From an uncultured beta proteobacterium (lineage in GTDB: Bacteria; Pseudomonadota; Gammaproteobacteria; Burkholderiales; Burkholderiaceae_C): DNA of 39,411 bases. Each line of letters begins with the position of its first letter. The stretch's first letter is position 1. Positions 1 through 39,411 of this stretch are shown here, one piece after another. The stretch spans positions 1-39,411 of the forward strand of contig CAIJOK010000123.1 of NCBI GenBank assembly GCA_903822205.1. Direction: 5' to 3'. The notes beneath the pieces are model-generated. The model saw only the letters and a list, made by a program, of their open reading frames with translations, had not been told where the DNA came from and made no database searches. The translations under genes were made by a program, and so were the position numbers.

Positions 1-2
1 AG

Positions 3-563
3 GCACAACGCGGTGACTGGGATTACAAGCTATCCGCAGTTTATACCGTAGGCGTATTGGATTTTATTATTGACGAAGATCGCGAATCAAAGGATGTCGT
101 CCATTTTGTTCAGCTTAAGAATCAAAATAATCGGGTGTTTTATGATAAACTCACTTTTATCTATCTGACGCTTCCAAAATTCAATCTCACCCTCAAAGAA
201 TTAAAAACAAATCAAGATAAATGGTTTTATATTTTCAGACATTTGCAAGATTTGCAAGATATACCACCCGAGTTGCAGGGGGATATTTTCGTTAAATTGT
301 TTGAAATAGCACAGCTTGCCTGCTTTAACGCGATAGAGCGCACCGCTTATGAAGACAGCTTAAAGAATTATCGCGACTGGAAAGGCATCATCGAAACTGC
401 ACAGGAAGAAGGACGAGAAATAGGACAAGAAGAAGGACGTATGAAAGAACGAGAATATCTTGCACGCAATCTACTTGATATTCTGGATGATAATACTATT
501 GCCCAAAAAACAGGCGTAAGCGAAACCCAAGTCAAGTTATTGCGGCAGGTTGCAAATATGTAA
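3..563 (+). CDS. Rpn-family PD-(D/E)XK nuclease / transposase-like protein, 5' partial
   Basis: The reading frame is open from the window edge and continues an upstream gene, so the N-terminus is missing. The visible part begins with RGDWDYKLSAVY and continues with VLDFIID and VHFVQLKN, the pattern of the PD-(D/E)XK core in the Rpn/YhgA-like family (PDDEXK_2), whose characterised members promote recombination through DNA cleavage. The C-terminus has the charged helix typical of the family (EEGREIGQEEGRMKERE) and a short helix-turn-helix-like end (NTIAQKTGVSETQVKLLRQ). These genes are often multicopy and prone to decay; a remnant with a related C-terminal region lies near 31.7 kb. A decayed short element begins four bases after the stop codon. 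Family assignment is fairly secure, activity unknown. Confidence 0.75.
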   Translation, partial: AQRGDWDYKLSAVYTVGVLDFIIDEDRESKDVVHFVQLKNQNNRVFYDKLTFIYLTLPKFNLTLKELKTNQDKWFYIFRHLQDLQDIPPELQGDIFVKLFEIAQLACFNAIERTAYEDSLKNYRDWKGIIETAQEEGREIGQEEGRMKEREYLARNLLDILDDNTIAQKTGVSETQVKLLRQVANM

Positions 564-566
564 TGG

Positions 567-734
567 GTAATCGTATAGACCACCATGCCAAATGTTGTCG
601 TTCCTGTGGAGGCAAACAACAGTAGTCATTTCAGCGAAGGAGGGAATCCTGTGTATTTTTGTTTTTATGGATACAAAGTCAGTATGGATTCTCGCTTTCA
701 CGAGCATGACGGTGATGGAATTTATACAAAGTAC
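567..734. mobile_element. Decayed copy of the GTAACCGTTTAGAC short element (long form)
   Basis: Ends (GTAATCGTATAGAC on the left, TTTATACAAAGTAC on the right) and interior (CATGCCAAATG, GGCAAACAACAGTAGTCAT, GAGCATGACGGTGA) align with the intact element at 12973-13140 read in reverse. Both are 168 bp. Many point changes make this an old insertion. No target duplication is visible. Confidence 0.65.
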
Positions 735-922
735 GAATACTATTAGCCTCATCTAAGTTACGAATCACAAATTAGATACGTATAGCAAACTGACGCATCA
801 TATAAATCAACCACTTACAGCAAAACATACGTATGAAACTTGTGGTCAGTAGCTTATCGCTAATGCCCGTCAGATTAGCACGTGATGCTGTAAACTTAAT
901 AGTTAATTTTTATATAATTTTT

Positions 923-1132
923 ATGAACACGGTCAAAAAAATTGCTGATGAAGTACGCTATCTGCCAGAAATGCAGGCGCGTGAAGTGCTTGATTTTGTT
1001 GGTTACTTAAGAAACAAAATCAATCACACTGACAAAACAAATCAAAACGTTGACGATTTTGACCAATTTTGCGCTGTATTTGACGGTAAATTTAATCGCG
1101 ATGAATGTTATGACCGCCAGAGTATTTCTTGA
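923..1132 (+). CDS. DUF2281-type antitoxin (VapB-like) of a broken toxin-antitoxin pair
   Basis: A 69-aa protein starting MNTVKKIADEVRYLPEMQAR and continuing with EVLDFVGYLRNK, a good match to the short DUF2281 antitoxins that precede PIN-domain toxins. The start at 923 was chosen because this methionine opens the conserved part; in-frame sequence upstream is not family-like. The C-terminal tail is acidic and then basic, as expected for a toxin-wrapping segment. It overlaps the next frame by 23 bases, the usual translational coupling in such pairs. The partner toxin is truncated, so this antitoxin is now probably an orphan. Confidence 0.6.
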   Translation: MNTVKKIADEVRYLPEMQAREVLDFVGYLRNKINHTDKTNQNVDDFDQFCAVFDGKFNRDECYDRQSIS

Positions 1133-1232
1133 TACAAATATTGTCCTTTACGCCATCGGGATAGATACGCACAAAAAGGCTATTGCACGCCAACTCATTG
1201 CCGCCAGTCCAATGTGTGTGCATCATTTTTGA
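1110..1232 (+). pseudogene. Truncated PIN-domain toxin (VapC-like) remnant
   Basis: Only 40 codons remain: MTARVFLDTNIVLYA, then a short helix ending IAASPMC. The opening VFLDTNIVLYA is the first strand of a PIN ribonuclease with its first catalytic aspartate; full VapC proteins are about 130 aa, so the other acidic residues are lost. Homology ends just where a 49-bp sequence begins (1214) that recurs at 2367, so the break coincides with a repeat junction. Presumed inactive. Confidence 0.6.
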
Positions 1233-1262
1233 AAACCAATTACCATGACACCAGAATTTATA
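1214..1262. repeat. 49-bp direct repeat, copy 1
   Basis: Begins GTGTGTGCATCA and includes ACCATGACACCA; a near-identical copy in the same orientation is at 2367-2415. The two copies bracket the KilA-N gene and the ugd remnant. The left edge is the truncation point of the VapC remnant. Confidence 0.7.
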
Positions 1263-1322
1263 TCAGACACCTGGCATCCGTTATATAAGCGCAAGTATCT
1301 ATCAACTTTATAAGTTTTCATC

Positions 1323-2141
1323 ATGACAAAAAATAAAACATTGATGGTGAAAAACGTGCCTGTCACGCTTATCCCGCTCGCAGAGGGTGACTTCATCTCG
1401 TTAACTGACATGGTGCATGAAAGTGAAAACGGCTCGTCAGTCATTGATAACTGGCTGCGTAACAAAAATACGCTGGAGTTTTTGTCAGTATGGGAAGAAA
1501 TCTACAACCCAGCTTTTAATTCCCTCGAATTCGAGGAAATTAAAAAAAATGCAGGGTTCAATCGCTTCACCATGTCGGTCAAACAGTGGCTCACCCGCAC
1601 AAACGCCATCGGTTTAATGGCCAAAGCGGGCCGTTACGGCGGAACCTATGCTCATAAGGACATCGCTTTTGAGTTTGCCAGTTGGATTAGCCCTAAGTTC
1701 AAGCTCTACCTCATCAAAGAATTCCAGCGCCTCAAAGACGAAGAAATACTTGCCAAGTCACTTGAATGGAATCTGACGCGCTCATTAAGCAAGCTCAACT
1801 ACCGCATTCACACAGATGCCATTACCGAAAACATCATCCCTCAAGCGCTCACCCAGCAGCAATCGGTTTTCATTTACGCATCTGAAGCGGACGTGTTGAA
1901 CGTTGCATTGTTTGGCATCACCGCAAAACAATGGTGCGACCAAAACAACACAAAGCAAGGTAACATGCTTGACCACGCCAGCATAGAGCAGCTCATCATC
2001 CTGTCCAACCTGGAAAGCATCAATGCCGAGCTAATTCGCCAAAGCATTCCTCAAAGTGAACGTTTGCTTGCTCTAAACAACACCGCCATCCATCAGATGC
2101 GTTCGTTGCTGGGCAACTCAGCACTTCTAAAAATCAAATAA
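1323..2141 (+). CDS. KilA-N domain protein
   Basis: A 272-aa protein. Residues about 20-145 match the KilA-N DNA-binding fold: GDFISLTDMV, then VIDNWLRNKNTLEFLSVWE, RTNAIGLMAKAGRYGGTYAH and FEFASWISPKFKLYLIKEFQ. The last two blocks are the hallmark YAHxDIA and FASWxSPxF motifs. KilA-N proteins are found in phages and mobile islands, usually with unknown role. The C-terminal half is helical with no recognised domain (contains DVLNVALFGITAKQW). The gene is free-standing, between two copies of a 49-bp repeat, which hints that it moved as a unit. Start at 1323 is the first ATG and agrees with the domain. Confidence 0.8.
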   Translation: MTKNKTLMVKNVPVTLIPLAEGDFISLTDMVHESENGSSVIDNWLRNKNTLEFLSVWEEIYNPAFNSLEFEEIKKNAGFNRFTMSVKQWLTRTNAIGLMAKAGRYGGTYAHKDIAFEFASWISPKFKLYLIKEFQRLKDEEILAKSLEWNLTRSLSKLNYRIHTDAITENIIPQALTQQQSVFIYASEADVLNVALFGITAKQWCDQNNTKQGNMLDHASIEQLIILSNLESINAELIRQSIPQSERLLALNNTAIHQMRSLLGNSALLKIK

Positions 2142-2147
2142 GCCATC

Positions 2148-2350
2148 ATGAAAATCGCCATCGCCGGACTAAGTAACGCGTAACCGTTTAGACCCCCATG
2201 CCGAATGAAGTCACTCCAGTGGTGGCAAACAACAGTCGTCATTCCCGCCTTCGCGGGAATGACGGTGAGGGGGGTCTAAACGGTTACAGTAACGCCATGC
2301 TGTTAACGCAGAGCAAAACGTATTGCAGAGCAGGTTTTATCACAGCCTGA
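2148..2350 (+). pseudogene. Remnant of UDP-glucose 6-dehydrogenase N-terminus, interrupted by a short mobile element
   Basis: Removing the element at 2180-2287 and one 8-bp target copy restores a continuous frame reading MKIAIAGL-SNAMLLTQ. This resembles the N-terminus of Ugd-type nucleotide-sugar dehydrogenases (KIAIAG-x-GYVGLSNAxLLAQ) with the glycine-loop residues between AG and LSN deleted. After about 16 residues the similarity ends and the frame stops at 2348. It would fit a polysaccharide locus. The match is short, so the identification is tentative. Confidence 0.45.
2180..2287. mobile_element. Intact 108-bp short inverted-repeat element with 8-bp target duplication
   Basis: Ends are GTAACCGTTTAGACCCCC and its reverse complement. 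The element is flanked by the perfect direct repeat AGTAACGC (2172-2179 and 2288-2295). It has no coding capacity. The interior carries one ATTCCC-N8-GGGAAT palindrome of the Neisseria dRS3 type. The GTAA termini and 8-bp duplication fit IS66-family transposition (inference). Confidence 0.85.
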
Positions 2351-2366
2351 ACTCAATTGCGCATAA

Positions 2367-2415
2367 GTGTGTGCATCAATTTTGAAAATTAAATACCATG
2401 ACACCAAAATTTATA
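2367..2415. repeat. 49-bp direct repeat, copy 2
   Basis: Second copy of the sequence at 1214-1262, same orientation, with a handful of differences. Confidence 0.7.
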
Positions 2416-2417
2416 CA

Positions 2418-2609
2418 ATGCCAAAGGCAGAACTCAAGCACTCTACAGTCACCCCAAAGGCTGTTACTACAAAAGGCCTTGATTGGCTTGCCACTAACCT
2501 GAAAAGCCCCTAGGCGACACAAGCAACCATGGCCGTCGTTGAGACCTTCGCAACACATTGGGAACTGTCCCGTAACATCAAGGCACTGTCAAGCAATAAC
2601 GCTGATTAA
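2418..2609 (+). pseudogene. Possible broken small ORF with an internal amber codon
   Basis: A frame from ATG at 2418 (MPKAELKHSTVTPKAVTTKG) is interrupted by TAG at 2511 and then stays open to 2607 (MAVVETFATHWELSRNIKAL). The product is not recognised. It may be a decayed small gene or chance; nothing else is visible between the repeat and the next gene. Confidence 0.2.
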
Positions 2610-2617
2610 ACAACCCA

Positions 2618-2890
2618 ATGAACATAGACCCTCTTTGCCTTAACCCCGCTTACAGCACGACGCGACAGGTCACGCGCCAGCGCCCTGTCTATGAAAAAAA
2701 ACCTGACGACAAATTTGAATCGGTGTTGCATCGCTATGAATTATCATTGATGTCGAAAAAGTTCTTCACAGATAAGTTTGTTCAAACTGCAATGCGCATT
2801 GCTGCCGGTGTAGGCGAAATATTGATACTGGGCAGGTTGGATATTTTTAGTGACTGGGTTTGGATACCTGATTACTTGTGTGCAACGTAG
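2618..2890 (+). CDS. Hypothetical protein
   Basis: A 90-aa frame starting MNIDPLCLNPAYSTTRQVTR. Not recognised. It has a hydrophobic stretch near residues 60-75 (AAGVGEILILGRLDIF) and no clear motif. It lies just upstream of the polysaccharide genes and could be the leftover N-terminus of a larger gene; the following 270 bases (2891-3160) contain no convincing coding frame. Confidence 0.3.
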   Translation: MNIDPLCLNPAYSTTRQVTRQRPVYEKKPDDKFESVLHRYELSLMSKKFFTDKFVQTAMRIAAGVGEILILGRLDIFSDWVWIPDYLCAT

Positions 2891-3160
2891 CGGATGTTGC
2901 AATTGCACAAGCCGGAGGATTATGTGATTGCGATAGTGATGACTTTCAATTTTTTTGGGTTTGTTGTTCGCACATTTAACTTTCTGGGATGGCATTGGAA
3001 ATATTATGTAGTTTACTATCAGTCGTTTTATAGGGAAACTAAAATGATGGTAATTTTAGTTGGGCAAGAAAAGTGAAGGATGTTTTGAGAAGTACATTAA
3101 TTATTAATGGCAATATTATGGCTAAAGTAATGGCAGACTTTAATCTGGGTAATAGTTGAT

Positions 3161-4177
3161 ATGCACCAACCAAGAATCACCATTGTCACTCCAAGCTTTA
3201 ATAGAGGTTGGTCGATTCGGTCATGTATTGAATCATTGCGAAGTCAAACTTTTGTTGATTATGAACACATTATCGTGGATGGGGGGTCAACAGATGACAC
3301 GTTAAAGATTTTGCATGAAGTTTCTGAGGCTGATTCGCGAATTAAATATATTACTGAGCCTGACAACGGCATGTACGATGCTGTCAACAAGGGGATGAGA
3401 TTGGCTTCGTCTGAAATTGTAGCCTATCTCAATACCGATGATTTTTATTTGCCGCACACTTTAGAGCAGGTGTTAAGAGCATTTGCTGAAAATCCAGACG
3501 TGTCTATGCTGTATGGCCATTGGATGTCATGGCATTCTGAAATAAATTTTTTGGAAATACTCCCTGTACTTAATTATTCAGCAGCAGATTTGGCCTTGTT
3601 TGCGGTACTGCCACAACCTTCTGTTTTTTTTAAGCGTAAAGTATTTGAATCGATAGGAGGATTTGATCTTTCATACAAACTGCTTGCTGACAATGATTTT
3701 TTTTCAAAAGCTGCGGTAAATGGATTTAAATTCAAAAGAATTGATGAATACCTTGCAGTTCAAACAGTACATTCCGGAAATTTGCTTGCGGGCAACGCAG
3801 ATGCACTATTGCAGGCCAAGTATGAAGGTGATTGTTATCGTCAAGCGAGAATCAAAGAGCTGTCAAACGGTGGTTGTAAATTTGCCGGAATGACAAAAGC
3901 CCATATACATAAATTTATTTTGCCTATATCATGGAGGTTATATTTTTTATATAGATGGTTGTTACGTGACGATGCAGATTCTGCTGAATTTCGCTCTAAA
4001 TTTTTTCAAATGGAATGTGTGCAGGTTTCATCTTATTCGTTATTTCGTTACGTTTTTTGTTTGTCAAAGAGATGTAGATATGTATTTTGTACTGTTGGCG
4101 TCATAAAATTTGCGAATATGCTCGGTTTTATGCCGCCTAATTGTAATTTGGCATCTTTGTTAATACGCTCTGATTGA
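3161..4177 (+). CDS. Family 2 glycosyltransferase
   Basis: A 338-aa cytoplasmic or membrane-associated GT-A enzyme expected to add a sugar to a lipid-linked polysaccharide repeat unit. The N-terminal block ITIVTPSFNRGWSI, then HIIVDGGSTDDTLKIL and YITEPDNGMYDAVNKGM is the classic WcaA/GT2 nucleotide-binding region. NTDDFYLP supplies the DxD-type metal motif at about residue 90, and LPQPSVFFKRKVFESIGGFD follows as in the family. The C-terminal third is basic and aromatic, possibly membrane-associating. Sugar specificity cannot be read. Its stop overlaps a possible TTG start of the next gene, so this begins a tightly packed operon. Confidence 0.85.
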   Translation: MHQPRITIVTPSFNRGWSIRSCIESLRSQTFVDYEHIIVDGGSTDDTLKILHEVSEADSRIKYITEPDNGMYDAVNKGMRLASSEIVAYLNTDDFYLPHTLEQVLRAFAENPDVSMLYGHWMSWHSEINFLEILPVLNYSAADLALFAVLPQPSVFFKRKVFESIGGFDLSYKLLADNDFFSKAAVNGFKFKRIDEYLAVQTVHSGNLLAGNADALLQAKYEGDCYRQARIKELSNGGCKFAGMTKAHIHKFILPISWRLYFLYRWLLRDDADSAEFRSKFFQMECVQVSSYSLFRYVFCLSKRCRYVFCTVGVIKFANMLGFMPPNCNLASLLIRSD

Positions 4178-4179
4178 AC

Positions 4180-5505
4180 ATGGATATTGCTGATTTGTTT
4201 GAGCAAGTTGATTGGATTTCTTTTTTTGTAATTTTTGCAATTGTTATTAGCATTGCAATTTTATTCTTTAGGGATTGTTCTTTTAGTTTTTATGATCCAG
4301 CTTGGTTCACTGTTGGCTCATTATCTATAGCGGTATCATTGGTTACATATTTAAAATTCTCTGAGAACTTTGGTTATTGGCCAAATGTTCAGTACGTATG
4401 CTTAGCTTTTTTGTTTTTTTTAATTGGTGTGAGGGCCACAAAATTCATTATAACATCATTCTTTAACAAGTCAATTAGAATTGACTTTGATACAGATGTA
4501 GCAGGCGCTCAATTCCTTATGTTGCATAAGATTTTATTGATCCTTATTGCTATTATCTCATTCTTAATATTAACTAGGGCCTTTGCTCAAGGCTTGCCCA
4601 TCTTTGCTGAAGACCCTGAAGCGGCTAAAACAGCAGTGAATTCGGGCGGATTTGGCCTGATCACTCGTTTACTTGGGCCCAGTCTTCTGTTGGCTACATC
4701 AATCACAATATTGCTTATTACAAAAAAGCGCATAAGCAAGACTAGAGGGTTTGTTCTGATTATACCAGTAGTTTTAAGTCTATTGTCATCCGGATCAAAA
4801 GGGTCTTTTGTATTGATATTGATTTCATTTGTTGGCGTACATACATATTTAAAATATTGTGATGTTCAATATACACAGCCTAGGGCCGGTTGGTTAGTTT
4901 TTTGTATTGCTTTTATTATAGTTGGTTACGCATTTCTTGTATTGATTCTTCGTGGTTCATCTAGCGATGACGCTGTTATGTTTGCATTTAAAACTTTTGG
5001 AATTCGATTGCTTGCAGGTGGTGATGCAGTTTTTTATTTCTTTTCACTCAATCTTCACAAACTAATTTCATTCCATCCAAGTGATTATATTTGGGACTAT
5101 GGTATTGCGCCAGTTTTATCAATATTCAGGTTAATTTCCTACCAGAAGACTTTAGGCCTTCATATATCGAGTGAACTGTTTGGTGTTGATAGGGGAGGGC
5201 CAAATCCAACTTTGTTTGTTGAGGGATATTCTTATTTTGGATTTTTTTTTGGCCTATTATATTCTTTTTGCATTGGTGTAATTTTTCAATTGTTTAGAAG
5301 TGCTGCTTTTGTTTCATTTATGAATTTTTCAGCATGGCGTTTTCTTTTTTTTATTGTATTTTTTGCAGCCGCATTGACTATGCCGATTGATATGATTTTA
5401 GTTGCATCAGATTTAATTAATTCCATCTTGCTTATCACTGTATTGTGGTTTTTTTACCAATTTTTGTTGATGATGATATGTGCATCAACTTTGAGGAAAT
5501 CATGA
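4180..5505 (+). CDS. O-antigen/oligosaccharide repeat-unit polymerase (Wzy-like)
   Basis: A very hydrophobic protein of about 440 aa with roughly 10-12 predicted membrane segments and a polar loop containing GSKGS near the middle. This is the usual picture of a Wzy-type polymerase that joins repeat units at the periplasmic face of the inner membrane. Wzy proteins share little sequence, so the call rests on topology, size and position among glycosyltransferases. ATG at 4180 is taken as the start; an in-frame TTG at 4174 overlaps the preceding stop and is possible. The stop overlaps the next gene's start as ATGA. AT-rich with long T runs (for example about 5230-5238). Confidence 0.7.
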   Translation: MDIADLFEQVDWISFFVIFAIVISIAILFFRDCSFSFYDPAWFTVGSLSIAVSLVTYLKFSENFGYWPNVQYVCLAFLFFLIGVRATKFIITSFFNKSIRIDFDTDVAGAQFLMLHKILLILIAIISFLILTRAFAQGLPIFAEDPEAAKTAVNSGGFGLITRLLGPSLLLATSITILLITKKRISKTRGFVLIIPVVLSLLSSGSKGSFVLILISFVGVHTYLKYCDVQYTQPRAGWLVFCIAFIIVGYAFLVLILRGSSSDDAVMFAFKTFGIRLLAGGDAVFYFFSLNLHKLISFHPSDYIWDYGIAPVLSIFRLISYQKTLGLHISSELFGVDRGGPNPTLFVEGYSYFGFFFGLLYSFCIGVIFQLFRSAAFVSFMNFSAWRFLFFIVFFAAALTMPIDMILVASDLINSILLITVLWFFYQFLLMMICASTLRKS

Positions 5506-6500
5506 TTTCTGTAGTGCTTGTAAATTGGAATGGTTGGAAAGATACAATTGCATGTCTTCAATCATTGCTTAATTCAGATACTGTGCCTGCTCGCTTTATT
5601 GTGGTAGATAACGCTTCAAGCAACGATTCAATTGAACGAATAAGACAATGGGCAAATAAAAAAATCGAAGTTGAAAAAACTGGTGATGAGTGCGAAAAAT
5701 ATGCTTTGCAGGGAAAATATTGTTCAAGGCATATTGTTGATGTTAATTATAATGACATAATAAACAATACTGCTGCATCATCAATGGAATTTTCGTTGCA
5801 TCAAATGCAGCTAATTATTTATTTAGTATGCAGCCCTCGTAATGGCGGCTTTGGTTATGGATGTAACGTCGGTATGTCGTTGGCCAAACAACTGGGTACC
5901 GACGTTATTTGGTTATTAAATAATGATTGTGTTGTGAAATCAGAGTCGTTAAAAATAATTTATAATCATGTATTAAAAAACAAAAATACTATTTTTGGCA
6001 CAGTGTTAAAATATTATTACAAACCTAATAGAACCCAAGCAATTGGCGGTGGCCATCTGTCGCGACTGACGGGTTCTGTTTCAACATTTGATAGACCATC
6101 TTTTCGTAGCACACTTAACTTCATTAACGGTGCTTCAATGGCAGTTTGCAAGGAAATTTTTGAAGCTATTGGTGGTTTTGATGAAAATATTTTTATGTAT
6201 TTTGAGGAAAATGATTTTTGTATCCGCGCTGAAAAAGCTGGATACAAATTTGATGTGATCGATACCGACGTTTTTCACAAACACGGAGGAAGTCTAGGTT
6301 GTAAATCTACAGTTAGGTCATGGGAACAAGTTTATATCAATAAGCATTACGTGTTGAAAAAAAATTTTGGTTGGGGTGTGTGGGTATTTTTCTTTTTTTT
6401 TGTTTTGGTTATCCGTTCATTGTTGCCGGTTGGGCAACAAACGACTAGGCAGGGCGCTAGACGCGCACTTGCACATTTTATTTTTGGTAAAGTTATATGA
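5502..6500 (+). CDS. Family 2 glycosyltransferase (rhamnosyltransferase-like)
   Basis: A 332-aa GT2 enzyme. It starts MISVVLVNWNGWKDT, followed by FIVVDNASSNDS, PRNGGFGYGCNVGM and VIWLLNNDCVV. The LNND segment is the metal-binding DxD variant of the rhamnosyl/GT2 subfamily, and FINGASMAVCKEIFEAIGGFDE is the acceptor-side block. About 60 residues of charged sequence are inserted between the first strands and the NGGFG block. ATG 5502 is preferred because GAGGAAATC just upstream is a good ribosome site and the start overlaps the previous stop by ATGA. It in turn overlaps the next gene by ATGA, so the genes are translationally coupled. Confidence 0.85.
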   Translation: MISVVLVNWNGWKDTIACLQSLLNSDTVPARFIVVDNASSNDSIERIRQWANKKIEVEKTGDECEKYALQGKYCSRHIVDVNYNDIINNTAASSMEFSLHQMQLIIYLVCSPRNGGFGYGCNVGMSLAKQLGTDVIWLLNNDCVVKSESLKIIYNHVLKNKNTIFGTVLKYYYKPNRTQAIGGGHLSRLTGSVSTFDRPSFRSTLNFINGASMAVCKEIFEAIGGFDENIFMYFEENDFCIRAEKAGYKFDVIDTDVFHKHGGSLGCKSTVRSWEQVYINKHYVLKKNFGWGVWVFFFFFVLVIRSLLPVGQQTTRQGARRALAHFIFGKVI

Positions 6501-7654
6501 AAGTTGGAATAGATGCTCGTTTTATTACTCACCAGCCGCGTCGTGGTATTGGTAATTATTCGCTAAATTTAGTGAACGCACTTGTAAGACTTGATCCATC
6601 TGTTGAATACGTTCTGTACATTGCCCAGCCGGACGCTGAGGGTATTTTACCTAGCTTAACTAATGTCAAAGTACGACAGTTGTTTCCATCTATTTATCCG
6701 ATTTGGGAAAATGTTGCTTTGCCTTTTGCCGCTATAAAAGATCGGATCGATGTGCTTCATTGTTTGGGTAATACTGCACCACTTTTTCTTTCGTCAAGCG
6801 TACGTTTGGTGCTATCAATAATGGATGTGATGTTTTTGCAGACTGGCGCATTCGTACCAAAGCCTACGACGCGTTACCAAAGATGGGGACGACTTTACAG
6901 AGCCTTTTTTGTTCCGTTTGTTGCGAGGCGTTCCAAACAAATTATCACGATTTCTGAATTTTCACGGCAGGATATTTCCCATCTTATTTTTGGCATCAAT
7001 CCAAACCAACTGTGCGTTACTCATTTATCGTGTGATCCTATTTTTCATAATTCATTATTTATTACTGAAAATTTTGATGCATGTATTGCAGAAATTGTTT
7101 GCCATCCATTCATTTTTTGCTTGGGTGCAGAAGATCCAAGAAAAAATACACTGCGCTTAGTAAACGCATATTTAAAATTGTTAAAAACAAATGTTATTTC
7201 TGAAAATCTTGTGATCAGTGGTTATGCAAACTGGGATCACAGCGAGGCATATTTTGCTGTCAAAGAAGCTGGTGCTGAGCATCGTGTTAAATTTTTAGGT
7301 TTTATTACGATCAATGAGTTATCACAGCTTTACCGTAAAGCTACAGTCTTTGTTTATCCGTCACTTTACGAAGGATTTGGTATACCTATACTTGAGGCAT
7401 TTTCATCAGGTTGTCCTGTTATTGCGTCCAATGTGACTTCGATTCCCGAGGTGGGTGGCGATGCTGCACTTTATTTTGATCCTTGGAATGAATCAGAAAT
7501 TACTACGACTTTATTACGCGTGATCAATGATTCATCATTACGCCGGATGCTTGTTGAGCGTGGGTTTATTCGTGCCATGATATTTACTTGGGAGGAATCT
7601 GCGCGCAAAACTTTAGCTGTATATCGTGAATACATGGATCCATCGCACATTTGA
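6497..7654 (+). CDS. Family 4 glycosyltransferase (mannosyltransferase-like)
   Basis: A 385-aa GT-B enzyme. N-terminus [10 protein letters not shown]...[12 protein letters not shown] is typical of GT4 mannosyl/rhamnosyl transferases; [11 protein letters not shown] starts the C-terminal Rossmann domain; [20 protein letters not shown] is the E-x7-E donor-binding motif, followed by [19 protein letters not shown]. It is coupled to the preceding gene by an ATGA overlap and ends the first tight operon. A decayed, partly near-identical second copy lies at 9.27-10.41 kb, so this is the intact parent. Donor sugar is inferred only at class level. Confidence 0.85.
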
Positions 7655-7753
7655 AAATTTTGCCATAATTTTTAGAATTTTTAAATACTGTAAAAGCCGA
7701 ACTGGTTTTTTTGTTTTATTGCTTAAGTGACTTGGTAATTTACCGATAAATTT

Positions 7754-7867
7754 GAAACCGTTTAGACCCTTCACTCTGTATAGGGGCTATGACAGATCAG
7801 TGCCCTATGAAAACTAATCACTTTGAGCACGACGCGCAAAGAATTGAGAGGGGATGTAAACGATTGC
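7754..7867. mobile_element. Decayed short inverted-repeat element
   Basis: Left end GAAACCGTTTAGACCC and right end GGGATGTAAACGATTGC are diverged forms of the shared terminus. The 114-bp element sits between the GT4 and acyltransferase genes. The interior is unlike the other copies and no target duplication remains. Confidence 0.55.
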
Positions 7868-7962
7868 TAATGTTTATCTCGTGTGTTTTGCTTCTTTTGG
7901 CCGTGATTTTGGCGAACTTGAATAACTTTATCTTTGGATTATGAAATTATGGATTTAGGAAT

Positions 7963-9057
7963 ATGAATAACAGAAATGGATATTTAGATTTTTTACGAAG
8001 TACTTCTGCGTTTTTTGTTGTCGTTGGTCATTTTAGATATTTGATTTTTATCAAATCAAGTAGTTTAGGCGCTTCTGTTGTATTGTTAATGACAGGTTTT
8101 GCACATCAATCTGTTATTGTTTTTTTTGTTATTAGTGGATACTTGATTGGTGGTAAACTACTAGCAAATAATTGCAATCTGATTACTTTTAATGAGTTCA
8201 AATCAAGTTATCTTACAAACAGAATTGCAAGGATAGTTCCCGCATATGTAGCCGCTCTTTTTTTGACGGTATTGATTGATTCTTTTGTTAAAATTATTTC
8301 GTTTGATATAAATTTACACGGCGAGATTGAAAGAGTACGGCAATCATTTACTGTACTCCCAAGTTTTTTTCAAATTACCACGCACGCATTCTTGATTCAA
8401 AGTATTTTTAATACATCTTTTGGATCAAATCAGCCACTTTGGAGTATTTCGTACGAATGGATAATTTATTTTTTATTTCCGTTGATTCTGTATAATAGAT
8501 ATGCTGGCATTTTTGTTGCGGTTTTGTTATTTTGTCATAATTATAATTTTTTATTCTATTTTTTGATTTGGCTGGTTGGTGCCTTTGCATCATACTTCTA
8601 TCAGAAATCAATTGAAGTCAAATATGAATTTTATAACGTTTTTTTTATAACTTTAATACTGCTGCTTCTTGTTTTATCAAAATATATCGAGAATCAAAAT
8701 ATGGGATTAACTCAATTGGTTTTGGATTTTTTATTGGCTGTCGCGATAGCCTATTCAATAAATACGACAGGAAGTAAATTCCCTATTGCGTTAAACAACT
8801 TTTTTAGATTTTTTGCTTCTTTTTCATTTTCGTTATATTTAATACACTTTCCATTGATGATTTTGTTTTTTGTAACTGTATCTATACTGTTTCGAGGATC
8901 AGATTTATCTCAATTCCAGATGGATGATATCTACGGTTGGCTTTTGTTTTTGTTTGGATTGGGGTTTATTGTATTGTGTGCCAGAATTTTTTCTTTGTTG
9001 TTTGAAAAGCCATTGGTTTTTTATAAATCAAAAATTTTAATTTTATTTAGATCTTAA
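7963..9057 (+). CDS. Acyltransferase-3 family membrane protein (OafA/OatA-like)
   Basis: A 364-aa integral membrane protein with about ten hydrophobic segments. The N-terminus GYLDFLRSTSAFFVVVGHF holds the family's R-x10-H signature in the first membrane segment, and FFVISGYLIG follows as in acyltransferase-3 enzymes that O-acetylate or otherwise acylate O-antigen and exopolysaccharide sugars. The late segment FSLYLIHFPLMI is also characteristic. Its place among glycosyltransferases supports polysaccharide decoration. It is separated from the preceding gene by a decayed short element, so it probably has its own promoter in the AT-rich stretch 7868-7962. Substrate unknown. Confidence 0.8.
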   Translation: MNNRNGYLDFLRSTSAFFVVVGHFRYLIFIKSSSLGASVVLLMTGFAHQSVIVFFVISGYLIGGKLLANNCNLITFNEFKSSYLTNRIARIVPAYVAALFLTVLIDSFVKIISFDINLHGEIERVRQSFTVLPSFFQITTHAFLIQSIFNTSFGSNQPLWSISYEWIIYFLFPLILYNRYAGIFVAVLLFCHNYNFLFYFLIWLVGAFASYFYQKSIEVKYEFYNVFFITLILLLLVLSKYIENQNMGLTQLVLDFLLAVAIAYSINTTGSKFPIALNNFFRFFASFSFSLYLIHFPLMILFFVTVSILFRGSDLSQFQMDDIYGWLLFLFGLGFIVLCARIFSLLFEKPLVFYKSKILILFRS

Positions 9058-9098
9058 TTTAATTTGATGTGTAAAATTAGATTGGATGCTTATATTGG

Positions 9099-9273
9099 GT
9101 TAAACAGTACAAGTTCTTTTCATTAATCTGAAATTGCCAGATAAAATTCAACTATTGGTGTTTTGATATAAAAATCAATAACTTATGATGCTTTGAAAGT
9201 GATGTCATGAGTAATTTTTTGTTAATTAAATTATTGCATTAAATGCAAAATAACCCTCCTTTTTTGACTTATA
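9099..9273. repeat. AT-rich dispersed repeat (about 175 bp), copy 1
   Basis: Aligns along its length with 28961-29136 (shared blocks AAATTCAACTATT, TATAAAAATCAA, CTTTGAAAGTGA, AATTAAATTATTGCATT) and in part with 39294-39352 in reverse. Noncoding. It ends where similarity of the following pseudogene to the intact GT4 gene begins. Confidence 0.7.
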
Positions 9274-10411
9274 TCTTGCAGCAGTGCCGTTATATAGGTA
9301 ACTATACTCTCGATTTTTTGAACGAATTAGTGGAGTGCAATCCTACAGTTTAATATATTCTTTACGTTGCCGAACCTGACGATTGGGAAATGATTTCTAA
9401 TTTGCCCAACGTGAAAATTCGAGCGCTATGGCTGTCCATTTTCTCAATTTCTGAAAACATTTCTTTATCACTTGCGTCAATTGTTGATGATCTTGATATT
9501 TTTACTGCTTGTGTAATATTGTGCCTTTGTTTATCCACAGTCTGTGCGTTTGGTATTGACAATACTTTATCTAATGTGTCTAATTTTTTTTGCAGGCAAG
9601 TGAATTTATGCCAAAGCCAACTACACGTTATCAAAAGTGGGGTAGATTTTGCAGTGCATTTTCAGTACCATTTGTTACACGGCATACAGCAAGAATTGTG
9701 CTAGTTTCCGAATTTTTGCGCCATAATGTATTAATGCCTTTTTCTGGAGTGAATCAAGAAAAAATATATGTATTTTATCAATCTTGTGATCTTGTTTTTA
9801 GTAAGTCTTTACCCTTGAAAGAACAGAATAATCCTTGTACTAATGCAATCACTTGCTCGTCGTATATTTTTTGTCTTGGCGCAGAAGATTCAAGAAATAA
9901 TAGACTACGCTTAGTATGCGCATATTTAAAATTGTTTAAAACTAATGTTATTTCTGAAAATCTTGTAATTAGTGGTTATGCAAACTGGGCGCACAGCGAT
10001 GCATGTTTTGCTGTCAAAGAAGCTGGTGCGGAGCATCGTGTTAAATTTTTAGATTTTATTACGATCAATGAGTTATCACTGTTTTGCCGTAAAGCTACAG
10101 CCTTTGTTTATCCGTCACTTTACGAGGGATTTGGCATACCAATTCTTGAGGCATTTTCATCAGGTTGTCCTGTTATTGCGTCCAATGTGACTTCGATTCC
10201 AGAGGTTGGGGGCGATGCTGCACTTTATTTTGATCCATTGAATGAATCAGAAATAACTACGTCTTTATTACGCGTGATCAATGATTTATCATTACGCCGG
10301 ATGATTGATCATTACGTCGGATGCTTGTTAAGCGTGGGTTTATTCGTTCCAAGAAATTTACTTGGGAAGAAACTGATCAAAAAACTTTTGCTGTTTATCG
10401 TGAATGTATAG
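9270..10411 (+). pseudogene. Decayed duplicate of the family 4 glycosyltransferase at 6497-7654
   Basis: DNA similarity to the intact gene can be followed from about its codon 10 to its end. The first part (9270-9590) is strongly diverged and out of frame. 9590-10300 is an open frame containing [25 protein letters not shown] and [20 protein letters not shown]; its 3' portion from about 9930 is nearly identical to the parent. Near the end a 20-bp tandem duplication (around 10300-10322, ATTACGYCGGATG motif twice) shifts the frame, so the normal C-terminus is read out of frame. The start codon and N-terminal domain are lost and the product should be inactive. Confidence 0.8.
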
Positions 10412-10424
10412 ACGCACCGTAAAC

Positions 10425-11597
10425 ATGAACATTTTAGCTATCAGTGTCCGCATTCCGGTAGATGGTAAGAAAGGTGACCAAGTTTTGTCATTTCATCGGT
10501 TGAGTTACTTGGCAAAACACCATAAAGTTCAGTTAGTATGTTTTGGCTCTTCTGTTAAAGATGCAGATTCGCTGGCTAAACTTGAGTCGCTTGGAATTAT
10601 TGTTCGATTGATAGATTGGAATAAATTTTTGGCGGGAATTTATTTATTAAAAGCAATTTTTGATGATGGCTTACCGTTTCAATGTGCGCTTTTTCAATCG
10701 ACTGCGTACCAGAAGGCCGTTTTGGAATGTATTGCTGAATTTAGGCCCGATGCGGTATATGCTGTGATGATACGTTCTCTCGTTAATCTTGTATCCTACT
10801 CTGGGCCACTGTTTGTAGATATGGTTGACTCCATGGGGTTGAACTTTTCGCGAAGGGTGGCAATGGAGCGTGGCCTAAAGCGTTTTGTTTATGAATTGGA
10901 ATATCAAAGGGTCAGTGCTTATGAACAAAAAGTTGCAAAAATAGCAACTTGCTCATTTGTTGTATCTGCGTTAGATCAAAAATTTATCGGCAATGAAAAT
11001 GTTAGAGCGTTACCACTTGGATTCAACGTCGAACAATTTTATAGAAAACCTGATGGTGGCTTAAACCCTGTTATTGTTTTCTCTGGTAATATGAATTACA
11101 AACCAAATGTGGATGCGGTTCTTTGGTTTTATAGCCAGTGTTGGAATACACTAAAGGCAGCGTTATCTGATATTTGTTGGGTGATTGCTGGGAGTAATCC
11201 AACATCTGAAGTATTGGCCTTGCGCTCAGATCATGCAATCACGGTCACAGGGCGTGTTCCTTCTGTTGCGGCAGTGATCAATGCGTCGAGAGTTTCAATT
11301 GCGCCCATGCAATCGGGGTCTGGTATGCAATTTAAAATTCTTGAAGCAATGGCCTGCGGTGTTCCGGTCGTAACGACATCTTTGGGTTTGGGTGATATCG
11401 GGGCCGAACAGGAACGGGATGTGGTCATTGCGGACACGGCGGCGACATTTATCAAGGCGGTTCTCACTTTGCTTCAATCGCCAGATTTACGTGAAAGTAT
11501 TGGGACAGCAGGTTTTAACTACGTTATCAAGCACCATTCATGGGACGCTTTGAATGCTGAATTTGAGCAAGCCACTTTTGCAACTTTAAAACAGTAG
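10425..11597 (+). CDS. Family 4 glycosyltransferase (XrtA/PEP-CTERM exopolysaccharide-type)
   Basis: A 390-aa GT-B protein. It starts MNILAISVRIPVDGKKGDQV, resembling the TIGR03087-like sugar transferases of exopolysaccharide loci. IVFSGNMNYKPNVDAV opens the C-terminal domain; IAPMQSGSGMQFKILEAMACGVPVV is the donor-binding E-x-x-x motif region. ATG 10425 is chosen because conservation starts there; the upstream in-frame extension covers only the tail of the preceding pseudogene. It is the last intact gene of the polysaccharide block. Acceptor and donor cannot be assigned from sequence. Confidence 0.8.
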   Translation: MNILAISVRIPVDGKKGDQVLSFHRLSYLAKHHKVQLVCFGSSVKDADSLAKLESLGIIVRLIDWNKFLAGIYLLKAIFDDGLPFQCALFQSTAYQKAVLECIAEFRPDAVYAVMIRSLVNLVSYSGPLFVDMVDSMGLNFSRRVAMERGLKRFVYELEYQRVSAYEQKVAKIATCSFVVSALDQKFIGNENVRALPLGFNVEQFYRKPDGGLNPVIVFSGNMNYKPNVDAVLWFYSQCWNTLKAALSDICWVIAGSNPTSEVLALRSDHAITVTGRVPSVAAVINASRVSIAPMQSGSGMQFKILEAMACGVPVVTTSLGLGDIGAEQERDVVIADTAATFIKAVLTLLQSPDLRESIGTAGFNYVIKHHSWDALNAEFEQATFATLKQ

Positions 11598-12129
11598 GTG
11601 ATTATTTTTTAGACTTGGTGTCATCGGCTGCTTTGGCTTTATCGTTACCCGTTTTTCTGATCTATTGGCACGCGCCAGCATTGATTTCAAAATCATCGAC
11701 AAAATTATGAGCACCAGGTATCCCAATTAAACCGTTATTGCAGATGTACGAACCGTTGATTTGCAGCGGTCGGCTATTTCTGAGGGGCCATCATTATCGA
11801 TCCGGCGGTTGAGCACTGCGATGATGCAATGCCTTTAAGCCTTTACGACGAAGTGAATGTGGGCGGTGTCTGCTATGTTTGCATTGTGGCAAGAGATATG
11901 AATATTAGGACAATCTTTTTCTACCAATGTGGCAGTGTATGTTGCGTGATTTGTACTATGGCAAGTTGGTTGGGCAAGGTCAACAAAAAATATCGCAGAT
12001 CGAAGATGACAACTTGCACAACACCACCCGGCTGGATGTTGATGGCATGAAGGCGCTGCTGATGAAATTGCGGTTTATGCAGGCCATTGCGCGGGGTGAG
12101 CAGGCTGTGGCTGAGGAATAAGGATCATC
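11598..12129. other. Debris region without a secure gene
   Basis: No convincing gene in 530 bases. A 64-aa frame at 11927-12121 (contains KLVGQGQQKISQIEDDN and RLDVDGMKALLMKLRFM) ends nine bases before the DUF4160 fragment and could be a real small protein, but it has no clear ribosome site and is not recognised. The rest is interrupted in all frames and looks like eroded sequence. Confidence 0.4.
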
Positions 12130-12285
12130 GTGCCTATACTTTCCATGTTTTACGGCGTTGTGGTTTACATGTATTTTTATGACGTACAGCGGCACTATAT
12201 GCCTCATTTTCATGTTGAATACGCTGAGTTCACAGCGGTGATTGCAATTGAAAGTCGTCGCCCAGGCAAAGCCACATTACCTTAA
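12130..12285 (+). pseudogene. DUF4160 protein, C-terminally truncated
   Basis: From a GTG start the frame reads VPILSMFYGVVVYMYFYDVQ then HYMPHFHVEYAEF, a clear match to the DUF4160 N-terminus (P-x-I-S-x-F-x-G-I-x-I-x-M-y and PHFHAxY). Family members are about 80-90 aa; this one stops after 51, losing the usual LEGxLPxRA...EW region. DUF4160 genes normally pair with DUF2442 in small mobile, toxin-antitoxin-like modules; no DUF2442 gene is visible after it. Confidence 0.6.
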
Positions 12286-12413
12286 ATCACACCCCAACAT
12301 CGCGCAGTTTGCGAGTGGCATCAGCATCATTGTGCTAAACTTTGTCCTGAGTCGGGAAAACGCTTACCTTTTTGGTGTTTTGGGGGTTTACCCCACCTGG
12401 CTTACCTTTTTTC

Positions 12414-12446
12414 ACAGGCCGCCCACATCAGCGGCCTGTTTTGTTT
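12414..12446 (+). terminator. Intrinsic terminator
   Basis: Perfect 9-bp stem ACAGGCCGC / GCGGCCTGT (12414-12422 with 12431-12439) around an 8-base loop, followed by TTTGTTT. It would end transcription from the left-hand region just before the DUF3800 remnant. Confidence 0.7.
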
Positions 12447-12459
12447 GTGGAGCACATGC

Positions 12460-12976
12460 ATGCACTTGCTATATCTTGATGAGTCTTGTTCAGCCAGTGA
12501 CCCTTCGCAGCAATATTTTGTTCTTGCTGGTGTTTCGGTATTTGAGCGTGAGGGCCATTGGATTGAGCAAGAACTCAACAACGTGGCAAAACGTTTTGCA
12601 CCACTTGAATCCTACAGCGTTGAGTTACATGGCTCTCCCATGCGCAGCGGTCATGGTCAGTGGCGTCGCCATAGCAAAGAAGATCGGTTACAGGCCATCA
12701 AGGATGCTTGGAAAGTTGGGGGTGCTGACCGCAGGCAGGAATGTTCGACTGTTTGGTGCCGTAATCAAAAAGTCAGCCGCTGTTGGGCAAGACCCGGTCG
12801 AGTTGGCATTTGAGCAACTAACCAGCCGGTTTGACTTGTTCTTCAAGCGCATTTACAGCAAATACAACGATGCTCAACGAGGCTTGATTTTGTTGGACAA
12901 GTCATCCACAGAAAACCGCATACAAACTCTTGCGCGGGAATTTAAGTACTCTGGGCACAACTGGGATAAAACGTAA
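12460..12976 (+). pseudogene. DUF3800 protein, frameshifted and truncated by a mobile element
   Basis: The first frame begins MHLLYLDESCSASDPSQQYF, the conserved DUF3800 opening with the acidic LDES motif, and continues with LAGVSVFEREG. At a run of five G (12718-12722) the family-like sequence moves to another frame (NVRLFGAVIKKS, LLDKSST). That frame stops at the TAA contained in the terminal GTAAC of the short element starting at 12973. Normal DUF3800 proteins have about 50-100 more residues. Either the G-run shift is real decay or a sequence error, but the element truncation alone removes the C-terminus. Confidence 0.6.
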
Positions 12977-13140
12977 CTGTTTAGACCCCCCTCACCGTCA
13001 TTCCCGCGAAGGCGGGAATCCAGACTTCCTGTGCATCCCTGAACACCCAAATACACTGGATTCCCGCCTTCGCGGGAATGACGACTGTTGTTTGCCACCA
13101 CTGGAGTGACTGCATTCGGCATGGGGGTCTAAACGGTTAC
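12973..13140. mobile_element. Short inverted-repeat element, 168-bp form with two dRS3-type palindromes
   Basis: Ends GTAACTGTTTAGACCCCC and GGGGGTCTAAACGGTTAC. The interior contains two ATTCCCGC-type palindromes separated by about 60 bp. Read in reverse it equals the 108-bp copy at 2180 plus the segment between the palindromes. No target duplication is seen. It cuts off the 3' end of the DUF3800 remnant. The remaining 111 bases to the reverse transcriptase stop hold nothing recognisable. Confidence 0.8.
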
Positions 13141-13251
13141 GGTGCGGGCTTGCCCGCGCAAGTCACCACCAAGGTATCCCATCAATAAAATATGGCCTGT
13201 CAAAAATTATCCAATAAAGGCATCCCATAAATCAAATACTGCCCATATTTG

Positions 13252-14799
13252 TTATAGATGCAGTGTGTGCAGACTGCGTTGTTTGATGCCACCCTTTAGC
13301 CACCCCTGCTCTGCCACATAAACCCACGGCAGCCCCTGCTTTGACAGCTTGTGCGTCACCCGATGCAGACGCGCCATGGGCCATGACAGACCTGCCTCGG
13401 TCGCAGCCCAGCCTGGGCGTTGCACCGGCTTGCCCCCGTGATGGGGCAAACCCGCCACCAGGCGGGCATGGGGACCATAGACCTCCAAACATTTGCCCAC
13501 CTGCATCAGGACGATGGCCGGCGCGAACCGGTTACGAAAATACCGCCATTGGCCGCGCATGGAGGCCACGCCCCGCGCCGACCGGGTGGATTGCAGTTTG
13601 CCGTTGGCGTTCAGCCGAACCACCCATGCCAGCCAGGGGTAGCGCCGCCACAGCGATGCCACCAGACGGTGACTGCTGGCGTGTCCAAAATGCCCCAGAT
13701 AGCTGGCCAGCGTTGAAAAGAGTGGCTGAGGGTCAGCGGGCAATTGCCAGGTTTGCAGTTGATCAGGGGTGATGGCCACACCCGGCAGGTTCATCTGGCG
13801 GTGCAGGCCCTGGCGTGGTGCGATCTGGCGCTCGTAATGGTCCAGTTTGCTATGCAGGTTGGCCACCACTCGCCTGCGAATCAAACGGTAGTTTGGGCGC
13901 TGTACGTAGCCCAAAAAATCAATCCCATTGGAAATCAACTGCAAGCGGCCCGCATCGCGCAAGCCAAGGTCAAGGTGCTGTGCCAAAAACTGGGCAATCT
14001 GCTCTCGCCAGCCGGCCAGCACAGACGGATCATCATGCAGCAAGACCATGTCATCCACATAGCGCACGTAGTATTGACACTTGAGCGTGTGTTTGACAAA
14101 CTGGTCCAGCAGATTGAGGTACACATTGGCAAAAAACTGGCTGGTCAGGTTGCCAATGGGCAGACCGGTCTCAGGCGGCGCATTGATCAGCCGTTTGTGC
14201 TCTGGTACGCGGGCAAATTCTGCCGGATGCCCACGTGTGATGCAGTTTTGGGCTGCGTTGCCGGTGAGCAATACCCGCGTCAGCCACAAAATATCATCGG
14301 CATGGGCGGGGCAAAGATAGCGGGGATCTTTGACCGGACGGCGCTGATCGCGCATCAGGCGTGCCTGCACCAATAGAAACAAACGACGCCGGTTGATGCT
14401 GTTAAAAAAATTGGCCACGTCAAGCTGCAAATAATGGGCCGTCATCCCCAAATCGGGTCGGGCCATAAACGATTGCAAGCGATCTACCGCAGCATGAGTA
14501 CCCTTGCCCTGCCGGTTTGAATAACAATCGTGGATAAATACCGGCTCGAATTGATGCTCTAAAAGAGGCACCAGCAGATGGTGTACCACGCGGTCAGCAA
14601 AATCAGCCGCCAAAATCTCTCTGGCCTTTGGATGCCTAACCACAAAGGCAATGGTGCGGGAGGGGCGCCAAGTTCGCTCAGACAAGGCATGCACAGTGTT
14701 AACCAACTGATCCAACAGATCAATCTCGTAACGCTGTGCGTTACGGGTTTTACGCTTTCGACGGCGACAGGCGAGATAAGCGCTAACCACCGCATCCAT
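13252..14799 (-). CDS. Diversity-generating retroelement reverse transcriptase
   Basis: A 515-aa protein that copies TR RNA into adenine-mutated cDNA for insertion into VR. Motifs: LQLDVANFFNSI (first catalytic Asp at about residue 127), GLPIGNLTSQFFANVYLN (215-229), in which the IGxxxSQ form distinguishes DGR enzymes from group II intron (QGxxxSP) enzymes, and YVDD at 247-250 with two catalytic Asp. FLGYVQRPNYRLIRRR marks the end of the thumb. The tail after about residue 350 is basic, longer than in minimal DGR enzymes and has no recognised domain. The frame is open far upstream through TR, but family-like sequence starts at MDAVVSAYLACRRRK, so ATG 14799, 22 bases after TR, is chosen. No strong ribosome site. 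Probably co-transcribed with avd. Confidence 0.93.
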   Translation of the reverse strand: MDAVVSAYLACRRRKRKTRNAQRYEIDLLDQLVNTVHALSERTWRPSRTIAFVVRHPKAREILAADFADRVVHHLLVPLLEHQFEPVFIHDCYSNRQGKGTHAAVDRLQSFMARPDLGMTAHYLQLDVANFFNSINRRRLFLLVQARLMRDQRRPVKDPRYLCPAHADDILWLTRVLLTGNAAQNCITRGHPAEFARVPEHKRLINAPPETGLPIGNLTSQFFANVYLNLLDQFVKHTLKCQYYVRYVDDMVLLHDDPSVLAGWREQIAQFLAQHLDLGLRDAGRLQLISNGIDFLGYVQRPNYRLIRRRVVANLHSKLDHYERQIAPRQGLHRQMNLPGVAITPDQLQTWQLPADPQPLFSTLASYLGHFGHASSHRLVASLWRRYPWLAWVVRLNANGKLQSTRSARGVASMRGQWRYFRNRFAPAIVLMQVGKCLEVYGPHARLVAGLPHHGGKPVQRPGWAATEAGLSWPMARLHRVTHKLSKQGLPWVYVAEQGWLKGGIKQRSLHTLHL

Positions 14800-14821
14800 T
14801 GTAAAAACCGTCTGTCCACTC

Positions 14822-14954
14822 TCCCGCGCGGACGAGGCGAACCTGGTTGTTGTTGCTCTTATTGTTGTTGTTCGCATTGCCATTGTTGAAATTGACGTTC
14901 CAAGCGTTGTTCGAATTGCCGGAATTGGCCGAAGCCGACCAGAAATTCGACGCG
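14822..14954 (-). repeat. DGR template repeat (TR)
   Basis: In the minus-strand sense this 133-bp stretch contains 17 AAC/AAT codons, so a translation would read FWSASANSGNSNNAW and onward through Asn runs to QVRLVRAG. It matches the VR at 15632-15767 except at adenines (22 differences, 13 A-to-G and 9 A-to-T) and one missing codon. The 3' end (CAGGTTCGCCTCGTCCGCG) is identical in both and is the likely initiation (IMH) region. It lies between avd and the reverse transcriptase, the usual place. Confidence 0.95.
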
Positions 14955-15113
14955 ATAACCCACACACTTGACGACGAGCGCGAAGGCCAAAGCCAAAGCA
15001 CCCGTCCACCGGAGCCACATCCCAAAGGTAGCGGCGACTGAATCAAAATACCCCGCCAGCATCATGCAACGCTGGTGAGGTGGTGTGGGCGCACAGTGGT
15101 TTCGACACACACT

Positions 15114-15527
15114 TCAACCCTCCGCCTTGTGGGCATCAGGTAAAGTTACAGGCCGTGCCTTGGCCCGGGCGCTTTTGCGCCACCCCCCGCTCTGCTTGCC
15201 AACTGCTACAGCCAGTTCGGCCAAGCGGGCAAATTCTGTTTTACTGGCAAGGGCTTGCAGCTCCCTGGCCAATTGAATGGATGTCTTGATGTCTTCGACG
15301 GCAAACACCAGCCTGTCCAGATCGGCCTCTTGCGCTGCCTGTCTGTGGGCTGCCGCACGCACAATGCAGCGGCAAATGGCCATGGCCTGGCGGCGCAGCT
15401 CGGTGCCCAAGGTATATTTGTGGTAGCGCGAAAAACGCCGTACTGCATTCTCGATCTCAACCATCAGGCGGGTGGCATCGTGCCAGATGGGATAGGTGGT
15501 GTGCTTGGCACTTGGGTGATCAGACAT
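15114..15527 (-). CDS. avd: Avd-like accessory variability determinant
   Basis: A 137-aa helical protein of the Avd / 23S-rRNA-intervening-sequence four-helix-bundle type, which in known DGRs forms a basic oligomer binding the reverse transcriptase and TR RNA. Family-like segments are LMVEIENAVRRFSRYHKYTLG, ELRRQAMAICRCIVRAA and LDRLVFAVEDIKTSIQLARE, ending in a Lys/Arg-rich tail (GGWRKSARAKARP). The start MSDHPSAKHT at 15527 is chosen; the longer open frame upstream reads through a terminator hairpin. Position between VR gene and TR supports the role. The start codon is only a few bases after the terminator's T-run, so expression probably depends on read-through or a promoter inside the VR-avd gap. 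Confidence 0.85.
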   Translation of the reverse strand: MSDHPSAKHTTYPIWHDATRLMVEIENAVRRFSRYHKYTLGTELRRQAMAICRCIVRAAAHRQAAQEADLDRLVFAVEDIKTSIQLARELQALASKTEFARLAELAVAVGKQSGGWRKSARAKARPVTLPDAHKAEG

Positions 15528-15533
15528 GTTATT

Positions 15534-15566
15534 AAAAAAAAAAATTTCCGCCCCAAAGGGGCGGAA
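15534..15566 (-). terminator. Intrinsic terminator / VR-downstream hairpin
   Basis: On the minus strand: stem TTCCGCCCC, loop TTT, stem GGGGCGGAA, then A and eleven T. It is a textbook terminator about 60 bases after the VR gene's stop. Its place downstream of VR also recalls the cruciform hairpin that aids retrohoming in the Bordetella phage BPP-1 DGR; the dual role is inference. Confidence 0.8.
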
Positions 15567-15625
15567 TAACAGACAGTGTTCGGTAATCAAAATCCCAGCC
15601 AAGATTAAAAATAAAAAAAGAAAAA

Positions 15626-16390
15626 TCACTGTCCCGCGCGGACGAGGCGAACCTGGACGCCGTAGCCGCCCTTACCGTAGCCGTACGCATAGCCATAGTA
15701 GAAATAGACGCTCCAAGCGCCGTTCGAATAGCCGGAACTGGCCGAAGCCGACCAGAAATACGACGCGGGCGTATTGGGGAACCAGGTGGTGTCGATGGTC
15801 GGCCCAGGATACGCAATGCCATAGTCCACGATGGACATCAGCTCGTTGGTGGTGGGCATGCGCCAATCCGTGGCACCGCACAACCCCGCTGCATTGACAT
15901 CGGCGACGAACTTTTCAGTGTCACAACGGCCTGTGGTTGCGCACGTACCACCTGATGCTGTGCCAGCACCCCCGCCGTTGGTGGCAGCGTTGCTGTTGTA
16001 CCAAGTGTAGGTGTGGCTTTGGCTGCGCAGGCCGCTGGTGGTTTTGACCTCCCATATCAGGCCGGTCACGTTGTCTTTGGTACAGGCCCAGTCGGTGGGG
16101 GCACTGCCCAATGTGGCGGATGCTGGCAACACGCTGCCGTTGTTGGCAATCTTGGTGAAATCAAAGCCCTTGCTGCCGCCCCCCACCTTGGTCAGATTGC
16201 CGGCCCGGGCTGCGGCATCGCGCCCATAGCGACAGTCCTGCCGAGGATGCGTACCGCTGTCGGCCTCGACACCCGTGGTGACCACGGCGGAGTCGTTGTA
16301 GCAGTCGGTAATGCCAGTGTCATTCAGCCCCGCAGCCAGCGCAGTGCCAGTCAGCGTCAAGATCAGTGTGGCGATAAAGGGGTAAAACAT
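15626..16390 (-). CDS. DGR target: secreted DUF1566 (C-type-lectin-like) variable protein
   Basis: A 254-aa protein. Residues 1-20 are a Sec signal peptide (FIATLILTLTGTALAA), so it is exported. The body carries the DUF1566 pattern: VTGLIWEVKT, HTYTWYNSN, DWRMPTTNELMSIVDYG, then YFWSASASSG. DUF1566 domains have a C-type-lectin/FGE-like fold and are common DGR targets because the fold displays hypervariable ligand-contacting residues. VR fills residues 211-254 and the stop follows directly, the standard arrangement. Variable positions are now mostly Tyr, Gly and Ser, typical of a binding surface. Several cysteines (CYN, CRYG, CTKD, CATTGRC, LCGATD) could form disulfides after export. Ligand unknown; polysaccharide or phage surfaces are guesses. 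Confidence 0.93.
   Translation of the reverse strand: MFYPFIATLILTLTGTALAAGLNDTGITDCYNDSAVVTTGVEADSGTHPRQDCRYGRDAAARAGNLTKVGGGSKGFDFTKIANNGSVLPASATLGSAPTDWACTKDNVTGLIWEVKTTSGLRSQSHTYTWYNSNAATNGGGAGTASGGTCATTGRCDTEKFVADVNAAGLCGATDWRMPTTNELMSIVDYGIAYPGPTIDTTWFPNTPASYFWSASASSGYSNGAWSVYFYYGYAYGYGKGGYGVQVRLVRAGQ
15632..15767 (-). repeat. DGR variable region (VR)
   Basis: 136 bp aligned with TR at 14822-14954. All 22 substitutions in the core are at TR adenines; 16 of 17 TR Asn codons are changed. VR has one extra codon (GTC) next to the AAC run, and the last codon (CAG against GAG) marks the edge of the initiation region. Confidence 0.95.
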
Positions 16391-16475
16391 GGACTGGCCC
16401 TTTCTTGGGTTGGGGTGGATGGGTTCAAAAGGATGGGACTGAATGCTACATCAAGCGCCAGCGGCATTTTCTGGT

Positions 16476-16501
16476 GGTGCGGGCATGCAATACGCCCCTA
16501 C
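16476..16501. repeat. 26-bp direct repeat flanking mqsA, copy 1
   Basis: Begins GGTGCGGGCATGCAATACGC; identical to 16923-16948. Contains the imperfect palindrome GGGCATGCAATACGCCC, a type of short palindromic repeat dispersed in many bacteria. It lies immediately 3' of mqsA. Confidence 0.85.
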
Positions 16502-16505
16502 ACAG

Positions 16506-16907
16506 TCAGGCGGATCGCACTTCATCAAAGAGATCAGGGTATCGATTCAAAAGTTTGAACAGTTTGATGAGAGCCAGGGGCGGTTTGGCCTTTCCGTTTT
16601 CGTAGCGCGAGAATGCATGGATGCCGCCACCAAAAATTTCAGCGGCTTCACGCTGACCGATGTTGAGCTTTTTGCGCACACTGACAATGAACCCGGGGTC
16701 CACCATGGCCGCGTTGATCTGTTCGTTGAATGCCTGCATTTCGGTCATGACGCGCCCAGTTTCGGCCATGTCCGTGATCGACTCTCCGCATGCAGAACAA
16801 AAATCAGCAGATACCGCACAAATGGTGGTGGTCTCGCCCTGATAGGTATAGGGCAGGTCGCGGGTGTCGTGGATCAGTTCCACTGCGCCACAGGCGGGAC
16901 ATTTCAT
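16506..16907 (-). CDS. mqsA: MqsA-type antitoxin / transcription regulator without its toxin
   Basis: A 133-aa protein, the usual MqsA length (about 131). The N-terminal zinc-binding half has two CxxC pairs (MKCPAC and FCSACGES). The C-terminal half is an Xre-type helix-turn-helix (LNIGQREAAEIFGGGIHAFS, then RYENGKAKPP, then LFKLLNRYPDLF). MqsA neutralises the MqsR ribonuclease and represses its own and stress promoters. A strong ribosome site (AAGGAG) precedes the start. mqsR should lie directly upstream, but only 67 bases and the end of the RCC1 gene are there. Identical 26-bp repeats sit on both sides, so the gene looks like an inserted cassette between the two DUF1566 genes. It may act as a stand-alone regulator. 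Confidence 0.88.
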   Translation of the reverse strand: MKCPACGAVELIHDTRDLPYTYQGETTTICAVSADFCSACGESITDMAETGRVMTEMQAFNEQINAAMVDPGFIVSVRKKLNIGQREAAEIFGGGIHAFSRYENGKAKPPLALIKLFKLLNRYPDLFDEVRSA

Positions 16908-16922
16908 GGTTACAACTCCTTA

Positions 16923-16948
16923 GGTGCGGGCATGCAATACGCCCCTAC
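16923..16948. repeat. 26-bp direct repeat flanking mqsA, copy 2
   Basis: Same sequence and orientation as 16476-16501, placed just upstream of the mqsA ribosome site and about 26 bases after the end of the RCC1 gene. Confidence 0.85.
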
Positions 16949-16974
16949 GCCGCGATGCAACATCCCACAGCGGC

Positions 16975-19900
16975 CTACGGCTTATTCACCCAAAAACCCG
17001 TGGTGGGCGATAAGGTACCCACAGGAGTATTGGGAAGGGTCACGAAATCAAGGTAACTCTTTTGTGTCAGATAGGTTGCCAGGTTGCCATCATTGGCCAG
17101 GTCGGGTGCCCAAAAGTACCAGCCCTTTTGAGTTGCATCCCAAGCCCACAGGGTTGTAAAGTTGATCGGCAAAATACCCACGGCCTGATGAAAGGCCAAT
17201 GGCGTAGGTTTGTCGCCCGTGGCCACCAGGTTCCAACCCTTGACCAATGCACGATGGCCTGTGCCCGTGGCAAAGCTGGCTGAGCTGACCGTCGTCCCCG
17301 CAGGCAGATTGAGCGTAAACCCTGCTTTTGCATTGACCCAAAAGCCTTCACCTGCCTGGATGGTGGTCAGTGCCTCATAGCCCTTGCCCGCCGCATAAGC
17401 CTTGCCGCCATCAGGCAATGTGGGCGAGTAAAAGGCCCATGCGCCCAGACTGTGCGTTGTGCCGGAGACCACCCACTTCCAGACCGTATTGACCTTGCTC
17501 TCATCACCCAGGGTGCTTGCAACATCCATAGCGGCCTCAATGCCATTGCCCAGCAGGTTCCAGCCAGTGACCAAAGGGGTTTGATCATCGGCATAGGACA
17601 CTGTTGTTGTGGTCATACTGGCTGTCGTGCTGGTGGTTTTTCCAGTTGACGTTGTTGTTGTGGCATGCGACGTGCTCGTTGATGTTGATGTGCTGGTCGA
17701 TGTCGTTGTGCTTGTGGTGGAGGTCGAAGGCGCAGATGTGGTTGGCGTGGTGACAGCCAATATGACTTTTGGACACGTGGGATTTGTACCGCCAAATGTG
17801 ACGATAGTCCTTGGCGTTCCTTTGGCGCTGGTTATGACGGGGATAGCGCAAATCAGGCCTCGGTCGGTCTGACGATTAAGCTGGTTATCCGGGTAGAGGG
17901 TGATTGTCTTGTCAGTCAGATTGCCATCAAACGCTGACTCAGTCACGGCGGTTGCATTACCTTGCTTCCAGCCAGTGCGTGTGTACACCACGGCAGTCAT
18001 CTGGGCCGCTGCTGCCTTGGCGTGCATCGCCTTCGCAGTTTTAAGGTTGCCTGGAGCGCTTTTGCCCGTCAACAGGGGCGAATCAGTAGGCAGCAAACCA
18101 TAAATGTAAAGAGAACCCACCTGGTTTTGTGCGGCAGCATCAAATCGTAAGGTCATGGAAACATCGCCACCCACCTCCGTTCGAACAAAGAAGTCCAATT
18201 GTTTGTCCGCAGGTAGGGGGTCGTTGGCAACATCAGGCAGCAGATCAAAATAACCATTTGCCATGCTGTTGAGCACCGGGGTTGGGCTGAGTTGGGTGGC
18301 CAAGGTGCCCAGTCCCAATTGGCCGTCAACATTGCGCCCCCAGGTCCAGACTGTGCCGTCAGCCTTGGTGGCGATGGTGTGATTGCCCCCTGCAACGATG
18401 GCAGTAAAGCCACTGCCGATGGTCGTTGGACTTGTTTTTGACAACTGGGTGCCATCGCCCAACTGACCGTAGGTGTTGTCCCCCCAAGCCACCAGGGTAC
18501 CGTCAGACTTGAGCGCTACGCTGTGGTTTTCACCCGCTGCGATGGCGCTGTAACCGCTGCCGATCACCTGGGGGGCAGACTGGGTGATCTGGGTGCCATC
18601 GCCCAATTGACCGTAGGTGTTGTTACCCCAGGCCACCAGGGTGCCATCGGACTTGAGCGCCAGGCTGTGAAAGTCGCCAGCCGCGACGGCACTGAAGCCG
18701 CTGCCAACCTGCGCTGGACTGGTGCTGGTTTGCTCCTTGCCCCATGCCATCAGCGAACCGTCGGTTTTGATCGCCACGGTGTGAGCAGCCCCCGCCGCTA
18801 CAGCGCGATAGTCGCTGCCCACCTGGGTTGGCAACGTGGCGCAGGGGTCTTCTCCACAGACCCAGCCGGTGACCACGCCAAGCCGCCCGCTGCCGTTGCT
18901 GCCCCACGCCCAAAGTGTGCCGTCATTTTTAAGTGCCACGGTGTGGTTGTATCCTGCCGAAACGGCACTGTAGTCGTAACCGACAAGCTTGGGGGCCGAA
19001 GCGGCAAAGGTATTGAGTGCAGGAAGGCCAAGCTGACCCACCGTGTTGGAACCCCATGTCCACAATGACCCGTCTAACTTGATCGCCACCGTGTGAGACA
19101 AGCCCGATTCCACTGTTTTAAAGCCAGAACCGATAGCTGTCGGCGTGGAATAGACCAATTTGCTGCTTATGCCAAGCTGGCCAGCGTGGTTTGCCCCCCA
19201 TGACCACAGACTACCATCCGACTTGACTGCAATGGTGTGTGCATTACCGCCTGACGCAGCAACGTAATCGCCGCCTATCGGTACCGGACTGGATCGATCT
19301 GTTTGGCTGCCATCGCCAAGCTGGTTGGCATAGTTGGACCCCCACGCCCACACAGTGCCGTCGGTTTTGATGGCAACAGTGTGATAGTCACCTGCCGCCA
19401 CATCACTGTAATTGATGCCAACCCGTGTCGGGCTGGCTTGCTGGCGGCTGACAGAGCCAATGCCCAGTTGCCCCGAATCATTGCGGCCCCACGCCATCAA
19501 GGTGCCGTTTGTTTTGAGGGCCAGGGTGTGGAACGACCCGGCTGTGACCGCTTTGTAGTCGCTTCCAACTTGGGTCGGACGCAGTATGGAGTCACTGACA
19601 CCCCCATTGCCAAGCTGGCCGTATGTGTTGTCACCCCACGCCCAAAGCGTACCGTCGCTCCTGAGAGCCAGGGTAAAGAAGTCCCCGGCAGCCACGGCAA
19701 CATAATTGTTGGCACTGCCGACTTGCCTTGGGCTGGAATGGTTGGTGACGGAGCCATCACCCAGTTGCCCGTTACGGTTGTCACCCCATGACCACAGTGT
19801 GCCGTCAGCCTTGAGTGCAACGGCGTGTTTCTCCCCCGCCGACACTGCGATGAAGTTGCTGTCACTGCCTATCTGCACCGGAATGGATCGGTAGGTCGTG

Positions 19901-21312
19901 GTGTCATCGCCCAGTTGTCCCGAACTGTTGTTGCCCCACGCCCACAAGGTGCCGTCCGTCTTGACAGCAAAGCTTTGGAACAAGCAGGCCGCAACCATTT
20001 GGTAGTTGTCTTCATCACCAATCTGTACCGGAGTGGGGCGGGTGGCCGTGGAGCCATCGCCAAGTTGCCCGAACTCGTTGCTTCCCCATGCCCACAAGGT
20101 GCCGTCCGTCTTGATCGCCAGGGTATGAGCCGCGCCTGAGGCCAAGGTGGACCGATCCTGACCAGAGGGTATCGCTTTGAAATTGTTGCCAATTGGATGG
20201 TGTACAGCCGTCTGTAGCATCAACCCCACTCCAAGCATGCCGCCTTGATCGCTACCCCAGCCCCAAAGTTGTCCGCTGCCGTCGATGGCAAACGATGATG
20301 AATAACCCGCCGCTGCCTTGACACCCCCTTTGAGGGTGCCGGCACCGGAAGATTGGGCTGTACGGACCAAGCGAACTTGAAGGGTGCTGCTTTTTGGTCG
20401 GTGGTAATCCAAGAAACCCGTGAAAAAATCAAAGCACCAGGCTTCGCTCAAATTGCCGGAATAAGCCGATGCCGACCAAAACGCCGACGCATCCGATTTT
20501 GGAAACAGACTGACATTGATATAAGAATCACCAGTGCCGTTGAAATCCACCAGGCTAAGAAGTTCATCCTCAGTCGGCAATCGCCAGTCTGTTTGACCGG
20601 CAACACTGCTGGTCAATATTTTGGCGGCATCCCATGTATAAGTCTTGACCGTACCCGTGCAAATGCCCGCGCTAAAGACCTGCCCTATGGCGCATTTTTG
20701 CCACATCAAACCCGTGGGGATATGCGTGACCGTGCCATCAGAATGATCCACGTAATCTGTATTTGGTCTTGAAATATTCAAAAGATCAAGAGACTGTCCG
20801 GCCCGCACGAGGCGTGCCTGGAAGGTAAAGCTCTGACCGTTGCTGCTCGCGTAGCCACCGCTGAAATCGACAACCCAAGCGTAGCCAGAATAGCTGGCAT
20901 CGGTCGAAGCCGACCAGAAACCCAGCGCGTCAGTATTTGGAAAAGCAAGCCTGTCGATCGCAGGGTTGTCAACCGACCGATCGACAATCGTCTGAAGCTC
21001 ACGAATACTGGGCAGCCGCCAATCGCTCTTGCCCGCAAACGTTAACGTCTTCGTTAGCGCATTGGCCTCATCCCATGTGTAACCAGGTGCTGTGCCGGTG
21101 CAGGTCGTTCGATCCCAGGTTTGGCCCATGGCGCACCGCATCCACACCAGCCCTGTGGTCGGGTCGGTGACTGTGCCGTCCCCATTGTCAGAATAAGTCT
21201 TGGCCGCCAGTGCCGTCCCCGCCCCCACCCCCACCCCCACCCCCACCCCCACCATCAGGCTGGTCAGCACCAGCCAGCGAAACAGATTAAGAAATCCAGC
21301 AAGCACCTTCAT
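16975..21312 (-). CDS. Large secreted protein: two DUF1566 modules, 14 RCC1 repeats, Thr/Ser linker, C-terminal GWNL repeats
   Basis: A 1445-aa protein. Residues 1-37 are a signal peptide with an odd GVGVGVGVG core. DUF1566 module 1 (about 38-173: GLVWMRCAMGQTW, DWRLPSIRELQTIVD, GFWSAS) and module 2 (about 185-320: GLMWQKCAIG, DWRLPTEDELLSLVD, AFWSAS) follow. Residues about 330-1017 hold 14 RCC1-like repeats (GTLWAWGSNEFGQLGDG type), enough for two seven-bladed propellers. About 1018-1180 is an unassigned beta-rich region. About 1187-1240 is a Thr/Ser-rich linker. The last 200 residues hold two related blocks starting GWNLLGNG and GWNLVATG. Likely an extracellular binding protein. Module 1's lectin loop region aligns with the DGR template. 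It opens the DGR locus and has an AAAGGATG ribosome site. Confidence 0.85.
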   Translation of the reverse strand: MKVLAGFLNLFRWLVLTSLMVGVGVGVGVGAGTALAAKTYSDNGDGTVTDPTTGLVWMRCAMGQTWDRTTCTGTAPGYTWDEANALTKTLTFAGKSDWRLPSIRELQTIVDRSVDNPAIDRLAFPNTDALGFWSASTDASYSGYAWVVDFSGGYASSNGQSFTFQARLVRAGQSLDLLNISRPNTDYVDHSDGTVTHIPTGLMWQKCAIGQVFSAGICTGTVKTYTWDAAKILTSSVAGQTDWRLPTEDELLSLVDFNGTGDSYINVSLFPKSDASAFWSASAYSGNLSEAWCFDFFTGFLDYHRPKSSTLQVRLVRTAQSSGAGTLKGGVKAAAGYSSSFAIDGSGQLWGWGSDQGGMLGVGLMLQTAVHHPIGNNFKAIPSGQDRSTLASGAAHTLAIKTDGTLWAWGSNEFGQLGDGSTATRPTPVQIGDEDNYQMVAACLFQSFAVKTDGTLWAWGNNSSGQLGDDTTTYRSIPVQIGSDSNFIAVSAGEKHAVALKADGTLWSWGDNRNGQLGDGSVTNHSSPRQVGSANNYVAVAAGDFFTLALRSDGTLWAWGDNTYGQLGNGGVSDSILRPTQVGSDYKAVTAGSFHTLALKTNGTLMAWGRNDSGQLGIGSVSRQQASPTRVGINYSDVAAGDYHTVAIKTDGTVWAWGSNYANQLGDGSQTDRSSPVPIGGDYVAASGGNAHTIAVKSDGSLWSWGANHAGQLGISSKLVYSTPTAIGSGFKTVESGLSHTVAIKLDGSLWTWGSNTVGQLGLPALNTFAASAPKLVGYDYSAVSAGYNHTVALKNDGTLWAWGSNGSGRLGVVTGWVCGEDPCATLPTQVGSDYRAVAAGAAHTVAIKTDGSLMAWGKEQTSTSPAQVGSGFSAVAAGDFHSLALKSDGTLVAWGNNTYGQLGDGTQITQSAPQVIGSGYSAIAAGENHSVALKSDGTLVAWGDNTYGQLGDGTQLSKTSPTTIGSGFTAIVAGGNHTIATKADGTVWTWGRNVDGQLGLGTLATQLSPTPVLNSMANGYFDLLPDVANDPLPADKQLDFFVRTEVGGDVSMTLRFDAAAQNQVGSLYIYGLLPTDSPLLTGKSAPGNLKTAKAMHAKAAAAQMTAVVYTRTGWKQGNATAVTESAFDGNLTDKTITLYPDNQLNRQTDRGLICAIPVITSAKGTPRTIVTFGGTNPTCPKVILAVTTPTTSAPSTSTTSTTTSTSTSTSTSTSHATTTTSTGKTTSTTASMTTTTVSYADDQTPLVTGWNLLGNGIEAAMDVASTLGDESKVNTVWKWVVSGTTHSLGAWAFYSPTLPDGGKAYAAGKGYEALTTIQAGEGFWVNAKAGFTLNLPAGTTVSSASFATGTGHRALVKGWNLVATGDKPTPLAFHQAVGILPINFTTLWAWDATQKGWYFWAPDLANDGNLATYLTQKSYLDFVTLPNTPVGTLSPTTGFWVNKP
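20353..20484 (-). other. DUF1566 module 2 VR-equivalent segment (fixed)
   Basis: Residues 277-320 of the RCC1 protein, 44 codons, the same length as the active VR. It keeps FWSASAYSG and QVRLVR but is too diverged at all base types for adenine-directed mutation to be recognised. Best seen as a static homologue. Confidence 0.5.
20794..20922 (-). other. Probable fossil VR in DUF1566 module 1
   Basis: 43 codons (residues 131-173) align with TR without gaps. By hand count 24 of 40 TR adenines are changed but only 13 of the 89 other bases, the bias expected of adenine mutagenesis plus later drift. The initiation end has 5 changes in 27 bases against the active VR, so current targeting is doubtful. 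Confidence 0.7.
21222..21251. repeat. Hexanucleotide tandem repeat (CCCCCA x5) in a signal peptide
   Basis: Five perfect CCCCCA units on the + strand encode the Gly-Val repeat in the signal-peptide core of the RCC1 protein. Unit-number changes would alter signal length without shifting the frame. Confidence 0.9.
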
Positions 21313-21877
21313 GGTGGCATCCTTTCAGATTGGGTGATCAAGCGAACATCTTATCCCAAAAATTAGCAGTAATTGGCGCTATTTGGCCCTCTTTGGCCCT
21401 ATGTAACAGGTGTTTTATGAGGGGTTTGCACCATTACCTATAGCAGCAAATGCAGGCTGGACGGGCGTTAGCTGGCATTTTGGTTTGTCGCAACGTGGGC
21501 TTAAATGCCAATTGGGGTTCTACGCCCAAACCGGCGGAATTTATCCATCTCATGAAATCTGATTGACGGCAAACCTGTTGCACACGGTTTCCGTATGGAG
21601 ATGCAATCCGACTGTGTTTTTCGTACAGTTTTTTGCTTCAAACCGGCCAATAAAAAGCGAATCAGCTCCATGGTCGCCAAACAGGTGTTTTCCGTCAAGA
21701 TCGAACCAATGCTGACTTTGCGACGAATTGGAGACGTATGGAGGGTCCAGCCTGATGCCGCCCTTGACGGTACGTTCATGGTACGTTCGGTCGTGTGGCT
21801 ATCATCTTGCCCATGCCCCCCAGTTGCCCGACGACACCGATTGCGCACATTCTGTTCCTTGCAAAATTATCCAAACG
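21313..21877. other. Long intergenic region before ribD
   Basis: About 560 bases with no secure gene. It must hold the promoter of the RCC1 gene (minus) and of ribD (plus). A doubled TTTGGCCCT motif lies near 21382-21402. Frames on both strands are open for 80-115 codons here (for example minus strand 21501-21776) but overlap each other and match no family I recognise. No FMN-riboswitch-like structure was recognised by eye. Confidence 0.4.
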
Positions 21878-22984
21878 ATGAAGGCATCTTTTTCATGGAT
21901 GGACCAGGCCTTGGCCCTGGCCGCCAAAAGCCAGCACATCACATCGCCTAACCCCCGCGTGGGCTGCGTCATCACCCGCGCAGATGGGCAGATTTTGGGC
22001 ATGGGGCATACCCAGCAAGCAGGTGGCCCTCACGCCGAGATCATGGCCCTGCAAGACGCTTGCGCCAAAGGCCATTCGCTGGCTGGGGCCACCGTCCATG
22101 TCACGCTTGAGCCTTGCTGTCACACCGGTCGCACCGGCCCGTGTTGCGATGCCCTGATCGCAGCAGGTGTCGCCAAGGTGGTGGCCAGTCTGGCTGACCC
22201 CAACCCCCGGGTGGCAGGCCAGGGTTTTGCGCGACTGCGGGCAGCAGGCATTGAGGTGCTGACCGGCCCTGGCGCGTCAGCGTCGCGTGAACTCAATCTT
22301 GGCTTTTTTAGCCGCATGTTGCGACAACGGCCCTGGGTACGGCTCAAAATTGCGGCATCGCTGGACGGTCAAACGGCGCTGACCAATGGCCGCAGCCAAT
22401 GGATCACCGCCGAGGCCGCCCGCGCTGACGGCCATGCCTGGCGTGCAAAGTCTTGCGCCGTGCTGACGGGCATTGGCACCGTGCTGGCCGATAACCCCCG
22501 CTTGGACGTGCGTTGGCCTGATGCGGTGCGACAGCCTGCCGTGGTGGTGCTGGACAGTCGTTTGCAAACCCCACCGGATGCACGTCTTTTGGAGGCCTGT
22601 CGTGCCCGTTATCTCTACACCGCCGTCCAAGGCAGCCCGCTTGCACCCGCGCTGCATCAGCAAGGTGCCACGGTGATCGACATGCCTGATGCCAAGGGCC
22701 AGGTTGATCTGCTGTTCATGCTGCACGACTTGGCAAAGCGCGAGATCAACTGGCTTCACGTTGAGGCCGGTGCTAGGCTCAACGGTGCGCTGATGGGGGC
22801 GGGGCTGGTCGATGAACTGCTGGTCTATCTGGCCCCCAAGATGCTGGGGGCAGGGCGCGGCATGGCGCAGTGGGGGCCTTTGCACGACCTGACGCAGGCA
22901 CTGCCGCTGACGTTTGTATCGACAGAGACCGTGGGCACTGACCTGCGGGTGGTGGCCCGCGTCTGCGGCAGCGACGCATTTTGA
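21878..22984 (+). CDS. ribD: Bifunctional riboflavin biosynthesis deaminase/reductase
   Basis: A 368-aa enzyme carrying out the second and third steps of riboflavin synthesis: deamination of the pyrimidine ring, then NADPH-dependent reduction of the ribosyl side chain. The N-terminal deaminase has NPRVGCVI, GGPHAEIMAL (zinc His and catalytic Glu) and LEPCCHTGRTGPCCDAL (zinc cysteines; slightly unusual against the common PCxxxGRTPPC). The C-terminal reductase starts RPWVRLKIAASLDGQTAL and has LTGIGTVLADNP and HVEAGARLNGALM. Length fits RibD. The start MKASFSWMDQALALA at 21878 is chosen; the methionine at 21896 is an alternative. Its stop overlaps the start of the next gene. Cytoplasmic. Confidence 0.93.
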   Translation: MKASFSWMDQALALAAKSQHITSPNPRVGCVITRADGQILGMGHTQQAGGPHAEIMALQDACAKGHSLAGATVHVTLEPCCHTGRTGPCCDALIAAGVAKVVASLADPNPRVAGQGFARLRAAGIEVLTGPGASASRELNLGFFSRMLRQRPWVRLKIAASLDGQTALTNGRSQWITAEAARADGHAWRAKSCAVLTGIGTVLADNPRLDVRWPDAVRQPAVVVLDSRLQTPPDARLLEACRARYLYTAVQGSPLAPALHQQGATVIDMPDAKGQVDLLFMLHDLAKREINWLHVEAGARLNGALMGAGLVDELLVYLAPKMLGAGRGMAQWGPLHDLTQALPLTFVSTETVGTDLRVVARVCGSDAF

Positions 22985-25173
22985 TGGCTGTACCGGCAAA
23001 GCCCGTGATGGTTGCAGGCCTGCTGGCGCTGATGATGGTGTGTGTGCCTGCCGCCGGTGCTCGCACCGAGTACCTGCTGCAAGACACCCTCAAGTCCATC
23101 CTGGTGGTTTCTTTTGGACTGGCTGCGGCGTGGGTTTATTTTTGGCCCCGGGTGCAGGGCAGTCTGAGGGTTCGACTGCACGGGGTGTTGGTGTTGCCCG
23201 TGATGCTGATGCTGTATGCCCTGGGCAGCATGGTCTGGTCGCATACCTATTTGGGCGGCGTTGAGGCTGTTCGCTGGTTCGTCTTTAGCCTGCTGACGCT
23301 GGTGGGAATGAACAGCCTGACGCACCAACGCATGATGTGGACGCAAAAGCGCGTCGAGCTACTGGCCTGGGGCGTTCATCTGGGGGCGGTGGCGGCATCG
23401 CTCTGGGGGGCCTTGCAATTCTGGTTTGACTGGTCTTTTTTTGCGCAAGGCCCCAGTCCGGCCTCTACCTTTGTCAATCGCAACTTTTTGGCCGAATTTG
23501 TCGTCTGCACCCTGCCTTGGTCGGTATGGCTGCTCACCCGTCTGCACGACAAAACCAGCGTTTATTTGCAGACGTTTGCGCTGGGGCTGAACGTGGTGGT
23601 CCTGATGATGACCGGTACGCGGTCGGCCCTGGTGGGTCTTGTCGTGCTGATGGTGGTTTTGCCCATGCTGGTGGTGGTCTATCGCCGGTATGCGGTGTCG
23701 TCAGGCTGGCATCCACGTCATGTCATCGGACTGGTGGCGGTGTTTGCGCTGACCATTTTTGCGCTGGGACGATTGCCCACGATCAACCATGCGTTGATCC
23801 ATGACTTTGGCCACGGCACGGCCATCGACCGCGCAGGGTCCAGATCGCTGTCGGTAGCACGGGCTAATGAATACCGTAGCGGGTCGTTTGCTGTGCGCAC
23901 TCTGATGTGGCAGGCCACCACGCGAATGATCGCCGCGCACCCCGTGGCGGGCGTGGGAGCCGGTGCCTGGGAGGTTCAAATTCCGCTGTACCAAACGGCC
24001 AGTTTGCTGGAGACCGACTATTACGCCCACAACGAGCCTTTGCAATTGCTGGCCGAATATGGCCTGACGGGCGGGCTGTTTTTGCTGTTGCTCCTAGGCT
24101 ACCTGTGCCGATCGACGTACACCACCCTTGCAGCCAGGTCACTACAGGCGCGGCGCGAGGCCCCGCAGCGGGCCTTTATTCTGTCCAGTCTGGGGGTGTT
24201 GTTGCTGGTCAGTCTGGCCGGGTTTCCGTGGCGAATGGCCGGCACGGGTGCTCTGTTTGCCCTGGGACTGGCGGTGCTGGCGGGGTCTGACCTGCGTATC
24301 CACACGCGCCGCCAAACTTTCCGATCCGGTGTCTGGGGTGGGCCTTTGACTTGGTGCTGGTGCTGGCGTTGTCGCCGCCCTGATGCCATGGCGGTCTTGA
24401 GCGGACTGGCCGTGGTGACAGGTGTGGCGATTTACGTTGCACAGCAGGCCATTGAATGCGAGGCCCAACTGGTTGCGGCCACCCGCATCGCGATGTCCAT
24501 TTCGGCATCGGGCGTTCCTAATGACCCCATGTGGGCCGAGCACAAGTCCAAGATGTTGCAGCAGGTGTATGCCGGCATTCGCATCAACCCCCATTACCGC
24601 AAAATTACGCCCATCGTGGCCGACTCTCTGGCCAGTTGGGGCGATTGGCCCAATGCGGTACGGGTGTGGCAGTCGGTGCTGGCATCGCGACCGAATGTGG
24701 TGATCTTGCAGGCCAATGTGGCGCGTGGCCTGCTGTATGCGGGCGATGTGGCAGGGGCCACCACTTACCTGGATCGTGCCCTGCGCATTCAGCCTGATGC
24801 GCCGACGTTGCCGTCATTGCAGGTGTTGCTTTGGAGCCGTACGGGCCACTTGCAACAGGCCCTGGCACAGGCACAGACGCTGTTGGCATCCGGGGTGATC
24901 GACGCTGATCTGGTGCAGGTGGCCTATACGCTGGGGTTACGGCAAAACCGCCCAGACGTGGCCATCAGGGCGCTCACGCTGGGCATCCAGACCTGGCCTA
25001 ACCGCGCTGTCGATGGCTGGATCAAACTGGGCGATATTTACAGCCAGGCCCAGGCCCATGACCCCGCCAAAGCCACGCACGCCTACCAGCAGGCACTGCA
25101 AACCGTCGATCCGGCCTATCGGCAGTGGGTGCTGGACAAAATTCCGGCATCCTACAGGGCGCAGATGGAATGA
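22984..25173 (+). CDS. O-antigen ligase family (Wzy_C) membrane protein with C-terminal TPR region
   Basis: A 729-aa inner-membrane protein. Residues 1-440 hold about 12 hydrophobic segments. The periplasmic loop has the Wzy_C signature: FAVRTLMWQATTRMIAAHPV, AGVGAGAWE, then YYAHNEPLQLLAEYGLTGG (the R...HP..G.G...HN..L...E.G pattern of WaaL, and of O-linked protein glycosyltransferases such as PglL). After a last membrane segment, residues about 500-729 form TPR-like helical repeats (NAVRVWQSVLASRPNV, ATTYLDRALRIQPDAP, AIRALTLGIQTWPN). The ligase-plus-TPR form is common in beta/gammaproteobacteria and could act on lipid A core or on pilin-type proteins. ATG 22984 overlaps the ribD stop (TGATG), so the genes are coupled despite unrelated roles. 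Confidence 0.85.
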   Translation: MAVPAKPVMVAGLLALMMVCVPAAGARTEYLLQDTLKSILVVSFGLAAAWVYFWPRVQGSLRVRLHGVLVLPVMLMLYALGSMVWSHTYLGGVEAVRWFVFSLLTLVGMNSLTHQRMMWTQKRVELLAWGVHLGAVAASLWGALQFWFDWSFFAQGPSPASTFVNRNFLAEFVVCTLPWSVWLLTRLHDKTSVYLQTFALGLNVVVLMMTGTRSALVGLVVLMVVLPMLVVVYRRYAVSSGWHPRHVIGLVAVFALTIFALGRLPTINHALIHDFGHGTAIDRAGSRSLSVARANEYRSGSFAVRTLMWQATTRMIAAHPVAGVGAGAWEVQIPLYQTASLLETDYYAHNEPLQLLAEYGLTGGLFLLLLLGYLCRSTYTTLAARSLQARREAPQRAFILSSLGVLLLVSLAGFPWRMAGTGALFALGLAVLAGSDLRIHTRRQTFRSGVWGGPLTWCWCWRCRRPDAMAVLSGLAVVTGVAIYVAQQAIECEAQLVAATRIAMSISASGVPNDPMWAEHKSKMLQQVYAGIRINPHYRKITPIVADSLASWGDWPNAVRVWQSVLASRPNVVILQANVARGLLYAGDVAGATTYLDRALRIQPDAPTLPSLQVLLWSRTGHLQQALAQAQTLLASGVIDADLVQVAYTLGLRQNRPDVAIRALTLGIQTWPNRAVDGWIKLGDIYSQAQAHDPAKATHAYQQALQTVDPAYRQWVLDKIPASYRAQME

Positions 25174-25307
25174 TCACGGGATTACACATCACCCTTGCCG
25201 TATTGTTTACAAAAAGTAATAGACACATAATTTTCATCATAAATTGAAAATATGCACGTTTGTTAAGCATACAGTGCTATTGTTTTTATATTTTTAACGT
25301 ATAAAAT

Positions 25308-25946
25308 TTATTGTGAATCGTGTCCATCTCGATGGTCTCGCAGCCACTGTGCCACAGCGCGGGGGTAGATCAGATGCTCTTGGGACAGCACCCGTGCTGC
25401 CAGGGTTTGTGCTGTGTCGCCAGGCAGAATGGGCACAGCGGCCTGCGCCAAAATCGGCCCTTGGTCCAGATCAGGGGTGACCCGATGCACGGTGGCACCG
25501 GCTTGTTTACATCCTGCATCCAGAGCACGCTGGTGGGTGTGCAAGCCTGCAAAAGCCGGCAGCAGCGACGGGTGAATGTTGAGCAGGCGACCGCTATAGC
25601 GCTGCACAAAGCCCTCGGTCAGTATGCGCATAAACCCCGCCAGCAGCACCAGCGCCGGTGGTTGGGAGTCAAACGGGGCGATGCTTTGCACCAGTGCGTC
25701 GTCAAAAGCCGCTCGGTCAGGGTAAAGCGTGTGGTCTGCCACCCGGGTGGCAATGCCCTGCGCCCGGGCAAATTCAAGCCCAGGGGCATCGGGTCGATTG
25801 CTGATCACGGCAGCCACACGAGCACCCAGGCGCTCAGCCCAGTGCTCTGTTTGGGCGGCCCTGACAATAGCAGCCATGTTGGAACCGCCACCCGAAATCA
25901 GAATAATCACATTTCTCATATTTTTCATATTGTTCATATTAGACAT
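25308..25946 (-). CDS. purN: Phosphoribosylglycinamide formyltransferase (GAR transformylase)
   Basis: A 212-aa enzyme that transfers the formyl group of 10-formyl-THF to GAR in de novo purine synthesis. Motifs: ILISGGGSNM (phosphate loop), ISNRPDAPGLEFA, LAGFMRILTEGFV, LLNIHPSLLPAF (catalytic Asn-His pair in NIHPSLLP) and THQRALDAG...VHRVTPDLDQGPIL (catalytic Asp). Four in-frame ATG codons lie in the first ten codons (MSNMNNMKNMRN), made of near-repeated 9-mers. The first is preferred because AGGTAGG is well spaced before it. It converges on the ligase/TPR gene. A 16-bp inverted repeat starts inside its start region. Confidence 0.93.
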   Translation of the reverse strand: MSNMNNMKNMRNVIILISGGGSNMAAIVRAAQTEHWAERLGARVAAVISNRPDAPGLEFARAQGIATRVADHTLYPDRAAFDDALVQSIAPFDSQPPALVLLAGFMRILTEGFVQRYSGRLLNIHPSLLPAFAGLHTHQRALDAGCKQAGATVHRVTPDLDQGPILAQAAVPILPGDTAQTLAARVLSQEHLIYPRAVAQWLRDHRDGHDSQ

Positions 25947-26021
25947 TATTGGAAACCTACCTGCAATTGTTGGAAAATCAACAAGTTAGCAAAATCAAAG
26001 AATACGTTTCCAATAATGTCT
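25941..26021. repeat. 16-bp perfect inverted repeat around the purN start
   Basis: AGACATTATTGGAAAC at 25941-25956 and its exact reverse complement at 26006-26021, with a 49-base spacer. The left arm includes the purN start codon. It could be a regulatory fold or an inverted duplication. Confidence 0.8.
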
Positions 26022-26197
26022 ATGGCTCATATTTTGCCAAGATAAATAATTAGTTTGTAATACGTTTATAATAAATTAAATACTTGATAAAATCAACAAT
26101 GATAGCACTCAGTGCAATAAAGACGTGCGTTATCGCTGATTTATAAGATAAACATAGTGTATAAAACTTATTGAAATTGCTTGGTTTTACCTATTGT

Positions 26198-27142
26198 ATG
26201 TTGCCCGCCCATCTGCCCCCAACGCTGACCTCATCGAACACTCCATTGCGCTCTCCATTGCGATCTTCATCGATCACCCAATTTTTAGCCTTGTTGCAGA
26301 ACATGGGTGTGGATCGTCTGGATGCACAACGGCTGATGTTGCACGTGCTGGGCCGAGAGGCAAACCAACGCGCCTGGCTTGTGGCCCACGGTGAAACCCT
26401 GTTGGCCCCGTCGGATGCCGTCGCCCTGATGGACTTGGCGCGTCGCCTGCTGGCGGGTCTGCCTATCGCCTACCTGACCGGTTACCAAGCGTTTTATGGG
26501 CTGGCGCTGCAAGTGGATGCCAACGTGCTGGTGCCGCGTCCCGACACCGAAACCCTGGTTGACCTGGCGCTTCACCATCTGTCCCGTGCCATGACCCAGC
26601 ATCCTGAGGGTCATCTGCGGGTACTGGACCTGGGTACAGGCAGTGGTGCCATTGCCTTGGCGCTCAAGGCCAACTGCCCCAGCCTGCACGTCCACGCCAG
26701 CGACATTTGCCCAAGGGCGCTGCACATAGCCCGCGCCAACGCCACACGGCTGGGTCTGACGGTGCGTTTCAGTCAGGGCGCATGGCTGGCAGCGTTGGCC
26801 ACCGAACACGACACGCTGTTTGATGTCATCGCAAGCAACCCCCCCTACATTGCCCAAGACGACCCCCACCTGGCGGCATTGGGCTGTGAGCCTGTACACG
26901 CCCTGGTCAGTGGACAAGACGGTCTGGATGACTTGCGTCGCATCATCGATCAAGCGCCGTCGCACTTGGTACCTGGCGGGTGGTTATTGCTGGAACACGG
27001 GTACGACCAGGCAGACAGGGTGCGTGACCTGCTCAGCGCCGCAGGCCTGACGGCGGTGTCATCCCACCGCGACCTGGCCGGCCATTGGCGTTGTAGCGCT
27101 GGGCAGCGTACACGCTGTCACCCGTTGCCGTTGGCGCGCTAA
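26198..27142 (+). CDS. prmC: Peptide chain release factor N5-glutamine methyltransferase
   Basis: A 314-aa SAM-dependent enzyme that methylates the GGQ glutamine of RF1 and RF2. The N-terminal helical domain (DRLDAQRLMLHVLG) precedes PIAYLTGYQAFYGL and VLVPRPDTETLVDLAL, which are typical of PrmC. The SAM site is VLDLGTGSGAIALAL, and IASNPPYIAQDD contains the catalytic NPPY. ATG 26198 is taken as start; a TTG at 26171 is possible. The first 25 residues are low-complexity Ser/Thr/Pro and longer than usual. The stop overlaps the convergent plsY stop. Cytoplasmic. Confidence 0.92.
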   Translation: MLPAHLPPTLTSSNTPLRSPLRSSSITQFLALLQNMGVDRLDAQRLMLHVLGREANQRAWLVAHGETLLAPSDAVALMDLARRLLAGLPIAYLTGYQAFYGLALQVDANVLVPRPDTETLVDLALHHLSRAMTQHPEGHLRVLDLGTGSGAIALALKANCPSLHVHASDICPRALHIARANATRLGLTVRFSQGAWLAALATEHDTLFDVIASNPPYIAQDDPHLAALGCEPVHALVSGQDGLDDLRRIIDQAPSHLVPGGWLLLEHGYDQADRVRDLLSAAGLTAVSSHRDLAGHWRCSAGQRTRCHPLPLAR

Positions 27143-27846
27143 CCCTTGTGACCTAGCCGAGACTCAGTTCCCAAGATCAGCCGGTTGATGTTGGCCGCAT
27201 GGCGGTACAGCAGCAGCACGGCAATGACGCAAACGCCCAGCAGGATGTTTTTGTCCATGCGCCAGACCAGGCCGTCGCCCAGGGTATAGACCACAGGTGT
27301 CAGCAGGGCTGCGATGATGGCGGCCAGGGACGAATAACGAAACACACTTGCCATCACCAGCCAGATCACCAGAGCGGTCAAGGCCAGCGCCCAGTGCAGG
27401 CCCAGCAACACCCCCAGCACCGTGGCAACGCCCTTGCCGCCCACAAACCCGAAAAACACAGGGTACACATGCCCAAAAAACGCAGCCACGCCAGCAAGGG
27501 CCACGCTGCCATCGCCCAAACCATACAGCGAACCGTACAACCTGACGACCAGCACAGGCAGACACCCTTTGGTGGCATCCAGCAGCAGGGTCAAGACGGC
27601 GGCAGACTTATTGCCAGAGCGCAAGACATTGGTGGCCCCGGGGTTTTTACTGCCAAAGGTTCGCGGGTCATCCAAACCCATCCAGCGGCTAACGATGACC
27701 GCAAACGACAAAGACCCCACCAGGTAACTGGCCAGGGCAACGGCGATGGGCAGCAAACTGGGCAAAAGGTTGGGCAAAAGGTTGGGCAAAAGCTTGGGCA
27801 AAAAATCCAAAAAGACGTTCAAAAAGTTGTTCAAAAAGTTGTTCAA
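27139..27846 (-). CDS. plsY: Acyl-phosphate:glycerol-3-phosphate acyltransferase with repetitive N-terminal extension
   Basis: A 235-aa membrane enzyme for the first acylation of phospholipid synthesis. The PlsY motifs are GSLSFAVIVSRWMGLDDPR, GSKNPGATNVLRSGNK (glycine-rich acyl-phosphate/G3P loop), and GHVYPVFFGFVGGKGVAT (third motif), with about five to six membrane segments. The first 33 residues are unusual: a Leu/Pro/Asn periodic run (NNFLNNFLNVFLDFLPKLL then PNLLPNLLPSLLP) encoded by two sets of 12-bp tandem repeats (about 27768-27806 and 27816-27846). Normal PlsY begins close to the segment IAVALASYLVGS. The true start may therefore be internal, or repeat expansion lengthened the protein. 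Convergent, 4-base overlap with prmC. Confidence 0.92.
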   Translation of the reverse strand: MNNFLNNFLNVFLDFLPKLLPNLLPNLLPSLLPIAVALASYLVGSLSFAVIVSRWMGLDDPRTFGSKNPGATNVLRSGNKSAAVLTLLLDATKGCLPVLVVRLYGSLYGLGDGSVALAGVAAFFGHVYPVFFGFVGGKGVATVLGVLLGLHWALALTALVIWLVMASVFRYSSLAAIIAALLTPVVYTLGDGLVWRMDKNILLGVCVIAVLLLYRHAANINRLILGTESRLGHKG

Positions 27847-28002
27847 AACCTGACTCCAAGACTGTGATTCGGTGATTTTGCCAGACTGTCCGTCCTTGCT
27901 TCTAAAGCATAAATTGTGGTGTAACTAAATGATTTTAATTGTTTTTTTATGGATATTAGGCCGATTACAATCCGGCGTTTTTAGATGCAAGGAGGCATGT
28001 CA

Positions 28003-28797
28003 ATGCCAGTCGGTCACCCAATTCAACTGCACGGCAGCCCAGTGGCTGGTGGCAAGTTTCCCTTGATCTGCGTCCCGCTGGTGGGACGCACCCGGGCTGA
28101 TATTTTGGCCGAGCTTGAGGCCGTGTTGGCTGAAAAACCCGACGTACTGGAGTGGCGTGTTGATTATTTTGCAGGCATCGCAAAGACCGATCAGGTGATC
28201 GATGTTGTGTGCGCCATCAGGGCTGTAGCAGGCAGCCTGCCCGTGATGTTCACCTGCCGGTCCCACTGTGAGGGTGGTCAAAACACGACGCTATGGGACG
28301 GTGATGTGGTCAGCCTTTGTGAGGCCGTGTGTCACAGCCGTCAGATCGACCTGATCGACTTTGAGCTGCGTTGCGGCCCGTTGCCGATCTCCCGGGTGCG
28401 CATGGCTGCCCACGCCAACGGTATCCAGTTGGTTTTGTCTTGTCATGATTTTGCGACAACCCCCGACACGCCGACGCTGGTCCGATACTTTGACCAAGCG
28501 CGTGTGCAGGGGGCAGACGTGGCCAAACTGGCCGTGATGTCGCATTCGCCAGCGGACACCTTAAGGCTGCTGGATGCCACCTTGCAGGCCAGCCAAACCC
28601 TTGATATTCCGCTGATCAGCGTGGCCATGGGGCCGCACGGGGCGGTCACGCGGCTAATGGGCGGAGAGTTTGGGTCGGCTTTAAGCTTTGCGGTGGGTGT
28701 CAAAGCGTCAGCCCCGGGTCAGATGCCCGTGCAGGATATTCGTGCGGTGCAGGCCATTTTGCAGCGTTCACAAGCTGGCCCAACAGACCCGTGGTAA
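28003..28797 (+). CDS. aroD: 3-dehydroquinate dehydratase, type I
   Basis: A 264-aa shikimate-pathway enzyme that dehydrates 3-dehydroquinate through a Schiff base. Seen: ICVPLVGRT, VLEWRVDYF (substrate-binding EWRxD), VMFTCRS, LVLSCHDFATTP (catalytic His), ADVAKLAVM (Schiff-base Lys) and LISVAMGPHGAVTRLMGGEFGSALSFA. The start at 28003 is selected because AAGGAGG at 27989-27995 is seven bases away; an ATG at 27997 is too close to it. The last codon and stop (TGG TAA) lie on the terminus of the short element starting at 28794, so the final residues may differ from the ancestral ones. Confidence 0.93.
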   Translation: MPVGHPIQLHGSPVAGGKFPLICVPLVGRTRADILAELEAVLAEKPDVLEWRVDYFAGIAKTDQVIDVVCAIRAVAGSLPVMFTCRSHCEGGQNTTLWDGDVVSLCEAVCHSRQIDLIDFELRCGPLPISRVRMAAHANGIQLVLSCHDFATTPDTPTLVRYFDQARVQGADVAKLAVMSHSPADTLRLLDATLQASQTLDIPLISVAMGPHGAVTRLMGGEFGSALSFAVGVKASAPGQMPVQDIRAVQAILQRSQAGPTDPW

Positions 28798-29234
28798 GCG
28801 TTTAGACCCCCTCTTTTTCAAATCCCCCCTAACCCCCCTTTGTTAAAGGGGGGAACCAATGCGCTGCATTGACAGAGTTGGCTAACCGTTCTTATCCCCC
28901 CTTTGTAAAGGGGGGAACCAATGCGCTGCATTGACAGAGTTGGCTAACCGTTCTTAAGTTAGATCATACAAGTTCCTTATCATTGACCTAAAATTGTGAG
29001 ATCAAATTCAACTATTCGCGTTTTGCTATAAAAATCAACAGCTTACGATACTTTGAAAGTGACATCTTGAACAATTTTTTGGCAAATTAAATTATTGCAT
29101 TCAATGCTAAATAACTTTATTTTTCTGACTTATCCCCCCTTTGTAAAGGGGGGTAGGGGGGATTTATGTTATTTGATGCACAACATTACTTTTAATCGCA
29201 TCAGACATTTGGTATGGAGGGTCTAAACGGTTAC
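28794..29234. mobile_element. Large (441-bp) composite short inverted-repeat element
   Basis: Ends GTAAGCGTTTAGACCCC and GGGTCTAAACGGTTAC. The left part has two tandem copies of a unit of about 61 bp (GGGGGGAACCAATGCGCTGC onward), then the AT-rich dispersed repeat, then a second C-run/G-run hairpin. The simpler 202-bp copy at 37772 lacks the tandem copy and AT-rich part. The left end supplies the aroD stop codon. No target duplication. Confidence 0.75.
28961..29136. repeat. AT-rich dispersed repeat, copy 2 (nested)
   Basis: Aligns with 9099-9273 over its length and partly with 39294-39352 (reverse). Here it is inserted within the 441-bp short element. Confidence 0.7.
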
Positions 29235-29265
29235 GATTGTTTTAATCATGTCTTATTTTATCCCA

Positions 29266-31560
29266 TCAAAAGTTTTTTGGCAGTTGCCATTTGAGTTTCG
29301 TTATCAGATCGTAATCATCAATTCGGATATTTTTTGACTCCAAACACGCTATATTTTTATAATAAAGTTTTAACAAGAAATCTGCCACGTCCAGAGAAAA
29401 TCCGGAACGAACTTGATCTCTGTTATTTTCTAAAATCAAACTAAGATATTTCTCTAGCTTTACTGTACCCCAATGCCTGACTATATTTTCTTTAATCTGT
29501 GGGTACTTATCCAGTAAATGCTCAGGGAATTTTTTAAACGGATCATTGACATCTGAGGGTGCATCATGGGTCTCATCAAACTTTTCGGTGAGCTGTGGGT
29601 AGGTATCAAACAAATGCTCACGCAATTCTTCAGATCGATCATGGATATCTGGTGGGTGCGCATTGGATTCATCAAACATACGCCAAACCGAGTCAGGAGG
29701 ATCGTCCATCTCTGTCACATTCAACCCTTTCACGTCATGATGAAGGACAAGTGATGGTGATGGTGATGGTGATGGATTATGCGATTCGGCTGGCTTGCCT
29801 AAAGTTTGAGGCGGTATCGATTTGTCTGGCTTTGAATTTCCGCTACCTGATAGAAAAGCATCAACCATGGATGTGCTGATCACATCGATATAAGATTGTT
29901 GTTGTTCAATCGAAAGCCCGATCAAAGTCATGCCAGCACGCAGTTGTTGCAGTAACAGCTTCACATCATTGATCACACGGAATCGCTTACGTCGAGTAGT
30001 TTTGGCACCGGATATCCATAACAGCTCATTGGCTGCCTTTTGCATCGCCAGGGTGTTCGCGTGATGCGGGCCGTAATGCATCATTGTCAAGGCCAATACA
30101 TTGGACCAAATCGATAAAAGAAAATCTCGAACTTCACCATGCACCGATAAGCCTTGGAGCATGTCATGTATCAAGGCATACGCCTGCCCCTGCATTTTTT
30201 GAAAAGTTGAATGCAAAATTTCTGGTGGTGATTGAACCGGCTGGTCACGTTGCGGATTTTGGATTTTGGCCTGACTGACGGCCAATGCCGGGTTGTCCAG
30301 CGCCAAATGGCTGGCAGAAAACTGATGGTGCTGGTTAAAGATGCCGGTGTCTGTCACAGGCTCTTCACCCAGCAGCAAGGTGACCAGGGTTGAACCGTGA
30401 TAGGCGTTTTGACCCAACAAACCAGATGGGGCAATTTCGCCATAGGTATAAAAGCCCGCCACCGGCAAACACGATGGAATAGTCTCGGTGGCGGTTTTGA
30501 ATTCATCCGCCGCGTTGTTCTCCAGTACCAGTGCACGGCTGACACACGAAAACCAAAGCGCTGCCACAGGGGGCTTTGTTCTCGGAAAATGCGCCAAGGC
30601 TTCGTGGATGTTTTTTTTGGACACTGCCAATATATCGGTCACATCGGGCTGCGTCAGTTGAATCTGGCAGTCCGTTGGCAAACTCTGCACGGACTCCAAT
30701 TGGCCTGTTTCCTCACAATACCGAATCACATCCCGCAAATAATGCTCGTTACTGTCGCGGTTGGGGTAAATCACAAAAGGGTGGCAAACCGATAACTGCC
30801 CCCCTTGCAGGCGATAGCGCGATGCCAGGTATTCAACGGCGGGTTTTTGCGCGATGGTTTGGATGAAGTTGCCATTGCATTGTGCATCCATGCGATCACC
30901 CACCGCATGCCAGCCCGATCCCAAGCCCTCGGTGACTGCCCAGTGACAGCGCAACGGGCCATAAAACAGTAAATAGGGCACAGCGTTGTGCAGTACCTCG
31001 TTATTAAAAAACTGCACCGTTTGCGTCAGCGTAAAGTTCTCTGCACTGGCACCCCCAAAAAAACGGGTGCCCACAAAATGGTCTGAGAACAACCCGACGA
31101 TCGACGCACCGTCCAACCCCAGACCATCAGGAAACAGCAGCCCCAGCACGGGCAAGCCAGGGGATTTGCCACTGCCGGGTTGATACGCCACCCCCTGCGC
31201 ACGCCATTGCTGCAGGGCCATTTCCAGATTTTGGGCCTCGTTATCAAAGGTCAAATCGCGCAGCACGCCAGCACGGAAGGTGATGGTGTCGCTGGCAAAC
31301 ACGATCAGCACGGACGACCCCACGCGGTAACCCTGTTCGAGCGAGACCTCGCCGTTTGAACTTCCGCCCACAATGGGGCATCCGGGCAATAACTGCACCA
31401 GTTCTTTGAGCAAACGGGCGTGATCGTTGCCAAACGTAGAAAACAACAAGGCCGCCGTGGGCGCACCGATACCCAGCTCTCGGAGTGCACGGGTTGCCAT
31501 GGCCGTTGCGGCAACCTTGGCATCCGATGTCAGGCTATGGGAGATGCTGATTTTGAACAT
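29266..31560 (-). CDS. FIST sensory-domain protein fused to a DUF1631-like segment
   Basis: A 764-aa cytoplasmic protein. Residues about 1-380 are FIST_N plus FIST_C: LLFSTFGNDHARLLKEL, PIVGGSSNGEVS, FFGGASAENF, LRDVIRYCEETGQLESVQ and LPVAGFYTYGEIAPSG. FIST is a small-ligand sensor found beside chemotaxis and two-component systems. Residues about 420-560 (VRDFLLSIWSNVLALTMMHYG, ANELLWISGAKTTRRKRFRV, LLQQLRAGMTLIGLS) resemble DUF1631. Then comes a Ser-Pro repeat from a TGGTGA DNA repeat, and a tail with two related blocks (LREHLFDTYPQLTEKF and FPEHLLDKYPQIKENI). The start MFKISISHS at 31560 was preferred to upstream in-frame starts, which read a pseudogene. Probably part of the adjacent signalling locus, though a gene remnant separates them. 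Confidence 0.8.
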   Translation of the reverse strand: MFKISISHSLTSDAKVAATAMATRALRELGIGAPTAALLFSTFGNDHARLLKELVQLLPGCPIVGGSSNGEVSLEQGYRVGSSVLIVFASDTITFRAGVLRDLTFDNEAQNLEMALQQWRAQGVAYQPGSGKSPGLPVLGLLFPDGLGLDGASIVGLFSDHFVGTRFFGGASAENFTLTQTVQFFNNEVLHNAVPYLLFYGPLRCHWAVTEGLGSGWHAVGDRMDAQCNGNFIQTIAQKPAVEYLASRYRLQGGQLSVCHPFVIYPNRDSNEHYLRDVIRYCEETGQLESVQSLPTDCQIQLTQPDVTDILAVSKKNIHEALAHFPRTKPPVAALWFSCVSRALVLENNAADEFKTATETIPSCLPVAGFYTYGEIAPSGLLGQNAYHGSTLVTLLLGEEPVTDTGIFNQHHQFSASHLALDNPALAVSQAKIQNPQRDQPVQSPPEILHSTFQKMQGQAYALIHDMLQGLSVHGEVRDFLLSIWSNVLALTMMHYGPHHANTLAMQKAANELLWISGAKTTRRKRFRVINDVKLLLQQLRAGMTLIGLSIEQQQSYIDVISTSMVDAFLSGSGNSKPDKSIPPQTLGKPAESHNPSPSPSPSLVLHHDVKGLNVTEMDDPPDSVWRMFDESNAHPPDIHDRSEELREHLFDTYPQLTEKFDETHDAPSDVNDPFKKFPEHLLDKYPQIKENIVRHWGTVKLEKYLSLILENNRDQVRSGFSLDVADFLLKLYYKNIACLESKNIRIDDYDLITKLKWQLPKNF

Positions 31561-31567
31561 GGGGTGA

Positions 31568-31860
31568 TTGAAAGGCCAGTGTAGGCACATCCAGGATGGC
31601 ATTTTCCCAATGCTCTCGCTGATCCACAGTGGCGGTACTGATGCGAATGTGCACATCGTCCGGCAGCGAGCCAAAGCGTTGGGTCCGTTGATGCCGCCAA
31701 GACAATGGCCTCACCGGCCAGCAAACCCTCCTGTCTGCCGTCGCGGCGGCCTTTTTGTAGGCTTTCTTGTTTCCATGGTTCGGTCCATTCCATGGCGGTT
31801 TCAGCAAGCATTGTGTTGATCTCCAATAAGTTTTCCCCTTCAGGAAGTGTGGGTGGCCAT
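31568..31860 (-). pseudogene. Remnant of a DUF4351 / Rpn-type protein C-terminus
   Basis: One frame reads ENLLEINTMLAETAMEWTEP, then KKGRR-type and EEG-like charged sequence (KGRRDGRQEGLLAGEAIVLA). After a frameshift near 31690 a second frame reads RFGSLPDDVHIRISTATVDQ and EHWENAILDVPTLA, a good DUF4351 match. These are the C-terminal parts of PD-(D/E)XK Rpn-like proteins. The catalytic N-terminus is gone. Confidence 0.6.
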
Positions 31861-31978
31861 CACTATTGACACGTAACGTCCAGCGCTGTATCTCAACGCG
31901 AGACATCAGCGAAATTTCAGATAACAAATGCGCTTTGAGAAATCCATTAACGTTGATTTTTCAAACAGGGGTTTTCTG

Positions 31979-32443
31979 TCAGGCACAAACCAGCGGTGAT
32001 TTTGATTGGATATCCGCCGTTTTTCCCTCGCGTTGCATGATCTCAGCCTCAAGCATGCTGGGCAAGATGAACCTGCGGCAGGCTTTTTCTATCACCGCGA
32101 CGAGTCGTTGCTGCTGGAATGGCTTGAGCACGTAGCCCTTGGCACCCGCTTTCAAGGCATCGAGCACCATTCTTTCTTGACCGTGCGAAGTTACCATGAT
32201 AATGTTCGCGTCAGGAAACTCGCCCCGGATGTGGCGGGTGGCTTCAATGCCATCCATGACCGGCATCGTGATGTCCATGGTCACCAAATCAGGTTGACAC
32301 TCGCGGTAGGCGGCGATGGCTTCGACCCCGTTCCCTGCGGTCTTGACGACCAGGTAGCCCAGCATTTCCATCATCATGCAAATTTTTCGGGTGATGATGG
32401 GAGAGTCGTCGACGACCATGACTCTCAGCGCCTGCATATCCAT
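31979..32443 (-). CDS. CheY-like single-domain response regulator
   Basis: A 154-aa receiver protein. LRVMVVDDSPIITRK has the acidic pair, DLVTMDITMPVMDGIEA has the phospho-acceptor Asp, IIMVTSHGQ has the Thr, and KAGAKGYVLKPF has the conserved Lys. A 35-residue tail after the receiver has no known domain. ATG 32443 is chosen: the preceding gene's last codons supply GAGGTAA as ribosome site and the gap is seven bases. It is last in a kinase-CheX-receiver operon, so it is the likely phosphate acceptor of that kinase and substrate of CheX. Without an output domain it probably acts on a protein partner, possibly the FapA/DUF342 or FIST protein. Confidence 0.88.
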   Translation of the reverse strand: MDMQALRVMVVDDSPIITRKICMMMEMLGYLVVKTAGNGVEAIAAYRECQPDLVTMDITMPVMDGIEATRHIRGEFPDANIIMVTSHGQERMVLDALKAGAKGYVLKPFQQQRLVAVIEKACRRFILPSMLEAEIMQREGKTADIQSKSPLVCA

Positions 32444-32450
32444 GGCAGGC

Positions 32451-32987
32451 TTACCTCGGGGCATCAGGCCTTCCTGGGGGAAAGACTGCTTGGGGTCTGA
32501 CGAGACTGATATTCAAACGTCCGTACCTAGAACTAAGGTAACGTCTGGAAAATACGGTGATTTGCATTTCTGGAAACACGTTGTCTGGGTCCATCATGAG
32601 GGGGGGTGTCAGGGGGACTCCTTGCTTGTCTAAATGACCAAAGTCCTGCGTACAGTGTCCAAGAATGGTGTTGACCCATTCTCCGATCGCAGCTTGCCGG
32701 TGTCTTTCGACCTCTTCGGGTTCATCTTGAAACCCTACAGTCATCCATGCGTGGACGGCGTTAACCAAGCAGGCCTGAAAGCTGAACACGGCCCACAGGT
32801 TGACCCTACCGCCCAAGCCGACGATCGCAGTCATGTCAAGCTGTGCCTGTGAACTCGCTTCAACAGCACCTGAATCGACATCGACCATGGGTGTTCCGTG
32901 TTCGGATTCAAAGTAGTTTCGCGTCTTGGCAACCACCGACTGCATCACCAATTCCATTTTAGGGCAAGCTTGATCGGTGCTCATCAT
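32451..32987 (-). CDS. CheX-like receiver phosphatase
   Basis: A 178-aa protein of the CheC/CheX/FliY phosphatase family. The catalytic helix reads IGEWVNTILGH, giving the E-x-x-N signature, with a proline 23 positions after the Asn (LTPP), matching the family spacing. The Asp/Ser normally four residues before the Glu is Ala here. The segment DMTAIVGLGGRVNLWAVFSF is the usual beta core. CheX accelerates dephosphorylation of CheY-type receivers. The start overlaps the kinase stop (ATGATGA), so the two are translationally coupled, and the receiver gene follows after seven bases. Confidence 0.75.
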   Translation of the reverse strand: MMSTDQACPKMELVMQSVVAKTRNYFESEHGTPMVDVDSGAVEASSQAQLDMTAIVGLGGRVNLWAVFSFQACLVNAVHAWMTVGFQDEPEEVERHRQAAIGEWVNTILGHCTQDFGHLDKQGVPLTPPLMMDPDNVFPEMQITVFSRRYLSSRYGRLNISLVRPQAVFPPGRPDAPR

Positions 32988-35602
32988 GAAAGATGTTCGT
33001 ATTCAATGCCATTGATCAAGGGCAAAGTAAACAAAAATTGGGTGCCTTGTCCGGTCACCGTTTTGACCACCAAGGTTCCTCCCAGGCGTTGTGTCTCGTC
33101 CATCACTGTCGCCAGCCCAATTCCACGCCCTGAGAGCGTGGAAACCGCGCTGCTGCTACTGATGTTGTCCCTGAAAATCAATTGAGCCACCTCTTCGTCG
33201 GCAACGTGATGCACGGTGTCGGCTCCGTAGAGGCCGACCGCAACCGCCCGTTGCCGTAGCAACTGAATGTCAATTCCGGCACCATCATCCGTGATGGCAA
33301 GCAAGAGAGTGTTGTGATCTAGGTTGATACGGCAAGTGATTTGTCCGATTTCATCTTTTCCCTCTGTCCAGCGGCTCTCGGGGGTTCCCAAACCATGTGC
33401 AACGGCGTTGCGAAAGACATGCCCTAGGGCGTGCAAAAACTTTTGATACGGTTGCGGATCGATCCAGACATCGTCGCCTCCTACAACTTGAATGGATGCC
33501 ACTTCCTTGTCCAGGCGTGTCGCGGCCTGTTGCACCAGGCTGTCAAAGTCGGCCAGCACCTTTTTGAGATTGACCCTGCGCAAGTGAAGCATCTCATGGA
33601 GCAGGATGCGCGTTTCGGCTAAGCTTGTATCGATGGTGTCCCCATGCAGCAAGCGTGCAGCCATCTGTTCAAGTTGCCGTGCCTGATCGGCAGACAGGGT
33701 GATGATTTTTCTGTTTTCGAGAAACGCCTGACCCAGTGCGCCGGCCAAGATGGCCATGTCCTGCTCAAAGGGTGCTTGCAGTTCCTGGACTGGCACGGAC
33801 GCGGCGATTTTTTGCAGCGACAAGGTATCGCCTTGCGCCACCAAGCCCGACAAACGGGTTTCTATCTCGTGCAGAACCTGGGGGGTATGGATAAAACTGA
33901 ACTGGTTCAGCATCCCCTTGTGGGTGTGTATTTCTCGGTACAGCGCACGAGCAATGGCGTTGGGAGAGTTTGTTTCATGGAGCCAGCGCTGCACACTGTG
34001 GCTTGTGAACTCACGAAAGGCATCGATGGCCTCAAAAAAATTGCGGGTATCAGAGACAGCCATGACGATCAATTCAAGACGACACCGCTCGCTTTGTAGC
34101 AGTGATGCCAACCGCCGCTCCTCGGTGATGTCGGTCAGAACCACCATCACTTCCCTGTTCTCCAGAATTTTGTATTCGGCTTTCAGCAAAGTGTTACCTC
34201 GCACAATTTCTGCGGGAAGGAGACTCAGCATGCTCTCTTGGGTGGCAGGCTCTGACTCGGCCAACACGGCGGTAATGATCTCGCCAAAGAAATTTGCCCT
34301 GTCTGCGTTCTCGCTCAACACCAGCGCCGCGTTGGTGCCCGCTGGGGCGAAGCCCAACATGGTTTGACAGGCACGGCTGGTTTCGGGGCCGATCAACAGG
34401 TTCATGCCAAACGATAGAAAACCTTGCCCTGAGTTATTGAGCAGGTTGCTTACCCGTTGTCGCCCCAATATGGCGGCTTCTTCTGACCGCATAAGTTGTG
34501 CCTGGGTCAGTTGAATCACCTTGAGTGCAGCCTCTTTGGCCTCCAGCAGTTCTTTCATGCTGGCCATCTGTGTTTTGATGAGTGTCAGCAATTTATTAAA
34601 GTTGACCGCCACCAGGCCCAGCTCATCTTTGCCCCCAATATCAATGCGCGTGTTCCAAGCGGATTCGCCTTCCATCGTGTCAAGCTGTTTGGCAAATCGA
34701 TGCAAGCGACGAACCAGCATGAAATGCAGTACCAGCCCAAGCAGCGTGGTCATGATCAAGGCCGTCCACCCCAACTGCTGGCGAACTTGCTGATAGAGCA
34801 ACTCGCCCTGTTGGTGAACCAACCTTGGCATATCCAGCAAAATGAGGGCAACATGGTGCTTGAGAATATCTCGCACAGGGTAATAAATTTTGTACGTATC
34901 TGAATCAAAGGAAGTCCAAAACTGCCCGCTCCCGATCGATCCCGGTGTCAAGAAATTGGGCCACGAGATCAAGCCTGTCGGCATGTCAGTTTGGGTACTC
35001 AAATCAAAGGACAGTTTGGTTTGTTCTCGCAGTTTTGATAGGTGTTCAGCGTCAAGCAATCGTCCCAACACCACCGTGCCGACGATATCGCCGATCGAAT
35101 CCGTTCGAACAATACCCGCCCAACAGATCTGCATGAGATGGACACCGGTTTTGATAATGCCGCACTGCGCAAGTTGTGAATTGTTTTTGATGTATTCAAA
35201 ATAAGGTTCATTCTGAGGGGCCAGGATATCCAAAAGCACACCATCTATCGTGATCGCGCTCGATATCAACAAGTTGCCATTTTTGCCAAAGATCACGCTG
35301 ATGGCAAGGTTGGCCGGTGCTAGGCTGGCCTCGCCAATGTTGTCTTGGGCCCAACGGGCATCGGGCTTTTGGACATAACGGTACATCTCGTTCCAGATCG
35401 CCCAGTCGGTTGTCAGACTCTTCAAACTGATGGCGCTGGCTTCAAAACTTTGTTCTACCCTGCCCATGTTATCAATGACATCGCCGCGCTCAATGGTGTC
35501 ATAACTTTCACTCATGCTTCTCTGAAGTAATACCAGGCTCACGCTGGCCATCAAGCCAAAACAGAGAATAAAGGCGAGAATAATTTTTAGTCGAATACCC
35601 AT
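32984..35602 (-). CDS. Membrane sensor kinase: CHASE4-HAMP-coil-Hpt-like-CheA-type ATPase
   Basis: An 872-aa inner-membrane protein. TM1 is at about 8-27; a periplasmic CHASE4-type sensor at 35-270 (LKSLTTDWAIWNEMYRYV); TM2 at 278-297; HAMP at 298-345; coiled coil to about 385; a PAS-like block around 385-495 (NNSGQGFLSFGMN, REVMVVLTDITEERR). At 555-565 REIHTHKGMLN matches the H-T-x-K-G phosphorylation site of CheA P1/Hpt domains (H559). The C-terminal ATPase is CheA-like: HVFRNAVAHGLGTPESRW (N box), ITDDGAGID (G1), STLSGRGIGLATV (G2) and a GTQFLFTLPL end. There is no HisKA dimerisation helix and no CheW-like domain. Likely phosphorylates the CheY-like protein in the same operon. Confidence 0.85.
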   Translation of the reverse strand: MGIRLKIILAFILCFGLMASVSLVLLQRSMSESYDTIERGDVIDNMGRVEQSFEASAISLKSLTTDWAIWNEMYRYVQKPDARWAQDNIGEASLAPANLAISVIFGKNGNLLISSAITIDGVLLDILAPQNEPYFEYIKNNSQLAQCGIIKTGVHLMQICWAGIVRTDSIGDIVGTVVLGRLLDAEHLSKLREQTKLSFDLSTQTDMPTGLISWPNFLTPGSIGSGQFWTSFDSDTYKIYYPVRDILKHHVALILLDMPRLVHQQGELLYQQVRQQLGWTALIMTTLLGLVLHFMLVRRLHRFAKQLDTMEGESAWNTRIDIGGKDELGLVAVNFNKLLTLIKTQMASMKELLEAKEAALKVIQLTQAQLMRSEEAAILGRQRVSNLLNNSGQGFLSFGMNLLIGPETSRACQTMLGFAPAGTNAALVLSENADRANFFGEIITAVLAESEPATQESMLSLLPAEIVRGNTLLKAEYKILENREVMVVLTDITEERRLASLLQSERCRLELIVMAVSDTRNFFEAIDAFREFTSHSVQRWLHETNSPNAIARALYREIHTHKGMLNQFSFIHTPQVLHEIETRLSGLVAQGDTLSLQKIAASVPVQELQAPFEQDMAILAGALGQAFLENRKIITLSADQARQLEQMAARLLHGDTIDTSLAETRILLHEMLHLRRVNLKKVLADFDSLVQQAATRLDKEVASIQVVGGDDVWIDPQPYQKFLHALGHVFRNAVAHGLGTPESRWTEGKDEIGQITCRINLDHNTLLLAITDDGAGIDIQLLRQRAVAVGLYGADTVHHVADEEVAQLIFRDNISSSSAVSTLSGRGIGLATVMDETQRLGGTLVVKTVTGQGTQFLFTLPLINGIEYEHLS

Positions 35603-35641
35603 TGCGGATACTTTCTTTACTGGCGGCCGGAAAGGTCTGAT

Positions 35642-37243
35642 TTATGAAAGCAGCACACTTTGTCCATTTTGGCTTGTGAATATCACCCCTGTTTGCGGAT
35701 CTACAGAAAATGTCCCTGCACCGAAATCTCGGCGCAATTGCACGGTCAATTTGCCAAACGACAGTTCAACCGAACCCTCTACGCCAGCGTTGGCCTGGAG
35801 TTTGGCGGTCAGTGCCACAGCCAATTCCTTTTTGAGTTCAACTTCTTCAATCAGCATTTGACCCCACACCTGCAAAACGTGCTGTCGAGAGGCCTTGACA
35901 CGACCCAACAGGCCCTTGGGGTCACCGGTTGATGTTAATTGTTTGATCAGTTTGTTGAGCGTGGCTTCACTGGTTTTTTCCACCTCAATGCGACGCAGCA
36001 GGGCTGCATACTTGGCCGTCAGATCGGGGTTATCGCCCAGCACAACCCGAGTGGTGCTTGATTTAGCAGACCCCAGCCAGGGCACTTGAAGCATCATGGC
36101 AGCGGTTGCCACGCCCCCCACCAAGCGAGCGCGAGAGGGTGCGTTGGCACCGATGACGATGTGGTTCAATGAATGCAGGATGCAATCGATCACCATGTTG
36201 TCGACGGCAATCACCGTGCCGGCTGTGATCAAGGAACCTTCGGCAAATCGCGCATGAACTGCGCCAGTTGCACGAAGTTCGGCGTGAGCAATCACCCCGC
36301 CTGCAATCAAAATGTTGCCATCTGCTTGAAGGTGTCCGCCATCAACCAGGCCATCGACCACGATGTCACCACTGGCCTGCACTTTCATGCCTTGAACCAC
36401 TTCACCCAAAACGTGGACGGTCCCATCAAAATGAATGTTGCCAGTCGCCATGTTGACCTCTTTCAGGCTCAACACAGGCTCAACCATCACGCCACCCTTC
36501 ACACGAACAGGTTGGCCGTTCACCGCAGCCAACAGCAGATTGGGGTCATCGTTTGAGACGCAAGCACCGTCTAGTGGTGTGGCAAAAAAGGTGTCTTCAC
36601 CCGCCATAGCGGGCAAAACTTGGCCTTTGACGGTTTGACCGTTGAAACCAGACGTGGAAGGGATGCGGCGCATCAGCGCATCACCCGGGTGAACAACCGC
36701 AATGACACCGTGCTCACGGTAATCGATCAAACCGTGATCATTGATCTGTGGCTGTCGGTCCACCGTTTGTGGTATCAGTGCTTGCAGAACAGCAGGGCTG
36801 CCATGCTGGGGCAGCACGGCTGATGCCACCTCGCAATCGGTGCAACTGCTTTGCTGGCAAGCCCGTTCTAGCGCGTCAGTGTCGATGCCACATGTCACAC
36901 CAGCCATGTGCAAGGCAGCCAGCACGTCTGGCACAGATGCAGCTTTGCCACCACGTGCACAAGTGATGGTCAGTGTGGCCGCCATGTCGTCCGGCCTCAC
37001 AGACACAACAATCGTGGCATCAATACGCTTTGCAACCGCCAGTTCAAACACGCTTTGCTGAATTTTGCACATTTCAGCGGCCTTGTGGATGGCCACTTCG
37101 TCCAGCACACAATCACCGTACCCTTGACTCATCAACAAAGAATGCAGAACATCACCACTGAGGTCCTGCCGATTGGGAACAGGCTGCGCAACCAGGAAAA
37201 CCTGATCGGGCGTAACTTTGAATGAAATTCCCTCTATGTTCAT
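35642..37243 (-). CDS. DUF342 / FapA family protein
   Basis: A 533-aa cytoplasmic protein. The N-terminal third is a mixed domain (IDATIVVSVRPDDMAATLTI). The centre is the DUF342/FapA beta-helix: DYREHGVIAVVHPGDALMRR, VKGQVLPA, then repeated glycine turns (GNIHFDGTVHVLGEVVQGMK, VQASGDIVVDGLVDGG, ADGNILIAGGV, RATGAVHARF). The C-terminus is a coiled coil (about 410-490) and a short beta end. FapA proteins occur beside polar-flagellum, chemotaxis and two-component genes and are thought to be scaffold or signal proteins. It lies 39 bases upstream of the kinase on the same strand and probably opens the operon. Promoter expected within 37244-37378. Confidence 0.85.
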   Translation of the reverse strand: MNIEGISFKVTPDQVFLVAQPVPNRQDLSGDVLHSLLMSQGYGDCVLDEVAIHKAAEMCKIQQSVFELAVAKRIDATIVVSVRPDDMAATLTITCARGGKAASVPDVLAALHMAGVTCGIDTDALERACQQSSCTDCEVASAVLPQHGSPAVLQALIPQTVDRQPQINDHGLIDYREHGVIAVVHPGDALMRRIPSTSGFNGQTVKGQVLPAMAGEDTFFATPLDGACVSNDDPNLLLAAVNGQPVRVKGGVMVEPVLSLKEVNMATGNIHFDGTVHVLGEVVQGMKVQASGDIVVDGLVDGGHLQADGNILIAGGVIAHAELRATGAVHARFAEGSLITAGTVIAVDNMVIDCILHSLNHIVIGANAPSRARLVGGVATAAMMLQVPWLGSAKSSTTRVVLGDNPDLTAKYAALLRRIEVEKTSEATLNKLIKQLTSTGDPKGLLGRVKASRQHVLQVWGQMLIEEVELKKELAVALTAKLQANAGVEGSVELSFGKLTVQLRRDFGAGTFSVDPQTGVIFTSQNGQSVLLS

Positions 37244-37378
37244 GATCTCAGCATCCGTGTTGATAACTGAAGTTATCGGGGTTCAAAATTCGACGTAAAC
37301 AAATGATTTATAACAATAAAATGGCTTTACACTGGTCTGACAGGCATCGTGTAAATAGCCTCTGACCAAGAGAAAAAG

Positions 37379-37499
37379 GTAATCGTTTAGACCCCTCACC
37401 CTAACCCTCTCCCCATAGAGGAGAGGGCCGGGGTGAGGGGCAACATCACACTGGATTCCCTCTTGAGCGGGAATGACGGCGGGGGGTCTAAACGGTTAC
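37379..37499. mobile_element. Intact 121-bp short inverted-repeat element with 8-bp target duplication
   Basis: Ends GTAATCGTTTAGACCCC and GGGGTCTAAACGGTTAC, flanked by perfect AGAAAAAG repeats (37371-37378, 37500-37507). The interior holds a CCCTCACCC... / ...GGGGTGAGGG hairpin and part of a dRS3-like palindrome, unlike the interiors of the other copies. Confidence 0.85.
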
Positions 37500-37771
37500 A
37501 GAAAAAGCCATGGTGAATCATGACACAAATACTGGCGCGTTGCCGGAAACGAGCTCCAATTTTCGGCGGTGTCTCACGTTGTCATACAGCGCTGAACATG
37601 ATGCGTCAAGGTTGGCCTCAGCGGCTGATCGCTCCATGGCTTTCTGCGGATACCAAGGGAATTTCGCAAAACGGGTTGGGGTTGCGACGATAGATCGAAC
37701 TGCCTGTCTTCGAGACATGCCTCGAAAAAAGAAAGCAATGTGCCTTTCGCGTTGGTGTGCTTCTCCCAATC

Positions 37772-37973
37772 GAAAGCGTTTAGACCCCCGTTTTGCAAAT
37801 CCCCCCTAACCCCCCTTCGTTAAAGGGGGGAACAAATGCGCCGCATTGACAGAGTAGGCTAACCATTCTTACCCCCCTTTCGTTAAAGGGGGGGTAAGGG
37901 GGATTTCTGTGATTGGTTGCACAACATCACTTTTATTCGCACTACATTTGGTATGGTGGGTCTAAACGGTTAC
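37772..37973. mobile_element. 202-bp short inverted-repeat element
   Basis: Ends GAAAGCGTTTAGACCCCC and GGGTCTAAACGGTTAC. The interior is a C-run/G-run hairpin pair (AATCCCCCCTAACC, TTAAAGGGGGG) shared with the 441-bp element at 28794. No target duplication. The 264 bases before it (37508-37771) contain no recognised gene; minus-strand frames of 70-80 codons there match nothing I know. Confidence 0.75.
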
Positions 37974-38029
37974 CTTGTAGGATATTCGTCCCACTGAAGG
38001 GTGCTGCATATTCTTGCTTTCAAACCAAG

Positions 38030-38143
38030 TTAAATGGCATACCCACACAAATAAACAGAGCTATCAAAACGTGAAACCTCTAATAAAACTTCAGCATCTA
38101 TTAATCTCGCTTGAATAATTTCTTCTATTTCTATTTTCTGCAT
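38030..38143 (-). pseudogene. Truncated HEPN-domain fragment
   Basis: A 37-aa frame: MQKIEIEEIIQARLIDAEVL then SRFDSSVYLCGYAI and stop. This matches the start of HEPN-type proteins (R-x-x-DAExL, then RFDGAxYLxGYAxELxLK), but the rest of the domain, including the second helix pair, is missing. Likely a leftover of a HEPN/nucleotidyltransferase pair. Confidence 0.5.
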
Positions 38144-38508
38144 AAAAGTTTCTAATTACTCGCTGAATCATAACGTCACAATTAGGCAGCGGTGCTGAAA
38201 AGGCGCACACGACGCACAACCCATGAATGGTATCCAACCTAAAACCCGCAAGCTGACTGCCAGCGCACAAAAGCCAAAATAATCTCTAAACAGCGAGTGC
38301 ATACAAAGCGAAGCCACTGCAAAATATGGAGTTGATACCGTAGATGTAACAAGGGCTAGAGGCAAAAAGAGCATATCGACTTGAGCTGCCTAATGTCAAA
38401 AGTAAGGGGCGACTCGCATCAGCGCGGTTGGAAACTGTGGCGATTTGTTGAAAAGGTCGTCAATTAACGCTACTCTGACGTTGCTATTTTTTACACTATT
38501 CGTCCAAA
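38144..38508. other. Intergenic stretch, nothing recognised
   Basis: About 365 bases. A 68-codon minus-strand frame (38168-38374) is hydrophobic and Cys-rich but matches no family and lacks a ribosome site. No repeat shared with the rest of the window was seen. Confidence 0.4.
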
Positions 38509-39276
38509 CTATTTGCGATCAACCGTTGCACCCATTGTTCGCATATAGTCCAGGTAGTTGCCAGTAAATTTATATCGCCCAACATGAACCGTGTTGCTTA
38601 CTACATCTGCCCAGATTTCGCCTCCGCAATCGATCCAGCGTTTGCAAAATCCAATGTCCTCTCCAGCGTTTATGCCGTCAATGGATTTAACCAAAGGATT
38701 GAAGAATCCCCAGTTGTTTGACATGCGAGGTATGTTTTCATCTTCTTCTGGGAAACCCTGCCCCTTGAGTTCCGGGTAGCGTATCATCATAAGCTCGATA
38801 ACTTCACGGCGGATGAGCATGGAGCCAGTTCCGATAGATTTCGCGCGCACAAACCCACTTTTTACCTCAATGCTGCCATTTTTGTCTGGTAATATTTCCC
38901 CGACAAATCTGTAACCCTGCCGGAGAAGATCGTCTATTCCTAGATCGCTCCTTGATGGATCGAAATTATCCCAAAAAAAATTGCGACGCGGATATAGTGC
39001 GCCCACCACATGAAAGCCGCTATCGATCATTTTGAAAATAGTGGAGTATTCGATACCTTGGTCGGAATCCAACATGAATAGATGGGTGAAATCTCCTGCC
39101 AAAAAATCAGCGATCACAGTATTTCTTAGGTGGCTGATGATAGAGGCACTGTGAAAAACGATTCTTACTGCTATGTTATGCTGCAGTGCAAACTTATTAA
39201 AGTCCAAAGCAGAAATAGCGGTTTCAACGGTAATAGTTCCACTGTGCGTTGGAATGGCGAAGTAAATATTTATCAT
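38509..39276 (-). CDS. Glycosyltransferase-like (GT-A fold) protein
   Basis: A 255-aa protein. It starts MINIYFAIPTHSGTITVETA, followed by SHLRNTVIADFLAGDFTHLF and MLDSDQGIEYSTI. The strand ending in LDSDQG is a DxD-type metal motif, and the order resembles GT-A fold proteins of the Anp1-like / phage-encoded type. A later block (RAKSIGTGSMLIRREVIELM) and GEDIGFCKRWIDCGGEIWAD, with ED and a terminal His (VHVG), complete the active-site pattern. Substrate unknown. It is free-standing and preceded by a copy of the AT-rich repeat that occupies its probable promoter region. Confidence 0.6.
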   Translation of the reverse strand: MINIYFAIPTHSGTITVETAISALDFNKFALQHNIAVRIVFHSASIISHLRNTVIADFLAGDFTHLFMLDSDQGIEYSTIFKMIDSGFHVVGALYPRRNFFWDNFDPSRSDLGIDDLLRQGYRFVGEILPDKNGSIEVKSGFVRAKSIGTGSMLIRREVIELMMIRYPELKGQGFPEEDENIPRMSNNWGFFNPLVKSIDGINAGEDIGFCKRWIDCGGEIWADVVSNTVHVGRYKFTGNYLDYMRTMGATVDRK

Positions 39277-39293
39277 GGGCAGTCTTGATGTTA

Positions 39294-39352
39294 TAAGTCA
39301 GAAAAAGAAAGTTATTTAGCATTGAATGCAATAATTTAATTTACCAAAAAAG
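39294..39352 (-). repeat. AT-rich dispersed repeat, partial copy 3
   Basis: In reverse it matches 29076-29134 (AAATTAAATTATTGCATTCA, TTTTTCTGACTTAT). It lies 18 bases upstream of the minus-strand glycosyltransferase-like gene. Confidence 0.65.
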
Positions 39353-39411
39353 CTGAAGAGAAGAAATACGAAGCTGCAAAGTAAGTTTCGCGATTCCCTT
39401 TCGTTAAGATG

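Follow-up and report, generated by a model that had tools for sequence, protein, structure and literature searches.

DGRs are held to act almost solely at the 3' ends of genes, which the available text of PMC8144416 attributes to cis signals whose presence would interfere with coding; by its own account, the survey approach used there is blind to remote targets. In the DGR of the Bordetella phage BPP-1, as described in the accessible part of PMC3240598, the cassette has the order Avd-TR-RT, TR-to-VR change is directed to adenines, the IMH lies at the 3' end of the VR, the VR of mtd is at the gene end, and an 8-bp hairpin with a 4-nt loop directly after the VR is required. Here we analysed a 39,411-nucleotide stretch from an uncultured beta proteobacterium (the window; assembly GCA_903822205.1, contig CAIJOK010000123.1, hereafter C123). 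The same order, adenine-directed change and IMH position recur, and the local VR likewise stands at the gene end. Unlike BPP-1, however, the system has several targets, some of them internal: besides the adjoining gene, it appears to rewrite internal parts of large proteins that are encoded at other places in the genome and are probably secreted.

A complete cassette with a single DGR reverse transcriptase

The initial annotation had described a complete DGR at this locus, and the Lcl_C/DUF1566 target, Avd, TR and DGR-type RT were all found, every one on the minus strand.

13252..14799, minus strand: DGR-type RT, 515 aa (PHROG phrog_1423, 5e-91; RVT_1, 1e-11)
14817..14954, minus strand: template repeat (TR), delimited by a 138-base local alignment to the VR; apparent source of four strict VRs
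14822..14845, minus strand: IMH*, the TR copy of the IMH
15114..15527, minus strand: avd, accessory variability determinant (PHROG Avd, 9e-21)
15546..15566, minus strand: terminator-like hairpin between target and avd (9-bp stem, 3-nt loop, T tail), about 60 nt after the VR
15626..16390, minus strand: local target gene, ORF for a 254-aa Lcl_C/DUF1566 protein (Pfam Lcl_C, E 1.5e-28)
15627..15767, minus strand: local VR, with 22 of 40 TR adenines changed, one extra codon and one edge G>C
15632..15655, minus strand: IMH of the local VR, in the exact TR form

The RT motifs IGNLTSQ and YVDD were read directly in the translation, and the best solved relative of the enzyme is 8ub7 (2.6e-31), which we take to be the BPP-1 DGR RT. 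Further matches of avd to Pfam bAvd (2e-8) and NCBIfam Avd (3e-8) each fell under the cut-off of their own family. The reading frames of both RT and avd are open, and RNA folding of the avd-RT gap including the TR was unremarkable (z = -1.5). The genome holds only one DGR RT; the other two RVT_1 matches scored best as group II maturase, and a second DGR RT as donor was therefore rejected. The N-terminus of the local target is hydrophobic as read by eye, and its C-terminus is the VR. An exported binding surface, as first suggested, is plausible for this protein; a C-type-lectin fold is mentioned for DUF1566 in the accessible text of PMC6642488.

Adenine-restricted differences in the local VR

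All 22 substitutions fall on TR adenines (138 TR bases aligned), and 16 of the 17 Asn codons counted in the TR are altered in the VR, changes that we read directly; both counts agree with the initial annotation. Within the 124-base core, 21 of 37 adenines but 0 of 87 other bases differ (Fisher p 4e-14). The reported division into 13 A-to-G and 9 A-to-T became 12 and 10 in our alignment, and 13 and 9 with the gap placed elsewhere. The absence of A-to-C holds for the local VR, but not for the strict VRs of this genome and a second one, G702, pooled (A>G 113, A>T 63, A>C 13). The 3' end had been called identical, which is not exact: the 24 bases of the IMH are the same in TR and VR, with a small difference at the edge (TR GGGAGAGTG, VR GGGACAGTG; G against C), and the VR carries one additional whole codon within an AAC run that had been missed. 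Because of the edge G-to-C and the extra codon, the claimed base-for-base agreement is valid only for substitutions inside the core. Length differences in steps of three in AAC runs are best read as slippage during cDNA synthesis; since slippage in multiples of three was proposed earlier (PMC12875486, available text), we dropped it as a novelty.

Three remote VRs inside large ORFs

Three further strictly adenine-mutated VRs of the same TR were found on two other contigs (C145:842, C146:11390 and C146:11834), each with 0 of 87 non-A core differences, which strengthens the earlier proposal of recent mutagenic homing. Naming the local gene as the target was thus incomplete: there are at least four VRs, distributed over three ORFs. 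Across the four VRs, 70 of 148 adenine core positions differ from the TR against 0 of 348 others. The remote VRs sit inside ORFs of 1,240 and 1,365 aa, the C146 ORF carrying two, with 1,137, 428 and 279 residues between VR and stop; the gene 3' end is the position of the local VR and of none of these three. Internal VRs are unusual, as DGRs are held to be confined almost entirely to the ends of genes. The C145 target combines Lcl_C, Fn3 and Ig-like domains with RCC1 repeats, while in the C146 target RCC1 repeats are followed by two adjoining Lcl_C domains, both diversified. These large proteins are probably secreted and may bind ligands. A protein of similar composition is encoded in the window and carries TR-like sites.

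16975..21312, minus strand: gene for a giant protein of 1,445 aa that has RCC1 repeats and, at its N-terminus, two Lcl_C domains, made up as the remote targets are
20352..20490, minus strand: a further diverged TR-like site, also within the giant gene (19 of 36 A and 20 of 80 non-A differ)
20793..20929, minus strand: diverged TR-like site in the giant gene, an older target or a relative (22 of 37 A and 12 of 87 non-A differ)

Diverged sites account for 13 of the 17 own-genome TR-like sites aligned, C108:887 (E 0.018) being left out of the alignment. Among them, C77:1448 is a sister domain of C146:11390; its flanks match at 86% and 91% identity, but its core has 6 non-A changes and its IMH is a different one. 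Among 17 genome matches with up to three mismatches, the exact TR-form IMH was confined to the TR and the four VRs.

The genome contains 27 Lcl_C matches above the family cut-off, and the A bias extends to diverged sites such as that at 20793, as expected if an ordinary DGR served one target and the remote sites were paralogous Lcl_C domains whose variable loop coincided with the TR adenines by chance. We consider this exceedingly improbable: non-A differences number 0 of 348 at the four sites, although their flanks share just 58-66% pairwise identity over the 210 nt before the VR and 45-69% over the 90 nt after it, and paralogy alone was rejected on this count. The remote VRs could instead have spread from VR to VR by ordinary recombination, not by cDNA from the TR, which would fit the edge C that all VRs share opposite the TR G; the last bases, at least, were not copied from the TR. 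Yet the four cores, mutually 84-88% identical, disagree at adenine positions and agree elsewhere, and a VR copy would bring the donor's bases there unless mutated anew, so that this route appears highly unlikely. We therefore favour, with a probability of roughly 86%, a chromosomal DGR in which one Avd-TR-RT cassette acts in trans on several targets.

Recurrence in a second genome

Five genomes were searched, each with its own TR (G000, G702, G012, G389 and G647). The pattern is repeated in G702 (RT 60% identical), with ten VRs in six ORFs, four of which carry tandem pairs, and nine of the ten VRs are internal. Seven have at most one non-A difference each (119 of 251 A, 4 of 616 non-A) and three have 3. 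Weighing against the multi-target reading, only local VRs (two, one and two) were found in G012, G389 and G647, whose RTs are more distant, and the same-genus genome G121 had neither such an RT nor a TR match. Among the matches listed for 82 related loci, a stop lies no more than 15 codons beyond the VR in 135 of 136 cases, VR position in the ORF being framed on the TR Asn codons. The viral control set comprised the best 80 of 551 matches from an alignment scan. Single-protein scans gave one distant locus in genome contigs and one in viral contigs, and all matches among 40 plasmid and 95 phage records were below 60% identity.

The assembly consists of 146 contigs and the remote sites are close to the ends of their contigs (C145 at 842; C146 at 11.4-12.0 of 13.0 kb), as would be seen if assembly or binning had joined repeats to foreign flanks. 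Such an artefact is very improbable, as the ORFs are open across the VRs, C145 and C146 bear ordinary chromosomal genes, completeness is 100 with contamination 0.39, and G702 has the pattern independently. A relic that diversified these sites and recently stopped deserves more weight, though we still judge it unlikely. Many sites are decayed, a single base is missing from the local VR of G702, and turnover is not provable from one assembly; against this, the RT and avd frames are open, and 0 of 348 non-A differences leaves little time for drift. Judged from this assembly, the multi-target DGR is probably functional and may still be active.

A candidate T-rich target box, possibly in place of the downstream hairpin

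A hairpin of the BPP-1 type (7-10 bp, GC-rich, 4-nt loop, 4-34 bp after the VR) was not found after the internal VRs. The best stems were 4, 5 and 4 bp after the three remote VRs and 3-5 bp after the ten G702 VRs, while the positive control, BPP-1, returned its 8 bp and 4-nt loop. Among the matches listed for related viral VRs, stems of at least 7 bp occurred in 8 of 132, compared with 3 of 132 after shuffling, a null that is not flat. In the same listed matches, the G (TR)/C (VR) edge pair recurs in 121 of 135 VRs, and a T-rich box follows the VR and is absent after the TR. The set defining this box was obtained by dropping 14 of 135 VRs without the C/G anchor and then 37 of 121 near-duplicates, leaving 84. 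A candidate was present at the local VR.

15603..15626, minus strand: T-rich stretch directly after the local VR edge, candidate target box (matrix p 0.003 vs random stretches)

Several results speak against the box as the target signal. After the internal VRs it is weaker, with p only 0.05 at the two C146 sites. Several diverged sites also carry it, and in this genome it may in part reflect a linker that the protein family conserves. Among the viral VRs listed, 18 of 84 fall below the 99% null despite being the training set, and 45 of 84 contain no run of four Ts. For 14 VRs from nine further chromosomal DGR loci, p was < 0.05 in 8 and not in 6; a wider offset was used to score the 13 of them that had no C/G anchor.

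With considerable doubt, we propose that the target signal in this RT lineage is an edge plus a short box, not a hairpin: the TR ends xGAGT and the VR xCAGT, and the following bases, about 16 of them and present in this form just on the target side, approximate AATTGGCCTTTTTGA. As this box can be written in the reading frame (about QSF[DN]xF), it would free the DGR from gene ends and let it colonise internal tandem lectin-like domains, making one cassette a genome-wide diversifier of a large surface-protein family. Internal targets may be possible because homing in the lineage would need no downstream hairpin of the BPP-1 type. By analogy with BPP-1, for which the mechanism is known, cDNA homing is the probable cause of the pattern: the error-prone RT, together with Avd, would copy the TR transcript and read its adenines ambiguously, and the cDNA would replace genomic sites with a matching 3' edge, namely the C-terminal VR of the local target and three or more remote, internal VRs.

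Comparison with known systems

The Treponema denticola DGR (PMC4891356, available text) likewise uses one TR and RT for two to seven target genes, mostly distant from the cassette, and 38 of its 56 varying columns are TR adenines; unlike here, the VR of TvpA is C-terminal, and that text mentions no tandem or internal VR. In Yan et al. 2019 (PMC6642488), 271 of 948 DGRs have more than one VR, and in 31 of the 271 the VRs share an ORF. DUF1566 is a common target there too, and the six VRs of a Stenotrophomonas DGR are spread over different ORFs, of which five encode DUF1566 proteins. Up to three non-A changes were permitted in that study, whose accessible part describes neither a tandem pair of domains, nor a test of the flanks, nor a VR at an internal position. 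Cyanobacterial DGRs (PMC7517822, available text) resemble ours in 76 dispersed remote targets assigned by TR similarity; they differ in that all lie near the 3' end of CLec genes and were assigned at >50% TR identity. Tentaclins (PMC10743442) belong, according to the accessible text, to phage DGRs with two local targets and one VR per tentaclin, and have an Ig-like make-up, in contrast to the RCC1 or tandem Lcl_C found here; because of them we dropped a claim to the first non-C-terminal VR. The literature covered, with most subscription journals outside it, yielded no paper on a DGR with RCC1, with a T-rich box, or with internal, tandem or Lcl_C targets.

In two genomes, VRs mutated almost strictly at adenines lie hundreds of residues ahead of the stop, frequently as pairs, and the post-VR box offers a testable reason for internal targets. 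If this is right, much of what such bacteria diversify would escape surveys that look only around the RT, as the approach of PMC8144416 does, or only near gene ends. DGRs with multiple targets, VRs at 5' positions and slippage in AAC runs have each been published already; what is new in this system is their combination.

The DGR cassette and its surroundings

The diversity-generating retroelement (DGR) lies at 13252..16390 of the window, with its components arranged as follows:

Minus strand, first in order: local target, a 254-aa Lcl_C/DUF1566 protein whose C-terminus is the variable repeat (VR)
Minus strand, between target and template repeat (TR): avd
Minus strand, between avd and reverse transcriptase (RT): TR
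Minus strand, last in order: DGR-type RT, 515 aa

The initial annotation had counted 22 substitutions between TR and local VR, and these are genuine, every one falling at a TR adenine. That comparison omitted one additional codon inside an AAC run of the VR and a difference at the outer repeat edge, where the TR reads GGGAGAGTG and the local VR GGGACAGTG. The edge difference is not noise: related viral loci, taken from the best 80 of 551 matches, show the same pair (CAG in VR, GAG in TR) at 121 of their 135 VRs.

An MqsA-type antitoxin gene (16506-16907, minus strand; PF15731, 5e-59) is found between the DGR target and a giant RCC1 gene, and inspection of the ORF list by eye revealed no mqsR-like ORF next to it. 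A perfect 28-bp inverted repeat (12996-13023 and 13056-13083, 32-nt spacer) is intergenic, and a DUF3800 remnant (12445-12810, plus strand, 1.5e-5) overlaps another ORF and appears degenerate. The ORF at 6497-7654 seems to be an incomplete, degraded duplicate of the glycosyltransferase-like ORF at 9590-10411; compared by eye, the two have KPTTRYQ.WGR and later stretches in common.

One TR serves remote targets

The TR was searched against its own genome (3.05 Mb, 146 contigs, E up to 10), which gave 26 matches at E ≤10, with 18 besides the TR itself at E <0.02, and 17 of these 18 were aligned to the 124-base TR core. Three sites on two other contigs differed from the core at adenines only, as did the local VR: 16/37 adenines were changed in C145:842, 17/37 in C146:11390, 16/37 in C146:11834 and 21/37 in the local VR, and 0/87 other bases in each of these four strict VRs. 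The other 13 sites carried 4 to 20 non-adenine core changes each (three aligned only over part of the core or to its last bases) and are older targets or mere relatives; their adenine bias was not counted as evidence, because variable loops alone yield some bias. A 933-aa ORF on contig C77 contains four Lcl_C domains, two of which hold TR-like sites of intermediate divergence (C77:2127 and C77:2586).

Shared descent of the four domains would be an alternative source of their likeness. Pairwise identity of the four strict VRs was 58-66% over 210 bases upstream and 45-69% over 90 bases downstream, while their non-adenine core positions are identical, which argues for homing rather than shared descent. 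The exact TR form of the 24-base IMH at the 3' end of the repeat was present in the own genome only in the TR and the four strict VRs. C77:1448, the sister domain of C146:11390 with flank identities of 86% and 91%, has six non-adenine core changes and a different IMH. Furthermore, the four VRs differ from one another at adenine positions, which is evidence against VR-to-VR copying.

The VRs also vary in the length of two AAC runs. Relative to the TR, the first run is one codon longer in C146:11390, the second in the local VR, both in C146:11834 and neither in C145:842, and the extra codons are adenine-mutated as well. All four combinations are seen, therefore stepwise loss from one TR is no explanation. 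Three-base differences occurred in 3/137 VRs of the viral set (one longer, two shorter; loci from the best 80 of 551 matches). Among other chromosomal DGRs, the VRs of loci L070 and L076 and one VR of L072 exceed the TR by multiples of three, and this excess is sited within AAC-rich runs. That AAC runs slip was already suggested in PMC12875486.

Internal and tandem VRs in giant proteins

The remote VRs are located in two large ORFs:

C145 target ORF, 1,365 aa: Lcl_C near the N-terminus; Fn3, Ig-like and cadherin-like domains; RCC1 repeats
C146 target ORF, 1,240 aa: RCC1 repeats, then a Thr-rich linker, then two consecutive Lcl_C domains

In the former, 1,137 residues separate the VR from the stop; in the latter, each tandem Lcl_C domain bears a strict VR, with 428 and 279 residues downstream. 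The giant gene in the window (16975-21312) has the same domain make-up, and its two TR-like sites are diverged. As a position control, we used 82 RT-related loci (81 viral contigs and one bacterial MAG, the viral set from the best 80 of 551 matches), of which 75 had TR/VR pairs with 136 VRs in total. Within this set 135 of the 136 VRs ended ≤15 codons from the stop, the sole exception carrying a 2-base deletion. Published surveys likewise place VRs almost universally at the C-terminus (PMC8144416, PMC7517822); gut-phage tentaclins are a printed exception (PMC10743442).

The same arrangement was found in genome G702, from another family of the same class; none of the genomes searched had a closer RT (60% identity). 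Its own TR matched 15 further sites, ten of them with ≤3 non-adenine core changes; seven of these had ≤1, pooling to 119/251 adenines and 4/616 other bases changed. The ten VRs are spread over six ORFs, including one cut off by the contig end, and four ORFs hold VR pairs at a spacing of 418-423 bases. All but one of the ten VRs are internal; the tenth is the local VR (C72:2701), adjoining the DGR, where a one-base deletion shifts the frame, which continues for 34 residues; the deletion is either a sequencing error or a broken gene. In three other DGR genomes (G012, G389 and G647), searches with their own TRs at E 0.001 found no remote VRs, only two, one and two local ones. With the own genome counted, RT relatives occurred in 9/200 genomes of its family at E 1e-20, and in 4/399 of the order and 4/369 of the class at E 1e-60. 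In G121, a genome of the same genus, no match to the RT or the TR was found.

A candidate T-rich signal past the VR edge

The hairpin scan recovered the 8-bp stem and 4-nt loop of the Bordetella phage BPP-1 DGR as positive control. No hairpin of this type was found past the three remote VRs (best stems 4, 5 and 4 bp) or the ten G702 VRs (3-5 bp); a 9-bp terminator-like stem lies ~60 nt downstream of the local VR. For viral VRs of the RT clade (best 80 of 551 matches), stems of at least 7 bp were near the shuffled level (8/132 versus 3/132).

Alignment of 84 non-duplicate viral VRs (from the best 80 of 551 matches), anchored on the edge, gave the consensus AATTGGCCTTTTGG in the 14 bases past it, fading past ~16 bases. 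A T run of at least 4 at positions 5-26 followed 39/84 VRs versus 0/84 TRs (200 shuffles: mean 4.9, maximum 13). A matrix trained on viral VRs, with stretches drawn at random from the own genome's loci as the null, gave p = 0.003, 0.007, 0.055 and 0.052 for the four own-genome VRs; the ten in G702 ranged from p = 0.0008 to 0.0175. Among 26 own-genome Lcl_C domains, which are related and not independent, the T run was present in 11/13 with a GGACAGT edge versus 2/13 without (Fisher p 0.0012). This box is a candidate target signal only, and some results speak against it. The best score among 17 own-genome sites (p 0.0001) belonged to C49:4354, yet this site has 15/87 non-adenine changes and may be an old target; it lies in a stand-alone Lcl_C gene with the stop directly past the repeat edge.

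Function and comparison with known DGRs

The giant target proteins are probably secreted, and we infer that the targets bind a ligand and that the DGR is currently active. In a literature search without most subscription journals, we found no paper linking DGR with RCC1 or with T-rich. Each single element has a published precedent: remote targets, multiple VRs per ORF, 5'-located VRs, and slippage in AAC runs. We regard as new the combination, in two genomes, of internal and tandem VRs in giant proteins served by a single DGR.
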